DNA from: Aliikangiella sp. G2MR2-5
GTDB lineage: Bacteria > Pseudomonadota > Gammaproteobacteria > Enterobacterales > Kangiellaceae
NCBI RefSeq assembly: GCF_015687155.1
Contig: NZ_JADPQF010000002.1
Coordinates: forward strand, 124,001-188,000
Direction: 5' to 3'
DNA length: 64,000 nt
Part shown: positions 1 to 64,000 of the stretch, piece by piece
Numbering within the stretch: position 1 is the first letter of the stretch
Layout of the letters: every line of letters begins with the position of its first letter
Notes under the pieces: model-generated
What the model saw: only the letters and a program-made list of their open reading frames with translations
What the model was told of the DNA's origin: nothing
Database searches by the model: none
Position numbers and translations under genes: made by a program

Positions 1-119
1 GCCGGTCCGGTAATTTCAAACATATATTCTGAAGTAGGAGGCGTTTCACCGTCTCCACTGCCTCCGCCACAAGCAACCATGGCTACAAGTAGGCCTGAAA
101 TAAATAAACTTTTTTTCAA
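1..119 (-). CDS. Lipoprotein, N-terminal fragment (runs off the window)
   Basis: Forty codons at the window edge encode a lipoprotein signal: MKKSLFISGLLVAMVAC, then a Gly/Ser-rich linker (GGGSGDGE) and the first residues of the mature protein. The lipobox VAMVAC predicts acylation of Cys17. The start is a TTG at 119-117, chosen because AAAGGAG lies 7 nt upstream and no ATG is available in frame before the signal. The function cannot be told because the body of the protein lies outside the window. Confidence 0.75.
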   Translation of the reverse strand, partial: MKKSLFISGLLVAMVACGGGSGDGETPPTSEYMFEITGP

Positions 120-256
120 AAGAACACTCCTTTACCATTGCATCTTTTATAATTTGCTAACTTTATCTAACAAAGTACACTAGAACTAAAGCAAACAACA
201 CTTACCTTCAGATTACCTCTTTATGTGCACAATATTAAGTAAATAGTAACAAAAAA

Positions 257-484
257 CTAACTCATCGATACTGCAACGACCAATCCGATAAAGATTAAAA
301 GCGTGCTCTGAAAAATACTGGCTGCAATATTTCCATGCTTAATTTCTTCAATAAAATCTATTTTTGTAAAAATAAACTTATCAATAACAACTAGAGCGAA
401 AACGCTGACAATGAGTGTGACTAGAGCATATACCAAATTGATCGCTAGAAATGTAAAAGTTTGTTCGAGTGAACTTATTTCCAT
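257..484 (-). CDS. DUF350-family small membrane protein
   Basis: A 75-residue protein with two hydrophobic segments (about residues 10-37 and 53-74) around a short polar loop with HGNIAASIF. The GN-AA pattern before the last helix is typical of DUF350 proteins, inner-membrane proteins of unknown function. The ATG is preceded by GAGGA at good spacing. The gene starts 15 bp after the end of the metzincin-like protease gene on the same strand, so the two are probably co-transcribed. The pairing may point to a shared envelope role, but that is an inference. Confidence 0.75.
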   Translation of the reverse strand: MEISSLEQTFTFLAINLVYALVTLIVSVFALVVIDKFIFTKIDFIEEIKHGNIAASIFQSTLLIFIGLVVAVSMS

Positions 485-499
485 AAATTTTTCCTCTGA

Positions 500-1726
500 T
501 TATTTTTCTAATATTGTAAATGGGGCTTCTGGCTTCTCATGCTTCCAGCCAATAGCATAGGCAGTAATAGGGTGAACCTCACTATCATCAAGTTTTTTAC
601 TATGAAAATTCATAATATCAGTCACCGCATAGTTAGCAGCGTCTTTTATACTATAGAGGTCATCGGCTCCAAATAAATGCAGCATTTCATGTGCTTGAGT
701 ATAATGGAGTTTATCCCAACGATTTCGTTTCACCTGATTCATTAGCATCACATATTCATCCCGACAGCGTGAAATAAACTCGGTAATTAGCCTACCATTT
801 CTATAACTATTTTTCTGATGGGTATATCCACAACGTCGGGCAAATGATCGTTGATCAAAATTACTATGAAGAATAACAACTCCCTGATCCGCTTCTTCCA
901 TTTGAATTTGCTTGTCAATAAAATCTCCTATGCTTCTTTCCCCCAGTCCAGTTGCTATCGCACTAACAAATGACTCTATCTCTTTGCGAGGACTTTTGTA
1001 GGAAACTTTTGAAAGACGATTTATATGAGGATTCCTTTGAACAAGAAACGTTTTATTTGTAAAGCTCAGTTCTTCAACCTTGTAGCTAATACCCTTGTCC
1101 TGATTCCAAGCCTCAACTTCTCCCAGCACTTGCTGACTTCGCTGAATAGCAGTTTTGCTCCACCTTGTATTGATACCATCATCAATAAAGACATAGGCCA
1201 CGATGACTTTTCCCGTCAAACTTTTAGCCGGTCCACTCCCTCTTGTAGCGACATAGTCATTGTTGAAACTTCTCTCGCTCTCTATTTTGGCTAGATATTC
1301 CCTGAGCTGCTTAATTCTGGAGTCGGTACTACGCTCATACCCCAAAGACTGTGCTCTGACAAGATTGTCCAAGGCAAAGCGCATATGCCAACGCTCCTGA
1401 TGAATATCGGCCGCCATAATATAGAGATGTCTCAATGGCTGTTTCTCTTCAACATTGCTTCTTTCAGCAATCTTTAGCGCTTTCTGAATTGCCATCAGCT
1501 TAGCATTGGTAGAAGTTGTTGTTAGTGCCTCATTATAAGCCTGATAGAAGTCCGGATATTGACTTTTAAGTTTTGAGTCATGAATAGCATTCGTTGATGA
1601 TTGCCGAGCTTTGGTTTGCGTGGCGTTAGTGCTGCTATCGCCAGGCTCCCGATCACTGAGAACAAAAAGCAACAGGCACAGAAATACAAAAGTATAAAAT
1701 AAATTAGATAGAACTTTGGCAGCCAA
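500..1726 (-). CDS. Secreted metzincin-like zinc protease (HExxHxxGxxD)
   Basis: A 408-residue protein with an N-terminal hydrophobic segment (about 8-24: signal peptide or anchor) and a helical region around 60-150. The C-terminal domain carries H346-E347-M-L-H350 followed by G353 and D355, matching HExxHxxGxxD, with Asp as probable third zinc ligand. DIMNF about 25 residues later looks like a Met-turn, so a metzincin-type fold is likely. No ATG lies near the start. TTG at 1726 is used because it places the signal segment at the N-terminus. The substrate is unknown. The DUF350 gene follows 15 bp downstream. Confidence 0.75.
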   Translation of the reverse strand: MAAKVLSNLFYTFVFLCLLLFVLSDREPGDSSTNATQTKARQSSTNAIHDSKLKSQYPDFYQAYNEALTTTSTNAKLMAIQKALKIAERSNVEEKQPLRHLYIMAADIHQERWHMRFALDNLVRAQSLGYERSTDSRIKQLREYLAKIESERSFNNDYVATRGSGPAKSLTGKVIVAYVFIDDGINTRWSKTAIQRSQQVLGEVEAWNQDKGISYKVEELSFTNKTFLVQRNPHINRLSKVSYKSPRKEIESFVSAIATGLGERSIGDFIDKQIQMEEADQGVVILHSNFDQRSFARRCGYTHQKNSYRNGRLITEFISRCRDEYVMLMNQVKRNRWDKLHYTQAHEMLHLFGADDLYSIKDAANYAVTDIMNFHSKKLDDSEVHPITAYAIGWKHEKPEAPFTILEK

Positions 1727-1869
1727 GCAGCAAACATCCCGGACAGATTCAACTACTCTGATTCTATCTCATTCAAACGGATTCATTCAATCTCGACACA
1801 AAAGGCAAGCCAGCTTTGTTCTGACGTGCATAAAGATTTTTATAAAATAATGTCTTGCCCAGCTCTATA

Positions 1870-2475
1870 CTAGCTATGTACCCAATTGTCAGGCTCGTCA
1901 CTATTATTGGGAGAAAGTCCCAGAATATCGCCTTGGGTAGAAACCCCCAAGCCTAGAACTGTACGATTTGCGTAGTTGAAATAGGCGACAACCTGATTCA
2001 CTTCGAGTATCTCTCCATCACTAAATCCAGCTTGTTTCATTTCTTTAAGCAACGACTCTTCAACCTGATTAGGAGCGAGAGTAAGAGTTTTAGCATAGCT
2101 AAAAAGCGTCTCGTATTTCTCTGATAATGAGTCACTAAGTCGGTCATCAACAATAGATTTTCTAAAGGCTTCCGCTCTAGTATCGTCATTGAGCAAGCGT
2201 TTGTATCCTTGAAAATGATGTTCCACACAATAGCTACAATCATTCAAATAGCTGACATAGATCCCCAAAGCTTCTAACCAGTGTTTTTCCAGTTGATTAC
2301 CATTATGGTGAAGTACATTTTTATAGAGAGCCATATGCCCTTCCAGGCTATGGGGCCTTAAGCTGTGCACCAATAAAATATTGTCTACATTATTATCAGG
2401 CCCAACAACTCTATGATAGAGTTTCTTCAGTTTTCCCGTTGCCTTATCGAAAGGAATGGTTGTTATCCAGGTCAT
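1870..2475 (-). CDS. AhpD-like / carboxymuconolactone decarboxylase family protein
   Basis: A 201-residue all-helical protein of the peroxidase-related AhpD family. The signature DCSYCVEHH has the CxxCxxxH arrangement in which the two cysteines form a redox-active pair that reduces peroxides. The ORF is open to a GTG at 2502, but ATG at 2475 is preferred: GAGG lies 8 nt upstream and the protein then begins MTWITTIPF as family members usually do. It is apparently monocistronic. The physiological substrate cannot be told. Confidence 0.8.
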   Translation of the reverse strand: MTWITTIPFDKATGKLKKLYHRVVGPDNNVDNILLVHSLRPHSLEGHMALYKNVLHHNGNQLEKHWLEALGIYVSYLNDCSYCVEHHFQGYKRLLNDDTRAEAFRKSIVDDRLSDSLSEKYETLFSYAKTLTLAPNQVEESLLKEMKQAGFSDGEILEVNQVVAYFNYANRTVLGLGVSTQGDILGLSPNNSDEPDNWVHS

Positions 2476-2763
2476 ACCGCATGCCTCTAGCTCATTGAAC
2501 ACTCTTCATTATTGATGCATATGCATCTTTTATCAAGTGATTTAAGGTTTTTCCCGATCTTTGATCACACATTGCCTGATAGCTACTAATTGAAATAACT
2601 CAAGTGTTTGCGAGACACCATTCAAATCTGAGACTATGGGCAATCAGGTCTTACCCACGACGGTCAACTACTTTCAAATTCCGAAAATTCATTAGCCATC
2701 CCTTGGACTACTCTATTTTTCTGGTTACACTGCCTTATTACAGAAAATTGATCGGGCAAATTA

Positions 2764-4989
2764 ATGAAATACAAACTTGGCAATCTTTTAATCGGAATGG
2801 GGCTTTTGATATTTGGTTTCACTCCCTTCCTTTCTGCAAAAAAGCTCACCGTCGAACGAATTTACTCGTCTCCCTCGTTAACCGGACCTAGTATGAGAGG
2901 GCTCCAGATTTCTCCAGACGGGAGTAGAGTCACTTTCCTGAAGGGAAAAGAGACAGACTATGAACGACTCGATCTGTGGGAGTATCATATCCCAAGCGGC
3001 CAGACTCGCATGCTAGTCAATTCGGACGATTTGCACTCAGGCAATGAGAACCTTTCAGATGAGGAAAAAGCTCGTCGCGAGCGTATGCGCTTAAGTGGAA
3101 CCGGAATTGTTAGATACCGCTGGTCCAAAGATGGTACTGCGCTATTATTTCCACTAGCAGGCGATATTTACTACTATAATCTTCAATCGAAAAAGGCTGA
3201 AAAACTGGTTTCCACGCCCGAATTTGAAACCGACATTCGCTTTTCCCCCAAAGGAAATTATGTTTCCTTCATAAGAGATCAAAATCTCTACGTCTACGAC
3301 CTTAGAACAGGCACTGAAAAGCAGATCACTAAAGAAGGTGGCGGCCATATTAGAATGGCAATGGCCGAATTTGTTGCTCAGGAAGAAATGGATAGAATGA
3401 CTGGCTACTGGTGGTCAAATGATGAAAGCAAAATCGCGTTCACTAAAGTTGATGAAAGTCCGGTAGAAGAAGTTACACGAACGGAAATATATGCTGACGA
3501 AATAAAAATGATTAAACAACGCTATCCGTTTGCCGGAAAAAACAACGTCGAAATATCGCTGGCAATTACTGAATTAAAAAGTGGTAAAGTAAAGTGGATT
3601 GATCTGGGAAAAAACAAGGACTTTTACCTGCCGAGAGTCAAGTGGACGGAAGATAACAATCGACTTACTTATCAATGGCAGAGCAGAGATCAAAAAACCT
3701 TAAAGCTGAACAGATATAACTGGAAAAGCGAAGAACAAATTACCTTAATCAATGAAAAAAACAAAACCTGGATTAACTTAAATAACGACCTCTATTTTCT
3801 CAAAAATAATCAGGAGTTTATCTGGGCTTCAGAAAAGAATGGTTTTAACCATCTATATCTCTATGACAATAGAGGAAGACAAATCAGGCAACTTACTAAA
3901 GGCAAGTGGGTAGTTAAAAATATTGAGAACCTTGATCAGAAAAATAGAGTTGTCTATTTTACCGCAACAAAAGATTCACCACTAGAAACTCACCTTTACT
4001 CTGTCTCTTTGGATGGAGGTAAAATTAATAAAATTACTCAAGAAGAAGGTGTTCACGGAATTGTTTTTTCAGATGATAGTCAGTCCTATATCGACTATTT
4101 CTCCTCTCCAAAAACGCCGCCTCAAATAAGTTTAAAGGACAATAATGGCAAACTTATCGCGTGGCTTAACGAGAATAAAGTTGATGCGAATCATCCCCTG
4201 GCAGAATACATCAACGACTTTATCCAACCTGAATTTGGTAGCTTCAAAAATGACAAAGGGATTGAGCTCTTTTATCGTTTGTACAAACCGTCCGGTTTTG
4301 ATGAAAATAAGAAATATCCAGTATTGGTATTTTTATACGGAGGACCTCATGCCCAAATGGTTACTAAGAGCTGGCAAAGTTACTTCTTACAATTTATGGC
4401 GCAGAATGGCTATGTAGTTTTCACTCTGGACAATAGAGGCTCAAACTATCGTGGTAAAGCCTTTGAAGATCCTATCTATCGCGCTATGGGCTCGGTCGAA
4501 ATAGATGATCAGGTGGCAGGAGTAAAATATTTGCGCCAGTTTTCCTGGGTTGATAGCGAAAAAGTTGGAATCCACGGTCACAGTTATGGCGGCTACATGA
4601 CGTTAATGGCAATGTTCAAGGCCCCAGATTATTTCAAAGCGGGTGTTTCAGGCGCACCAGTTACAGACTGGGAATTATATGATACACACTATACAGAACG
4701 CTATATGGGACATCCTGACAAAGATAGTGAAGCTTACAAAAATTCGTCAGTATTTCCTTACGCAACAAATTTAAAAGGTCCGTTATTAATTTATCACGGA
4801 ATGGCTGATGACAATGTATTGTTCAAGAACTCCACCAAACTTTACAAGCTTTTACAGGATAACAATATTCCATTTTATGTTATGGACTACCCTGGCAAAA
4901 AGCATAGTATTCGGGGTAAAAAGACAGGGATGCATCGAATCAATTTAATAAAGAATTTTTTCGACCTTCAATTCGGACTTAATCGTTAG
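2764..4989 (+). CDS. Dipeptidyl-peptidase IV (S9B serine peptidase)
   Basis: A 741-residue exported peptidase that removes X-Pro or X-Ala dipeptides from peptide N-termini. Residues 1-25 form a Sec signal peptide ending SAKK. A beta-propeller covers roughly 45-480; the double-Glu substrate motif (FVAQEEMDRM) that binds the peptide amino group is present. The C-terminal alpha/beta-hydrolase domain has Ser607 (GHSYGGY), Asp682 (GMADDNV) and His714 (KKHSIR), the expected order. Length matches the family. A strong stem-loop lies just downstream. The periplasmic location is inferred from the signal. Confidence 0.93.
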   Translation: MKYKLGNLLIGMGLLIFGFTPFLSAKKLTVERIYSSPSLTGPSMRGLQISPDGSRVTFLKGKETDYERLDLWEYHIPSGQTRMLVNSDDLHSGNENLSDEEKARRERMRLSGTGIVRYRWSKDGTALLFPLAGDIYYYNLQSKKAEKLVSTPEFETDIRFSPKGNYVSFIRDQNLYVYDLRTGTEKQITKEGGGHIRMAMAEFVAQEEMDRMTGYWWSNDESKIAFTKVDESPVEEVTRTEIYADEIKMIKQRYPFAGKNNVEISLAITELKSGKVKWIDLGKNKDFYLPRVKWTEDNNRLTYQWQSRDQKTLKLNRYNWKSEEQITLINEKNKTWINLNNDLYFLKNNQEFIWASEKNGFNHLYLYDNRGRQIRQLTKGKWVVKNIENLDQKNRVVYFTATKDSPLETHLYSVSLDGGKINKITQEEGVHGIVFSDDSQSYIDYFSSPKTPPQISLKDNNGKLIAWLNENKVDANHPLAEYINDFIQPEFGSFKNDKGIELFYRLYKPSGFDENKKYPVLVFLYGGPHAQMVTKSWQSYFLQFMAQNGYVVFTLDNRGSNYRGKAFEDPIYRAMGSVEIDDQVAGVKYLRQFSWVDSEKVGIHGHSYGGYMTLMAMFKAPDYFKAGVSGAPVTDWELYDTHYTERYMGHPDKDSEAYKNSSVFPYATNLKGPLLIYHGMADDNVLFKNSTKLYKLLQDNNIPFYVMDYPGKKHSIRGKKTGMHRINLIKNFFDLQFGLNR

Positions 4990-5004
4990 ATTTAATCCTA
5001 TATT

Positions 5005-5040
5005 TCCCGAGGCTGATAATCGTGTTTATCAGCCTCGGGA
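5005..5040. terminator. Stem-loop between convergent genes
   Basis: A perfect 15-bp inverted repeat (5005-5019 and 5026-5040) with a 6-nt loop lies between the ends of the DPP IV gene and the convergent gene at 5068. There is no clear U-tract on either side, so it may act as a bidirectional or 3'-end-stabilising structure. Confidence 0.6.
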
Positions 5041-5067
5041 CTCTAAAGGCAAATCCCATGAATACTT

Positions 5068-5547
5068 TTAGTGCTGAACTAACAGAGGGATTAGTATTGC
5101 TGAAACCATTCCAATTGCAAAAAACACAAACATAATCAAAACAATAATCCCGGCAAATTTCCAGAAAGATTTTTGCTGTTCCAGGGCTGCCGCGATATCG
5201 GCAATACTCTGGCTGACCAATGCTTGTTGAATACGACTCGAATATCGAAATAGATACAGGCTAGGAAAAAAATATAGCAGAGCAAAAACCAGATAAAACA
5301 GTCCCATCCCTATCCCTATCCCTATTCCCATTCCTGTCGGTGTATTGGTATTGGCAGCCTGCTGGAATGCTGCGCCACCAACCATAATCGCAATACCGGC
5401 AAGAATCATAAACCCGCATCCAATGAACCCCATGATTGAACACATTCTTGCCCATCCTTTGGTTTCTCTCAATGGCTGAAGTAATGTTTCCAGCTCTCCC
5501 TTTGACTGAAGATTTGCCTGCGGTGGGGCGTAATGCTGATCTGACAT
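5068..5547 (-). CDS. DUF5362-like four-helix membrane protein
   Basis: A 159-residue protein with a polar N-terminus (MSDQHYAPPQANL) and four hydrophobic segments (about 36-60, 72-98, 103-110 with the end of the second pair, and 130-156). The region resembles small DUF5362/DUF4064-type inner-membrane proteins. Residues around 73-81 read GIGIGIGMG and are encoded by a hexanucleotide repeat. A GGAG site precedes the ATG. The function is unknown. Confidence 0.6.
   Translation of the reverse strand: MSDQHYAPPQANLQSKGELETLLQPLRETKGWARMCSIMGFIGCGFMILAGIAIMVGGAAFQQAANTNTPTGMGIGIGIGMGLFYLVFALLYFFPSLYLFRYSSRIQQALVSQSIADIAAALEQQKSFWKFAGIIVLIMFVFFAIGMVSAILIPLLVQH
5302..5334. repeat. Hexanucleotide microsatellite (CCCTAT) inside the membrane protein gene
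   Basis: Three to five near-perfect copies of a CCCTAT/CCCATT unit encode alternating Gly-Ile in the gene on the minus strand. Because the unit is 6 bp, slippage would change the number of Gly-Ile pairs without breaking the frame. Confidence 0.7.
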
Positions 5548-5763
5548 ATAAACTCCCTATTATTGTTTTAGTACTACCGGAGTTTGCATGAATACCTGGA
5601 TCACTTCAAGTGTTCAGCTCTTAATTAAATTGCTCTCGCTATCCTGTGATAGCGCTAAATAACAAAACCATATTGCCCCAACTCTTTAAAATATATTCTT
5701 TCCGCCTATTGAGCGAAGCTCCCCTGGTGGTCCATCACTTTTAAAAATTTCGTTAGCTTGCAA

Positions 5764-8241
5764 TTAGTTTACGCGATTAACCAAATAGTCAACGAGCCCA
5801 CTAATAAATTTGGGCATGTTCTCTATTGTAGTAGCAATTTCCTTAGCCTTGAAATAGTGTTCGATGAGTTTATCTCTAGCCCCTTTTTCTCCTAGACAGG
5901 TTACAAATGAAGCCTTTTTTCTCGCAGAATCGTGCTGAACGGGCTTTCCCAAAACCTCAGTGCTAGATTCTACATCCAGCAAGTCATCTTTAATCTGGAA
6001 AGCCAATCCCAGGTGATGACAAAATGACTTGATTTTTCCTTTTTGTATATCATTTTCTCCCGCTAATATAGCCGGAATCATTACCGCGGCCTCAATTGCC
6101 AGAGCAGTTTTCAGGAAACAAATATCGTGCAATTTTTGTGCATCAGTATATTCAGCCACTGACTCGAGATCGAGCAACTGTCCTTCACAAATAGCCTGAG
6201 TTGTATTAGCTGCATAGCGAATAGATTCAAGTACATATTCAGGCTTGACCCCTTTCACTTTTGTTTGAACTTCAACGGCGTTCATCATCAAATAGAGCCC
6301 TGCAAGTTCAGCCTTTGCCTCACTTTCACAAACAGTATGTAAAGCAGGCCTGCCTCTTCTTATGGGCGCATTGTCCTGAGATGGTTTATCATCAAAAATA
6401 ATTGATGCCGTATGCATCTGCTCTAACAATTGAAGAACTGGAACAGTTTCTCTATCCGAAAAACCATACTTTTCAGTCATGAAAACATATGCCATTACTG
6501 AGCGTATTCGTTTGCCGCCAGCTTCCAGACTGTAATTGGCAGCTTGTCTTAATTCCTGACTCTTCAGTCTGGCGTGCTGAGGGAGCAAAACATGGGAATC
6601 AACAAACTTTCTAGTATTTTGATATTTTTCTCTGAATTTCTTTTTATCTTCTTCCCTGGTGGAAAAAAAGTGACTTACTTCTCTACTTACCAACTTGTCA
6701 AACCAGGCGATATCATTTGGTGTACGAACTAATTGATGAATGAGTCTATCAAAGGGCTCATTTCCGGTTTTTAACAATGAAACTTCGACTTCGAGATACT
6801 GTTCTTCTCCGATAGATGAGCGTAAATTTTTATGCGCATTGATGCTTCTCTCCAGCAGCAATTGCTTACTCAGTGGATGACTCTCAAATACATTATTTAT
6901 CAGATAATAAACAACAGCCCAGTAGATACGGTATGGATTGAGCGTTATTTTGCCTTCGCTTTTCTGGTGAAAAAGATAGTAACTATAAGGCGTTACATTT
7001 CCTTCACGCAAGTCATCAAAGATATCTTTGATATCGTCATTAAATTGATTATAGATTCCGAAGCAAAAGGTCCGATAGTCAAATGAGTCATTGCGGCGAC
7101 TATCAACGAGCTCTCTTGCAACTAACCTGCAACCGGCAGATTTAAGAATAATGGGATTGTAAAGTTCTTCTATTGAATAGTCTCCATGCTCGAGTCGACG
7201 TTGGCGGTCTATGTCCTGTGCGGTAAAAAAGATAAACGCTTGTTCAAAAAATTCTCTCGCGTATTCTTCACTCTGACTTTCCTTAATCGTTTCAAATGAC
7301 TCTCTCAACTCACGATATACAAACTTCATGGATTCCTGAACGTCCTTAGAAAATTCTGGACAGTCGACAACCTTTCCCTGCAGAAAGCTCTGCTTTATTG
7401 CTTGATTAAATTTTTGTTTATCCTGAAAACTGAGAGCCTTTGAAGAATCCTGCAAATCATCAACCAGCGGATAAGTGAGTCCGTAGCAATATCCTAATCG
7501 AATAGCTTTATCGAGCCTTCTAGCTAAAGATTTTTTATCGAGTTCCTGTGGCAAATCAATCAGTTGATGAAGGATTACTCCAGCTATGATTTTAACCAGT
7601 TTTCTCATGCCATTTGTTTTGTCAAGGTGCTCGGGCATTTTTTCCTGAACAGTTGCCAATTTCCCCATCAACCATTGAATAGTAGAAGAAATACCAATTT
7701 CTCTGGACTTCCTGTAAAGCCATAGCTCATTGAATTTTTGTGCGGTTGATTGATCAGATGGCTCAGAGCGGCTTCGTAGCCAGCGATGTATTCGTTTTAC
7801 AATTGAATTTAGCTTCTTTTTAGTATCTCGATCATTCAATGATTTTCCCAGATCTCGCATAAAGAGATAGGAGATTGATTTCTCAAGATACTCTTTCAGT
7901 TTATTATCAGCTTCTAACTTTTCAAGAAAAGTCCAGCTATCTACACTCGCCTGTAGTTGTGCTCTACTTTCCAGCTCGGAGAGACTTAACAAACCGGTAG
8001 TTTTGTAATTCTCTTTCCAATTGAAAAAATCTTTAGTCAATTCTTCCAGACTATCATCTGCCTTTGCTAATAAATGGATTTGATTTAGATACCAGTCAGC
8101 TCGTTTTTCTGCTTTAGCATAACAAGCAGGATCAACATAAAAGTCACCAGATATATTTTTTGCTAACTGCTTTTCTTCGCTTTGGCGAGACGCTTCAGGT
8201 TCCAGGATGGCATGAGTTAAAAACTGTGACATTCTATTCAA
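5764..8241 (-). CDS. Double-domain class I isoprenyl synthase (polyprenyl synthetase with N-terminal synthase-like domain)
   Basis: An 825-residue protein. The C-terminal third is a trans-isoprenyl diphosphate synthase: GGKRIRS (about 569), first Asp-rich motif D617-D618-KPSQ-D623, RRGRPALH after it, and second motif D752-D753-LL-D756. Such enzymes condense isopentenyl diphosphate with allylic diphosphates. The N-terminal half also shows paired motifs, D261-D262-LQ-D265 and D402-D403-IK-D406, with almost the same spacing (141 versus 135 residues), but no GGKR. It may be a second synthase, a terpene synthase or a regulatory partner. TTG at 8241 is used (AAAGGA 8 nt upstream); the next ATG is 8232. 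No isoprenoid genes adjoin it. Confidence 0.85.
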   Translation of the reverse strand: MNRMSQFLTHAILEPEASRQSEEKQLAKNISGDFYVDPACYAKAEKRADWYLNQIHLLAKADDSLEELTKDFFNWKENYKTTGLLSLSELESRAQLQASVDSWTFLEKLEADNKLKEYLEKSISYLFMRDLGKSLNDRDTKKKLNSIVKRIHRWLRSRSEPSDQSTAQKFNELWLYRKSREIGISSTIQWLMGKLATVQEKMPEHLDKTNGMRKLVKIIAGVILHQLIDLPQELDKKSLARRLDKAIRLGYCYGLTYPLVDDLQDSSKALSFQDKQKFNQAIKQSFLQGKVVDCPEFSKDVQESMKFVYRELRESFETIKESQSEEYAREFFEQAFIFFTAQDIDRQRRLEHGDYSIEELYNPIILKSAGCRLVARELVDSRRNDSFDYRTFCFGIYNQFNDDIKDIFDDLREGNVTPYSYYLFHQKSEGKITLNPYRIYWAVVYYLINNVFESHPLSKQLLLERSINAHKNLRSSIGEEQYLEVEVSLLKTGNEPFDRLIHQLVRTPNDIAWFDKLVSREVSHFFSTREEDKKKFREKYQNTRKFVDSHVLLPQHARLKSQELRQAANYSLEAGGKRIRSVMAYVFMTEKYGFSDRETVPVLQLLEQMHTASIIFDDKPSQDNAPIRRGRPALHTVCESEAKAELAGLYLMMNAVEVQTKVKGVKPEYVLESIRYAANTTQAICEGQLLDLESVAEYTDAQKLHDICFLKTALAIEAAVMIPAILAGENDIQKGKIKSFCHHLGLAFQIKDDLLDVESSTEVLGKPVQHDSARKKASFVTCLGEKGARDKLIEHYFKAKEIATTIENMPKFISGLVDYLVNRVN

Positions 8242-8586
8242 ATTAACTTTCCTTTGTTCGATTTATTTCACTAGTTCATGTTAAGAATTATTTTCAGGCA
8301 ATAAATATACCAATAAACAAGACTAATAAAATCATTGACTTATATATGAACTCGTTTCTCGACATCTATACTTAACGGTTAAAGCAACTAAATTTTGGTT
8401 AAGAATTCACTTTGCCTTTGTCAATCAATGATCATTTAGCTAACGAGAGCAGTTCAGATTAATTGCTTATTTGATTGGGTATCTTATTGAAAATATGTAA
8501 CTAAATGTAAGGGGTCGTTTTCAGTTATTTAGCGTAAAATGAGAGAAAGTCGGAGAAAGACCAAATAAAAGAAATTAGTCTTACAA
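8242..8586. other. 345-bp AT-rich intergenic region
   Basis: No gene recognised. It should hold the promoter of the prenyltransferase gene; a minus-strand TTGACA at 8424-8419 is a possible -35 box but no good -10 follows. No clear terminator was found for the gene ending at 8587. Confidence 0.4.
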
Positions 8587-8931
8587 CTAATATTTCATTA
8601 CAAGTAACTCTGACAAATCAGGTTGCCATCCAAATTTTTTCATGTCGACTTTGTAATTTACTACAACAATCCCCTCTTCCTGAAGTATTGCTTTCTGCTT
8701 ATCGGCCTGAGGAGTTCCCTTCTCAAATGCGATACAGCCTCCACTGCGCAAAACTCTCTGCCAGGGGAGTCTGAGTATTGCCGGAGACTCTCGCAAAACC
8801 TTACCAACCAGCCTCGCCCGGCCGGGTAAACCTGCCAAGTCGGCAACCTGACCATAGGTGGCGACCTTTCCGTGAGGAATTTTTCTGAGAGTCTCTTGAA
8901 TTCTTCTTTCTTTTGTCACCTTATCCAGCAT
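8587..8931 (-). CDS. Alkyltransferase-like protein (ATL, MGMT homologue with Trp in place of Cys)
   Basis: A 114-residue protein of the O6-alkylguanine-DNA alkyltransferase DNA-binding domain family. The helix-turn-helix region (GKVATYGQVADLAG) and arginine-finger region (GRARLVGKVLR) are present. The active-site PCHR is replaced by PWQR, so it cannot transfer alkyl groups to itself. ATLs of this kind bind O6-alkylguanine and route it to nucleotide excision repair. ATG at 8931 is preferred; the open frame runs to a TTG at 8958. The gene overlaps the end of the TPR gene by 11 bp, which suggests translational coupling. Confidence 0.85.
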   Translation of the reverse strand: MLDKVTKERRIQETLRKIPHGKVATYGQVADLAGLPGRARLVGKVLRESPAILRLPWQRVLRSGGCIAFEKGTPQADKQKAILQEEGIVVVNYKVDMKKFGWQPDLSELLVMKY

Positions 8932-11278
8932 TCTGACTTGTCGTTTTGAGTTTAGCAAGGTCCCGATAGCGCTCTAATAGCCTCAAGTATTTTTGATACT
9001 CGATATACTGTGGAGTTGCTGACTGCCAGACTTTTTCAATTTTATTGATAGCATTTTCTGCTTCCACCATGTCGTTGGCATCCAGAGCGATCAAAAGCTT
9101 CTTATTCCATGCAAGTGGCATACTTGGATAGTGAATGATTACTTCATCCAGTAACTTCTCAGCCTCTTCCTTATTTCCACTTTGATAAATCGCTTCGGCC
9201 AAAACAATCTTTTGCTGTAATATAGCATCTTCGTTTAAGCTATTGATAATAGACCCAGTCATTTTTTCTAGAGCTTTGCGATGATGAGTAATTGCTAGCT
9301 CTGCGTCTCCACTTGCCTGTGCAGCGAAACCTAGCGCCGAATCTAATGTAGCTTCCATTATAGGGTTTGGATACTTTTTAAAATACGCTTTTAACTTTAC
9401 TATTGTCTCCTTCGCTGCATCAAAATCTTTCTTTACGGACAATATCGAAACTATTCCCGCGTCCATGAGTCCATCCAATGGAGGCTGAAGCTTGGACCTG
9501 ATTTCTTCAATTTGTGCAAAGGCTTTTTCAAACTCGCCAATAGCGGCCCAAAACATACCGCGCTGGAAATCTATTGCAAAAAGTTTGAGAGCGGGTGTTA
9601 AATGAGACGAGCTTTCAGCCATTTCATAAGTCATATCTATTAACGCATCAAATTTTCCGCTCAATGAGTAATACTGCAGATAAGTTCCTAACAAAGTAAA
9701 CTTTTGATTGTCACTTTTAGCATCAGCTAATAGCCCGTCCAGCCTCTCTTTCGCTTCTACAAGTTGGCCTAATTTTAAATTTATACGAACCAGTTGGAGC
9801 TGAGCAGTCAGGTTGCCAGGCTCAAGCAAGATTATTTTTTCAAGAAGTTTTACCGATTTATCAAAATCGGCCATTCTGTTATAAACATCGGCCAGCTTGA
9901 GCATCACATCGACACTTTGAGGCATATTGTCAAGCAAACTTTCCAGAGTGTTAGCAGCCTGAACAAGCTGCTGTCTAAGAACATATAAATCAGAAAGACT
10001 GGTGAGAACAGAAAAATCATCTGGCATAAGCTCTCTTAGTCGCGTTAGACTTTTGAGAGTTTTTTCATGATCCATTCCTACTATCAATAGTATTTTTGAT
10101 TGAGCTTTTAGGGCATCTATATCATCAGGATAGAGCTCTAACCACATATCATAAACTTTGACTTCAGACTCATAGTCTCCCTTAACACCATAAATTTTAG
10201 CTTTATATTGAAACTGTTCCTGAGGCGTCATTTTATACTGGTGCACCAGCGCCTGTTTGATCGACTTTTCTGCTTCCTGAGTATTACCTGATACTCTTTG
10301 TACAAAAGCCAGACGACCAAGCGCATCAACAAAACTAAAATCAAGTGCAATTGCTTTTTCCAACAAAACCTTGGCTTCCTGATAATCGTTTTCAAGGACC
10401 TGTTTCAGATAACTCTTAATAAATTGTTCTATTGCTTCATGTGATTCGCTTAAGTATTCCGAGATTTTTAAATTTCCGCTGCTTCTAGGGATATTCAAAA
10501 CACTTCGTATAGAGGTACTTAACTCTTCCAACAGTTCAAAGTAATCATTTCCACTAGCAGATAGAGATGCAATGGAATGACCTTCAGCTATATCAAATAC
10601 TTCGACACTCAGTACATATTGCTCATTCTCTTTATCAAAAGAACCATCAATGAAATACTGCTTGTATCTGTCCCTGGCAAGCTTGGTTTTTAGAGAGCGA
10701 GGAAGATTAACGATATCAGGGAAACCCGAGTTTTTAGCTTTAGTGAGAATTGATGAGTAATTGAAAGGAGTGTCAGAGTGAATAAAGAGATTGCGATCTA
10801 GCTCTTTATTCAGTATCCAGGCGAAACCATATTGCATCCAATCCAGCGATGCATCATTTGTATTATTCTTCCAGAAGTAACTTAGTATTGTTCGCTGATA
10901 TTCCTTTTTAGCCACTTCAAAAGATTGCACCTTACCCTGTTCGTCAGTGACAGTTTTCATTTCGGTTGCCACCACTGGATTAACTAGATAGAACATTGCT
11001 ACGCAGGAGACTATAATATTCAAAGGTACCGCATAAAAGGTTACCTTGTGCCAAGGGTCTCTTCCTGGCTTCCCATATTGATATGACAAATAGAAAACAG
11101 AAGGAATGAAAAATACCATTCCAATAAAAATATAAGAAGTTACAGATTCAGGAATACCGAATCGCTCAACCATCCAGTCGCCGATCTCAATTAACATCCA
11201 GGTGACTGCAATATAGGCACCTAGTATTTGCGGTACTCTTCTTTTTAACAATTTATGTATAAAGGTCGAATTTTCCAT
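8921..11278 (-). CDS. TPR-repeat inner-membrane protein
   Basis: A 785-residue protein. The N-terminus contains LLKRRVPQILGAYIAVTW, the hallmark of a family of membrane-anchored TPR proteins, and three hydrophobic segments in the first 110 residues. A mixed domain follows (to about residue 255), then a long array of TPR-like helical pairs from about 280 to the end. It probably works as a scaffold with the TPRs on one side of the inner membrane. The frame is open to a TTG at 11299, but ATG at 11278 is more likely. No enzymatic domain is visible; its partner is unknown apart from the coupled ATL gene. Confidence 0.7.
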   Translation of the reverse strand: MENSTFIHKLLKRRVPQILGAYIAVTWMLIEIGDWMVERFGIPESVTSYIFIGMVFFIPSVFYLSYQYGKPGRDPWHKVTFYAVPLNIIVSCVAMFYLVNPVVATEMKTVTDEQGKVQSFEVAKKEYQRTILSYFWKNNTNDASLDWMQYGFAWILNKELDRNLFIHSDTPFNYSSILTKAKNSGFPDIVNLPRSLKTKLARDRYKQYFIDGSFDKENEQYVLSVEVFDIAEGHSIASLSASGNDYFELLEELSTSIRSVLNIPRSSGNLKISEYLSESHEAIEQFIKSYLKQVLENDYQEAKVLLEKAIALDFSFVDALGRLAFVQRVSGNTQEAEKSIKQALVHQYKMTPQEQFQYKAKIYGVKGDYESEVKVYDMWLELYPDDIDALKAQSKILLIVGMDHEKTLKSLTRLRELMPDDFSVLTSLSDLYVLRQQLVQAANTLESLLDNMPQSVDVMLKLADVYNRMADFDKSVKLLEKIILLEPGNLTAQLQLVRINLKLGQLVEAKERLDGLLADAKSDNQKFTLLGTYLQYYSLSGKFDALIDMTYEMAESSSHLTPALKLFAIDFQRGMFWAAIGEFEKAFAQIEEIRSKLQPPLDGLMDAGIVSILSVKKDFDAAKETIVKLKAYFKKYPNPIMEATLDSALGFAAQASGDAELAITHHRKALEKMTGSIINSLNEDAILQQKIVLAEAIYQSGNKEEAEKLLDEVIIHYPSMPLAWNKKLLIALDANDMVEAENAINKIEKVWQSATPQYIEYQKYLRLLERYRDLAKLKTTSQNAG

Positions 11279-11417
11279 TTTCTTTGTTATTGGCTTCAAG
11301 TGTTCAATTCTGGTAGGTAAAACTTAATTTTTTAAACATTATACTCATATTCTCCCTGGCTAACATCGTTCAATTAGGTAAAATATTCCCTAAAATCAGG
11401 ATAAGCTGGATCAGAAG

Positions 11418-12206
11418 ATGAAGTGGGTAGACATAGGCATCAACCTTACCAACAAACGATTTGATAGTGATCGTGACCAAGTTATAGCCTCTGCGTTAGC
11501 TGCCGGTGTGGACAAGCTAATCATTACCGGAACGAATTTAGCCGAAAGCAAAAAGGCTCTTCAAATAGCCAGTAGTGATATCGATGGACTTTATTGCACG
11601 GCGGGATGCCATCCGCATGACGCCGGTTCATTTAGTAATGAGGCTTTAAACGAAATATCTGCTATTGCAGAAGAGCCAGAAGTTGTCGCAATCGGCGAGT
11701 GTGGCCTGGATTTTAATCGAGACTTTTCACCAAGGCATCAGCAAATTAATGCTTTTGAGCGACAGCTGGAGCTGGCAGTGAAACTTCAAAAACCGGTTTT
11801 TCTGCATGAACGGGACGCTTTTGATACCCAGTATCAAATCCTAAAAGATTACATACCCAAACTCAAAGGCGGAGTCGCACATTGTTTCACAGGTACAATC
11901 GAGGCCATGGAAGCCTACCTGGAATTGGGGCTCTCGATAGGGATAACCGGATGGATTTGCGACGAACGACGCGGTCAGGCTTTATATGACATGGTTCACT
12001 TAATTCCGGATAATCGTTTGATGATAGAGACGGATGGTCCCTATTTGACTCCGCGAGACTTGCGTCCGAAACCCAAGGACGGCCGTAATGAACCTAAGTA
12101 TCTACCGCATATTGGAGAAGCGGTTGCCAGAGCAAGAGAACAAAGCTTGCATCAGGTGGCAGAAAACAGCTATAACAATAGTTGCAAATTATTCAATCTG
12201 GAATGA
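11418..12206 (+). CDS. tatD: TatD-family metal-dependent nuclease
   Basis: A 262-residue TIM-barrel hydrolase. Metal-site motifs are present: CHPHDA (about 63), GECGLDFNRDF (about 96) and ETDGPYL (about 210). TatD enzymes degrade single-stranded DNA and RNA 3'-5' and act in DNA repair after oxidative damage. Length matches the family. It is the first gene of a rightward run; its stop overlaps the start of the next gene as ATGA. Confidence 0.93.
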   Translation: MKWVDIGINLTNKRFDSDRDQVIASALAAGVDKLIITGTNLAESKKALQIASSDIDGLYCTAGCHPHDAGSFSNEALNEISAIAEEPEVVAIGECGLDFNRDFSPRHQQINAFERQLELAVKLQKPVFLHERDAFDTQYQILKDYIPKLKGGVAHCFTGTIEAMEAYLELGLSIGITGWICDERRGQALYDMVHLIPDNRLMIETDGPYLTPRDLRPKPKDGRNEPKYLPHIGEAVARAREQSLHQVAENSYNNSCKLFNLE

Positions 12207-12964
12207 CCAATATCGACTCAATTAATCAAACAGTCAAGAAGGAAGAATGCGACCATCGTAGCTCTCAGTTGCTGCTCTTACATGGTCTTGGCCGTACACC
12301 TCGCAGTATGTTAAAGATGGCTTCTCATTTTAGTTCCCGGGGGTTCTCTATCTTGAACCTGGGGTATAACGCCATCACCAACGAATATCAAACGATCCTG
12401 GATACGCTTGACTCCAAGGTTTCACAATGGCTCGACCCGCAAAAGCCACTGCACTTTATCGGCCACTCATTCGGCGGCATCTTAATTCGGGGCTTACTTG
12501 CTCGTCACCCCGAGTGGCAGCAAGGTGGAACCAAAGGTCGATGCGTCATGCTCGGCTCTCCAAACAAGGGTACGCAAACGGCATCATTCATGCTTTCCCA
12601 CTGGTGGCTAAAACACTTTGTTCCCAAAGTTACCAAAGATCTTACTCCTGACAGCCTTTTAATTGAGTCGCTTCCTGAGCCAGAAATTGAAACAGGCATT
12701 ATTGCTGGAGATGTAAAGTTTAGTCTGGTGATCCCGGTGAGCTGGTATTATAAACGTGCAACCGGTGATGCTCCTGGCGATGGAGTAGTTGAGCTATCCA
12801 ATACTCAATGTAGCAAAATGACCGACTTTATTATTATGCCATTGCACCACTCCTTTATGACGTGGGATAGTGCTCTAATCACAGAAGCACATCATTTTAT
12901 TGTACATGGACGTTTCAGTGATGCTTATCAAAGAGCAGTTGAAGCCGAAAAGTATGCCGAGTGA
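12203..12964 (+). CDS. Alpha/beta-hydrolase (lipase/PGAP1-like)
   Basis: A 253-residue alpha/beta-hydrolase. LLLHGLGRTPRSM forms the oxyanion loop, the nucleophile is Ser89 in GHSFGG, and the likely catalytic His lies in LPLHHSFMTWD near the C-terminus. No signal peptide is seen, so it is probably cytoplasmic. It resembles short lipase-like proteins of unknown substrate. The frame is open to a TTG at 12182, but ATG at 12203 overlaps the tatD stop by 4 bp (ATGA) and is preferred, implying coupling with tatD. Confidence 0.82.
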   Translation: MTNIDSINQTVKKEECDHRSSQLLLLHGLGRTPRSMLKMASHFSSRGFSILNLGYNAITNEYQTILDTLDSKVSQWLDPQKPLHFIGHSFGGILIRGLLARHPEWQQGGTKGRCVMLGSPNKGTQTASFMLSHWWLKHFVPKVTKDLTPDSLLIESLPEPEIETGIIAGDVKFSLVIPVSWYYKRATGDAPGDGVVELSNTQCSKMTDFIIMPLHHSFMTWDSALITEAHHFIVHGRFSDAYQRAVEAEKYAE

Positions 12965-13001
12965 CCAACACACAAATTGAGCAAATACGAGTAAATTCGA
13001 A

Positions 13002-13454
13002 ATGGAGCATCATTCAATAGAATCCAAATCAATCAGCGGCGGCTGCTATTGTGGTCGAGTCCAATACCGAGTTCAATTGCCAGTTAAGTGGTGTGCTCAC
13101 TGTCACTGTACCCAATGTCGGCACACCCAGGGAGCCCCCGTAGTAACCTGGTTCGGCGTAGACAAGAATGGTTTTGAGTACGTTAGCGGAGAGCAAGACA
13201 TCGCCTGGTTTGACTCATCGGAAAAAGCCAAGAGAGGACACTGTATTCACTGCGGCACCCCGCTCTTCTTTTTGGGTGAAAAGTGGGCTGATGAAGTTCA
13301 TATTACTCGAGAGTCAACACAGGATGATATTTTACAAAAACCACAGGTTCACGTTTTCTACGACCGACACGTCCACTATTTATCGTTTGAAGATGAGCTT
13401 GATAAATATGGTGGTCCTGATGGCTTTTCTCCGCTCGCAGACACGAATAAATAA
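13002..13454 (+). CDS. GFA / Mss4-like zinc protein
   Basis: A 150-residue member of the glutathione-dependent formaldehyde-activating (GFA/CENP-V) fold. It has the typical zinc cysteines: GGCYCGRV, CAHCHCTQCR, and CIHCGTPL near residue 83. The family binds two zinc ions; some members act on S-hydroxymethylglutathione, but most have no proven activity. It lies 37 bp after the hydrolase gene and 12 bp before the LplT-PlsC gene, so it is probably part of the same transcript. Confidence 0.85.
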   Translation: MEHHSIESKSISGGCYCGRVQYRVQLPVKWCAHCHCTQCRHTQGAPVVTWFGVDKNGFEYVSGEQDIAWFDSSEKAKRGHCIHCGTPLFFLGEKWADEVHITRESTQDDILQKPQVHVFYDRHVHYLSFEDELDKYGGPDGFSPLADTNK

Positions 13455-13466
13455 GGATAATAAAAA

Positions 13467-15341
13467 ATGTCGCATAGCCAATTTTCTCTACTAAAAGAAA
13501 AGCGCTTTCTGCCCTTTTTTGTTACTCAGGCACTCGGAGCTTTGAATGACAATGTGTTCAAGACAGGGTTAATGATAATGATGTCACACAAACTGGCAGA
13601 AAGCTTGCCATTTGACTCAGACATCGCGGTTAACCTTGCAGCAATACTGTTTATCCTGCCTTTTTTTCTTTTCTCGTCCACAGCAGGACAACTAGCCGAA
13701 AAATACGAGAAATCTCGCTCAATAAGAAGAGTCAAGTTAGCAGAAATATTTATAATGTCGCTTGCTGTTGTGGGGCTCTATTTCAACAACGCAATCTGGT
13801 TACTTGGCGTTCTTTTTCTTATGGGTTTCCAATCAGCGATTTTCGGCCCGTTAAAATATGGTTTACTACCACAACACCTGCATACCGAGGAGCTAGTAGG
13901 AGGAAATGCGCTGGTAGAGTCGAGCACCTTTGTCGCTATTTTGATCGGAAATATTTTTGGAACCTATGTTTTATGGGCTTCAGGTGACTGGAAGATTTTC
14001 CTTTCGATAGCACTCCTATCTTTAGCTATTATTGGCTATATAGCAAGTCGCCAAGTTCCAAACACGCCTGCGGTTGTCCCTGAACTAAAAATCAATTGGA
14101 ATATTTTTACCGAAATTGCCAGAAACTTCAGGTTTATGGCGAAAGACCAAGCAGTTTTCCTTTCGATATTGGGTATTTCCTGGTTCTGGTTTTACGGCGC
14201 TGTATTCCTTACCCAAATCCCCAATTACGCTAAATCCACGCTTGGAGGAGATGAATCAGTCGTCGGCCTATTACTTTCATCACTCACACTTGGAATCGTA
14301 ATTGGCGCAATGCTTTGCGAAAAGCTCTCAGCAGGTCGTGTAGAAGTCGGGTTAGTACCAATCGGCGCATTTGGCTTAAGTTTTTTTGGTTACGATATCT
14401 ATCTTGCCAACCCCAATACCGGACTTGATGTCATCTACAATTTCAAAACCGTATTTGAACAACCAGGAACCATCCGGGTACTGTCTGATGCCATTCTCAT
14501 TGGAATCTTTGGTGGGCTATTTACCGTACCTTTGTACGCATTAATCCAAAAAATTGGCGATCCTAAACATATATCTCGCTTAATCGCGGGCCTCAACATA
14601 ATGAACGCTTTTTTTATGGTACTCTCGGGCATATTTTCGATAGCAGTTTTGAAAAGTGGTTTTTCGATACCACAATTATTCTTAATCACTGCGGGAGTCA
14701 ACTTGCTAATCGCGCTGTACATATTCACCAAAGCCCCTGAATTTATTTTTCGCTTTATCACCTGGCTGCTGATCAATACTATTTACCGAATAAGAAATAC
14801 TAACCTCGATCTCATCCCAAAACACGGAGCAGGCGTTTTAGTGTGCAACCACGTCAGTTTTGTTGACGCATTAATTATCGCCGGATACTGTAAAAGAAAT
14901 GTTCGCTTTGTCATGTACCATAAAATATTTAAAGCTCCAGTTATCGGCTGGTTTTTTAAAATGGCACGCGCCATTCCCATCGCGCCTGCCCACGAAGACA
15001 AAGCTTTGATGGAAACCGCTTTTAATAAAATAGCTGAAGAACTGAAAAGAGGGAAAATGGTTTGTATTTTTCCCGAAGGCAAATTGACTCCTGACGGAGA
15101 AATAGGCGAGTTTAAAAAAGGCATTGAAAAAATCATAGAACGAACGCCAGTTCCCGTATATCCGCTTGCACTAAAAGGGCTCTGGGGCTCCTGGTTCAGT
15201 AGAAAAAATGGAACCGCAATGAAAGGCTGGCCAAGAAAATTCATGGCCAAAATCAAATTGATTGCTGGAGAACCGGTTCCGGCTGAACAGGTGAATGCCG
15301 CTCTGCTCCAGAAGAAAGTTAAATTGTTGTTCGACTCTTAA
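13467..15341 (+). CDS. LplT-like transporter fused to PlsC-type acyltransferase
   Basis: A 624-residue two-domain protein. Residues 1-420 are an MFS transporter with 11-12 membrane helices beginning FLPFFVTQALGALNDNVFK, typical of the lysophospholipid flippase LplT. Residues 440-624 are a glycerolipid acyltransferase with H462-xxxx-D467 (NHVSFVD) and F535-PEG. The pair would import lysophospholipids and reacylate them at the inner membrane. The common larger version also carries a C-terminal acyl-ACP synthetase (Aas); here the protein ends after the acyltransferase, so an acyl donor must come from elsewhere. Confidence 0.88.
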   Translation: MSHSQFSLLKEKRFLPFFVTQALGALNDNVFKTGLMIMMSHKLAESLPFDSDIAVNLAAILFILPFFLFSSTAGQLAEKYEKSRSIRRVKLAEIFIMSLAVVGLYFNNAIWLLGVLFLMGFQSAIFGPLKYGLLPQHLHTEELVGGNALVESSTFVAILIGNIFGTYVLWASGDWKIFLSIALLSLAIIGYIASRQVPNTPAVVPELKINWNIFTEIARNFRFMAKDQAVFLSILGISWFWFYGAVFLTQIPNYAKSTLGGDESVVGLLLSSLTLGIVIGAMLCEKLSAGRVEVGLVPIGAFGLSFFGYDIYLANPNTGLDVIYNFKTVFEQPGTIRVLSDAILIGIFGGLFTVPLYALIQKIGDPKHISRLIAGLNIMNAFFMVLSGIFSIAVLKSGFSIPQLFLITAGVNLLIALYIFTKAPEFIFRFITWLLINTIYRIRNTNLDLIPKHGAGVLVCNHVSFVDALIIAGYCKRNVRFVMYHKIFKAPVIGWFFKMARAIPIAPAHEDKALMETAFNKIAEELKRGKMVCIFPEGKLTPDGEIGEFKKGIEKIIERTPVPVYPLALKGLWGSWFSRKNGTAMKGWPRKFMAKIKLIAGEPVPAEQVNAALLQKKVKLLFDS

Positions 15342-15364
15342 ATTAGACGTTGACCAAGCCGAGG

Positions 15365-18300
15365 CTATGAACTCAGTTTAAATTGTTGTAGCCGAATGAT
15401 CGCTTCGGCAAAATCATTTTCACTACAAGACAATACGAATCGACAATAACCAGGTAACCCCGTCCAGGTCGAGTTATTGATGGCTAGATTCTTCTCATCA
15501 AATAGTTTACTCGCTATTAAATCCGCAGCTTTGACTGGCTCCATACCACTTTCATTGATAAAGGTTAATGGTTTGGCCACCAAGAATAGACCTCCCTCCG
15601 GTTTTATAACATGCCAACCATTTTCATTTAATACATTAGTTAATGTTGTGGCGCGTTCTTTTAATATAAGTCTTTGCTTATTCAAATGCTCGAGCAACAC
15701 CGGATCACTTTTCAGATGAGCTTCAAGAAGCTTTCGCACCGCGTAGCCCAGAGTGAAGTGAGGTTTATGGACTAGAGATATATCAAGCTTGTTTATAGTA
15801 TCCATTGCTGTCGACCAGGCATAACCAAAACGGATCCCACCCGCAGCATATTCTTTGGATACCCCTCCCAAAAGTATTAATCTTGCCTGTTCTGAGATAA
15901 AGGTATTACTAATACTTTCCGCAAAATCCCAAATTAGAGAGTCGTCAAATTCCAAACCAGCAAATATAGTATCCAGGATGACTGTTGCCTGATTCTGACA
16001 GGCAATTTGCAACAGCTCATTCATTTCCTTCGAAGAGTAAATAGCACCGGTTGGATTAACTACCGGACCATTAATGAACAACCAGGCCCCCTGGTTTTCA
16101 CTAAGAATATTTTGCAAATGATTCTTATCGATTTTAAATTGGTTGGAGGATTCTGTTGGCAACTGAATAACATTAACCTGTAGATACTCTGCCGCTGCAA
16201 CAAAATAGCCGTAGCTACCATTAGGAATAATGATACTCTTGCCTTCCTCTGCACATTGCTCAAGAAGAGCCGAAAAAATAGGTGCAACGCCGTTACCTAA
16301 AACGATTTTAGATGTAAAATGTTTCGGTAAATTAAACCGCCTGTGCAATTGTTCAAAAATTGCCGGTTTCGGCTCGCCTTCATCTCCAACACATTTTCTG
16401 ACAAGGTAGCTTTCAAATAGAGACATATCGAAAAAATCAGGAGCAGCCAGCTCATTCTCTCCAAAATCCAGGCGCACAGACGAACAGTTAAAAGAAAGAT
16501 GGTTACCGGTGATAGCAGGATGGGAAAAGGCTCGCTCTGCATCTTTGCATAACTTGACAGGCATTTCCGGGGCAATTTTCTTTGCTTTTTTCTCCATCGC
16601 ACTTGTCGAGCGTGTTCTCTGGAAAAAGAGTAGCTCTTCAAGCAAGTGAGCGTAATAAAGCTGTTTTAATACCGGCGTTCTGCTATAGGTTAGTTCAGCT
16701 GCATTGGTTAAACTTTCAATAACAAATGCGTTGTTGGCAAGTGTAATGTTGAGTGAGTAGTTTTGATAAACATGATTATTCACCAGAGCAGCCATCAAAA
16801 TGAGATTATTAGAAATAGAGTGGGATGACAGGTAGCGGTAGACACCGTGGATTCTCGGTTGACTGCTAAGATCAATGGACTCAGTCAAGTCTAACAACAA
16901 AAGCACATTATTTTTCTCTGCACAGGCAATGAGCTGCTCAACCAACTGGCTCGACTGCGCTTCATTAAAATCAAGTTGAGTGATTACCAGCTCAGGCTTT
17001 AACTTTTCAATAAGTGCAGTAAGAAATTCAACTTGCTCCGGCGCTTCAATGATTTCCGACTGTGAACGACTTTCCTTCGATACTAGATACCCGAGTGATT
17101 TACAGACCAGCGACTTTGGAGGTCTAAAGTTAGAAAACAGACTAGAAACAAGCTCTCGCCTTCCGGGAGTGATAAACACCTGCTCCTCTCCAACATCAAC
17201 TCTAAGATAGTATCTAAAAAATTCGGCCAATTGCTGGCGAAAATATTTAAGGCCTTCAGTGTCACCATAAGGGTAGTTTGTCACTCTTTCCAGTTGCCCT
17301 GCAAGAAAAGATAAAAAGGAATACCGCTCTTCTGCGTCGGAATAATTGTCATAAGTCAGGTCGATGGCGCTACTGACAGATTTGTCATTGAGAGAGGCGA
17401 GCGCTTTGAAAATATTTTTCACCTTGTTTGGAAAAACCAGTTTTGCTTCATAAACATCAACCGAATGATATATTTTTCCGCCAGCCTTTGCATAAGCTGC
17501 AGCGGTAGTCGCATCAATAGAAACATCCGAGTTATCTGACATGTAAAATTCAAACCGGTGGCCAACCGATTTTTCAATATCGACCAAAGCATCGATTTCA
17601 GTATCCGCAGCCTGCTCAACCTGGGTTTGCCATACTCGCCTGACTTCGAATCCCCGTCGACGCATTAACCTTTCCAGTACAGCTCGCCCGGGTCGACCAC
17701 CTAAGTTGAGAATCAACTTGCCATCTGGTTTTAGCAAAGGAATAGACTGTTCAACCGCACTGGCAATTAATCCCAGTCCAAACTGGTCTTCAACGAATCC
17801 CTGCTTAGCGAAATAGTTACTTAAAGAATACAGGTATTCATCACTGGCGGATTCTTCTACAAGCTTTTCCATTGCTTCAGGCTCAGGGTTGAGCACTTGA
17901 GGAATACAACCAACAATCTTATCGAATTCAACCGTCTTTTCTTTAAAAAAACCGAATAAGTTTGACTCATGGAATTCAATATTATTGACAATGGTTTGAC
18001 CTCGACCAAAATCCCGTGCACTAGCATCTGCATTATATGCATTGAGATAAAAGTTGAGGCGAGCACAAACAATTGCTTTCGGATTGATATCGACCCCGTA
18101 TATTTTTTCAGGTCCATAGCGAAGAGCCAAAGCAAGAGTAATCCAGCCAATACCACATCCTAATTCAACGACCTTCTTAGTACGATATTCATCTGCAGGA
18201 TAACGAATCAAACCTTCGTAGAAAGTGAATGACCAGGCTTCTGGCAAAAACGTACTGGGAAACTGAAAAAGATCGAGTTGAACCCTTTGTTCACCGGCAG

Positions 18301-18517
18301 ACAGAACAGACTGCTGGATCATTCTGAAATGCGTCGAATCCGCGCTTATTTCATCGGGGTTAGCAAAGCTATAACTTCTTAGCTGATGTAAAAATTTTAT
18401 CGCTTCGGTTCGTTGCTCCCTGGAATCAAGAGCTTCAAGTAGCAGTTTGAAAACCTCGTAAGCTTGTGCGCTCGAACCTTTGCAACTTTCAATAAAGTTA
18501 TCAATCTGCCAGTTCAT
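15365..18517 (-). CDS. Plant-type methionine S-methyltransferase with intact aminotransferase domain
   Basis: A 1050-residue protein with the whole architecture of plant methionine S-methyltransferase (MMT), which makes S-methylmethionine from methionine and AdoMet. N-terminal methyltransferase: FTFYEGL (98-103), motif I ELGCGIGW (118-125), GVDINPKAI (141-149), IPQVLNPEPEAM (205-216), then EDQFGLGLI and GGRPGR. The C-terminal part (about 690-1050) is a fold-type I aminotransferase with N821 (NPTG), D849 (LDTIF), S887-K888 (SKEYAAGGIRFG) and R1026 (GYCRF), so PLP chemistry looks possible. It is convergent with the LplT-PlsC gene and apparently monocistronic. Identification rests on remembered plant sequences. 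Confidence 0.88.
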   Translation of the reverse strand: MNWQIDNFIESCKGSSAQAYEVFKLLLEALDSREQRTEAIKFLHQLRSYSFANPDEISADSTHFRMIQQSVLSAGEQRVQLDLFQFPSTFLPEAWSFTFYEGLIRYPADEYRTKKVVELGCGIGWITLALALRYGPEKIYGVDINPKAIVCARLNFYLNAYNADASARDFGRGQTIVNNIEFHESNLFGFFKEKTVEFDKIVGCIPQVLNPEPEAMEKLVEESASDEYLYSLSNYFAKQGFVEDQFGLGLIASAVEQSIPLLKPDGKLILNLGGRPGRAVLERLMRRRGFEVRRVWQTQVEQAADTEIDALVDIEKSVGHRFEFYMSDNSDVSIDATTAAAYAKAGGKIYHSVDVYEAKLVFPNKVKNIFKALASLNDKSVSSAIDLTYDNYSDAEERYSFLSFLAGQLERVTNYPYGDTEGLKYFRQQLAEFFRYYLRVDVGEEQVFITPGRRELVSSLFSNFRPPKSLVCKSLGYLVSKESRSQSEIIEAPEQVEFLTALIEKLKPELVITQLDFNEAQSSQLVEQLIACAEKNNVLLLLDLTESIDLSSQPRIHGVYRYLSSHSISNNLILMAALVNNHVYQNYSLNITLANNAFVIESLTNAAELTYSRTPVLKQLYYAHLLEELLFFQRTRSTSAMEKKAKKIAPEMPVKLCKDAERAFSHPAITGNHLSFNCSSVRLDFGENELAAPDFFDMSLFESYLVRKCVGDEGEPKPAIFEQLHRRFNLPKHFTSKIVLGNGVAPIFSALLEQCAEEGKSIIIPNGSYGYFVAAAEYLQVNVIQLPTESSNQFKIDKNHLQNILSENQGAWLFINGPVVNPTGAIYSSKEMNELLQIACQNQATVILDTIFAGLEFDDSLIWDFAESISNTFISEQARLILLGGVSKEYAAGGIRFGYAWSTAMDTINKLDISLVHKPHFTLGYAVRKLLEAHLKSDPVLLEHLNKQRLILKERATTLTNVLNENGWHVIKPEGGLFLVAKPLTFINESGMEPVKAADLIASKLFDEKNLAINNSTWTGLPGYCRFVLSCSENDFAEAIIRLQQFKLSS

Positions 18518-18717
18518 ATTAAATCCGTTAATGACAAAATAAAAATTAGTATATCAACCTAACTGATAAAATAAAATCACAAAAATCTGTATGATTTATT
18601 ACTTAATATTTTGACTTGTTATCAACTTACCTTATCACGACAATTTTTTTCAGGTTTGCGATTAGATATGGAAAAGACTAGTATTATTTGCAACAAAATA
18701 AAAAAAATGAGATATCC

Positions 18718-20469
18718 ATGGATACTATAACTCTACGCTTGGGGCCTGGTTCTTTTTCCTGCTTGTTTTTCTTCTTCCTCTTGTACTCATTTTCCAGCAA
18801 CGTTTCTGCTACCGACAGGATAACCGGAAAAAACTTCGCAACACGCTCTGAAGTGATTGCACAAAACGGAATGGTAGCGACCAGTCAACCACTGGCAACA
18901 CAGGTTGGCCTCGATATCTTGAAATCTGGCGGCAGCGCAGTCGACGCAGCTATTGCCGCCAACGCCGCATTAGGACTAATGGAACCTACCGGCAACGGTA
19001 TTGGCGGAGACCTTTTCGCTATTATCTGGGATAACAAAAAACAAAAACTTTATGGTCTTAACGCCAGTGGACGCTCGCCACTCGGACTATCATTCGAACA
19101 ACTTGAAAAAGAGTTGAAAACCTTAGGAACAGATACGATACCTGCTTACGGAATGCTTCCGATATCAGTTCCGGGAACAATCGATGGATGGTTTGAAATG
19201 CATAAAAAATTTGGTCAGTTGCCAATGGAAGAAATACTTGCTCCAACAATAAAGTATGCCCACCAGGGGTTTCCTGTTAGTGAGCTGATAGCACACTACT
19301 GGCAATTGAGCGTTCCTCGATTATCCCCTCAGTCTGGAAACTTTGAATCAACTTTCACCATCAATGGAAAAGCACCAGCCAAAGGTGAAGTTTTCAGAAA
19401 CCCGGAGCTTGGTAAGACTCTTTCACTTATCGCAAAGCAAGGTCGCGATGTTTTTTATAAGGGAACAATAGCCAGGCAGATCGATCGTTTTATGCAAGAC
19501 AACAATGGCTTTTTAAGATATAGAGATTTTGCGAGCCATCGCTCAGAGTGGGTTACTCCGCTGTCTACCAATTATCGCGGCTACGATGTTTTTGAGCTTC
19601 CTCCGAACGGACAGGGAATTGCAGCCCTGCAAATGCTCAACATTCTGGAAAACTATGATCTGAAAAAATCAGGATTTCTGAGCAGTGAATCTCTTCACTT
19701 GATGATTGAAGCGAAAAAGCTGGTATTTGAAGACAGAGCCAAGTTTTATGCCGACCCTGACTTCAACCAACTTCCGATTACTGGGTTACTTTCAAAAGAT
19801 TATGCGAAAGCGCGAGCAAAACTGATCGGAGTTAAAGCCTCTCGCAAAGTCGATGCCGGTAACCCTGCGCTTTATCAGGGCGATACCATCTATCTAACGA
19901 CGGCAGATAAAGATGGCAATATGGTTTCCCTAATTCAGAGTAACTATCGCGGCATGGGATCTGGTGTTGTTGTTCCTGGCCTGGGTTTCGTATTTCAGGA
20001 CCGTGGTCAACTGTTTTCAATGGATGAATCACATGCCAATGTCTATGCTCCGGGTAAAAGACCTTTCCATACAATTATTCCGGCATTTGTGATGAAAGAT
20101 GGTAAGCCTTATATCAGTTTTGGATTGATGGGAGGCGCAATGCAGCCACAAGGACATGTGCAGATTATTACTAATATCATCGACTTTGGAATGGGGCTGC
20201 AGGAAGCCGGTGACGCAGTTCGCTGGCAGCATTTTGGTTCAACCGAACCAACCGAAGCCCGGGGAAAGTTTATTAAAGACGGCGGTGTGGTCGCGCTTGA
20301 GTCGGATATTCCCTATCAAACCATACGAGAGCTTATGGCCAAAGGACACCAAGTTCGCTATGACCGAGGCGGCTACGGCGGCTATCAGGCGATTATGTTT
20401 GACCCTGAGAATAAAGTCTATTACGGCGCATCAGAATCTCGCAAGGATGGCCAGGCGGCGGGCTATTAG
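18718..20469 (+). CDS. ggt: Gamma-glutamyltransferase, exported
   Basis: A 583-residue protein. Residues 1-32 are a signal peptide (FFFFLLYSFSSNVSA). The Ntn-hydrolase body contains DAAIAANAALGLMEPTGNGIGGD (split here as AAIAANAALG and GNGIGGD) and the autocleavage site with nucleophile Thr390 in QGDTIYLTT, close to the Thr391 of E. coli GGT. The enzyme cleaves glutathione and other gamma-glutamyl compounds in the periplasm. The frame opens at a TTG (18688), but ATG at 18718 gives a normal signal peptide. It is divergent from the methionine S-methyltransferase gene, 200 bp apart. Confidence 0.92.
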   Translation: MDTITLRLGPGSFSCLFFFFLLYSFSSNVSATDRITGKNFATRSEVIAQNGMVATSQPLATQVGLDILKSGGSAVDAAIAANAALGLMEPTGNGIGGDLFAIIWDNKKQKLYGLNASGRSPLGLSFEQLEKELKTLGTDTIPAYGMLPISVPGTIDGWFEMHKKFGQLPMEEILAPTIKYAHQGFPVSELIAHYWQLSVPRLSPQSGNFESTFTINGKAPAKGEVFRNPELGKTLSLIAKQGRDVFYKGTIARQIDRFMQDNNGFLRYRDFASHRSEWVTPLSTNYRGYDVFELPPNGQGIAALQMLNILENYDLKKSGFLSSESLHLMIEAKKLVFEDRAKFYADPDFNQLPITGLLSKDYAKARAKLIGVKASRKVDAGNPALYQGDTIYLTTADKDGNMVSLIQSNYRGMGSGVVVPGLGFVFQDRGQLFSMDESHANVYAPGKRPFHTIIPAFVMKDGKPYISFGLMGGAMQPQGHVQIITNIIDFGMGLQEAGDAVRWQHFGSTEPTEARGKFIKDGGVVALESDIPYQTIRELMAKGHQVRYDRGGYGGYQAIMFDPENKVYYGASESRKDGQAAGY

Positions 20470-20503
20470 CCAGCCCTTCCCGCAGGGTAGAGAACAATCT
20501 CCG

Positions 20504-20941
20504 TTAAGCGGTTAGCCAGAAAGTCACCGGCCCGTCGTTACACAGGCTCACTTTCATATCGGCACCGAACCGGCCACTTTCAACTTTGGGATATTTCAAT
20601 TTTGCCTGTTCAAGAAAATAATCAAACAGCGCCTCACCTTCCTGTGGCGGAGCCGCGGTCGAGAAACTTGGGCGCTTGCCTTTGCGAGTATCGGCGGCGA
20701 GGGTAAATTGAGGCACCAGGAGTAAACCGCCACCGATATCGGCAACGCTCAAATTCATTTTATCTTCCGAGTCGGAAAAAATGCGATAGCCGGTTAAGCG
20801 TTCGAGCAAACGATCTGCATTAGATTTCTGGTCATTTTTCTCAACGCCGATAAGAGCCAGAATTCCCTGCTCAATTTCTCCAATGACTTTGTTTTCGACG
20901 ACGACGTTGGCGTTAGTTACCCGCTGAATCAGTGCAATCAT
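20504..20941 (-). CDS. dtd: D-aminoacyl-tRNA deacylase
   Basis: A 145-residue protein starting [15 protein letters not shown], the normal N-terminus of Dtd, which removes D-amino acids from tRNA. Active-site segments are [15 protein letters not shown] (SQ-type loop) and NDGPVTFWL, a variant of the NSGPVT motif. ATG at 20941 is chosen by homology; the frame extends further upstream. The start lies 29 bp inside the proline iminopeptidase gene, so the two are probably translated together. Confidence 0.92.
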
Positions 20942-21890
20942 GAGTAATAAGCTGATGCATTTCCTTGGTGGCTTTAACAAGTGCATCGATTATCCCAGCT
21001 TCACTTGCAGAATGTCCAGCATCGCGCACAACGTGCAACTCACAACCTTCCCATTCACTCTGCAATGCCCAGGCATTTTCCAGCGGGCAGATCATGTCGT
21101 AGCGACCATGAACAATAATTCCAGGAATATCTTTTAGCCGATGAGCATTGTCCAGAAGTTGATTTTCTTCAATGAAACAATGATTGCGAAAGTAGTGCGC
21201 ACTAATTCGAGCCATACTAAGAGCAATATGAGGCTCAGAAAATTTGTCTACCAGATGAGGATTAGGCTCCAGCGTTGCCGCTCTACCCTCCCAAATACAC
21301 CATGCCTTGGCAGCCCCCATCCGGGCGAGTTCATCCTGCCCTGTCAGTCGAGAATAAAAGGCTTCGATCAGGTTATCTCTTTCGTTATCGGGAATAACCT
21401 GAACAAATTCCTGCCAGTAGTCAGGAAATATCTTACTGGTTCCGCCCTGATACAACCACTCGACATCTTCTCTTCTAGCCAGAAAAACCCCTCGCAATAT
21501 CAACCCAAGCACTCGCTCACTATGTTCTTGAGCATAAGCCAAAGCGAGTGTTGATCCCCAGCTTCCTCCCATTACCACCCATTTTTCAATATTCAGGTGA
21601 TTTCTGATTTTTTCCAGATCATCTATCAGAGCTTGCGTGGTATTGTTTTCGAGAGAAGCATGTGGTTCTGATCGTCCGGCTCCCCGTTGATCAAATAAAA
21701 CGATACGATACTTTTCTGGATCAAAATAGCGTCTAAAATTAGCATCACAACCCGCTCCTGGGCCACCATGCAAGCTAACGATCGGCAAACCGTCTTCGCT
21801 TCCACTCTCTTCCACATAAAGATTGTGCCCGTCTCCGACATCCAGTTGGTAACATTGGTTTGGCTTAATTTCCGGGTAGAGTTTCAGCAT
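20913..21890 (-). CDS. pip: Proline iminopeptidase (S33)
   Basis: A 325-residue alpha/beta-hydrolase that releases N-terminal proline from peptides. Diagnostic segments: LHGGPGAGC (oxyanion loop), DQRGAGRS, nucleophile Ser in GGSWGS, Asp in HGRYDMICP and His in DAGHSASE. No signal peptide, so it is cytoplasmic and could finish off peptides liberated by the exported peptidases encoded nearby. ATG at 21890 has GCGAGGA just upstream. The 3' end overlaps dtd. Confidence 0.93.
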
Positions 21891-22045
21891 TATTCCTCGC
21901 ATCACAGCAAAATAGTCGCTTGATTAAGCCTAGCACACTCAAGGAACGATGGCTGACATTAAATAATCCGATTGAGCAGCAGAGCACTTCAACAATTAGA
22001 AATTTAAGAGATGATTCTCGGCGCAGCAGAAAATATATCTCAGCA

Positions 22046-22432
22046 CTAGTCAGTTCCTTCTTCCTTGTCTTTCGATTGACTTTGCTCAGGTTTTAGAATT
22101 TCCTGAATTTTTTGTCCCTTAGTCTTCTTAGAGTCATCACTTTCATTCTCAGATTCATCCCCGTGACCGCCATCGCCCTCAAGTATAATGACAATACCTT
22201 TTGGCACTTTTCTTGGCTCTAACCCCTTAACGACCCTGACAACATCAAACGCCGCTTGAGCACAGTTCTTCTCCTGCCCTATCTTCACACAGCGCTCGTA
22301 TTCGAGTACTAGCTCTTCACCGATAGTAGTCTTAGGTGGAGGTTCCTGATATCCCAGTAGCGTACGAGACATTTCGAGCGAACATCCGGAAAGCGCTAAT
22401 ACAATTGTCGGGATAAGTATTCTTCTTGTCAT
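22046..22432 (-). CDS. Small acidic lipoprotein of unknown function
   Basis: A 128-residue protein with a clear lipoprotein signal, MTRRILIPTIVLALSGC (Cys17). The mature part has two extra cysteines (YERCVKIGQEKNC) and a strongly charged Ser/Asp/Glu/Lys-rich tail of about 45 residues, probably disordered. AAGGAG lies 5 nt before the ATG. No family recognised. Confidence 0.7.
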   Translation of the reverse strand: MTRRILIPTIVLALSGCSLEMSRTLLGYQEPPPKTTIGEELVLEYERCVKIGQEKNCAQAAFDVVRVVKGLEPRKVPKGIVIILEGDGGHGDESENESDDSKKTKGQKIQEILKPEQSQSKDKEEGTD

Positions 22433-22690
22433 AAGTCTCCTTACAAGGTTTGTCTCAACTTATTCAGGCTAAAACGATCTTGGTTTAATCAGTATGGATC
22501 TATGTTTGAACAAAAATATAATTAAAGGTTCACTCCCAAGTTTAATCATAACGTATTGAAATAGCGAGCAATGCTGGACTTTCATCAGCCGAGAAAAGAA
22601 ATCACACAACAACACCTTTGACATTGCGCACAATAATCATTATTGTCTTATGCTTGAAAAATAAAGTTATTGAAACAATCACTAAACATT
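22433..22690. other. Divergent intergenic region
   Basis: Separates the divergent lipoprotein and M9 protease genes and must contain both promoters. No convincing -35/-10 pair or operator was identified. Confidence 0.4.
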
Positions 22691-23575
22691 ATGAAACTTA
22701 ACTATCTATTGGCTCCCTTTTATGCACTATCGGCTCTGACTTCTAATGCGAGCGAGCCACATCTGGATAAAGTTTTGGGACAATCCTACGTTTGCTCAGA
22801 TACAGCGGTTATTCGATCCGAGAATCTCACCCTGCAGGAACAGAAATCGACTTGCAGTAAGTTATCTGAGATCGAAAGTATCTTCCATGGCGTTTTTAAT
22901 ACTAAAGGCAAACCAGTTGAAAATGACCATAACCTGTCGATTCGAGTGAATGTATATGCCTCAAGGGACTCTTTTGTAAAAAATGCCAAACAACATTTCA
23001 ACATGCCAACAGACAATGGTGGTATGTACCTGGAAGGCCTACCCGACAAAGAACATAACCAGGCAGAGTTTGTTACCTATCAAAGAGAAGTTAATAACAG
23101 AAAAGTTATCTGGAATCTGGAACACGAATATGTGCACTACCTTGATGGTAGATTTAATCTTTATGGTGATTTTTGTGCGTCATTGCATGACTCTCATTCT
23201 CCACCAGAAAACTGCGCAAAACCCGCACCTCTTTTACCGCATACTGTCTGGTGGACCGAAGGTGTTGCAGAGTATATAGCTTGGGGAAAGCAAAACTCAC
23301 GTGCGCTTCAGGCAATTAATAAATCCAAAGTCCCTTTTAAACTAAGCGAACTATTTGATACCAGTTATGAGCACAATGGCGGCAGCGAGAGAGTTTACTC
23401 CTGGGGTTATTTTGCCGTCCGCTACATGATGGAAGAGGAAAGAGAAAAAGTCGAACAAATGCTGCTGTTCTTGCGCCGGGGGGACTACCCTCGTTACCAG
23501 GCCCTAGTTCGGCACTGGGGAATCAGCATGGATGAAGACTTCAGGCGCTGGTTGCAAGTTACAACCGAATCCTGA
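22691..23575 (+). CDS. M9 collagenase-like zinc protease, minimal form
   Basis: A 294-residue exported protein: signal peptide (about 1-19), then a compact catalytic region. H145-EYVH149-YLDGRF is the M9A (Vibrio-type) collagenase HExxH motif, and E190 in WWTEGVAEYI is the probable third zinc ligand. The usual activator domain, PKD and pre-peptidase C-terminal domains are all missing. ATG at 22691 is preferred over the open-frame TTG at 22670. Catalytic, but whether it cuts collagen is unknown. A related, longer protein is encoded at 31604-33421. Confidence 0.82.
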   Translation: MKLNYLLAPFYALSALTSNASEPHLDKVLGQSYVCSDTAVIRSENLTLQEQKSTCSKLSEIESIFHGVFNTKGKPVENDHNLSIRVNVYASRDSFVKNAKQHFNMPTDNGGMYLEGLPDKEHNQAEFVTYQREVNNRKVIWNLEHEYVHYLDGRFNLYGDFCASLHDSHSPPENCAKPAPLLPHTVWWTEGVAEYIAWGKQNSRALQAINKSKVPFKLSELFDTSYEHNGGSERVYSWGYFAVRYMMEEEREKVEQMLLFLRRGDYPRYQALVRHWGISMDEDFRRWLQVTTES

Positions 23576-23637
23576 AAGATAGAGTTAACCGCTTTAATTG
23601 TAGCAACAACATATCAACATCTGGAGAAGATAAAAGA

Positions 23638-23665
23638 AGCGAATCATTGTGAATCGTGATTCGCT
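23638..23665 (-). terminator. Stem-loop terminator
   Basis: A 9-bp perfect inverted repeat (23638-23646 / 23657-23665) lies between convergent genes and is followed on the minus strand by TTCTTTT, so it probably terminates the GNAT gene transcript. Confidence 0.55.
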
Positions 23666-23673
23666 CTTAACTA

Positions 23674-24090
23674 TCATTCATATTGCTTTAGTAAAAAGAA
23701 TCTTCCCGGAGTCCCTTTTATTTCAGGAACTTCACCGACAACATCAAAGCCGCATTTCTGATAAAACCCGGGAGCCTGGAACGACAGCGTATCCACTTGT
23801 GCGGCAATGCAGCCTCTATTTCTAGCTTCCTCTTCGGCAATAAACATTAATCGTTTGCCAAGGCCGGTTCCGCGAGTAGACATATCCACCCAGGCAACTT
23901 CGATTAAAAAATGTTTATAGATAGTCCGTCCCGATACACCACCAATAATATTTCCATCTTTACATCGGGCAATTACAGAAAGCGGTAAACTTGATTCTTT
24001 TCCTGCACTTTCATAATTAAACTGTCTGACACCGTCAACCAGAGTCTGGAAATTCTCAGAGTTTTCCTTATTAATAATTTCAATATTCAT
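23674..24090 (-). CDS. GNAT-family N-acetyltransferase
   Basis: A 138-residue acetyltransferase. The acetyl-CoA binding loop appears as RGTGLGKRLM (motif A), preceded by the beta-strand IEVAWVDMS; GFYQKCGFDVVGEV is the usual C-terminal motif B. ATG at 24090 (MNIEIIN) is more typical than the open-frame ATG at 24132, though its ribosome site is weak. The substrate cannot be told. Confidence 0.8.
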   Translation of the reverse strand: MNIEIINKENSENFQTLVDGVRQFNYESAGKESSLPLSVIARCKDGNIIGGVSGRTIYKHFLIEVAWVDMSTRGTGLGKRLMFIAEEEARNRGCIAAQVDTLSFQAPGFYQKCGFDVVGEVPEIKGTPGRFFLLKQYE

Positions 24091-24241
24091 GTAACTTATT
24101 TCTTTAATATACGCTTTATTATTTAATCGCATGTCAAAGTAAATTGAAAGAATCTAATCGACTGTTTTTATTGGACCTGGTCGTTGATCCAGCTTTCTCT
24201 TCTATAATTAATTCAGAGATGAAAAGAAGATGGAGAGGATA

Positions 24242-24826
24242 ATGGCCAACGGCAATAATAGAAGCTTTATTCAAAACCCGCTAAGTTTTATTCGTTCTCA
24301 TCAGTTTATGGTAAACAGAACAATCTCTGCAGCTCGACCGCTTAGACGAGGCTCCGTTGATGTTGACCTGATCTCTTTTGATCCCGCCAACCCTCAACAT
24401 ATTCGTCTGGAAGAGTTTAGTATTCAACGCTCAGCTAGAGGCAGATATGCGCTCAACGCTTTTTTTCTGCCGGAAATTATGGATGATACCTCTCTGATTA
24501 AAATTAATGTCAACCGACAGTATTTTTTTACCACGGAATTGAAAGGTGATCTTTTTGCGGCTTACGGCAAAGATCCACTGAACCTCACCATCGAGCACGT
24601 CAATTGTCATTCTCCTGCTGCCAGAGTCCCGATAATTCCTCGAGCCCAGGCAATCCTCGCAGCAGGTCATCCGTTTTGCAAAATATTATCCCCTCTTCCC
24701 GTCCCGAAAAGTAATAGGCATCAGGTTAAAACTTATATTAACAGTACTTTAGTGGTAGGCATTCGGAGTGGAACAGGGTGGGAGTTTCATTATAAGCCGG
24801 GGGCGAATTCTTTATTTCGCCTGTAG
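24242..24826 (+). CDS. Hypothetical protein, no recognised family
   Basis: A 194-residue basic protein starting MANGNNRSF. It has no signal peptide, no membrane helix and no motif I recognise. Its composition (Arg, Asn, Pro and aromatic residues) suggests a beta-rich soluble protein. GGAGAGG just before ATG 24242 supports this start; another in-frame ATG is at 24230. It stands alone, convergent with typA. Confidence 0.55.
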   Translation: MANGNNRSFIQNPLSFIRSHQFMVNRTISAARPLRRGSVDVDLISFDPANPQHIRLEEFSIQRSARGRYALNAFFLPEIMDDTSLIKINVNRQYFFTTELKGDLFAAYGKDPLNLTIEHVNCHSPAARVPIIPRAQAILAAGHPFCKILSPLPVPKSNRHQVKTYINSTLVVGIRSGTGWEFHYKPGANSLFRL

Positions 24827-24903
24827 CTTTCCGATGTATTGAATAGCCGAGAAGGTATCATCCGGTTATAAGATTTAGGAGCACTATTTAGTAATTCATT
24901 CAG

Positions 24904-24934
24904 TCAAAAAACAAATCGGCCCATAAAGGGCCGA
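24904..24934 (-). terminator. Rho-independent terminator of typA
   Basis: A 7-bp GC-rich stem (24916-24922 / 24928-24934) with a 5-nt loop is followed on the minus strand by TTTGTTTTTT. It sits 35 bp after the typA stop. Confidence 0.8.
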
Positions 24935-24968
24935 CTGCTATTTTTATAACTAGACGAAAATATCCTGC

Positions 24969-26789
24969 TTAGTCTTTAGGCGCGCGAGACGCTCTTTTTC
25001 TTTCATTTTCGGTCAAGTGTTTCTTTCGAATACGAATGAAATTAGGTGTCACTTCTACCAGTTCATCGTCGTCGATAAATTCCAGGCTTTGCTCCAGTGT
25101 CATCACAATCGGTGGTGACAACTGAATATTTTCATCGGTTCCTGAGGCACGCACATTGGTTAACTGCTTTCCTTTAAGCGGGTTAACCGTCAAGTCATTG
25201 TCACGTGAGTGAATACCGATAACCATTCCTTCGTAGACTTCAACACCGTGACCGATAAATAGGCGGCCACGCTCCTGGAAGTTAAACAAGGCGTAACCCA
25301 GTGCTTTGCCCGTGCCATTAGAAATCATTACTCCATTATGACGCTGTGCCAGGGCACCCGGAATAGCAGGGCCATAAGCATCGAAAGTATGGTATATCAA
25401 TCCTGTTCCAGAAGTTGCTGTCATAAATTCAGTTTGGAAGCCAATCAGTCCGCGTGACGGAATGTAAAAATCAATTCTGACACGGCCTTTTCCGTCAAGC
25501 TGCATATCACGCATTTCTGCTTTACGTTCACCCAGCTTTTCCATGATGGTGCCCTGATGCTCTTCTTCGATATCAACGGTCACATTTTCGTAAGGTTCCA
25601 TCATCACGCCGTCAACTTCTTTCATGATAACTTCGGGACGAGACACCGCAAGTTCAAAGCCTTCACGACGCATGGTTTCGATCAACACTGAAAGGTGAAG
25701 TTCACCACGACCAGAGACTTTAAACTTATCAGCGTCGTCCAGCTGCTCTACGCGCAAAGCCACGTTGTGGATCAATTCTTTTTCCAATCTCTCCAAGATT
25801 TGACGAGAGGTCAGGAACTTGCCATCTTTACCAGCAAAAGGAGAAGTGTTGACCTGGAAAGTCATATTAACGGTCGGCTCATCCACAGTCAGTGCAGGGA
25901 GTGCTTCAACATGCTCAGGATCACAAAGAGTATCAGAAATCTTTGGTTCGCCAACGCCGGTTATAGCGATAATATCACCTGCACTTGCTTCTTCAACTTC
26001 GCTACGTTCCAGACCCATATAGCCAAGAACCTGACCAACCTTAACTTTTCTCAGCTTACCTTCAGCATCAATGCTGGTCAGTTGCTGGTTTTTACGGATT
26101 TTACCGCGGGTAACACGGCCAACACCGATTGCACCAACATAGCTTGAATAATCGAGAGATGTGATCTGCATTTGGGTCGGGCCATCAACCTCGACGTCAG
26201 GATGTGACACATGCTTAACAATCGCTTCAAACAATGGTGTCATGTCACCGTCTCGCGTGCTGTCATCTTCAGAAGCATAACCATTAAGTGCTGATGCATA
26301 TATAATTGGGAAATCCAGCTGCTCATCTGTTGCGCCGAGTTGATCGAAGAGATCAAAAACCTGGTCAATAACCCAGTCTGGACGAGCACCGGGACGATCG
26401 ATCTTGTTGACAACAACAACCGGCTTCAACCCCTGCGCAAATGCTTTTTGAGTTACAAATCGCGTTTGTGGCATAGGACCGTCAACGGCATCAACCAGAA
26501 GCAAAACAGAGTCAACCATAGACATGATTCGCTCTACCTCACCGCCAAAGTCAGCGTGTCCGGGAGTATCGACGATATTGATTCGGTAATCATTCCAACG
26601 AATGGCTGTATTTTTGGAAAGGATGGTAATACCACGCTCTTTCTCAAGATCGTTTGAATCCATTACCCTTTCTGTTGGCTCAGCGCGCTGGTCGAGAGTT
26701 CCCGACTGCTGCAATAACTTGTCTACCAAGGTTGTTTTACCATGGTCTACGTGCGCGATAATCGCGATATTTCTTAAATTTTCAATCAC
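24969..26789 (-). CDS. typA: Ribosome-associated GTPase TypA/BipA
   Basis: A 606-residue translation-factor GTPase. G1 AHVDHGKTT, switch [10 protein letters not shown] and NKID are present, followed by EF-G-like domains and the C-terminal TypA-specific domain. It aids ribosome assembly and growth under stress or cold. Length matches the family. The start is a GTG at 26789. The last residues are basic (KRASRAPKD). It is divergently transcribed from the LysR gene. Confidence 0.96.
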
Positions 26790-27005
26790 TTAAATCAAAG
26801 CCTCGGGAACTTGAATAATCCGGCAGTTTGCGCCAGCGAAAAATAGGTCGCGTATTCTACGCTGATTTGAGCTTTTAAGCACCGTTTTTGCTGCTTTTTT
26901 CGTCAAAATACCATAGATAAGGTCGATATAACCCTTACTTATCGGACAACTTGAGCAATTATATTTATTATAGGGTATATAAAATAATCCAATTTGCTGA
27001 TTATC

Positions 27006-27914
27006 ATGAAACTAGACCTTGATTCGATTCGTGTATTAAAAACCATTGTAGAACGTGGAAGCTTTGCCGCGGCAGCAAAAGCTCTGCATCGTGCGCAATC
27101 AGCGATAAGCTACCAAATAAAGAAGCTGGAAGAAGCGCTGGATCTTGATATCTTCGATCGCAGTGAATACCGGGCGGTACTGACCGCTGAGGGCCAGATG
27201 ATTCTTGATGAAGGAGTAAAGCTTCTCAACCAGGCAGAACATATTGAAGAGTTGGCGCAACAGCTCAACCAGGAGTGGGAGCCCAGCTTTGAAGTGGTCA
27301 TTGACGGGATACTGGAAATTCCTCCGATCATGTCGGCAATGAAAACCTTGCTGCAAGAGGATATTCCAACCCGAATATCTCTTACCATGGAGTATCTTGG
27401 CGGCGTACAGTACCGCTTTGACAAGAACCAGGCAGATCTCATGCTGGTTAAAGAATTCCAGAACTCAACCCAGCTCCTATCGCAACCCTTGCCAGAGGTA
27501 GAGTGTTTGCTTTGTGTCAGCGCAGAGCACCCTTTGGCAAGTGTGGACGAAGTCAGTATTACAGAGCTGCAGAAATATGTTGAACTTAGCGTGCACGACT
27601 CCAGTGAGCAAGAACACTACGATGTCGAGCATATGCACTTCGGCGGTGAAACCATGTTTTTCCTGAGTGATTTTAAAAGCAAAAAACAGGCTTTACTACA
27701 AGGAATAGGTTTCGGCTGGATGCCATACTATCTGGTCAAAAATGAGCTGGATCAGGGTAGTTTAAGAGAAGTGAATTACCAGCACGGTTCGCGATTTACC
27801 TTTACCCCGCACCTGGTGTGGCGTGCCGAAAAAGCTCTGGGCAAAACGGCACAACGATTTATCGAATTACTTACTGACGAGCTTGGATTACCGACTCACC
27901 ATTCGATAGGTTAA
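27006..27914 (+). CDS. LysR-family transcriptional regulator
   Basis: A 302-residue regulator with an N-terminal winged HTH (GSFAAAAKALHRAQSAIS) and a C-terminal LysR substrate-binding domain. ATG at 27006 is the normal LTTR start (MKLDLDSIRVL); the frame opens earlier at a TTG. It is divergent from typA with about 215 bp between them, where it may bind; the ligand and regulon are unknown. Confidence 0.9.
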   Translation: MKLDLDSIRVLKTIVERGSFAAAAKALHRAQSAISYQIKKLEEALDLDIFDRSEYRAVLTAEGQMILDEGVKLLNQAEHIEELAQQLNQEWEPSFEVVIDGILEIPPIMSAMKTLLQEDIPTRISLTMEYLGGVQYRFDKNQADLMLVKEFQNSTQLLSQPLPEVECLLCVSAEHPLASVDEVSITELQKYVELSVHDSSEQEHYDVEHMHFGGETMFFLSDFKSKKQALLQGIGFGWMPYYLVKNELDQGSLREVNYQHGSRFTFTPHLVWRAEKALGKTAQRFIELLTDELGLPTHHSIG

Positions 27915-27965
27915 TCGAGGTTAACTCACTTTTTGACGGCAAAAACAGGTTTTGACTTTAACGTA

Positions 27966-27993
27966 AAAGGTGCCTGTATCAACAAGCACCTTT
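27966..27993. terminator. Bidirectional stem-loop
   Basis: An 8-bp inverted repeat (27966-27973 / 27986-27993) with A-tract before and T-tract after lies between the convergent LysR and RimB-RimK genes, so it can act in either direction. Confidence 0.65.
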
Positions 27994-28009
27994 CATCATA
28001 TGGCCGTGC

Positions 28010-29407
28010 CTAGTTAATAGTTGCCAGCTCCCTTTTCCATCCTAGCTTCTTTTCGAGCGAAGCGATCATCATGCCAGCGACATCTTTACCTGTCGCTGTT
28101 TCAATTCCTTCAAGGCCTGGAGAAGAGTTGACTTCGAGCAGCAGCGGACCGTGAGTCGAACGAATAATATCGACCCCGGCAATTTTTAACCCGAGAGTTT
28201 TCGCTGCCAATACCGCCAGCTTTCGCTCCTCAGGCGTTATCTTAACAATTGCTGCGGTTCCTCCCTGGTGGATATTGGCTCTAAACTCGCCTGGCGCTGC
28301 AGTTCTTTCGATAGAAGCAACAACTTTTCCGTCAATAACAAAACAGCGCAGGTCCTTGCCATTAGCCTCTTTGATAAATTCCTGCACAAGCAAATTCGCT
28401 TTCAATGCTTTAAAAGCATTGATCACACTTTCACTTGCCTTTCGGGTTTCAGCCAGAACAACTCCCCTTCCCTGAGTACCTTCCAGCAGCTTGACGATCA
28501 AAGGGGCGCCTCCAACCATATCAATCAAATCACTGGTATCGATAGGCGAATTGGCGAATCCAGTCGTTGGAATATTGATACCGCTTTTAAGCATCAACTG
28601 TAAAGAAAACAACTTGTCTCTCGATTGAGAAATCGCCTCAGAGTTATTACAGGTATAAACTCCCATACTTTCAAATTGACGAGTCAGGGCGCAACCATAA
28701 AAGGTCAAGCTGGGTCTAATACGGGTAATTACAGCGTCCAGTTTATCAAGCACACGTCCGCCCCGGTAATGCACTTCCGGCGAAACGGCATCAAGTTTCA
28801 TGTAGCACTGCTTGATATTAAAAAATTCTACCGTGTGACCACGCTGTTCTGCAGCTTCAACAATTCTTTTATTGCTGTAAAGATCAGGGTTGCTCGCCAA
28901 TATTCCAATCTTCAAACCACCATCAACCGGTGCCGCGATTTTTGGATAGTGCTCTTTCAACTGACTGTGACTAATCGCTCCCAGACAAAAGCTGGCAGAA
29001 GGATCCACTAACATTCGGCCTTTCATTGCTTCACGACCAAGCAGCATGCGATATCCCATTGAATCCCGGTTGGTCAGGGTTAACTCGACCGGCCAGCTCT
29101 GCTCGCCGCAGGTCAACTTAGTCCTTATAACATAACGTCTTTCCGACTCACCGCTTGAGCTCTTGACTCTGCGCTTGTCGATAACCTCAGCTTCGCAACG
29201 AATCACAGGCTGGCGACTCTGCTGGATGGGATGAATCTCAAAGCTAACCCAAAGTTCCGCATCTTTTTTGAAGGTGTGAATATTGAAAGCATGCAAAGAA
29301 GATGTCTTTGCTCCTGAGTCTACTCTTGCTTTGATTGCGGGTATCCCCAGCTCAGGAAAACCACACCACTCTTCACTCCCGACGATTATTTTTTTACTGT
29401 CTGTCAT
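28010..29407 (-). CDS. RimB-like aspartic protease domain fused to RimK-like ATP-grasp ligase
   Basis: A 465-residue fusion. Residues 1-145 are a retropepsin-like ATP-dependent zinc protease (RimB-type) domain with D30-S-G-AKTSS and the GREAMKG segment. Residues 165-465 are an ATP-grasp L-glutamate ligase of the RimK family ([46 protein letters not shown]). RimK adds glutamates to the C-terminus of ribosomal protein S6 and RimB modulates it; having both on one chain suggests a self-contained modification enzyme. Target protein is inferred only. Confidence 0.9.
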
Positions 29408-29589
29408 ATTATTTAAAGGTTCTCTAATTTAGATGAATTAAGTTCACTCTTATTGGTAAACTAACCTGAACAAAGTATAGATGTTAGCAGATTTTTTCCT
29501 ATTTAAACGACATCATTCTAACAGGGGTATGACCTTTACCCAAATCTGGGTATGATGGAGCTAAAATGATTTCTCAAACAGAATAAATA

Positions 29590-30402
29590 ATGAGCATCAA
29601 TCTCTCCATAACACAAATTTTAACCTACCCGGTAAAATCGATTGCAGGTATTCATCACGTCAGTGCCCGGGTCACACCATTTGGTCTGGAAGGCGACAGA
29701 ATGAAAATGCTGGTCGACAAAAATGGCCTGTTTATCAGTCAGCGGAAGTATCCCCAGCTCGCTTTAATATCAATACAAACCGAAGGTGATGACTTGGTGC
29801 TAAATGCTCCGGGCATGTCAGAAATCAAAATCAAGGAAGCGCCTGTAAACAGAAACAGTTGTATATTTGTTGAAGTTTGGGGTGACAAATGTCGAGGAAT
29901 TGAAACTAGTCCAGAAGCATCCTTGTGGTTTTCTGAATATCTGAAAACAGAAATCAGGTTAGTAAGTTATGATCAGTCATTTTTGCGACCAACTGATCCT
30001 GATTACTCCCAGGCAGGCGATGTAGTCAGCTTTGCCGACGGCTTTCCGCTACTACTGACTACCGAAGGTTCATTAGCGGATCTGAATTCACGTCTTGATA
30101 CCCCTGTAGAAATGCGCAACTTTCGCCCCAATATCGTCGTCAAGGGGTGTCACGCTTTTGCAGAAGATGAATGGAAAAAACTTCGTGTTGGTGAAATCAT
30201 CTTCGACCTGGTTAAACCCTGCAGCCGCTGTATTTTAACGACAGTCGATCCTGATACCGGTAAGAAAAGTAGTATCGGTGAACCGTTAAAAACACTGGCT
30301 TCTTACCGAAGAGGCCCCGGAGGAGTGTACTTTGGTATGAATTTAATCCCAAGAACTCAAGGTACTATTAACCTGACAGATGGGGTCGAAATCATCAATT
30401 GA
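29590..30402 (+). CDS. MOSC-domain protein (YcbX-like, without ferredoxin domain)
   Basis: A 270-residue protein with an N-terminal MOSC beta-barrel (LTYPVKSIAGI) and a MOSC domain (RNFRPNIVVKG; CSRCILTTVDP, containing the conserved Mo-cofactor cysteine). Homologues reduce N-hydroxylated compounds such as hydroxylaminopurine with molybdenum cofactor. E. coli YcbX has an extra C-terminal 2Fe-2S domain of about 90 residues, absent here, so a separate electron donor is needed. Confidence 0.88.
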   Translation: MSINLSITQILTYPVKSIAGIHHVSARVTPFGLEGDRMKMLVDKNGLFISQRKYPQLALISIQTEGDDLVLNAPGMSEIKIKEAPVNRNSCIFVEVWGDKCRGIETSPEASLWFSEYLKTEIRLVSYDQSFLRPTDPDYSQAGDVVSFADGFPLLLTTEGSLADLNSRLDTPVEMRNFRPNIVVKGCHAFAEDEWKKLRVGEIIFDLVKPCSRCILTTVDPDTGKKSSIGEPLKTLASYRRGPGGVYFGMNLIPRTQGTINLTDGVEIIN

Positions 30403-30536
30403 AATCATTAGAGCAGAGTGGAAAACGACACATACTTTTTTACTTCTAGTAATCGTTTTACATCAGGTTTCCAACTCGAGATTCAAAGAAGGCGCTTGGT
30501 TGAAGACAGTTAATGAAAATTAACGGTTTAAAGCCT

Positions 30537-31448
30537 TCAACCAGGTGGGCCCAGAAAAACCAGAAATACTCCGAGCACCGCAATCCCGCTACCCAGCCAC
30601 GCTTTTGTTGAAGTGGCCTGCCCTTGCAACTTACCCAAAATCAGGGAAATTATCACCGAACTGGCAAACAGGCTTTGTACAATTGCAGCCTGTGCATTTG
30701 CGAAAGCATACATCTGCAGGGTCATAGCGATGAAAGTTCCAATAAAGGTTGCCAGCAAAAGCCATCGCCAAATTTGGGTTTGGGTTTGAGCTTGGGACGA
30801 ACCTTGCGTTTGAACCTGAGGCAGCCAGCGCTGACGGGAGAAACAGAGTACCGGTAAAATAAAAATTAAGCCGCCACTCAATCGAATAAGACTGGCGCTG
30901 ATCACATCGACAGATTCAGAAACCAGCATGTCACGCCCGATAACAGCACCAACCGCCTGACACAGTGCAGCCAGCGCAGCAAAGCCCAGACCACCCGGAT
31001 TAAAGTCGATAGCCCGCTTCCTGCCTTTCTTTGCGCGAACAACAATATCAACACCAAACAGGATAATAGCAATAGCAAGCCACTGAACAACAGAAAGCCA
31101 TTCATTGATCCAAAACATCGCCAACAGTGCGGTAAAAACCGGCGCAAGGGTCTCAGCCAGAAGTAATGTTGCTCTTTCTCCCATTCGGTTGAGGGCAGAG
31201 AAAAAAGCGGTATCTCCAATTCCAATACCAATAAAACCACTGAGCAACAGCCAGAGTATTGTAGAGATTTGTGGCAGTCTAGTTGCGTTAAAAACTAGCA
31301 AAAGAGTCAGCCCGCCTATGGACAGGACGCCTTTCCAAAGATTGAGACTAAGAGGATTAAAAGCACCACCAAGTTTACGGAAATAGATAACCGATACCGC
31401 CCAACATAGCGCGGTAGCCAAAGCAGCAACTTCACCGTTATAACTCAT
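30537..31448 (-). CDS. EamA/DMT-family transporter
   Basis: A 303-residue inner-membrane protein with ten hydrophobic segments in two EamA repeats, typical of drug/metabolite exporters. A Gln/Thr/Ser-rich loop (VQTQGSSQAQTQTQ, about residues 206-219) lies between the two halves and is coded by short GGTTTG-like repeats, probably a recent expansion. Cargo unknown. Confidence 0.85.
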   Translation of the reverse strand: MSYNGEVAALATALCWAVSVIYFRKLGGAFNPLSLNLWKGVLSIGGLTLLLVFNATRLPQISTILWLLLSGFIGIGIGDTAFFSALNRMGERATLLLAETLAPVFTALLAMFWINEWLSVVQWLAIAIILFGVDIVVRAKKGRKRAIDFNPGGLGFAALAALCQAVGAVIGRDMLVSESVDVISASLIRLSGGLIFILPVLCFSRQRWLPQVQTQGSSQAQTQTQIWRWLLLATFIGTFIAMTLQMYAFANAQAAIVQSLFASSVIISLILGKLQGQATSTKAWLGSGIAVLGVFLVFLGPPG

Positions 31449-31603
31449 TGATTTTAAAGCCTGAAAAGTTAAAAGGAGAGAGCAAACGGGCTAATATACT
31501 GAGGTAATCCGATATCGGCAATAATAAATCACTTGAATTTACCTACCCAAAAGATATCATTGCACACAATAATATTTAATTTATTCAGTAGAAAAAGTGG
31601 TGG

Positions 31604-33421
31604 ATGGTCTTGTCTCGATTGAAATATTTGTCTCGAATTAAACGGTTATCTCGTATAAAACAGTTTATACGTCTAAATATATTAGTGGTCAGCGCTCTCG
31701 TTCTGGCTGGCTGCATCTATAAAAGGGCTCCTCTGGAAACTATCTTGTCAGAACCTCAGGCAGGCTGGAGCAAAACCTTTGAGCACGGTAATAGTGAAAG
31801 AATTAATGAACTACTCGCTGTTCTGCAATCAAATTTGAACGGTCAGCAAAAGCTTGCAAATGTTAGCTCTCTGCTTTACTACCTCCGAAGCTTTTATTAT
31901 TTTGCCGACAATCCAGAGCTTACCGAGCAACAAACCGGACAGCTCCACAGCCTATTGCTCCAGCTAACGGATAATGCAGAGTTCTTTTCAACAAATGAAA
32001 GCGCCTTGCGCCTTCAGGAAAACTATCTTGTCAGCATTTATCTATTTTTCAGTGATAAAAAATATCACCCCATGATTTCGCAACATCGCAATAATATAGC
32101 CCGAATACTGCGCCAATTGACCAAAACAGAGACGACCCAACTGACAACCCAGGCAGAATATACTTTATGGGAAACTTTACGCAGCATTGCGTTCCTGTCC
32201 TACGAAGCTCGACGAAGTCAGTCAATGAAAGAGGCTCTGTTGAAAGAAGATTCTTTGGTGAATGCACTGACCGAGCTTCTGGAGATACAGTCCAGGAAGG
32301 ACTGGGTTCTTCAACACACGCTTTGGTCTGCAGGCTACCTTCACAGAATCAGCAGTAAAGAGTCACAGGAGAAACTGGATTCTGCGGTACAGAAATTCCT
32401 CTCCACAGCAGACTTCCTTTCAGAGCAAGATAAGTCTTTTTATTTTTCCCGCCGCTACCTGGTAAACTCGTTCCGAGTTCAGGATGACTGTCAGGAGTCA
32501 TTTTCAGAGTTCTGTAGCATTCCCAAAATAGACACCGCTTTGCCAATAAAACACGAATGTTCCCCATCGCTCTTTATCCGGGCCAACCAGATGAGTGGCG
32601 AAGAACTCAGTCTCACCTGTCAAAAATTGACATCTCAAGAGGATAGCTTTCATCAACTATTGGCCACAGACAGGCTCCCGGCCGACGATGATTTTAATGA
32701 CTCCTTACGAGTAGTAATATTTGATAACTACAGCCAGTACAACGAATATGGTGCCCTCACCTTCAATATCCATACTGATAATGGTGGAATGTATATCGAA
32801 GGAAATCCTTGGGAAAAAAATAATCAGGCAACGTTTTTCTCCTTCGAGATGTTCTGGGAGCGCCCCGATTTTGGTGTCTGGAATTTAAATCACGAATATG
32901 TCCACTATCTGGATGGTCGATTTGTTAAATACGGCGCATTCGGCCACTTCCCTGAAAAACTGGTGTGGTGGTCAGAAGGTCTGGCGGAATATATTTCCAA
33001 AGGGAAGGACAACCCTCGTGCATTAAAGCTACTCAGCGAAACTCCGCAAGCCGAGTGGCCGACACTAGAGACAGAGTTTGCGACAACCTACCAGGATGGA
33101 CTCGACAGGACCTATCGCTGGTCTTATCTTGTGATTCGATTCCTTGCAGAAAATGACATTTCCAACTTCAGAAGTCTCGCTCTCGCGTTAAAGAATAATG
33201 ATTTTGAAAGCTATCTATCACTTCTGAATCAAATAGCGACCAGGCATCAGCAAGAATACTCCATGTGGCTACAAACGCTAAAAGCGGATTCGCATTCACA
33301 AAATGGAGAAGAAGAGAAGGTTGTCAGTGTAAAGCCCAGAAAACTTTATCGCTACCTGTATCGCGACTACTTAATGCCAAAGGGCTTTGAGCAATCCCCG
33401 CGCCATATGCATTTCCACTGA
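31604..33421 (+). CDS. M9 collagenase-like lipoprotein
   Basis: A 605-residue protein. The N-terminus has three LSRIK-type repeats followed by a hydrophobic stretch and the lipobox LVLAGC (Cys at 37), so it should be an outer- or inner-membrane lipoprotein. Residues 60-340 are helical (activator-like M9 N-terminal region). The catalytic motif is H430-EYVH434-YLDGRF and E458 in WWSEGLAEYI. Two features match the 294-residue protein at 22691: NGGMY(I/L)EG before the HExxH and the WW-EG motif after it. There are no PKD or collagen-binding domains at the C-terminus. Confidence 0.87.
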   Translation: MVLSRLKYLSRIKRLSRIKQFIRLNILVVSALVLAGCIYKRAPLETILSEPQAGWSKTFEHGNSERINELLAVLQSNLNGQQKLANVSSLLYYLRSFYYFADNPELTEQQTGQLHSLLLQLTDNAEFFSTNESALRLQENYLVSIYLFFSDKKYHPMISQHRNNIARILRQLTKTETTQLTTQAEYTLWETLRSIAFLSYEARRSQSMKEALLKEDSLVNALTELLEIQSRKDWVLQHTLWSAGYLHRISSKESQEKLDSAVQKFLSTADFLSEQDKSFYFSRRYLVNSFRVQDDCQESFSEFCSIPKIDTALPIKHECSPSLFIRANQMSGEELSLTCQKLTSQEDSFHQLLATDRLPADDDFNDSLRVVIFDNYSQYNEYGALTFNIHTDNGGMYIEGNPWEKNNQATFFSFEMFWERPDFGVWNLNHEYVHYLDGRFVKYGAFGHFPEKLVWWSEGLAEYISKGKDNPRALKLLSETPQAEWPTLETEFATTYQDGLDRTYRWSYLVIRFLAENDISNFRSLALALKNNDFESYLSLLNQIATRHQQEYSMWLQTLKADSHSQNGEEEKVVSVKPRKLYRYLYRDYLMPKGFEQSPRHMHFH

Positions 33422-33725
33422 TTCGTTCCCGTTGCGATCAGCAAAACAGGTCGCCAGGTTAATTTCTCTTTAAAGCGGAGTGACCTGGCGCAAAGCATAA
33501 AACTCTTCAAAGAACGATTTGCTCAGGATAGCGCCGGTCAATTATTCAGTTGATTTTAGCTATTGCCTATTTTTGCACCGGTCCTCCCTTCTGGTATAAT
33601 CCCGCCTCTAAAAATAAACTGTCTCATAGCGACAGGTTTAATTGAGTTGTTCAAACACTCCTGACAAACGATTTTTAGACTATCCTTAACGATTAAAATT
33701 TACGTCTTAAAGAGGACAATTTGAT
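33422..33725. other. Intergenic region with inverted repeat and purC promoter
   Basis: It holds an 8-bp inverted repeat (33452-33459 / 33483-33490) without a T-tract, probably marking the 3' end of the M9 gene, and the purC promoter described separately. Confidence 0.6.
33573..33600 (+). promoter_or_regulatory. Sigma-70 promoter of purC
   Basis: TTGCAC at 33573-33578 and TATAAT at 33595-33600 are separated by 16 nt. The transcript would have a leader of about 120 nt before the purC ATG. Confidence 0.75.
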
Positions 33726-34844
33726 ATGAGTTCTGCTGATAACAGACTAGCCGATAAGGTATTAGCCGTTAATAACGACTTACCAATCCGTACCAATCAG
33801 CCAGTCCACAGTGGTAAAGTACGTTCGGTTTACTGGTTAACCGAAGAAGACAGCGCGCGTCTTATTAAAGAAAAAGGCTACGATGTCGCCCCCGATGCAC
33901 CTCTGGCCATTATGGTCATCAGTGACCGGATTTCCGCTTTCGATTGTATCTGGCGCGGTGAAGGCGGTATGAATGGGGTTCCTGGAAAAGGGGCTGCACT
34001 AAATGCGATCTCAAACCACTGGTTCAAATTGTTCCGGGAAAATGGACTGGCGGACAGTCATATTCTGGATATTCCACATCCGTTTGTATGGATTGTGCAA
34101 AAGGCAAAACCAGTGATGATCGAAGCCATCGCACGCCAATATATCACCGGTTCAATGTGGCGAGCCTACGAAAAAGGTGAACGAGAGTTCTGTGGTATTG
34201 AAATCGCCGAGGGCCTGCAGAAAGATCAAAAACTTCCAGAGCTATTGATTACTCCCTCGACTAAAGGCATTTTAGAAGGGATTCCTGGAGTGCCAGCCCA
34301 GGATGATGTCAACATTACTCGTCAGAATATTGAAGAGAACTATCAAGCTTTCAACTTCCGTAGCAAAGAAGATATTGACCTCTATGAAAAGTTACTTAAA
34401 GAAGGCTTTGACATGATCAGCGATGAGCTTGCCAAGCTTGATCAGATTTTCGTTGATACCAAGTTTGAATTTGGCTACGTAACAGACAAGGCCGGAAACG
34501 AAAAACTTATCTACATGGATGAAGTCGGTACACCTGACTCATCAAGAATCTGGGATGGCCCTTCTCAACGTGAAGGAAAGATCGTTGAAAAATCGAAAGA
34601 GGCTTTCCGCCAGCAACTTCTCAATCACTTCCCTGATCCTGATATTCTCCTGAATAAAGACCGAATGGAAGAACGTGCGGCTTTAGCACGAGACAATGAA
34701 CTTCCTGAGTCGGTGTTGATGGCTGTATCTGAGACCTACACTTCGATAGCCGAAAAAATTACCGGGGAAAAGATAGTACTATCTGAAAATCCAAAAGCAG
34801 AAATTATTGAAATTCTGAAAAATGAATATGGACTGGTTGATTAA
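33726..34844 (+). CDS. purC: SAICAR synthetase (long form)
   Basis: A 372-residue phosphoribosylaminoimidazole-succinocarboxamide synthase, which joins aspartate to CAIR in purine synthesis. [39 protein letters not shown] and KFEFGYVTD are family landmarks. The enterobacterial protein is about 237 residues; this belongs to the longer version of about 370 found in many marine gammaproteobacteria. GAGG lies upstream of the ATG; a terminator follows. Confidence 0.94.
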
Positions 34845-34866
34845 TTAACAGCTAGTTTCAATCAAT

Positions 34867-34892
34867 AAAAGGGCGCTTTTTGCGCCCTTTTT
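34867..34892 (+). terminator. Rho-independent terminator of purC
   Basis: GGGCGC/GCGCCC stem (34871-34876 / 34882-34887) with a T5 loop, an A-tract before and a T5 tract after. Confidence 0.92.
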
Positions 34893-35030
34893 AATGTCCG
34901 CAAATAGCATAACAATTTATCGTAAAATGCAATACATCCCCTCTTCTGCATTCGAATGCAAAATGAAAAAAAATCATTAATACGCTAAAATAATCGATAA
35001 TAAGTTTCATGCTAACTAAAGAGAGCCTCA

Positions 35031-36557
35031 ATGTCCCAGCCAGAACCTGTCGAACTTTGTGATATCGGATTTATCGGACTTGGCGTTATGGGGAAAAACC
35101 TCGCACTTAACCTGGCCGACAATGGTTATAGCATCGCAGCATTCGATTTAGACCATCACAAAATCGACGAGGCTATCGCGCAAGATAAAGCTGAATCAGG
35201 GGAACAACGGATTGTCGGTTGCAGCTCCTATACCGAACTATTGTCCAAACTATCCGAACCGCACTTGATTATTCTTTCTATTCCTGCTGGCGATATAGTC
35301 GATGACGTTTGCCACAAGCTTATCGACGCGGGAATTAAAGCAGATGATATTGTGGTTGATACCGGCAATAGCTTGTGGACCGATACTGTAAGAAGAGAAA
35401 AGGAATATAGAGGCAGATTTTATTTCTTCTCGACGGCCGTTTCTGGTGGAGAAGTTGGCGCGCGTTTTGGTCCGTCTCTAATGCCGTCAGGCGACCCCTA
35501 CGCCTGGACTAGAATTGAGCCTGTCTGGAAAGCAATAGCAGCGAAAGTTGATCCTGTATCAGGGCGAGCAATTCAGCGATTTGAACCCGGAAACCCGGTA
35601 AAAGAAGGTGAACCTTGCGCTGCTTTTATCGGCCCGAGTGGTTCAGGCCACTTTGTAAAGATGGTCCACAATGGGATCGAGTATGCTGACATGCAACTTA
35701 TCTGCGAGGCATATCATATTATGCGTGAAGCCCTGCAAATGTCACCTGAAGAGATCTCCGGCGTTTTTAGTGAATGGAATGAAGGGGTACTCGAAAGCTA
35801 TCTGATAGAAATTTCTGCTGAAGTCCTTAGTAAAGTCGATGATGAAACTCAAAAACCATTAGTTGATTTGATTCTGGATAAAGCGGGTCAAAAAGGAACC
35901 GGTCTCTGGACAGCGGTATCCAGTCTGGAACTCGGCAGCCCGGCACCTACAATTGCTCAAGCAGTTTATGCTCGCTCTCTGTCTACCTTGAAAGAAGATC
36001 GCTTGAAAGCAGCCAAGCTGCTTCAGGGCCCTCAGTTTGAAGGTCACTTAATAGACAGTAGAGAGAGTGTCGTTCAATGCCTGCACGACGCGCTGTACTG
36101 TTCAAAAATTTGTGCCTACTCTCAGGGGTTCCAGTTGATGCAGCTCGCGGCCCAGGAGTATAAGTGGACCCTGAACTTTGCAAGTATTGCCAAAATTTGG
36201 AGAGCCGGATGCATTATTCGTGCGGCATTTCTGCAACCCATCGCTGACGCTTTCGAACGCGATGAACAACTCAGCAACCTGTTACTTGATCCATTTTTTG
36301 TTGAACAAATTAACGTTCACCAAACCAATTGGCGAAAAGCGATTGCTAATGCGACACTTGTTGGCGTTCCATGCGGAGCCTTTAGCAGCGCGCTGGCTTA
36401 CTACGATTCTTTTCGCTGCCAAACGTTGCCTACTAACCTGCTACAGGGTCAAAGAGATTTTTTCGGTGCACATACTTTTGAACGTATCGACCAGCCTGCC
36501 GGACACAAATTTCATGTTCTTTGGAACCAGGAAGGCCGTCCAATAAAGCCCTGTTAA
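35031..36557 (+). CDS. gnd: 6-phosphogluconate dehydrogenase (decarboxylating)
   Basis: A 508-residue enzyme converting 6-phosphogluconate to ribulose 5-phosphate with NADP reduction. Rossmann motif GLGVMGKNLALNL is at the N-terminus; VSGGEVGARFGPSLMPSG, GSGHFVKMVHNGIEY (catalytic Lys) and the helical C-terminal domain match. It is about 35-40 residues longer than the usual 470; an insertion around SGRAIQRFEPGN accounts for part. It is followed by tal, giving two pentose phosphate steps together. Confidence 0.93.
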   Translation: MSQPEPVELCDIGFIGLGVMGKNLALNLADNGYSIAAFDLDHHKIDEAIAQDKAESGEQRIVGCSSYTELLSKLSEPHLIILSIPAGDIVDDVCHKLIDAGIKADDIVVDTGNSLWTDTVRREKEYRGRFYFFSTAVSGGEVGARFGPSLMPSGDPYAWTRIEPVWKAIAAKVDPVSGRAIQRFEPGNPVKEGEPCAAFIGPSGSGHFVKMVHNGIEYADMQLICEAYHIMREALQMSPEEISGVFSEWNEGVLESYLIEISAEVLSKVDDETQKPLVDLILDKAGQKGTGLWTAVSSLELGSPAPTIAQAVYARSLSTLKEDRLKAAKLLQGPQFEGHLIDSRESVVQCLHDALYCSKICAYSQGFQLMQLAAQEYKWTLNFASIAKIWRAGCIIRAAFLQPIADAFERDEQLSNLLLDPFFVEQINVHQTNWRKAIANATLVGVPCGAFSSALAYYDSFRCQTLPTNLLQGQRDFFGAHTFERIDQPAGHKFHVLWNQEGRPIKPC

Positions 36558-36715
36558 TTTTTCTTTTTCATGATCGCCACTATTCTTAATCAAGAGTTTG
36601 TCAACCGGAATAGTGGTTATATCAAAGAGTCATATTCTTGTTGTTGACCTGCCTATAGCAAGCTTCTATTGTAGAGAGCCTGTTACTCCATTTGTTGTAA
36701 CCAACAAGAGCCGGT

Positions 36716-37678
36716 ATGTCTAATCAACTTGAACAACTGAAATCCATGACCATGGTGGTCGCTGACACAGGCGACTTTAATGCTATCGCCGATTTTGCCC
36801 CGCAGGATGCTACAACTAATCCGTCCCTGTTGTTAAAGGCCGCAGCTATTCCGGAGTATTCGGGCTTAATTGACAGAGCGATTGCATATGCCCAACAAAA
36901 TGCCAGTCAGCCAGACTCTCAAGTTATCGAAGCCGGAGACTATCTAGCAGTCCTTATCGGCCAACAGTTACTTGAGCTAATCCCGGGGAGAGTCTCCACA
37001 GAAGTTGATGCTCGACTGTCCTTTGATACAGAAAAAACAATATTAAAGGCACACAAAATTATCGAGCTATACCAGTCTCTCGGTATCGATAAATCCAGAG
37101 TATTAATCAAAATAGCATCGACCTGGGAGGGAATTAAGGCGGCGGAAGTATTGGAAAAAGAGGGGATAAACTGCAACTTGACTTTACTGTTCAGTTTCGC
37201 TCAGGCGCGTGCTTGCGCTGAAGCAGGTGTTTTCTTAATTTCTCCTTTTGTCGGCAGAATTCTTGACTGGTATAAAAAGGCAACCGGAAAAGAAAGTATT
37301 CCAGCCAGTGAAGACCCGGGCGTAGCTTCAGTCACGCGAATTTATACCTACTACAAAGACTATGGCTATCCAACGGTGGTGATGGGTGCTAGCTTTAGAA
37401 ATAAAGAAGAGATTATCGAGCTGGCAGGATGCGACCGGCTAACAATTAGTCCCGCCTTAATGGATGAGCTATGTAGGTGTCAGGAACCTGTTTTACGAAA
37501 ATTAAAGCCTTCGGAATCAATCAAGCCGAAACCAGAGAAAATGACTGAGCAGGTGTTTCGTTGGGAATTTAATCAGGATGCGATGGCAACAGAGAAAACA
37601 GCTGAAGGTATCAGGTTATTTGCTGCCGATCAGGAAAGACTTGAATCTTTGCTCAGGACCAGGCTGGAGCAGCAATAA
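36716..37678 (+). CDS. tal: Transaldolase
   Basis: A 320-residue TIM-barrel transaldolase of the TalB type, which moves a dihydroxyacetone unit between sugar phosphates in the non-oxidative pentose phosphate pathway. The Schiff-base Lys is in [23 protein letters not shown] and [11 protein letters not shown] are typical. It lies 158 bp after gnd on the same strand. Confidence 0.95.
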
Positions 37679-37726
37679 CTGCCAACTCAAGGCCCCCACA
37701 ACTTCTTTGACAATGAATATCAGGGT

Positions 37727-37948
37727 TTAGGCTACATCACCAAAAAATTCGTTCTGAATTTCCATTTCGATTTTTTTGGCTTCGATAAATACATTAATAT
37801 CAAACATAGCTTCAGTCTTTGTAGCAAAAGGTCCAACGTACTTTTGCTCTCGAGTGCGATAAAAAAATTCGCCTTTCGAACGAACAATACGGCCGCTTCG
37901 ACTAAATTCTTGAGATTGTTTATCTGTGCTTCTAGGTGAAAATGACAT
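37727..37948 (-). CDS. Small hypothetical protein (DUF6316-like)
   Basis: A 73-residue protein of the pattern FSRSGRIVRSKGEFFYRTRE, GPFATKTEA, seen in short DUF6316-type proteins of gammaproteobacteria. Soluble, no known function. ATG start; convergent with tal. Confidence 0.6.
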   Translation of the reverse strand: MSFSPRSTDKQSQEFSRSGRIVRSKGEFFYRTREQKYVGPFATKTEAMFDINVFIEAKKIEMEIQNEFFGDVA

Positions 37949-38040
37949 TTAACCGTCCCTGAATGCCTGAACTGGATATTATATTGAGCGCATTTTACCG
38001 ATTGTTGAGTTTCTCGTCGCTAGTCAGATTCTGAATGTTT

Positions 38041-38063
38041 TGTGAGACATTTCTCACATTTTT
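38041..38063 (+). terminator. Stem-loop with T-tract next to the thiDE stop
   Basis: TGTGAGA/TCTCACA stem (38041-38047 / 38052-38058) followed by T5 on the plus strand. The neighbouring thiDE ends here on the minus strand, where the T-tract falls before the stem, so which transcript it stops is unclear. Confidence 0.45.
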
Positions 38064-39559
38064 CAAACCGGCTGCGTTTCAGCCAACAAAGAAAGATAGC
38101 TTTTAGTAACATCATCAGGTTGCTGACTTTCGGTAATAGCAGTGATCATAGCAACACTATTAACCCCGGTAGCAATAACCTCAGCCAATCTCTCACCATT
38201 GATCCCTCCAATAGCGACTACAGGATAATCAAGTGCGTTAACCCAATATGACAATCCTTCAACTCCATGCGGAGTCCAGGGCATTTTCTTGGTGTTAGTA
38301 TGATACACAGGTCCACATGCAATATAGGAAGGTTTGTACTGAATAGCTCTGGCTACTTCGTAGTGACAATGGGAACTCACTCCTAACCTCAATCCGGCTT
38401 GCAAAATTTCATCGAGATTCGCAGTGTCGAGATCTTCCTGACCGAGGTGAACACCATAGGCGCCGTACTTGACTGCCAGCTGCCAGTAGTCATTGATAAA
38501 CAAGCGACAATCATGAAAACGAGCAACCTCTACCGCGCGCTTTATTTCGTTTTCAAGCGCCGCACCGCGCAGATCTTTTACTCGCAGCTGAATGGTGGAA
38601 ACCCCCAGAGGCAAGAGCCTTTCGATCCAGTCGGCACTATCAACGACAGGATAAAGTCCCAGATTTTTCTGCTCACCCGCCACCAGCAAACAGCCAGGAA
38701 AGCGCTCTTTGTTCACGGAGACATCGGCAGTTCCAGATAATACCGGCAAATGATGTCCCTTATTGGGGAAATGGCTAATATGTATCGGGCCTTTATGTTC
38801 ACCGACTTTATAGCTGTCCGCGATCCCCTGATTGACAGCCATTTTTCCGATCACTACTGCATCAAATAGCGAATAGTCCATCGCCAGGCAGGCGGCTATG
38901 GTTGAAGACATGGCGCAACCCGTCCCGCGGGTGTTGCGGCTCATCTGCTTTTCACTGGTCAACCAGAAACACTTTTCATCACTGGCAAAATAATCCTGAC
39001 ACAGGTTGCCACTGACATCACCACCGGTAATCAATACATTTCTCGCACCGAGTAGCATTAGTGAATCTGCCGCCAGCTCGACCTCTTCGGGTGAGTTAAC
39101 ACCCAGATATGCCAGCTCAGCAGCTTCTTCACGATTTGGCGTAATTAAGGTCGCAACCGGCAACAAGGTGTCAACGTAAGCGGCTAAATCTTTTTGCGGG
39201 AAAAACTCAAAGCCGCTACTGCTTTTAAGTACCGGATCCAGTATCAGTTTCAGGTTGTTTTCCTGAATGAATTTGGCCACCAGCTTTACCTGTGCCATAT
39301 TGGCGAGCAAACCAACCTTGACCCACTCGATATCCAGTTCTTTGACCGCCTCAAGCTGGGAGGAGAGATTTTCCTCGTCAACGGGATTAATCGCGATCAC
39401 TTTATAGTTATTTTGCGCCGTAGTTGCCGTTATTGCGGTGCAAGCATGCATTCCCAACGCTGACAGCGTTCTGACGTCCTGCGCAATACCGGCCATACCA
39501 GCGGAGTCGCTGGCTGCGATCACTAAAATAGCTGGTCGATTTTTGTTCTGATGAAGCAT
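38063..39559 (-). CDS. thiDE: ThiD-ThiE fusion: HMP-P kinase / thiamine-phosphate synthase
   Basis: A 498-residue bifunctional thiamine enzyme. The N-terminal half (1-270) is HMP/HMP-P kinase: AASDSAGMAGIAQD, VLKSSSG, TRGTGCAMSS. The C-terminal part (about 290-498) is thiamine-phosphate synthase: TIQLRVKD, FINDYW, GVHLGQEDL, GPVYHTNTKK, VAIGGI. Together they phosphorylate HMP and couple it to the thiazole phosphate. It sits about 10 kb from the thiCOSG operon and has no riboswitch visible upstream. Confidence 0.94.
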   Translation of the reverse strand: MLHQNKNRPAILVIAASDSAGMAGIAQDVRTLSALGMHACTAITATTAQNNYKVIAINPVDEENLSSQLEAVKELDIEWVKVGLLANMAQVKLVAKFIQENNLKLILDPVLKSSSGFEFFPQKDLAAYVDTLLPVATLITPNREEAAELAYLGVNSPEEVELAADSLMLLGARNVLITGGDVSGNLCQDYFASDEKCFWLTSEKQMSRNTRGTGCAMSSTIAACLAMDYSLFDAVVIGKMAVNQGIADSYKVGEHKGPIHISHFPNKGHHLPVLSGTADVSVNKERFPGCLLVAGEQKNLGLYPVVDSADWIERLLPLGVSTIQLRVKDLRGAALENEIKRAVEVARFHDCRLFINDYWQLAVKYGAYGVHLGQEDLDTANLDEILQAGLRLGVSSHCHYEVARAIQYKPSYIACGPVYHTNTKKMPWTPHGVEGLSYWVNALDYPVVAIGGINGERLAEVIATGVNSVAMITAITESQQPDDVTKSYLSLLAETQPV

Positions 39560-39983
39560 ATCTAACTACTTGATATTAAAATAATTTCCCGCAAATCCAA
39601 GGGAAGCACTTACTAACCCTGCAGACACGGTCACTGCTGTCGCCGCTACCGGGCGCCGCATTATAACTGCAAAGCGACAAGAAATCTCGGTAAAGGGGAT
39701 AATTCTCAAAAATGAAGGTAGGTAAAATGAATTATTGGGCAGAAGCATACTTGCTCTAAAAACAAAACAGCATTCTCCATCGGACCAACGGATTGTCAGA
39801 AGAAGTTAAGACTGGCTCGCACTTATTTCGAATCCAGTCTCAATTGGATCCTATAGAAAAGGCCACTGCTGCAATAAAGTGAAACCTGGTCGAAGCAAGC
39901 AAACTGCTACGTGTCCGATTCCAATTCGTTGTGAGTTGCCATCTATATTAATTGTGCTAAAAAACGGTTATCGAAGTCCGGAA
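39560..39983. other. 424-bp intergenic region
   Basis: No confident gene. A 60-codon frame (39566-39748, minus) ends 6 bp before thiDE and its last 31 codons, from an internal ATG, would give a hydrophobic peptide (VAATAVTVSAGLVSASLG); this could be a coupled leader or chance. No TPP riboswitch motif seen. Confidence 0.35.
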
Positions 39984-41084
39984 TTAAAGGTTAAACCCTT
40001 CGATATATTGTTCTGCTATCTTATCGACAAACTGTATAGGTAAGGCACCTATAAGGTTAGTTAGGACCACAACTGACACGTGATCTTCTGGGTAGTGAAT
40101 CATGGTAACAGCATTACCGCCACTGGCACTAATGGCGCGATGCTTTGGCCTATCAATAACCTGCCATCCCATTGCATAGCCATTTTCAAAATCATTGAAC
40201 CCACCGGTTTTACCGTTATTTAAAGTAACAGGAGTCCAAAGCAGATTTAAATTACCAACTAACTTCCCTGACTCTAATGCGATCAGAAATTGTGCCAATT
40301 CACTCGCCGTAGAACTCATTCCTGCAGCTGTTCTCATTATATAAGGAAACTCACCATAAAAGTTTTTGTACTTATTTTCCCCTGCGAATAAATATTGTCG
40401 AGCCTGGTTTGGGACAACGTATTCCAGATAATCAAATCCCGCTTTGGCGGTCAAATCCATTCCTACGACGTTAAATTGCTTTTCGGTGATAAACTCAGGA
40501 AAGCCTTTTTCGACGTACTTGTCGATGATCTTTCCAATCACCACATAACCCGTCTGATTGTAAAAAAACTCCGTGTTGGGTTCAGATATGAAAGGAAGCT
40601 TCTGTACCTTTTCCCAGGAGGCATCTTGATCACCCAGTACAATAAGATCAACCAAACGACCACTTAATATTTTTGGTAGGCCTGAGGTATGAGCCATCAA
40701 CTGCTTAATTTTTAGCGTTTTCCACTTTTCAGGTAAGTTAGGTAAATGTTTACCGATAGGATCATCTATAGAAAGCAGACCTTTTTCCACCAACTGTATC
40801 AGAGCAACACCGGTAAACGCCTTCGTCATTGAATTGATTGGGAACAAGGTATTGCTTTGCACTGCAATCTTGTCTTGTAAATTGGATTGACCATAATTGC
40901 CCGTTTTAATAATTTTCCCATTTTTGACGACCGCCAATTGTAGGCCTGGTATATTTCGTTCCGCCATCAGTTTGCCGATAAGTTCATCTGTCTGGTCTGC
41001 TTGTGACGATATTGAAAAGCTCAGCATGACTAAACAAAAAAGAGAGTGAATAATGTTCAGCAGCGAACACTTAATTTTGTACAT
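39984..41084 (-). CDS. Beta-lactamase-fold serine hydrolase (class C-like)
   Basis: A 366-residue exported protein with signal peptide (about 1-29, ending SSQA). Serine-hydrolase residues: S85-MT-K88 (SxxK), Y175-NQ in place of YxN, and GKTGG near the C-terminus as the KTG-like element. The family includes beta-lactamases, D-aminopeptidases and esterases; lack of a normal YSN makes an esterase or peptidase more likely. It has its own position, flanked by 300-400 bp gaps. Confidence 0.85.
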   Translation of the reverse strand: MYKIKCSLLNIIHSLFCLVMLSFSISSQADQTDELIGKLMAERNIPGLQLAVVKNGKIIKTGNYGQSNLQDKIAVQSNTLFPINSMTKAFTGVALIQLVEKGLLSIDDPIGKHLPNLPEKWKTLKIKQLMAHTSGLPKILSGRLVDLIVLGDQDASWEKVQKLPFISEPNTEFFYNQTGYVVIGKIIDKYVEKGFPEFITEKQFNVVGMDLTAKAGFDYLEYVVPNQARQYLFAGENKYKNFYGEFPYIMRTAAGMSSTASELAQFLIALESGKLVGNLNLLWTPVTLNNGKTGGFNDFENGYAMGWQVIDRPKHRAISASGGNAVTMIHYPEDHVSVVVLTNLIGALPIQFVDKIAEQYIEGFNL

Positions 41085-41494
41085 CAGATTGTCCTTACTT
41101 CATTTTATAGATTTTCGATTTGAATCTAGCTTTATTGGAGACGTTTGAGAAAGATTTGTGAGAGCAACTTACTGTAGTTTAAATAAATTTCAGATAATGA
41201 ATTAAAGTTCGCCCCCTGATTTAGGGCCGCTATCCTACACCACTTACTTCTAATTTCCTACAGTGTTATTAAAATTTCTGCTAGTGCATCAGAGAACTTT
41301 TTATTATCTTCGATGATTCTATTTCTTCATGTAGCGCCGCTTCCTGCATTAACTTTGGAGAGCAGCGTAAAATTTGTCCGACAGCGGCGCCTTGTATGCA
41401 CTTAAAATGCACCGTCGTTAGCAGTTGCAATAATTGCTGTCATTAACAGCATTCCTTTTTTATCTGTGGGTTGTGACTTAGGCGTAATCAAAGC
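41085..41494. other. 410-bp gap at the end of the cassette array
   Basis: No gene recognised. It contains the degenerate attC-like element at 41329-41399 and otherwise AT-rich sequence, including the promoter area of the serine hydrolase. Confidence 0.5.
41329..41399 (-). other. Degenerate attC candidate (site 5)
   Basis: On the minus strand GCGCCGC pairs with GCGGCGC across about 70 bp, flanked by GCATACA and GCTACAT in place of good R'' and R' boxes. Probably a decayed attC closing the array. Confidence 0.4.
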
Positions 41495-41695
41495 TTATGA
41501 ATACAATCCTTTTTCACTATACAACACTGCACGCTTTACATATGTATTAGGCTCACGATTCAACTTGTAGTCTATCAATCCGACTTTTGAGCCGTTAACA
41601 TCGACAATTGGCGCATCTAAGCCAGGAATGATGGTCTCTTTGTTTACATAGCTAGAGTCGACTTCTTGCTTTGCAAGATTAATTATAAAGCTCAT
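41495..41695 (-). CDS. Cassette gene 5: hypothetical protein
   Basis: A 66-residue soluble protein (MSFIINLAKQEVDSS...). It contains PIVDVNGSKVGLIDYKL but matches no family I know. The ATG is about 30 bp after attC site 4, as expected of a cassette gene. Confidence 0.5.
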   Translation of the reverse strand: MSFIINLAKQEVDSSYVNKETIIPGLDAPIVDVNGSKVGLIDYKLNREPNTYVKRAVLYSEKGLYS

Positions 41696-41724
41696 TCCTT
41701 GGTCTATAGATTTCAGGATAGGAT

Positions 41725-41775
41725 TATTGAAAGGCTCCTCAAACTAAAAAAATTCTTTTGAACAGCCTGTTAGAA
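41725..41775 (-). other. attC site 4 (R' eroded)
   Basis: R'' TTCTAAC (41769-41775) is intact and is the exact complement of the leading core of its cassette. The stem GGCT/AGCC plus TCAAA/TTTGA is clear; the R' side near 41725-41731 has lost the GTT core. Confidence 0.6.
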
Positions 41776-41780
41776 ATTCT

Positions 41781-42284
41781 CTATTGTAGGTCATACGTTG
41801 AAAGTACATGCCATGGTTCGCTGTTAATTTGCTCAATTAGATGTATGGTCGGAAATTCTAGCTCTAAATTTTCTGGCAAAATAAAAGTATTGGTAAGTGA
41901 ATTACTACTTGCCTTATTATTCCTTGGGTGCGCTAATGTAACATGTGGAATCTGTCTTCTGATTTGTGTCGACTCGAGAATAAACTCTCTAATTTGAAGA
42001 AAGTCCCGCTCTCCCTCTATGCACTCCATCATGAGACCATGGCTACCAAAACGTTTGGCCTTGGCAAATCTGATTTTTAACGTTGGAAAATTAATTTGAG
42101 ATAGACGTTTGTTAATGTGATTTAAGTCCTTCAACTCATCTTCTCTGCATAGAGTAATGTGAGCCGGGATTAATCTAAATTGAATGGGATCTACTAGTTT
42201 ACGAACCGTCTCAATCTTTCCTATGTAATCACCTGAAGCATACATACTCAATTGTTTTCTAGAAGACTGCACAATATTCGCCAT
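41781..42284 (-). CDS. Cassette gene 4: 2H phosphoesterase (2'-5' RNA ligase-like)
   Basis: A 167-residue protein with the two HxT motifs of the 2H phosphoesterase superfamily: HITL (about 43) and HVTL (about 114), at the expected spacing. Such enzymes open or close 2',3'-cyclic or 2'-5' phosphodiester bonds. The ATG is 6 bp after attC site 3. Substrate unknown; RNA or a nucleotide is likely. Confidence 0.8.
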   Translation of the reverse strand: MANIVQSSRKQLSMYASGDYIGKIETVRKLVDPIQFRLIPAHITLCREDELKDLNHINKRLSQINFPTLKIRFAKAKRFGSHGLMMECIEGERDFLQIREFILESTQIRRQIPHVTLAHPRNNKASSNSLTNTFILPENLELEFPTIHLIEQINSEPWHVLSTYDLQ

Positions 42285-42290
42285 GGATTT

Positions 42291-42346
42291 CTAACGCCTT
42301 GCTAATTTGCGCCGCCAGGCGTCAAATTGAGCAACTTGCTACATTT
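42291..42346 (-). other. attC site 3
   Basis: 56 bp. R'' ATGTAGC (42340-42346; AAC changed to AGC), R' GTTAGAA (42291-42297). The stem TGCT-AATTTG / CAAATT-AGCA has one extrahelical C, as in functional attC sites. Confidence 0.82.
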
Positions 42347-42351
42347 ATGCC

Positions 42352-43149
42352 TTAATGACATTGAAACTCCATCCAAACGTCAGCGAACTCCGCAGTCTTT
42401 AAATCATCTTTATGCACGTAGAAATAAAGCCTGCCTGCATCCCCCCACATAAACCCTAATTTGCTATCAACTTCTAGCAATAACTCCCAATCAGTAGCAG
42501 CCCCTTTTTCCATAATTGACGCAGCACCAGCCGCAATGCCATCATACTGAACTGGATTTGGATAGCCTCCAATTTGCAAGACTGCCTTCTCCGAAAGCCC
42601 CCATTTTAAGCCGCAATATGAATCCAATAACTCGTCATCATTATCAAATAATGAGAGAGAAGGAATTGTATCGATATTATCTAAATCAGGTAGAGAATCA
42701 CCGCCACAAAATCCAATACCGTACTCGTCAAAGACCTGCGGTATCATTTTTGGTTTCAACAAACCAAATAAACGTTTTTTATATTCATACTCAGGCTCTT
42801 TAACTTCAAGGCACCCCATGTCATGGACATAAATCACCCTAACAAAATCTTTATGCATTTTTTTGTCAGTCCAGACACCATTTGAATAAAAGAACAACAA
42901 GAGACCAGTATCAGGTAAGTTGGTGCCTTCCAGGTCACTCAGGTTTAATTGCGCAACAAATTCCAAGGGAACCCCCTTGTATTTAGGCCAAGTAAAATCT
43001 TTATCTGCATGCGGTAGACCGCCCACTTTAGAACAACCAAGACCATTCGCACTTCCATTTACTACACCATACACACAAGGGCTAGAAAGCTCTTCTAATA
43101 GCTTAATATGGTTCTGTAGGCTGTTTTCTTTAACTAGATCTTTTAGCAC
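42352..43149 (-). CDS. Cassette gene 3: DUF1963/YwqG-family protein
   Basis: A 265-residue soluble protein. KVGGLPHADKDFTWPKYKG and FVAQLNLSDLEG near residue 40-75 and the C-terminal GDAGRLYFYVHKDDL are typical of DUF1963. The function of that family is unknown. It starts with GTG at 43149; GGAGG lies 4 nt upstream. Confidence 0.82.
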   Translation of the reverse strand: MLKDLVKENSLQNHIKLLEELSSPCVYGVVNGSANGLGCSKVGGLPHADKDFTWPKYKGVPLEFVAQLNLSDLEGTNLPDTGLLLFFYSNGVWTDKKMHKDFVRVIYVHDMGCLEVKEPEYEYKKRLFGLLKPKMIPQVFDEYGIGFCGGDSLPDLDNIDTIPSLSLFDNDDELLDSYCGLKWGLSEKAVLQIGGYPNPVQYDGIAAGAASIMEKGAATDWELLLEVDSKLGFMWGDAGRLYFYVHKDDLKTAEFADVWMEFQCH

Positions 43150-43163
43150 TTAACCTCCAAGCA

Positions 43164-43219
43164 ATGTAACGCCTCAATCAGCCGACGCGTCAGCGGTCGG
43201 CTGCATTGACTTGTTAGAA
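43164..43219 (-). other. attC site 2
   Basis: 56 bp. R'' TTCTAAC (43213-43219) and R' GTTACAT (43164-43170). Stem TCAAT-CAGCCGAC / GTCGGCTG-ATTGA with a single unpaired G on one arm. It is the best-preserved attC here. Confidence 0.88.
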
Positions 43220-43791
43220 GCTAAGATTTCGTCAAGTTCGCCGGGATCACTAAGATACATTTTCACTAGCTCATGTGAATTGAGCCCTTTATTACTTAAC
43301 CCAATATCTTCTCGAATGGCTTTATATAGATTATTTACGGCAGTAAAAATATTTCCATTCTTTCTGGATACTTCTTCAAATTCAAGCTGCCGCTTTATCA
43401 CCAAAGGCGACCCCCATAAAAGCAATTCCGATTTAAACTCAACTAAATAATCAACCAACTCTTGATCGGTCATACCCTTCTTAGTTACGTTTTCGTTCTG
43501 TGCTGCCATCAATCCAGACACAGCATCAAGAAACTTTTTATATATTTCTACCTTTTTGGGCCTGTGTGACTCATCGATATCTCGTTGCTTTGATTGCTTT
43601 TGACTAATAATTACTGCTGCAATGCCTGCAAAAACCGTAGCCATTGCACCAATTAATGCTGCCAATACTTCCTTTTGGAGTTTTGAAAGCAGCGCAATAC
43701 ATTCCACAACAATCCAATATCCTCCATATACCAAAGCAGCAAGAATTATCAGACCAAGTAAAATACTTCCTATTTTCTTTGCAATTTCCAT
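43174..43791 (-). CDS. Cassette gene 2: membrane protein with cytoplasmic domain
   Basis: A 205-residue protein. Two hydrophobic segments (about 9-33 and 42-62) are followed by a soluble helical domain. The last 15 or so residues (KSMQPTADASAD) are coded within attC site 2, so the C-terminal tail comes from the recombination site, a pattern known from cassette genes. Function unknown. Confidence 0.7.
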   Translation of the reverse strand: MEIAKKIGSILLGLIILAALVYGGYWIVVECIALLSKLQKEVLAALIGAMATVFAGIAAVIISQKQSKQRDIDESHRPKKVEIYKKFLDAVSGLMAAQNENVTKKGMTDQELVDYLVEFKSELLLWGSPLVIKRQLEFEEVSRKNGNIFTAVNNLYKAIREDIGLSNKGLNSHELVKMYLSDPGELDEILASNKSMQPTADASAD

Positions 43792-43810
43792 AAGCTCAAC
43801 TCGTGGTGGC

Positions 43811-43892
43811 TTCTAACGTAGACAGCAGTTGCTAGTGTAAGCGGAGGCTTCGCCGGAGCTTGCGCTAGTCAATCTGCCTGCTGTTGTTACGC
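43811..43892 (-). other. attC site 1
   Basis: 82 bp. R'' GCGTAAC (43886-43892) and R' GTTAGAA (43811-43817). CAGCAG/CTGCTG and CTAG/CTAG stems, with an internal GGC-GAA-GCC hairpin as the variable tip. Confidence 0.85.
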
Positions 43893-43910
43893 AATGCTTA
43901 CCTATTTATC

Positions 43911-44327
43911 TTATATATTAATAACACCAATTGAAAGCAACCGATCTTCAAGTAGTTTCAGCAAATCTTGTCTATCGGTTTTCCTATTGTCGCGACGCAA
44001 TAATCTATTCAACCAGCCCATCTCTGTTGCAACCCATAGATTCCACTCGATCTGATCAAGAGGAAATTTCGTAGCTATGTCTTCAGATAATCCATTTTCA
44101 GGATAGTTAAAATCACTTAAACCCTGACAACCAACCCACAACCAATAGGGCTTACGATGTATCATCAAACAATAACCAAAATCTTCAGCAATGGTTTCAG
44201 TCACTTCAAAGCGAGTACCCAACAGCTGCTCCTTTACCCACTTGCACAGCGACTTGCCGAGTATCCCAGGATTAACCTCGTCGTCCTCATAAGGATAAAC
44301 TTCAAAATATGTAGTTGAAAATCTCAT
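43911..44327 (-). CDS. Cassette gene 1: hypothetical protein
   Basis: A 138-residue protein rich in Trp and Tyr (KPYWLWVGCQG, EWNLWVATEMGW). No membrane segment or known motif. Such short orphan proteins are common in integron arrays. The ATG is 11 bp after the leading core GTTACGC (44339-44345). Confidence 0.65.
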   Translation of the reverse strand: MRFSTTYFEVYPYEDDEVNPGILGKSLCKWVKEQLLGTRFEVTETIAEDFGYCLMIHRKPYWLWVGCQGLSDFNYPENGLSEDIATKFPLDQIEWNLWVATEMGWLNRLLRRDNRKTDRQDLLKLLEDRLLSIGVINI

Positions 44328-44351
44328 GCCTATCCTATGCGTAACAGCTTA

Positions 44352-44479
44352 TTATCTTCAGTAAATCACGATAATACGGAATTTTTTTTATCAGCAAAAG
44401 AGCTTTTTTTCTGGTAGCAGGGAGTTAGACGTGAAAGTTAAAGTAAAGTCTCGTTATTATCGTGATTTACTGACGATAA
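44352..44479. repeat. 25-bp inverted repeat pair at the cassette-array edge
   Basis: Arms at 44352-44376 and 44455-44479 match over 25 bp with one mismatch (19 bp perfect: TCAGTAAATCACGATAATA and its complement). The 78-bp centre has two T-tracts. It begins 6 bp beyond the first core site. No target duplication was seen. It may be a MITE-like element or part of the array border. Confidence 0.75.
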
Positions 44480-44720
44480 ATACACATCTCAATAATAGAA
44501 ATTATTTTAAAATCATATAGATAGAAAGATAGTGAAGCGTGGTAAGAACATTATCACCGGGAAAGTGGCCGCTATATTTAGGAGGTATTCTTTAATTTTG
44601 GGATTTAGTTGAACTTCCACTTCAAGCTACCTGGACACATATCCCATGCAACCAGGAAATGTCCGCGTAATGACTCTATTCCTCCCGCTCACTATCTTCC
44701 AGATCTATTTAAAGCTAATG
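44480..44720. other. Intergenic region without recognised gene
   Basis: No supported gene; a plus-strand frame here overlaps the GNAT gene and looks like a shadow. Confidence 0.4.
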
Positions 44721-45176
44721 TCAGTTTAATTCTGAACCAATACTCATTATCCGATAAGGTGAGTGTTCAAAGTTCGATTTTTCATACGCATCAATGGCAG
44801 CTGTATTATTTTCGTGAACATAAAGTCGTAACTCCAGACCACCCTGCTTTTTCATTTCTCCTTTCACCGCATCAAGCAATAAAGACATTCGGCCTTTTCC
44901 CCTTTGTGAGGGCGACAAGTACATGCTCTGAATCCACCAATAATAACCAGCGTTCCAGTCGCTCCATTCCTTGATGGCTGAAACACTACCGACCGGATTA
45001 TCGTCTTCATCGACTAAAACCCAGTAGGTTGCAATTGAAGGATCTTCCAGTGCGACAAGAATTCCTTTTTCCAAAGTTGCCGGAACTTTGATGCTGCCCT
45101 CAGCTTCTCTGGCTTCTTCGGCGGTAAACTCCACCAGACAGGATAAATCATTGAGTGTAGCTCTACGAACTTTCAC
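44721..45176 (-). CDS. GNAT-family N-acetyltransferase
   Basis: A 151-residue acetyltransferase: the acetyl-CoA loop is SPSQRGKGRMSLLLDAV and the C-terminal part LYVHENNTAAIDAYEKSNFE is typical. Start GTG at 45176 with GGAGG upstream. It lies outside the cassette array (no flanking attC). Substrate unknown. Confidence 0.85.
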   Translation of the reverse strand: MKVRRATLNDLSCLVEFTAEEAREAEGSIKVPATLEKGILVALEDPSIATYWVLVDEDDNPVGSVSAIKEWSDWNAGYYWWIQSMYLSPSQRGKGRMSLLLDAVKGEMKKQGGLELRLYVHENNTAAIDAYEKSNFEHSPYRIMSIGSELN

Positions 45177-45245
45177 TGGCCCTCCATTGCAAATTAATTG
45201 TTAGTTTAAGAAATGCCTCGTCAATTTTTTACAGTTCCATAACCA

Positions 45246-45698
45246 CTAATTTTTAGGCGCCTTTGCCAACAGTCGATCCAGCTGATCGGCAAAGGCTTTG
45301 ACATCACTTTTGGTCATTGCTGGAGGTCCACCGGAATTAACGCCACTGGCGCGCATGGTTTCCATAAAATCACGCATATTAAGACGAGGGCCGATATTGT
45401 CTTTGGTTAAACGCTCTCCGCGCGGACTTAACACCAGCCCTTCTTTTTCAATGACTTCAGCTGCAAGCGGCAAATCACTGGTGATAATCAAATCTCCCGC
45501 TTCGGTTCTTTTAACTATTTCGTTGTCCGCGACGTCAAAACCGGAAGGTACCTGCATCATGCGAATATTTTTTGATTGCGGCACACGAATATGCTGGTTA
45601 GCGATCAGCGTCAGCAGAATGCCTGTACGGTTAGCCGCCCGAAACAAAACTTCCTTAATGGCTCCAGGACAAGCATCTGCATCGACCCATATATTCAT
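45246..45698 (-). CDS. yaiI: YaiI/YqxD family protein (DUF188)
   Basis: A 150-residue protein with the family N-terminus [10 protein letters not shown] and [33 protein letters not shown]. The family has a PIN-like fold and an unknown role. Length is as usual. Confidence 0.92.
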
Positions 45699-45784
45699 AT
45701 ATTAATACTCTTTAAACGACAGTCCGGAACGAGTATACCATTCTAATTGATAACCGCATTTAAAATTAATTTTCAAATCGTGCG

Positions 45785-46270
45785 CTACTGTCTGGAACTG
45801 GCAGAAATACTCACCAACAACCACTTTCCTGTGGATTTCGACCACACTTGAGTACCGCCACCGGCATCAACATATTGCTCACCATTCTTTAGCCTGAGAC
45901 TTTGCTGGTATTCATTGACGAGTATTACTGTATTCTGATCGATAACCGAAACTTTGACGTTGGTAAACTCAATCGAGTCAACTTTTTCTACCATATTAAA
46001 GCCCGGCTCAATCAAAGCCTTTAGATCATCGACAGAATTCCAGTTCGAACCATCGGCGTTTAAACCGATAAATTTTTCAGCGTCAATCAGATCGAAATAT
46101 TTTTTTGACTCCAGCGCTTTTGAAGCGCTAACCAGTGCATCAAATGACTGGCGAACTTCTCTTTCAATTTGTTTTTGAAGTTCGACTGAAAGCCGGCCTG
46201 TCGCGCTGATACATCCGCCCAGCAGTCCGAGTAGACAGACCATTGCGAAAATTTTTCCTAACTTGTTAAT
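45785..46270 (-). CDS. Lipoprotein with NTF2/SnoaL-like domain; likely ATT start
   Basis: A 161-residue protein: lipoprotein signal, then an NTF2-like region (nuclear transport factor 2 fold) with VILVNEYQQSLRLKNGEQYVD and VWSKSTGKWLLVSI. The first ATG (46243) gives only MVCLLGLLGGC, without the basic N-region a signal peptide needs. An in-frame ATT at 46270, 6 nt after AGGAG, gives MNKLGKIFAMVCLLGLLGGC, a normal lipoprotein signal. ATT is a rare initiator, so this start remains a proposal. Confidence 0.6.
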   Translation of the reverse strand: MNKLGKIFAMVCLLGLLGGCISATGRLSVELQKQIEREVRQSFDALVSASKALESKKYFDLIDAEKFIGLNADGSNWNSVDDLKALIEPGFNMVEKVDSIEFTNVKVSVIDQNTVILVNEYQQSLRLKNGEQYVDAGGGTQVWSKSTGKWLLVSISASSRQ

Positions 46271-46324
46271 GGTAAACTCCTGTTAAATTACTGAAATCAA
46301 CTTCTGAGTTGATAGTATTTATTT

Positions 46325-46930
46325 TTATAAATCCGACTGATAGCGCTCAACCATTTGTGCCTGAGTTTCCGGCTCTTCATAGATAGATAGTTGATCATTG
46401 AGCATTCTTCCCATGGTGGGCAGCTCGGTTCTTACTATCTGGCTGTCACTGTGCCATAGTTTTGAACGCATCAAGGCTTTGGCACAATGCAGGAAGACTT
46501 CTGTGATACTGATTTTAATGCAGGATTTTGGCGGATTTTTCCAGCCCGAAAATAATGCCAAATGCTCTTTAGAAATTGAAAGACAAGCATCACCATTAAC
46601 TCTTAAAGTTTCATCAACACCGGGGATCATAAATAAACAGCCAACATTGCCAGTTTCAACGATATTAACCAGACTATCCAGGCGATTATTACCTTTTGAG
46701 TCAGGAATAAGTAACGTCTGTTCATCTAGCACTTTGACAAAACCTTGCTCCCCTCCTCGCGGAGAACAATCGAGCCTTCCTTGTTTATCGGATGTGGAAA
46801 TAAGAACGAAGGGTGAGAGTGAAATAAATTGAATGCTATGCTTTTCCAGCCTTGCCAATTGTTTATCTTTCGCTCTACCTTTTGGAAAGCCATAAAGCGC
46901 TCGTAATTCTTCTTCTGATGTAATCTGCAT
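46325..46930 (-). CDS. Pyridoxamine 5'-phosphate oxidase-family FMN-binding protein
   Basis: A 201-residue split-barrel flavoprotein. ISTSDKQGRLDCSPRGGEQGFV, LLIPDSKGNNRLDSL and VGCLFMIPG are the FMN-site segments of the MSMEG_1061-like subgroup; CAKALMRSKLW follows at the C-terminal part. Probably an oxidoreductase; substrate unknown. Confidence 0.87.
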   Translation of the reverse strand: MQITSEEELRALYGFPKGRAKDKQLARLEKHSIQFISLSPFVLISTSDKQGRLDCSPRGGEQGFVKVLDEQTLLIPDSKGNNRLDSLVNIVETGNVGCLFMIPGVDETLRVNGDACLSISKEHLALFSGWKNPPKSCIKISITEVFLHCAKALMRSKLWHSDSQIVRTELPTMGRMLNDQLSIYEEPETQAQMVERYQSDL

Positions 46931-47037
46931 AGTTTTCTATATTTTTGTCGAACGTGAAATTGGGCTAAATGCCGGTGATTAATATCAGTGATTGACGCCG
47001 AAAGACTAACACAAAAAACAACGCAGAGGCACTGCAA

Positions 47038-47070
47038 GCAATGCAATGCATTGCATTGCATTGCATTGCA
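47038..47070. repeat. Pentanucleotide repeat with palindromic centre
   Basis: 33 bp: two TGCAA-type units followed by four TTGCA units, meeting at ATGCAT. It lies upstream of the FMN-binding protein gene and could form a cruciform or change promoter spacing. Confidence 0.75.
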
Positions 47071-47134
47071 AAAAAGTGTGTCGTCATTTTTGCTTCTCGA
47101 CACTAAAACCTTCAATAAGTTAACTCTTAATTGA

Positions 47135-47872
47135 CTATTTTAATTTGTTAAAAATATCGATCGGCAATGGAAAAACAATGGTTGAGCTCTTATCTCCGGC
47201 AATATTCGACAGAGTACTCAAATACCTTAGCTGGATAGCTTCCGGCTGCTCGGCCAGTTTCTTAGCCGCTTGTAATAATTTCTCAGATGCCTGTAACTCA
47301 CCTTCCGCATGGATCACTTTGGCCCGTCTCTCCCGCTCAGCTTCCGCCTGTTTGGCGATAGCGCGGATCATGGATTCGTCCAGATCAATATGCTTGATTT
47401 CCACGTTTGAGACTTTGATTCCCCATCCGTCAGTCTGCTTGTCGAGAATATCCTGAATATCAGCGTTAAGCTTCTCCCGAGATGCTAACATTTCATCAAG
47501 CTCGTGCTGGCCTAATACCGAACGCAATGTTGTTTGTGCCAGCTGACTGGTGGCTTCAAGATAGTTTTCAACGTTAATTATTGCCCGCTGAGAATCGAGT
47601 ACGCGAAAATAAATAACCGCATTCACTTTTACCGAAACATTGTCGCGAGAAATTACATCCTGGGTTGGAACATCCATCACTACCGTACGCAGATCGACCC
47701 TGACCATTTGTTGGATAAAAGGAATGACAATAATTAATCCAGGACCCTTTACCTTGTAAAAACGCCCCAGCATAAAAATCACGCCGCGCTCGTATTCTCG
47801 TAGTACTCTAAAAATACTGAACAAAACTGATATGGCGATAATACCAAAAAAAAGACCGATTTGAGGGAACAT
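47135..47872 (-). CDS. Slipin (SPFH/band 7 family)
   Basis: A 245-residue stomatin-like membrane protein with one N-terminal helix (about 6-24), then the band 7 domain ([49 protein letters not shown]) and a coiled region ([20 protein letters not shown]). It scaffolds membrane microdomains and partners NfeD. ATG at 47872 follows GGAGG and lies 1 bp after the NfeD stop; the frame is open to a TTG further up. Confidence 0.92.
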
Positions 47873-47873
47873 C

Positions 47874-49241
47874 CTAATCCTCCACTTTAACTTTAAGGGT
47901 GAGTCCGTCAACCGAAGTCACAGTAACGGATTGTGATTGATGAATTGGTGTATCACTTTGTGCTTGCCAGACTTCACCACGAATCATGACTCGTCCCCGC
48001 CCTTCAAAATCTTCCAAAGCAACGGCTGAATGATTAACCAGTTCCGCTTTACCACTGACCGCTGGACTCCGCCTGGACTTGATTATCATGGAAAACAGAA
48101 AAATCAGAATTAAAGCGCTTGCAAGTGTCGTAGTGATGATTAGTGCGGGGGCAATCTGATAACCAGGCAAAGAAGAATCCATCAACATAAAAGAACCGAT
48201 TGCGAACGCTGCAATACCCCCGAGCCCGAGAATACCGAAGCTGGGCGCTAACGCTTCTGCCAGCATCAGGGTCACTCCCAACAAAAGTAGCCCGAGTCCG
48301 GCGTAATTAATCGGCAAAAGGTTGAGCGCATAGAGGCCAACCAAAAGACAGATGGCGCCGATTGTACCCGGTAGCAAACTCCCCGGATTCAAAAACTCAA
48401 ACATCAATCCGTAGACACCGGCGAGAAGCAACAGATAAGCCACCGCCGGATCGGTAATTAACATCAGCAGTTCTGTTCGCCAGTCAGTTTCCAGACGGAT
48501 TAATTCGAGCGCTTTCATATCCAGCGTGACTTTGGCTTTATTTACTAAAACTTCCCTGCCATCGAGTTTTTCAAATAGTTGCTCCAGGTCATAGGCGATG
48601 ACGTCGATTACACTCTTCTCGAGCGCTTCGCTAGCCGACAAATTAGCCGCACTTTCGACCGCCTGTTCCGCCCATTCGATATTACGACCACGTAGCTGAG
48701 CCAAGCTACGAATGTATGCCTTAGCATCGTTCACCACTTTACGTTGCATTGCAGTCTGATCATTCGCCGGTTCAGGCTCACTATCAGTGGCTTCCGGATC
48801 AGTCGGCTTCTTGTTCGGCTTGCCCGGCTCTATCATGCCAATAGAAACCGGTGTTGCTGAGCCAAGATTGGTCGCATCGGCCATTGCCGCGATATGACTA
48901 GCGTAAACCAGATAGGTACCCGCACTAGCCGCACGCGCTCCTTTAGGGGACACATAAACAGCTATGGGCACTTTTGAGTCGAGGATTGCCTGGATCATAT
49001 GGCGCATGGACTTATCAAGACCACCAGGCGTATTGAGTTCCAGCACCAAGAGCTTGGCATCAATGGCTTCAGCCTCGTCGATGGCTCGGATAAAATAATC
49101 GGCACTGGCCGGTCCAATGGCACCGTCTATTTTTGCCAGAATGACTGATTTTCCAGCGGAGACCACAAAAGTAGAAAACAACAGAAGAGCCACACCTATC
49201 AGCAGCGTAATCGATACTGCTTGTTTCAAGTGGCGACGCAT
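47874..49241 (-). CDS. NfeD-family membrane serine protease (ClpP-like domain)
   Basis: A 455-residue protein with a signal/anchor helix (about 13-30), a ClpP-class serine protease domain (LELNTPGGL; the serine in [14 protein letters not shown]), four to five membrane helices (240-385) and a C-terminal OB-fold NfeD domain. It is co-transcribed with the slipin gene, a conserved pair in which the protease cleaves the slipin C-terminus. Confidence 0.92.
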
Positions 49242-49433
49242 TGAAATACCTGGAGAGAGTCTATCGACTTTATAATTGAGTATAGTAGAGAATTCAGCTA
49301 TTTACTTTAGAATCTGCTGAATGAAATCAATCAAAGTAATCGGTTGTGCACGACTTTTTTCATTGAAACACTACTTTCAAAAAAACTCGGTTCCCAGTAA
49401 GTAAAAAAGTTTGTCGGATTTATTGAGCACACT

Positions 49434-50228
49434 CTAATTCTGATGCCAAAAAGGCGTACCAATAGTCGGCGTGCTCGGCTGCGCCATATCCCTCTCCGGC
49501 ATAAGGCCGGACTCAAATGCCAACCTGCCAGCAGCCATCGCATGCTTAAACGCAGTCGCCATTTTCTCCGGATCATTGGCCTGTGCAATGGCGGTATTCA
49601 ATAGCACTCCGTCGTAACCTAACTGCATAGCTTCAACCGCATGAGACGGAGCTCCAATTCCTGCATCCACAATAAGCGTAACGTTTTTCAATCTTTCGCG
49701 AATCGTTTTTAACGCGTAAGGATTAATCAAACCTTTCCCCGTCCCGATAGGCGCTCCCCACGGCATAAGAATGCGACATCCAGCTTCCACCAGCTTTTCG
49801 CACAAAACCAGATCATCAGTGCAATAGGGAAAAACTTCAAAGCCTTGAGAAATCAACTCTTTAGTTGCCTCCAGCAAGGCGAAAGGATCCGGTTGCAAAT
49901 TGTAGTCATCACCAATTACTTCCAGTTTGATCCAGTTGGTATTAAAGAGTTCTCGCGCCATCTGTGCGGTAGTAACTGCCTCTTTAACGGAATGACAGCC
50001 CGCAGTATTTGGCAACAGATTTAAGTTAAGTGACTGAATCATTTGCCAGAAGTCCTGACCACCGGAAGCCATCGGGTTTTGTCTTCTAAGCGAAACAGTT
50101 ACCACCTGAGAACCGGAAGCTTTTATCGATTCCAGCATGATTTCAGGAGATGGATAAAGCGCAGTACCAATTAACAGTCGGCTTTCGATTTCTTTATCTG
50201 CAAGTTGCCACATGGTTTGTTTTCTCAT
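49434..50228 (-). CDS. thiG: Thiazole synthase
   Basis: A 264-residue TIM-barrel enzyme building the thiazole ring of thiamine from DXP, dehydroglycine and sulfur on ThiS. The catalytic Lys is in [30 protein letters not shown] and [10 protein letters not shown] follow the family. An alternative ATG lies 5 codons inside. It ends the thi operon. Confidence 0.95.
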
Positions 50229-50249
50229 TAACTCGCTCAGTTCGGCGAA

Positions 50250-50313
50250 AATTACTGGATAAAATTACTGGATAAAATTTCTGGATAAGGTTTCTGGATA
50301 AAATTTCAAATAA
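50250..50313. repeat. 13-bp tandem repeat between thiS and thiG
   Basis: Five imperfect copies of AATTACTGGATAA: units begin at 50250, 50263, 50276, 50289 and 50302 (last incomplete). The repeats lie between thiS and thiG, within the operon. Confidence 0.85.
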
Positions 50314-50324
50314 GCTTTTTAAAC

Positions 50325-50525
50325 TTAACCACCCTGCATTGGCGAAACCAGCTCAATCCGGTCACCTTCTTTTAGCAAAGTATTCTGATACTCGGCTTTT
50401 GGAACAAATGTTTCATTGAGCGCTACTGCAAAACTGCTTTGCGCATTTTGACGGGCAGATAAAAACTCGGCCAGATTGCTCTCGACGACATCGGTAATTT
50501 GGCCGTTAACAATAACTTGCGGCAT
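50325..50525 (-). CDS. thiS: Sulfur carrier protein ThiS
   Basis: A 66-residue ubiquitin-like protein ending in the required GG (SPMQGG), to which sulfur is added as thiocarboxylate. It overlaps the end of thiO by 1 bp (TGATG), so it is translationally coupled. A ThiF-type activating enzyme is not encoded here. Confidence 0.94.
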   Translation of the reverse strand: MPQVIVNGQITDVVESNLAEFLSARQNAQSSFAVALNETFVPKAEYQNTLLKEGDRIELVSPMQGG

Positions 50526-51679
50526 CAGACAAAATTCTCCTGAAAACTTTCAAATTGAAATAATGATTCAAAAGCAGACTTTGCATCATCGCCCTGATCA
50601 ATATAGCGACAAACCTCTTCGGCGATGGCGGGCGCTAAAAGAAAGCCGTGACGATAGAGTCCGTTGATTTGTAACACACCATTACTTTTCCTGACTTGTG
50701 GCAAATTATTGGAGAGCGCCGGCCGACAGTTGGTTTTGCTTTCCACAATTCTCGCTTCGGAAAAGCCGGGATGAAGACTATAAGCAGCCGTCAGTAATTC
50801 CAATGCCGAACGAACAGTGAGCGGCCCCATATCGTCACTTTCAATTTGTGTTGCCCCAATTGTATAAAGATTATCACGACCTTTGGGCACCAGATACAAA
50901 CGATAACGCGGGTGCATTAGTCTCACCAGACGAGAAATATTGACATCTGGCGCCTCCAGTAGAAGTAGTTCGCCACGCACACCTCTTAGGCCTTTAACCG
51001 TTTCGCGCGCACCTAATCCGCGACAATCGATAACGCGATCAAATTCGAGCCTTTGCCTGCCAAACTGAACAAAGTTTTCACCCAGTTGCTCGATGGCTTT
51101 ATGCGCATACCAGGAGGCGCCTTCTTCCAACAATCGCTCAGCCAGTGTTTTCATAACACACTTGGTACAGAGCCAGGCTTCCTGTGGCAACCAGGTCGCC
51201 TCATGAAAGCGGGACGCGACTTCCGGTTCCAGTTCAAAAAGCTCGTCATGACTAATTTGCCGAGGGCGTTCCATCTCTTCAACTAGTCGAACCTTAACCT
51301 GTTCATCCTGCGCCAGTTTATAGTTGAGCTGCTGGTTAAAGCGAAGCAAGTCGGCTTTATCTTGCGCATGGCTAATAACCAGGCTGCCCTTTTGATAAAA
51401 ACCGACCTCGGCGTTAAACATTTTGAGCCACTCGGGCCAAAGCTGAAGCGAGCGCATTCCCATTTGAAAAATGAGTAACTCAGCCGACTCGATTTCAGCA
51501 AATGGCGTTAGCATACCTGCTGCAGTATAAGCCGCAGCATTCCCCTGCTCGATTGGATCTTTATCGAACAGGGTAACCTTATGACCACTTTGCATTAACC
51601 GCCAGGCGAGCAGACGCCCCATAATACCGGCGCCAACGATACCAATGTTTTGCTGATTAGATACCAGAATATGCGACAT
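50525..51679 (-). CDS. thiO: Glycine oxidase
   Basis: A 384-residue FAD enzyme that oxidises glycine to the imine used by ThiG, requiring oxygen. The dinucleotide motif is GIVGAGIMGRLLAWRL; RGLGARE and the C-terminal NGLYRHGFLLAPA are typical. ATG at 51679 is preferred over the open-frame TTG. It replaces the anaerobic ThiH route. Confidence 0.93.
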   Translation of the reverse strand: MSHILVSNQQNIGIVGAGIMGRLLAWRLMQSGHKVTLFDKDPIEQGNAAAYTAAGMLTPFAEIESAELLIFQMGMRSLQLWPEWLKMFNAEVGFYQKGSLVISHAQDKADLLRFNQQLNYKLAQDEQVKVRLVEEMERPRQISHDELFELEPEVASRFHEATWLPQEAWLCTKCVMKTLAERLLEEGASWYAHKAIEQLGENFVQFGRQRLEFDRVIDCRGLGARETVKGLRGVRGELLLLEAPDVNISRLVRLMHPRYRLYLVPKGRDNLYTIGATQIESDDMGPLTVRSALELLTAAYSLHPGFSEARIVESKTNCRPALSNNLPQVRKSNGVLQINGLYRHGFLLAPAIAEEVCRYIDQGDDAKSAFESLFQFESFQENFV

Positions 51680-51693
51680 CAAATATTGACCGA

Positions 51694-53607
<1,914 letters not shown>

Positions 53608-53703
53608 TCAGTTTAAACTGATAAATTCAGGTTCAATAAACTGGCATAGCGAGGCGATATGAAGACGAGTTAGAAGTAGAAAAAATTGGAAACTCGAATT
53701 GTC

Positions 53704-53848
53704 GCTCATCCCTACGCCGATACTAATCGGATCAGGTTCTACGGGTTTAGGCAGCGATAACGCAACGGTTTAATTGATAATCCGTTTTAAATCATCGTCT
53801 TAGCCAGTCTCAGCACGATAAGCTTAATCGCTTGGGCACCCCGAGAGC
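53704..53848 (-). promoter_or_regulatory. TPP riboswitch
   Basis: Conserved THI-element segments in order on the minus strand: CTCGGGGTGCC, GCTGAGA, ACCCGTAGAACCTGATC, then GGCGTAGGGATGAG. The P3 arm between GCTGAGA and the second part is long, with an AT-rich insertion. Thiamine pyrophosphate binding would shut off thiC and the operon. Confidence 0.95.
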
Positions 53849-53861
53849 TTGTTAAGGCGGG

Positions 53862-53890
53862 ATTATAAGGGGAATCAGTTCAAAAGTGAA
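53862..53890 (-). promoter_or_regulatory. Promoter of thiC operon
   Basis: Minus strand TATAAT (53867-53862) with TTCACT (53890-53885), spacer 17 nt; it is just upstream of the riboswitch. Confidence 0.6.
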
Positions 53891-54064
53891 ATAACCGTCC
53901 TGAACAATGACTGTCGTTTCATCCTCCATCTAACACTTCTTTTTCATTCGCCTATCATTTAGATTAGGCGGAATGCAGATCCCCGGGAGATTTTTCAGGC
54001 TCGATTGATTGTGCATAATACAAAGCCCGTCGCACGAATACCTTCTTAATAGAGTAGCTAACAA

Positions 54065-54829
54065 ATGAATATAGAAAACAAAGTGATTGTCATAACCGGC
54101 GCAGCTCGCGGTCTTGGACTGGCTATGGCCAAAACATTGGCAAAAGAAAAAGGACAGCTCGCATTGGTGGATACCAATATCGAAGCCCTCAAAATCGAAC
54201 AGCAAGCTTGTCTGGAACTTGGCGCGAGCAAAGTCGAATGCTTCAAAGCTGATATTTCAAACGAAGGTCAGGTGGTCAAACTATTTGAATCGATTGTCGC
54301 TCATTTTGGTAAGGTCAACGGGTTAATTAACAATGCAGGAATTTTGCGCGACGGACTACTGGTCAAAGCAAAAGATAGTCACGTTCAAGATAAACTTTCA
54401 TTGAGTGACTGGCAGTCGGTTATCAATGTTAATCTTACCGGAGTCTTTTTATGCGCAAGAGAAGCCGCATGTCAAATGATAGAAACCCAATCAGAAGGCG
54501 TCATAGTTAATATCTCCAGTATTAGTCGTGCCGGCAATTTTGGTCAAACGAATTATTCAGCAGCCAAAGCAGGTGTTGCAGCAATGACCGTCACCTGGGC
54601 AAAGGAGCTAGCCAAGCACAACATTCGGGTTTGTGGGATTGCACCAGGCTTTATAGCCACCGAAATGACTGCAAGCATGCCGCAAGAAGCAATAAAAAGA
54701 GCAGAAGCTTTTATTCCTCTCGGACGAATGGGAGACAGTGATGAAATTGCCAGTACAGTAAAGTTTATTTTTTCTAATGATTATCTGAGTGGACGAGTTC
54801 TTGAAGTGGATGGTGGCGCGCGAATTTAG
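54065..54829 (+). CDS. Short-chain dehydrogenase/reductase (FabG-like)
   Basis: A 254-residue SDR: cofactor motif [18 protein letters not shown], and the catalytic Ser and [11 protein letters not shown] after the second strand suggests preference for NAD(H). The closest style is beta-ketoacyl reductase FabG, but acting on an unknown substrate. Divergent from thiC, apart from its neighbours. Confidence 0.9.
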
Positions 54830-54872
54830 CGCCACTCAACAGACTTAAGGTAGAGAGGTTATTCACCGACAC

Positions 54873-55229
54873 TTATTTGATTATTTCCAGAATTTCTCTA
54901 GTAGCGCGAGCGAGACGAACTAGTCTGTCATCTATTCTGACCACGACGCTGCCCTCGACACCAATGGGCACATCCGGATATCTTGAATGATCTATCACAT
55001 GCGCATGCCGATAGATGTCATCCTCGAGACGATAGCCTTTAACGAGTTTCTTTTGCCAGCCAGGCGGTAACTGTCCACCTCTTTCAAGCTTTTTCTGCAA
55101 CCCTTTTGGTAGCACCTTCTCTTTTTTGTCTCCATCTTCTTTTTCTTTGTTTTTTGGCCCCTTCGCAGATACATCACTCAAAGCAAAAATAAGACTTATT
55201 GTGCAGATAAAAATGAGTGTTTTTTTCAT
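54873..55229 (-). CDS. CigR/RcnB-like exported protein
   Basis: A 118-residue protein: signal peptide (1-22), a Lys/Glu-rich stretch, then KKLERGGQLPPGWQKKL and a C-terminal region RYPDVPIGVEGSVVVRIDDRL. This arrangement is found in the CigR-type small periplasmic proteins. GGAGG precedes the ATG. Function unknown. Confidence 0.75.
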   Translation of the reverse strand: MKKTLIFICTISLIFALSDVSAKGPKNKEKEDGDKKEKVLPKGLQKKLERGGQLPPGWQKKLVKGYRLEDDIYRHAHVIDHSRYPDVPIGVEGSVVVRIDDRLVRLARATREILEIIK

Positions 55230-55343
55230 TCAGATACCTCCAGAGTAATAACCACTCCCAAAACCTTATTTGGAAGCTACTCGGTGAAACGCTATACTAG
55301 AAAAACCAGCATAACACTATTTTGGCGAGAGCGTTAAATAATT

Positions 55344-56708
55344 ATGCTTCTACAACATTTTTTACCGTCAAAGTCGTTTTTTTTTCGACTCCGATCACAA
55401 TTCAAAATATTTGTGGAAGTTTTCTTTATTTGCGTATTTTTAATCAATCCTCTCCCAACGCTTGGAAATAACAGCTTACTTAACCTTTCCTTAAAAGAGT
55501 TGATGCATGTTGAAATAGCAAAAAACCAGGCGGTGCCTTTGTTCTGGTCTAACAAGACAGCACCTTCTAAAGATTCGATCAATATCGGATTAATGGTACC
55601 CTTCACCAGTGAGAGATTAAAAGCGATGGAGCTGGTGGCTGCGGCAGAGTTTGCCGCGTCTGAAATTAATCAGGCAGGAGGAATTAATGGAAGACCCTTG
55701 GCAATCGTCGTCGCAGATGATGACTTTATTCTTGAAAATCAACAGCAAAAATTAAATGAATTAATTAATGACTATGAAATTATCGCATTAGTCGGACCGC
55801 TTGCTTCATGGTCTGTAATCGATCTGGCAAAGTCGATCGCAGTAAAAAAACTTCTTCCTCTTTTTCCTCCCGCCGCAAATGCCAATGCAATCTCTAGTCT
55901 GGAAGACAATGATCTGGTTTTCCGTCTGGCAGCAACAAATGAACAAATTTCGTCAAAAATCATTAAATTTATTGAGGAAAATCATATTGTTAAAGTCGCA
56001 TCTTTCTATCAGCAAAATATATTCGGAATTGAAATACATGATGCACTAAAACGAAGACTTCCGGAAATCAATGCTCAGATAACTCGGTCATACGCGATAA
56101 AACTTCCAGTGAACTACAAGACCTATTCACTTAAAGATGAAATTAGAAGCATTCAGGAATCAGGCTCTCAAGCAGTTTTTCTTTCGCTTCCTAACGAACA
56201 GCTAAAACATATTATTGAACAGTTTTCTCAATTCTGGGAAGGAGAACTGCCGGTATTTATTTTACCGGAACATGCTGACTGGACTAAAGACAAAATAGGA
56301 ATCGATAAATCTTTATGCTTAACAGCAGTCATTCCTCAAATTCAGACTAACACCAACAATCTTCTTCAGGGGATTAAAGAGCTATTGTCGATTAGTCATT
56401 CCACCTATACTTCACTTTTTATCTATGACTCAGTCTATTTAATTGCCGCAACTCACAAACATCAGAAAAAATACTCCACAACGTTTTCTCAAGCGGTGCG
56501 AGCTATAACACAGATAAGTAAACCAATCGTCACCAATGACTTTAACCTGATTAAGAAATCAATTGAACAACATTCTCTTCTTTCTTTTCATGGTCAATCA
56601 GGAAAAGTGTTCTTCGATAAATTTGGAAATAATGAGAAGGTTAGTCTAACAGTCAGAGAGTTCAGTCATCTTTTCGATAAAGATTGCAAAAAACCGTTGC
56701 TCTACTAG
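55344..56708 (+). CDS. Periplasmic binding protein (Leu/Ile/Val type)
   Basis: A 454-residue exported protein with an N-terminal hydrophobic segment (about 16-40), then a type 1 periplasmic-binding fold: IGLMVPFTSERLKAMELVAAAEFA, GRPLAIVVADD, LVGPLASWSV. No ABC transporter subunits adjoin; it may feed a sensor instead. The next gene downstream on this strand is a GAF-GGDEF cyclase 212 bp away. Confidence 0.85.
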   Translation: MLLQHFLPSKSFFFRLRSQFKIFVEVFFICVFLINPLPTLGNNSLLNLSLKELMHVEIAKNQAVPLFWSNKTAPSKDSINIGLMVPFTSERLKAMELVAAAEFAASEINQAGGINGRPLAIVVADDDFILENQQQKLNELINDYEIIALVGPLASWSVIDLAKSIAVKKLLPLFPPAANANAISSLEDNDLVFRLAATNEQISSKIIKFIEENHIVKVASFYQQNIFGIEIHDALKRRLPEINAQITRSYAIKLPVNYKTYSLKDEIRSIQESGSQAVFLSLPNEQLKHIIEQFSQFWEGELPVFILPEHADWTKDKIGIDKSLCLTAVIPQIQTNTNNLLQGIKELLSISHSTYTSLFIYDSVYLIAATHKHQKKYSTTFSQAVRAITQISKPIVTNDFNLIKKSIEQHSLLSFHGQSGKVFFDKFGNNEKVSLTVREFSHLFDKDCKKPLLY

Positions 56709-56920
56709 CAACAATAAAAACTATCAACATCAATTATTTAGAATTTATCGTTCTTATGATTTATCACAAACCACCCATCCTGCTTTTCTTTGGAAGCTCA
56801 TTTTCTCTGTCGAATTAAAAACGTTCCCCATTAACTTTTTTGGAAATATACGGTGATATCTCACGTCACGATAACTATAGTTAATAATTAAGAATTGAGA
56901 AGTTAACAGGAAGTATAGAA

Positions 56921-57961
56921 ATGGAAAGTGAACTGCTTAAGTCGGTAATCAGGATTACCAAAAGTAGAGACGTAGATTCTTTAGAGTACAGTCTTCTGGC
57001 AACCCTGGCAGAACTAATACCTTGCGACCGTATCAATATTTACCGTATTGTGAATGATGACGGCGCTACCTATATAGAACAAGCCCTGAGCCTTCTTGTT
57101 CGTAGAGAAAATGGGAGAGTTAATGTAAGCTGGCGTCAAACCCCGCGGGCGATAAAAGAAGATCCACAAATTATAAGTTGTCTTGAGACGGGAGAAATGT
57201 CGACAGGCCTCCGAAACACTAGTGAATATCAGTTGGTCTTTCCAATTATTTGCGACCATAAAGTCGTATCTGCGCTGGAGCTTTTTTCCGACGTCCCTCT
57301 CGATCGCTATACTGACAAGTTGGAAGCGATGATAAGAATCTATGAGAATTACTTGTACATTCTGGATGAAAGCGAGAAAGACTCATTGACAGGCTTGTTC
57401 AACCGAAGAACTTTCGATCAAAAACTCGAACGATTACTTCAGACTCAACGTAACAGGCAACTACAGTCTCTTTGCTCAATTGAATCGAATGAAAAACGTC
57501 AACTCAAGCCTTATTCCGAAGCCTGGCTGGCCATCGTTGATATTGATCATTTCAAACGAATAAACGACCAATATGGTCATGTTTTTGGAGACGGCGTTCT
57601 TCTTTTACTTTCTAATAAAATGCGTCAATGTTTCAGGCAAACGGACTACATATTTCGCTTTGGCGGTGAAGAGTTTGTTGTCATTCTGGAACCTCTTCCA
57701 GATGACTTTGCTTCGCAAACTCTGGAAAGACTGAGAAAAACAATTGAAACTCACACATTTCCGTTGGTAGGGAAAGTCACAGTAAGCATCGGTTACGCCA
57801 AAATAACCGACAATGACTACCCTCCTGCAGTCCTGGATTCTGCAGACAAGGCTCTCTACTATGCCAAAGAACAAGGGCGAAATAGGGTTTTTAACTACGA
57901 GTCTTTAGTTAGACAGGGTGAAATATCACAAACTCAGCTAGGTGTAAGTATCGGCTTTTAA
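56921..57961 (+). CDS. GAF-GGDEF diguanylate cyclase
   Basis: A 346-residue protein without membrane helices: GAF-like sensor domain (about 1-145), then a GGDEF domain with G248-GEEF252, the active motif of the A-site, and an R239-QT-D242 I-site five residues before it. It should make cyclic di-GMP with product feedback. Whether the upstream binding-protein gene provides its signal is an inference. Confidence 0.9.
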   Translation: MESELLKSVIRITKSRDVDSLEYSLLATLAELIPCDRINIYRIVNDDGATYIEQALSLLVRRENGRVNVSWRQTPRAIKEDPQIISCLETGEMSTGLRNTSEYQLVFPIICDHKVVSALELFSDVPLDRYTDKLEAMIRIYENYLYILDESEKDSLTGLFNRRTFDQKLERLLQTQRNRQLQSLCSIESNEKRQLKPYSEAWLAIVDIDHFKRINDQYGHVFGDGVLLLLSNKMRQCFRQTDYIFRFGGEEFVVILEPLPDDFASQTLERLRKTIETHTFPLVGKVTVSIGYAKITDNDYPPAVLDSADKALYYAKEQGRNRVFNYESLVRQGEISQTQLGVSIGF

Positions 57962-57971
57962 TCAATTATCT

Positions 57972-58008
57972 TTCAGGCAATACAGCTATTCCTCTTCTTT
58001 TGCCTGAA
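57972..58008. terminator. Stem-loop between convergent genes
   Basis: TTCAGGCAA (57972-57980) and TTGCCTGAA (58000-58008) form a perfect 9-bp stem; it overlaps the end of the DGC gene. Confidence 0.55.
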
Positions 58009-58372
58009 TAGAAAAACCAGCTTTGTCTAACATGTCATAGGTCATTTTTAATGCCACCAGGCTTTCATTAAAAGCACTATCCTGGTTGCTTCTTTTTTCA
58101 AGACCAAATGAACTAAGGTCAATATGTAGAGCAAGCTCGAGCCCACTGGCGTCAATGCATGCTTTGGTGCAAGATAAACTGCAACCGTCAATAGCGATAA
58201 TTGGTCGTCCAGACTCAGCAATTTTCATGATGGGTGCAACTTTACCTATCACCCCGGAAATGCAAGACATTTCGGCGATACCGTCTCGATTCATGTTCAA
58301 CGCAATATCATTCGCCATCAAAGCCAGATTGGAGCATCCGCTACAGGCATAAACAATCGGTTTTTTATCCAC
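57986..58372 (-). CDS. DGC-domain putative zinc-binding protein
   Basis: A 128-residue protein with the pattern YACSGCSN, CISGV and AIDGCSLSCTKAC, the Cys-rich signature of DGC proteins, which are thought to bind zinc. The start is a GTG at 58372. The next gene upstream on this strand is the cysteine synthase-glutaredoxin fusion. Role unknown. Confidence 0.83.
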   Translation of the reverse strand: MDKKPIVYACSGCSNLALMANDIALNMNRDGIAEMSCISGVIGKVAPIMKIAESGRPIIAIDGCSLSCTKACIDASGLELALHIDLSSFGLEKRSNQDSAFNESLVALKMTYDMLDKAGFSIQAKEEE

Positions 58373-58544
58373 TTTTCGACATCCTCTAAAGCGTTCAGGA
58401 TAAACTAGCCCAAGGTTGCAACTTAACTTATCTCTTTCCAGTCAATATTGACTTGAGTCAATCTGAGGCTTTTTTGAGGCGCAGATTCGCGCGGGCTGTC
58501 GATTAAATGGCCTATACAGTAATGAATTTTCTACAGTGAGTTTG

Positions 58545-60029
58545 CTATCTGGGCTGAATCCACTTAGGAAGCATAGAATATGCATCAAAGGAGTCACTTT
58601 GTTCAAACGTGATATCTAGCTCACTGAATAGCTTTTGCAACTCACCTTGATTGAACGAGTCAAATAAATCAGTGCAACCACCAATAAACTGTTCTCCCAC
58701 AAAGATCTGAGGTATTGTAACACTACCTGTATGGGCGTTTAGCGCCTGGCGAACTTTTCCTCCCCAGTCATCTTTCTGATATTCGAGCGAATCAAGGTCA
58801 ACAGACTCAAACTGCACGCCTATCCTTGTAAAAAACTTTCTTACTGACCAGCAAAACTCACACCATTCAAGCGCAAATAAAACCACTGGTCGTGAGCGAT
58901 CACTAATTAGTTCAGATACAAATTTCACAGCTCTGGGATCTAATACTGAATCTTTCTCAACTTGAGATGGAGGCATGGATGTCCTTAAATCAAATCGAAA
59001 CCCTGCGGTGGATCGCGATATATCCCACTCTTCATCTGTCATTTCTTCACTGATGTTGTCGAAAAGCTGGGTAGACAGATATCTTTCCCCGGTATCAGGC
59101 AGCATACATAATATGTTGCTGCCTTCAGGAGCTTCTCTGGCTACTTGCAGAGCGCCGGAAAATGTCGCTCCAGAGCTAATACCACAAAATATTCCCTCTT
59201 TTTTAGCTAGTTGGCGTGCACATTCAAGCGCTTTTTCACCATTGATTAGCTCTATTTTGTCAATAAAGCCTGCTGCGACAACATCTCCGGTTAGCTTTGG
59301 AATAAAGTCAGGAGTCCACCCCTGCACAACATGTGGTCGAAATGCAGAGTGGCACGCCATCGGTGGAGTCGGTAGCGTTTTGCTAGATTTTTCGGTATAC
59401 AGCAAAGGTGCATTTTCAGGCTCGCATGCAATAATTTGAGTTTTCGGAGACTCTTCCCGAAGCACTCTGGCAACGCCCTTTAGGGTCCCCCCCGTACCAT
59501 ATCCGGTTACCCAGTAATCCAGAGATGTCGTTTCAAAGGCCTGGAGAATTTCCCTCGCAGTAGTCTGCGAATGAATATTGGCATTGGCTTCATTTTCAAA
59601 TTGACGACACAAAAACCATCCATGCTTCTCAGCCAGTTCAGTAGCCTTGGCTAACATGCCGCTGCCTTTCTTTTCAGCCGGCGTAAGAACCACTTTTGCT
59701 CCCAGAAACCTCAGCATTTTGCGACGCTCGATGCTAAAGTTCTCTGCCATGGTTACCACCAGAGGATAACCTTTCTGTGCACATACCATAGCCAAACCGA
59801 GCCCGGTATTGCCGCTGGTAGCTTCAACAACAGTCATCCCCGGTTTAAGCACTCCGTCTTTTTCAGCTCGCTCAATAACCCCAAGCGCGAGCCGGTCTTT
59901 AACTGAGCCTAAAGGGTTGAAAGATTCTATTTTCACAAAAATATTGACATGCTCCGGCGCGAGTCGATTGATTTTTACGACGGGAGTATTTCCGATAGTC
60001 TCTAGAATATTGTTATAGCAGGCGAGCAT
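58545..60029 (-). CDS. Cysteine synthase fused to glutaredoxin
   Basis: A 494-residue fusion. Residues 1-330 are a PLP-dependent cysteine synthase (K44 in GSVKDR; TSGNTGLGLAM; GYGTGGTLKG; CGISSGAT). Residues about 375-494 are a glutaredoxin with C390-EF-C393, IPQIFVGEQFIGGCTDL. The first makes cysteine from O-acetylserine and sulfide or a sulfur donor; the glutaredoxin may reduce that donor, such as S-sulfocysteine made from thiosulfate. Gene symbol not assigned because CysK and CysM cannot be separated by eye. Confidence 0.9.
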   Translation of the reverse strand: MLACYNNILETIGNTPVVKINRLAPEHVNIFVKIESFNPLGSVKDRLALGVIERAEKDGVLKPGMTVVEATSGNTGLGLAMVCAQKGYPLVVTMAENFSIERRKMLRFLGAKVVLTPAEKKGSGMLAKATELAEKHGWFLCRQFENEANANIHSQTTAREILQAFETTSLDYWVTGYGTGGTLKGVARVLREESPKTQIIACEPENAPLLYTEKSSKTLPTPPMACHSAFRPHVVQGWTPDFIPKLTGDVVAAGFIDKIELINGEKALECARQLAKKEGIFCGISSGATFSGALQVAREAPEGSNILCMLPDTGERYLSTQLFDNISEEMTDEEWDISRSTAGFRFDLRTSMPPSQVEKDSVLDPRAVKFVSELISDRSRPVVLFALEWCEFCWSVRKFFTRIGVQFESVDLDSLEYQKDDWGGKVRQALNAHTGSVTIPQIFVGEQFIGGCTDLFDSFNQGELQKLFSELDITFEQSDSFDAYSMLPKWIQPR

Positions 60030-60204
60030 TGTCTTATTCCTTGAAATTTTGATTAGCTGGGTAGACGTGAAATGGAAAAGGCTAAGTAAAACTCTATTGT
60101 TTTAACTTAGCACAATCTTCCATCTCTGCTTTTTTTAGCACCAAATATTTCAAGAATATCTTTTTAAATAAGGGGTTACTCAGAATTAACTATTGTGGGA
60201 AGCA

Positions 60205-61017
60205 CTAGTGCTTACGTAATGACTGTCTACCAGAAGAATTAGCCACATTTTGATGTGGAACACTTCCTAGCATAGCCGATTGATGACTCAGAAATCCTAG
60301 ATTAACCATTTTAAGTAAAAAAGGGTCTGATTCATTGTCACCGATATCTGCGTAATCAGTAAGCTGATAGTCACTCCGCAATTTAAATACTTTAACGACC
60401 ATTGTTTTATCAGAAACAATCTCTTCAAGTGTCCAGCGAAATTGAAATCCATCCGTCTCTACCTCGTACTTTTGAGGGAGCCTAAGTTTTTCGTTCCATA
60501 TAACTAATGTTTTTTCACTTTCAAGCATGTAAGTAATCTGTTTGTCGCAATCAATGTTTTTTTCTTCTTTAATCGTCATTTCCTTGAGCTGATCATCAGT
60601 GATTATCTGGAATTTTCCTGACCAGTCTTTACTGCCTATCCCCTGATTTACTTCCATTGGTTGATATTCGATTCCTCTCTGGTAATTATCGAAATGCCTG
60701 ACTGGACGTATTTGACCATTGCTCACTCGATTCCATACTTCAGTCAGTCCACGCGCTGGAAATTCGTATGCAACCTGATTCAAATAACGCCACAAAATTA
60801 CTGTTTCCTGGCCCACAACCTGATTCGATTTTTTCTCAATCTTTTGTACAAGAAACTTAGCCCCCATTAAGGAAGGCAGAATACGACACTGAGAATCATC
60901 TTCTGCAAAACTAACTCTTTTGGCTGGCCCCGCAAAAGCCATATTGGTATAAAACTGTGCACATAAAGCTGTCACTAAAAATGTCCAGAATAGTTTGTAT
61001 TTTATTGTGTTTTCCAT
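60205..61017 (-). CDS. Exported hypothetical protein
   Basis: A 270-residue protein with a signal peptide (about 1-29, ending AFAG). The mature part has two cysteines (SQCRI and IDCDKQ) likely paired, and beta-rich sequence (VAYEFPARGLTEVWNRV). No family is recognised. It follows the tandem alkaline phosphatase genes after a terminator. Confidence 0.6.
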   Translation of the reverse strand: MENTIKYKLFWTFLVTALCAQFYTNMAFAGPAKRVSFAEDDSQCRILPSLMGAKFLVQKIEKKSNQVVGQETVILWRYLNQVAYEFPARGLTEVWNRVSNGQIRPVRHFDNYQRGIEYQPMEVNQGIGSKDWSGKFQIITDDQLKEMTIKEEKNIDCDKQITYMLESEKTLVIWNEKLRLPQKYEVETDGFQFRWTLEEIVSDKTMVVKVFKLRSDYQLTDYADIGDNESDPFLLKMVNLGFLSHQSAMLGSVPHQNVANSSGRQSLRKH

Positions 61018-61039
61018 TGAATACTCCGTTTACAGCAAA

Positions 61040-61063
61040 AGACGCGAGCAACTGCTCGCGTCT
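61040..61063 (-). terminator. Rho-independent terminator of the alkaline phosphatase genes
   Basis: An 11-bp stem (AGACGCGAGCA / TGCTCGCGTCT) with a tight loop, followed on the minus strand by TTTT. Confidence 0.75.
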
Positions 61064-61093
61064 CCCTGTGTTTTAACATAAGTCTTAGATTTA

Positions 61094-62890
61094 TCAGTTA
61101 ACTGCCGTTTCAGCTTTGTTAACCAGATTTCCAGCAAAGTCCATAATGTGGAAAATCAGATGTTGCTCATTGGTACCATTTACCAGATGAGCTCCCGGCC
61201 CCTGAGCATAAACTGCAACATCCTCTCCCGCATGCGTTTCAGATGAAAGAGGAACCAAAGATTCCTGGTGAAACCCTGGTTGCAAAGTGTCGATCAAAGT
61301 CAGGTCAACGCGTCCAGTTACTGCGTCATAGTCGTATCCGGCGTCCGCGTCAGTTTCAACACCTAAATCCTTAAACCCTCTGCCATTGGTATAACCAAGC
61401 GTAGTATAGGGGAGCTCATCAGCAGCCAGGGCTGCTTCAGTCTCTCCTACAGAAACGACTTTTCCTAAGATCGGATTTCCACGCTTAGGATATCCAGCAA
61501 TAGTCATCACATGACTGTGATCCGCAGTCACAATAATTAGCGTTTCTTCAGGATTAGTTTTTTCCATCGCCACTTTTACCGCTTCAGATAACTCAATAGT
61601 GTCATTCAATGCGTTGTAAGCATTACCGGCGTGGTGTCCATGATCAATTCGTCCAGCTTCAACAACCAGGAAAAAACCATTCTTGTTATTGTCCAGTATA
61701 TCGATTCCTTTACTGGTCATTTCAGTCAAAGAAGGTTCGCCAGCAATGTCATTTTCACGGTCAGCTTCATACTGCATATGCGACTCATTGAACAATGCGA
61801 AAAGATGTTCAGTCGACTCACTATCAAGAGCATTAAATCCGGCCTGGTCGTACACATAATGGCCTTGAGGATATAACGATTGCCACTCTTCAATTAGATT
61901 GCGATTGTCGGTTCTGTCGCCTTCAACACTGCTTACCGCATCCGGCGAATTAAACTCTGGATCTTTAGGCAGAAAGTGGCGACGGCCGCCTCCCATCACA
62001 ACTTCGATCCCATCGATATTAAGACCTGTAAATCGAGCTTCAAGATTCGTTTCAAAATTAATCAACTGAGAAGCAATATCTTCACAACCCTCTTCGATTG
62101 CAGATGCTGGCATGTCAGAATTATCTTCCCAATTACGGTCGGCAGATTTAGCATAAGTTGCAGCAGGAGTTGCGTGTGTGATTCTTGCGGTAGAAATAAT
62201 CCCGGTAGACTTTCCGGCAATTTCTGCCAACTCAAGGCCAGAGACTAGTTCGTTGCCAGAGACACTTTTACAATCGCCACGTACGACGCCTTCCGCAACA
62301 CCAATAACTCCCACATCTGTTTTTACGCCACTGATCATTGCAGTCATGGTGCCAGCTGAATCAGGAGTTTGTGCATCAACATTGTAAGTTTTTGCAAGAC
62401 CTGCAAATGGCATTTCCTCGAAACTCAGCCGATTTTCTTCACCAGGCAATCCTTTGTTTTGTCCATCAAGAATACGAGCCGCGGTAAGTGTCGATATTCC
62501 CATACCGTCTCCAACAAAAAGAATGATGTTTTTTGCACGCCCTTTTGCTTTTACTATTGAAGCAATATCTTGTTGTGCCTGCTCCACTTCCCATTCAGAC
62601 TCGACAAACCAGGGGTTGGCGGTACTTTCCAGAATATCATTTGCCTTAAGCTGCGTTATCGGCTCGTTACATAGATATTCCGTTGACTCAATTTCGCCAG
62701 AGTCCAGAATGCCATTTGCATCCATATCCACGCCCGAGTCAACTTGCAGCCCTCCATTTCGGCAAAACTCGTTGCCTATTTCCAATTGGCTCTGGTTAAC
62801 CAAACTGTTAAGTCCATCACTACCATCTTCCACACAACCAAGCATGAGCGAGGCAACAACAGCTACTGTAGATAGCTTAAAATAACTCAT
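61094..62890 (-). CDS. Alkaline phosphatase lipoprotein with DUF7151 leader
   Basis: A 598-residue lipoprotein: signal ending LMLGC (Cys19), then a DUF7151-like region about 20-95 (FCRNGGLQVDSGVDMDANG), then an alkaline phosphatase of the PhoA type. FVGDGMGISTLTAARI, nucleophile Ser in TPDSAGT, VEAGRIDHGHHAGNA and TADHSHV carry metal ligands. It should release phosphate from organic esters at the cell envelope. It is the second of two tandem copies. Confidence 0.93.
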   Translation of the reverse strand: MSYFKLSTVAVVASLMLGCVEDGSDGLNSLVNQSQLEIGNEFCRNGGLQVDSGVDMDANGILDSGEIESTEYLCNEPITQLKANDILESTANPWFVESEWEVEQAQQDIASIVKAKGRAKNIILFVGDGMGISTLTAARILDGQNKGLPGEENRLSFEEMPFAGLAKTYNVDAQTPDSAGTMTAMISGVKTDVGVIGVAEGVVRGDCKSVSGNELVSGLELAEIAGKSTGIISTARITHATPAATYAKSADRNWEDNSDMPASAIEEGCEDIASQLINFETNLEARFTGLNIDGIEVVMGGGRRHFLPKDPEFNSPDAVSSVEGDRTDNRNLIEEWQSLYPQGHYVYDQAGFNALDSESTEHLFALFNESHMQYEADRENDIAGEPSLTEMTSKGIDILDNNKNGFFLVVEAGRIDHGHHAGNAYNALNDTIELSEAVKVAMEKTNPEETLIIVTADHSHVMTIAGYPKRGNPILGKVVSVGETEAALAADELPYTTLGYTNGRGFKDLGVETDADAGYDYDAVTGRVDLTLIDTLQPGFHQESLVPLSSETHAGEDVAVYAQGPGAHLVNGTNEQHLIFHIMDFAGNLVNKAETAVN

Positions 62891-62903
62891 TTTTCTCTCC
62901 CAA

Positions 62904-64000
62904 TTATTTCGCGATTAGGCCAAGTGCCTGATTAATCATGTGGAAAACAACATTTTGTTCGACATTACCCTGGGCAAAATACGCACCCGGGCCAATAGCA
63001 TGAATAGAGATATCCTCACCGGAATGAGTTTCAGAACTTTTCGGTACGGTTGTTTCCTGGTGGAATCCTGAAACAGTTGTTTCGACGCCAGTCAGATCGA
63101 CTCGACCAGCAAAGGCGATATCGCCATACGAAGCATCAGCATCAGTCTCGACTCCCAGATCCCTGAAGCCCAGACCGTTGTTGTATCCAAGAGTTGTATA
63201 AGGCATGCCGTCGCTGGCAAGTGCGGGCTCCTCACTTCCAACAGGTACAACTTTGCCTAGAATAGGATTTCCTCTTTTTGGATAACCAGCGATGGTAAAT
63301 ACATGGCTATGGTCAGCAGTAACAATGATCAAAGTTTCTTCAGGATTGGTATTTTCCACGGCAGTTTCAACCGCTTTGGCAAATTCTATCGTTTCAGTCA
63401 ATGCGTTATATGCGCTTCCGGCATGGTGTCCATGATCAATTCGACCAGACTCGACAACCATAAAAAATCCTTTTTTATTGTTATCCAGGAGCTCTATCGC
63501 TTTGCCTGTCATTTCACTTAATGAAGGCTCTCCTGCCAGATCATTTTCTCGGTCAGCCTCATATTGCATATGAGACTCGTTAAATAGACCGAGAATTCTT
63601 TCGCTACTTTCTGGATCGATAGAATCGAATCCTTTTGAATCCATAACGAACTCACCGTTTTCATACTTTTCGGACCATTCAGCGATAAGGTTTCTTTGGT
63701 CAGTCCGATCTCCTTCAACAGTACTGACGGCGTCATTAGTATTAAAAGCTTCATCTTTTGGTAAGAAGTGACGGCGTCCTCCTCCCATAACAACTTCAAT
63801 ACCATCAATGTCAGTGCCTAAGAAACGGCTTTCTAAATTGTCTTCAAAGTAAATCAATTGCTCTGCAATATCTTTACAACCAGCATCAACTGCAGACTGC
63901 GGCATATCTGAAATATCTTCCCAGTTGCGATCTGCCGACTTGGCGTAGGTCGCTGCGGGTGTCGCATGCGTTATCCGGGCCGTTGTCACAATACCGGTAG
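62904..64000 (-). CDS. Alkaline phosphatase, C-terminal part (cut by window edge)
   Basis: The 3' part of a second alkaline phosphatase closely similar to the one at 61094-62890, 13 bp upstream of it; the visible 365 residues begin TGIVTTARITHATPAATY and keep the metal sites GRIDHGHH and TADHSHV and the end SSETHSGEDI. The gene starts beyond the window. The copies differ at many residues, so duplication is not recent. Confidence 0.92.
   Translation of the reverse strand, partial: TGIVTTARITHATPAATYAKSADRNWEDISDMPQSAVDAGCKDIAEQLIYFEDNLESRFLGTDIDGIEVVMGGGRRHFLPKDEAFNTNDAVSTVEGDRTDQRNLIAEWSEKYENGEFVMDSKGFDSIDPESSERILGLFNESHMQYEADRENDLAGEPSLSEMTGKAIELLDNNKKGFFMVVESGRIDHGHHAGSAYNALTETIEFAKAVETAVENTNPEETLIIVTADHSHVFTIAGYPKRGNPILGKVVPVGSEEPALASDGMPYTTLGYNNGLGFRDLGVETDADASYGDIAFAGRVDLTGVETTVSGFHQETTVPKSSETHSGEDISIHAIGPGAYFAQGNVEQNVVFHMINQALGLIAK

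Follow-up and report, generated by a model that had tools for sequence, protein, structure and literature searches.

A protein of Aliikangiella sp. G2MR2-5 appears, from its sequence and a predicted model, to unite three parts on one chain. An MmtN-like methyltransferase comes first; it is followed by what looks like the large domain of an aminotransferase in degenerate form (residues ~396-630), and residues 652-1050 make up a class-I aminotransferase fold that is complete. With about even chances, the chain would be bifunctional, coupling an S-methylmethionine (SMM) synthase to a PLP enzyme whose composite site most likely acts on SMM. The gene is a single ORF on the minus strand, opening with ATG and encoding 1050 residues before the stop (Table 1), and lies in the window that we analyzed, a stretch of 64,000 nucleotides from a genome of 5.0 Mb; the first-pass annotation of this DNA gave no strand. 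The underlying observation is real and far above chance, because the Pfam Aminotran_1_2 model matches residues 735-1041 with an e-value of 3.1e-38 and 20 alignable relatives were recovered at 37-68% identity.

Table 1. Features of the fusion gene and its predicted protein (positions in the window)
Feature	Position	Strand	Basis
Whole gene, 1050 aa plus stop	15365..18517	-	ORF translation
Residues 1-358, predicted N-terminal methyltransferase part (MmtN match 93-357)	17444..18517	-	7vvv, E 4.1e-7
Residues 118-125, ELGCGIGW, AdoMet-binding motif	18143..18166	-	sequence and alignment of relatives
Residues 360-650, predicted middle domain; 396-630 resembling an aminotransferase large domain, without conserved PLP lysine	16568..17440	-	fold searches and alignment
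Y417, putative tyrosine supplied in trans to the proposed composite site	17267..17269	-	alignment to 2zc0; 25/25 readable rows
N581, putative site of the missing PLP lysine	16775..16777	-	N 23, D 1 among 24 readable rows; register by eye
Residues 652-1050, predicted complete class-I aminotransferase fold	15368..16564	-	fold and profile searches
N821 (NPTG Asn)	16055..16057	-	profile vs PDB and family alignment
D849 (pyridine-N Asp)	15971..15973	-	profile vs PDB and family alignment
F852, Tyr in ordinary aminotransferases	15962..15964	-	profile vs PDB and family alignment
K888 (PLP lysine position)	15854..15856	-	profile vs PDB and family alignment
R896 (phosphate Arg position)	15830..15832	-	profile vs PDB and family alignment
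W1018, invariant; possible sulfonium contact (speculative)	15464..15466	-	family alignment
R1026 (carboxylate Arg position)	15440..15442	-	profile vs PDB and family alignment

A methyltransferase joined to a class-I aminotransferase fold

The N-terminal part carries both motifs named in the first-pass annotation, ELGCGIGW at residues 118-125 and CIPQVLNPEP within 204-213, and is matched by general methyltransferase models of Pfam near residues 112-170. An MmtN-type domain is borne out by the solved MmtN of Roseovarius (PDB: 7vvv), which aligns with residues 93-357 (e-value = 4.1e-7). Counted in the printed alignment, D143 and C204 of the window protein correspond to D69 and C121 of MmtN, given as AdoMet-binding residues in the accessible part of PMC9135737; at the methionine-binding residues E127, R132 and E250 of MmtN the alignment is gapped or shifted. 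The domain is very probably an SMM synthase, producing SMM from methionine and AdoMet.

A fold check on the predicted model recovered residues 652-1050 as a complete class-I aminotransferase fold; the VIA-align rows for the whole model mainly span this region, and the absence of other families among them is uninformative. The roles of the NPTG asparagine, the pyridine-N aspartate, the PLP lysine, the phosphate arginine and the carboxylate arginine in such enzymes are well established. The residues previously singled out here, N821 (of NPTG), D849, K888 (of SKEYAAGG) and R1026, are all present at their positions, with R896 in addition. Alignment to solved aminotransferases places N821, D849, K888 and R896 respectively on the first four of these, thereby confirming K888 at the PLP lysine position, and R1026 on an arginine of 6f77 close to the C-terminus of that structure. 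In a 21-row alignment of the C-terminal part, with members from several phyla, invariant columns number 36 of 375 and include all five canonical PLP residues (21/21). When the set was enlarged to 27 rows, partial ones included, 25 of which cover the C-terminal domain, K888, D849, R896, R1026 and W1018 were each found in 25/25, and N821 in 23 of the 24 readable rows (one has aspartate; a further row is masked there). The PLP site is probably live.

Some observations count against this. F852, kept in 24 of the 25 rows, stands where ordinary aminotransferases have a tyrosine. Moreover, conservation drops from the methyltransferase part (residues 60-358, mean pairwise identity 0.566 in 23 rows) to the aminotransferase parts (0.376 at 365-640 and 0.386 at 676-1046). 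An unusual phenylalanine and faster divergence are what one might expect if the chain were an SMM synthase carrying aminotransferase remnants, with a non-catalytic PLP region retained for stability, oligomer assembly or the sensing of PLP or amino acids. Plant MMT, which according to the first-pass annotation would have lost the PLP lysine and the NPTG asparagine from its C-terminal domain, may be a precedent for this. A divergent bacterial copy (L034, genome G778) points the same way: it shows N821D, P822S (DSTG for NPTG) and F852L with the methyltransferase part intact. Since its NPTG motif is changed and K888 and the methyltransferase motifs are kept, the PLP site may be dispensable in this organism, which would make the copy a candidate for natural decay of the site. 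However, a scaffold alone would not need N821, D849, K888, R896 and R1026 to be invariant in 21/21 members across several phyla, though a sensor binding PLP or the external aldimine would fit that invariance. On balance, we consider a non-catalytic PLP region unlikely.

The C-terminal profile, when searched against PDB, lies nearest to ordinary aminotransferases (4my5, e-value = 5.5e-27), followed by ACC synthases (best 3.8e-19), with GntC (8e-13) and the methionine aminotransferase YbdL (1u08, 5.9e-13) further down; ACC synthases are also among the fold matches, without leading there. The NCBIfam model leading by e-value is that of GntC (NF041364), an arginine-derivative cyclase. An identity with GntC was rejected at 103.4 bits for the whole protein and 96.3 bits for the C-terminal part against a curated cut-off of 415 bits. 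Given this ranking, and with GntC under its cut-off, transamination, gamma-chemistry and decarboxylation all remain candidate reactions.

The middle domain and a proposed composite PLP site

Residues ~396-630 are best interpreted as a separate, degenerate aminotransferase large domain. Fold searches carry this assignment, with high rmsd in the Foldseek superpositions (11.7 for 1o4s), and a comparison of the middle with the C-terminal domain by hhalign, which covers 22 columns (522-543 on 828-849; P = 7.8e-4, probability 25%), is suggestive only. The middle-domain profile had a single match in PDB at E <= 0.01, the transaminase 2zc0, and a weak one (e-value = 0.0025); in it the segment 'pYekteGlsefR' of 2zc0 is aligned with MYTPANGIPELR of the window protein, placing Y417 on the partner tyrosine. 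Of 321 genomes of the class, only two gave a middle-domain match, one through the gene itself and the other through a short segment within a frame of 411 aa. The two-domain architecture over 1050 residues described in the first-pass annotation thus holds as regards a methyltransferase and an aminotransferase on one chain, and misses the third, pseudo-aminotransferase part (396-630) and the composite-site arrangement.

In class-I aminotransferases each subunit contributes a tyrosine to the PLP site of its partner (Tyr70 in aspartate aminotransferase). The accessible part of PMC1282579 likewise has Tyr85 of ACC synthase interacting with Lys273 of the adjacent subunit. In our alignment Y417 is retained in every readable row, that of L034 included, and across the aligned rows the middle domain has no conserved PLP lysine, the column proposed for it being occupied by asparagine or aspartate (Table 1). 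The adjoining column 580 has a lysine in 11 of 24 readable rows (asparagine in the window protein), and a register off by one would give about half of the copies a middle-domain lysine, though not a conserved one. Conversely, no conserved tyrosine was found in the C-terminal stretch 700-722, which matches the Y417 region: 12 of 25 rows have one, in several columns. In four of these (L007, L019, L021 and L026) it sits in a 'DY.P' setting and may be a relic of the old partner tyrosine. The losses therefore look complementary, the middle domain keeping the trans tyrosine without a conserved lysine and the C-terminal domain the reverse, which is the pattern predicted by one composite PLP site per chain; such a site is, in our estimate, likely.

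In the arrangement that we propose, the two aminotransferase parts of a single chain would associate as two subunits do in an aminotransferase dimer. They would build a single PLP site between them, to which the C-terminal domain would contribute K888, N821, D849, R896 and R1026 and the middle domain Y417. Because of R1026 and the fold, the substrate would be an alpha-amino acid, and the SMM expected from the same chain is the foremost candidate, with the case for and against it evenly poised. As a first guess SMM would be transaminated to 4-dimethylsulfonio-2-oxobutyrate, a step that we regard as rather doubtful, the alternatives being decarboxylation or loss of dimethyl sulfide. That one polypeptide both makes SMM and then consumes it, at an intramolecular PLP site to which one dead and one live aminotransferase copy would contribute, is a tentative proposal that falls somewhat short of even chances.

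The same profile matches bear on two other courses. In the first, the PLP site would act upstream, transaminating 4-methylthio-2-oxobutyrate to methionine (or the reverse) and feeding the methyltransferase of the same chain. The proximity of the C-terminal domain to ordinary amino acid aminotransferases and the presence of YbdL among the matches speak for this; YbdL, however, is far behind the best match, and SMM would be left without a fate in genomes devoid of a stand-alone homocysteine methyltransferase (see below). We hold it to be quite unlikely. The second takes its cue from the fact that SMM and AdoMet bear the same gamma-sulfonium: an ACC synthase-like expulsion of the sulfonium would release dimethyl sulfide from SMM and form ACC or 2-oxobutyrate. 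While both searches, by fold and by profile, retrieve ACC synthases and GntC heads the NCBIfam models by e-value, ordinary aminotransferases outscore both in the PDB profile search and GntC reaches only 103 of the 415 bits of its cut-off; this lyase activity is very improbable.

Distribution, gene context and the fate of SMM

The MMT fusion is rare and patchy, as seen from genome counts and the scatter of its loci. At E <= 1e-40 it is present in 4 of 295 genomes of the order, counting its own, and at E <= 1e-60 the own genome is the only one among 398 of the host phylum. Bdellovibrionota (the phylum of G655 by tree labels) has 6/290, including G655, G656, G650 and, in two frames, G853; Cyanobacteriota has 1/244, which is G646 itself. 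The two frames in G853 (L035 and L036) abut close to unread bases, which probably reflects an assembly error. Scanning genome_contigs confirmed 22 loci out of 61 pattern stretches, distributed over Aliikangiella, Pleionea, Kangiellaceae and further gammaproteobacterial MAGs, three Xenococcaceae, Silvanigrellales and relatives, Bacteriovoracaceae/Halobacteriovoraceae, relatives of Bdellovibrio, and single MAGs of Myxococcales and Proteobacteria. In a tree of 23 bacterial rows the nine gammaproteobacterial copies form one group (100/100), joined by the three Xenococcaceae (100/98), with weaker support at deeper forks and three long rows. No mobile or viral copy was found in viral_contigs or plasmids (the latter at E 1e-30), sets from which near relatives of the host were possibly excluded.

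In the window the MMT gene is flanked by one divergent and one convergent gene. A synteny block around it is common to the window, A. marina (L006), A. coralliicola (L027) and a Kangiellaceae MAG (L009), and hence the gene looks vertically kept in this part of Aliikangiella/Kangiellaceae. The convergent neighbor, a 624-aa ORF at 13467-15341 (+), lies tail to tail with MMT, is shared by the same three loci and appears by eye to be a membrane transporter fused to an acyltransferase. Reading the substrate from operons was tried and abandoned: at the threshold used no substrate-naming neighbor is common to distant clades, and the families that span them besides MMT are response-regulator-like ORFs (five loci). 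Other downstream contexts, from Silvanigrellales, Bacteriovoracaceae and Xenococcus, include a same-strand ORF of ~640-660 aa 3' of MMT, by eye acyl-CoA synthetase-like (L018 and L023), a 4-base overlap of MMT with a downstream ORF of 1236-1259 aa (L019 and L021) and, in two Xenococcus loci (L015 and L017), related ORFs nearby downstream that start 'LALWAVPRSVSTAF' and are by eye sulfotransferase-like. The sole Rfam match in the window at the gathering threshold is a TPP riboswitch at 53692-53853 (-; 61.3 bits).

The SMM cycle of plants requires a homocysteine methyltransferase (accessible part of PMC9135737). Matches to PF02574 are present in all but one of the 21 MMT genomes and in nine of 14 controls, most of them in frames that are MetH-like or cut MetH by length and contig edge; five MMT genomes additionally have a frame of HMT-MTHFR size (638-675 aa). 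By size, a stand-alone candidate of ~300 aa off a contig edge is found in only two of the 21, the host (G000) and G651, and the host candidate (314 aa) scores 60.9 bits with PRK09485 (cut-off 215) and 63.4 bits with PRK08645 (cut-off 453). Consequently, the plant cycle would probably not explain most carriers. With the caveat that completeness is given for 1 of the 21 genomes only, most carriers appear to be without a plant-type SMM sink, and the fused PLP enzyme would be the obvious candidate for one.

The first-pass annotation had further suggested that methylation of methionine and transamination of the product might together provide an entry to DMSP. The architecture behind this is supported, an MmtN-type domain being joined to an aminotransferase fold whose PLP residues are family-wide. 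The DMSP idea is weakened: the accessible part of PMC9135737 reports DMSP production for just a single strain out of four from Group III that were tested, and no linkage of the bacterial Group III genes to genes for DMSP, NRPS or methionine cycling. The DsyD decarboxylase belongs to PF04115, a family not found in the own genome (3/21 MMT genomes have it), and the DMSP lyase family PF16867 gave a single partial match there (21.8 bits against a cut-off of 27). Aldehyde dehydrogenases, which had been recommended as an indicator, do occur (12 stretches matching PF00171), but the family is too general to be informative for DMSP, being present in 14 of 14 controls. DMSP as the end product is thus possible and unsupported, one fate among others.

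Comparison with known systems

Plant-like dual-domain MMTs (Group III) have been described in some Deltaproteobacteria and Oligoflexia (PMC9135737, accessible part). Two sequence features of that group, the MmtN-homologous N-terminal domain and an aminotransferase domain on the same chain, are found here, and a plant-type MMT in a bacterium is therefore already known. The overall order, an MmtN-like methyltransferase and then a C-terminal aminotransferase region in one chain of ~115 kDa, is the same; the protein described here differs in apparently having three parts, the middle one a degenerate aminotransferase domain, in its complete set of PLP residues and in its occurrence in Aliikangiella/Kangiellaceae and Xenococcaceae, which the accessible part of that account does not name. 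A literature search that stopped short of full texts, and is hence no proof of absence, found no published statement on the PLP residues of MMT. So far as it went, the degenerate middle domain, the near-invariance of PLP residues across phyla and the tyrosine/lysine complementarity seem undescribed, as apparently do the rarity of stand-alone homocysteine methyltransferases in carriers and the occurrence in the two lineages just mentioned.

The role of SMM in Group III bacteria has been called difficult to predict (PMC9135737, accessible part). It becomes directly testable because a conserved, apparently live PLP site is on the chain and stand-alone homocysteine methyltransferases are rare. If our proposal holds, the purpose of SMM in these bacteria would be explained, and Aliikangiella/Kangiellaceae, Bdellovibrionota, Xenococcaceae and one Myxococcales MAG would be able, with this one protein, either to reach a sulfonium metabolite, 4-dimethylsulfonio-2-oxobutyrate, which might serve as a DMSP precursor, or to release dimethyl sulfide. 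Aliikangiella, Xenococcaceae and Bdellovibrionota would then join the possible makers of sulfonium compounds.

MmtN of Groups I and II (Roseovarius indicus, 7vvv) has a homologous methyltransferase domain; it is a single domain without a PLP part, with a chain of 305 aa in 7vvv against 1050 aa here. With class-I (fold type I) aminotransferases (e.g. 6f77 and 1gd9) the window protein shares the complete fold, including its lysine, asparagine, aspartate and two arginines; unlike them, it has phenylalanine at 852 in place of the usual tyrosine, and seemingly draws its partner tyrosine from a fused degenerate copy instead of an identical subunit. Dead and live PLP-fold partners share one active site in serine palmitoyltransferase (LCB1/LCB2) and in the P-protein of glycine decarboxylase, which belong to other families with other chemistry; if correct, our proposal would add a case in which the dead and live copies sharing the site are fused in one chain. 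Finally, DsyGD (PMC11306096, accessible part) resembles the present protein in placing an S-methyltransferase and the enzyme of the next step of sulfonium metabolism on one chain, and differs in using other methyltransferase and decarboxylase families in another pathway.
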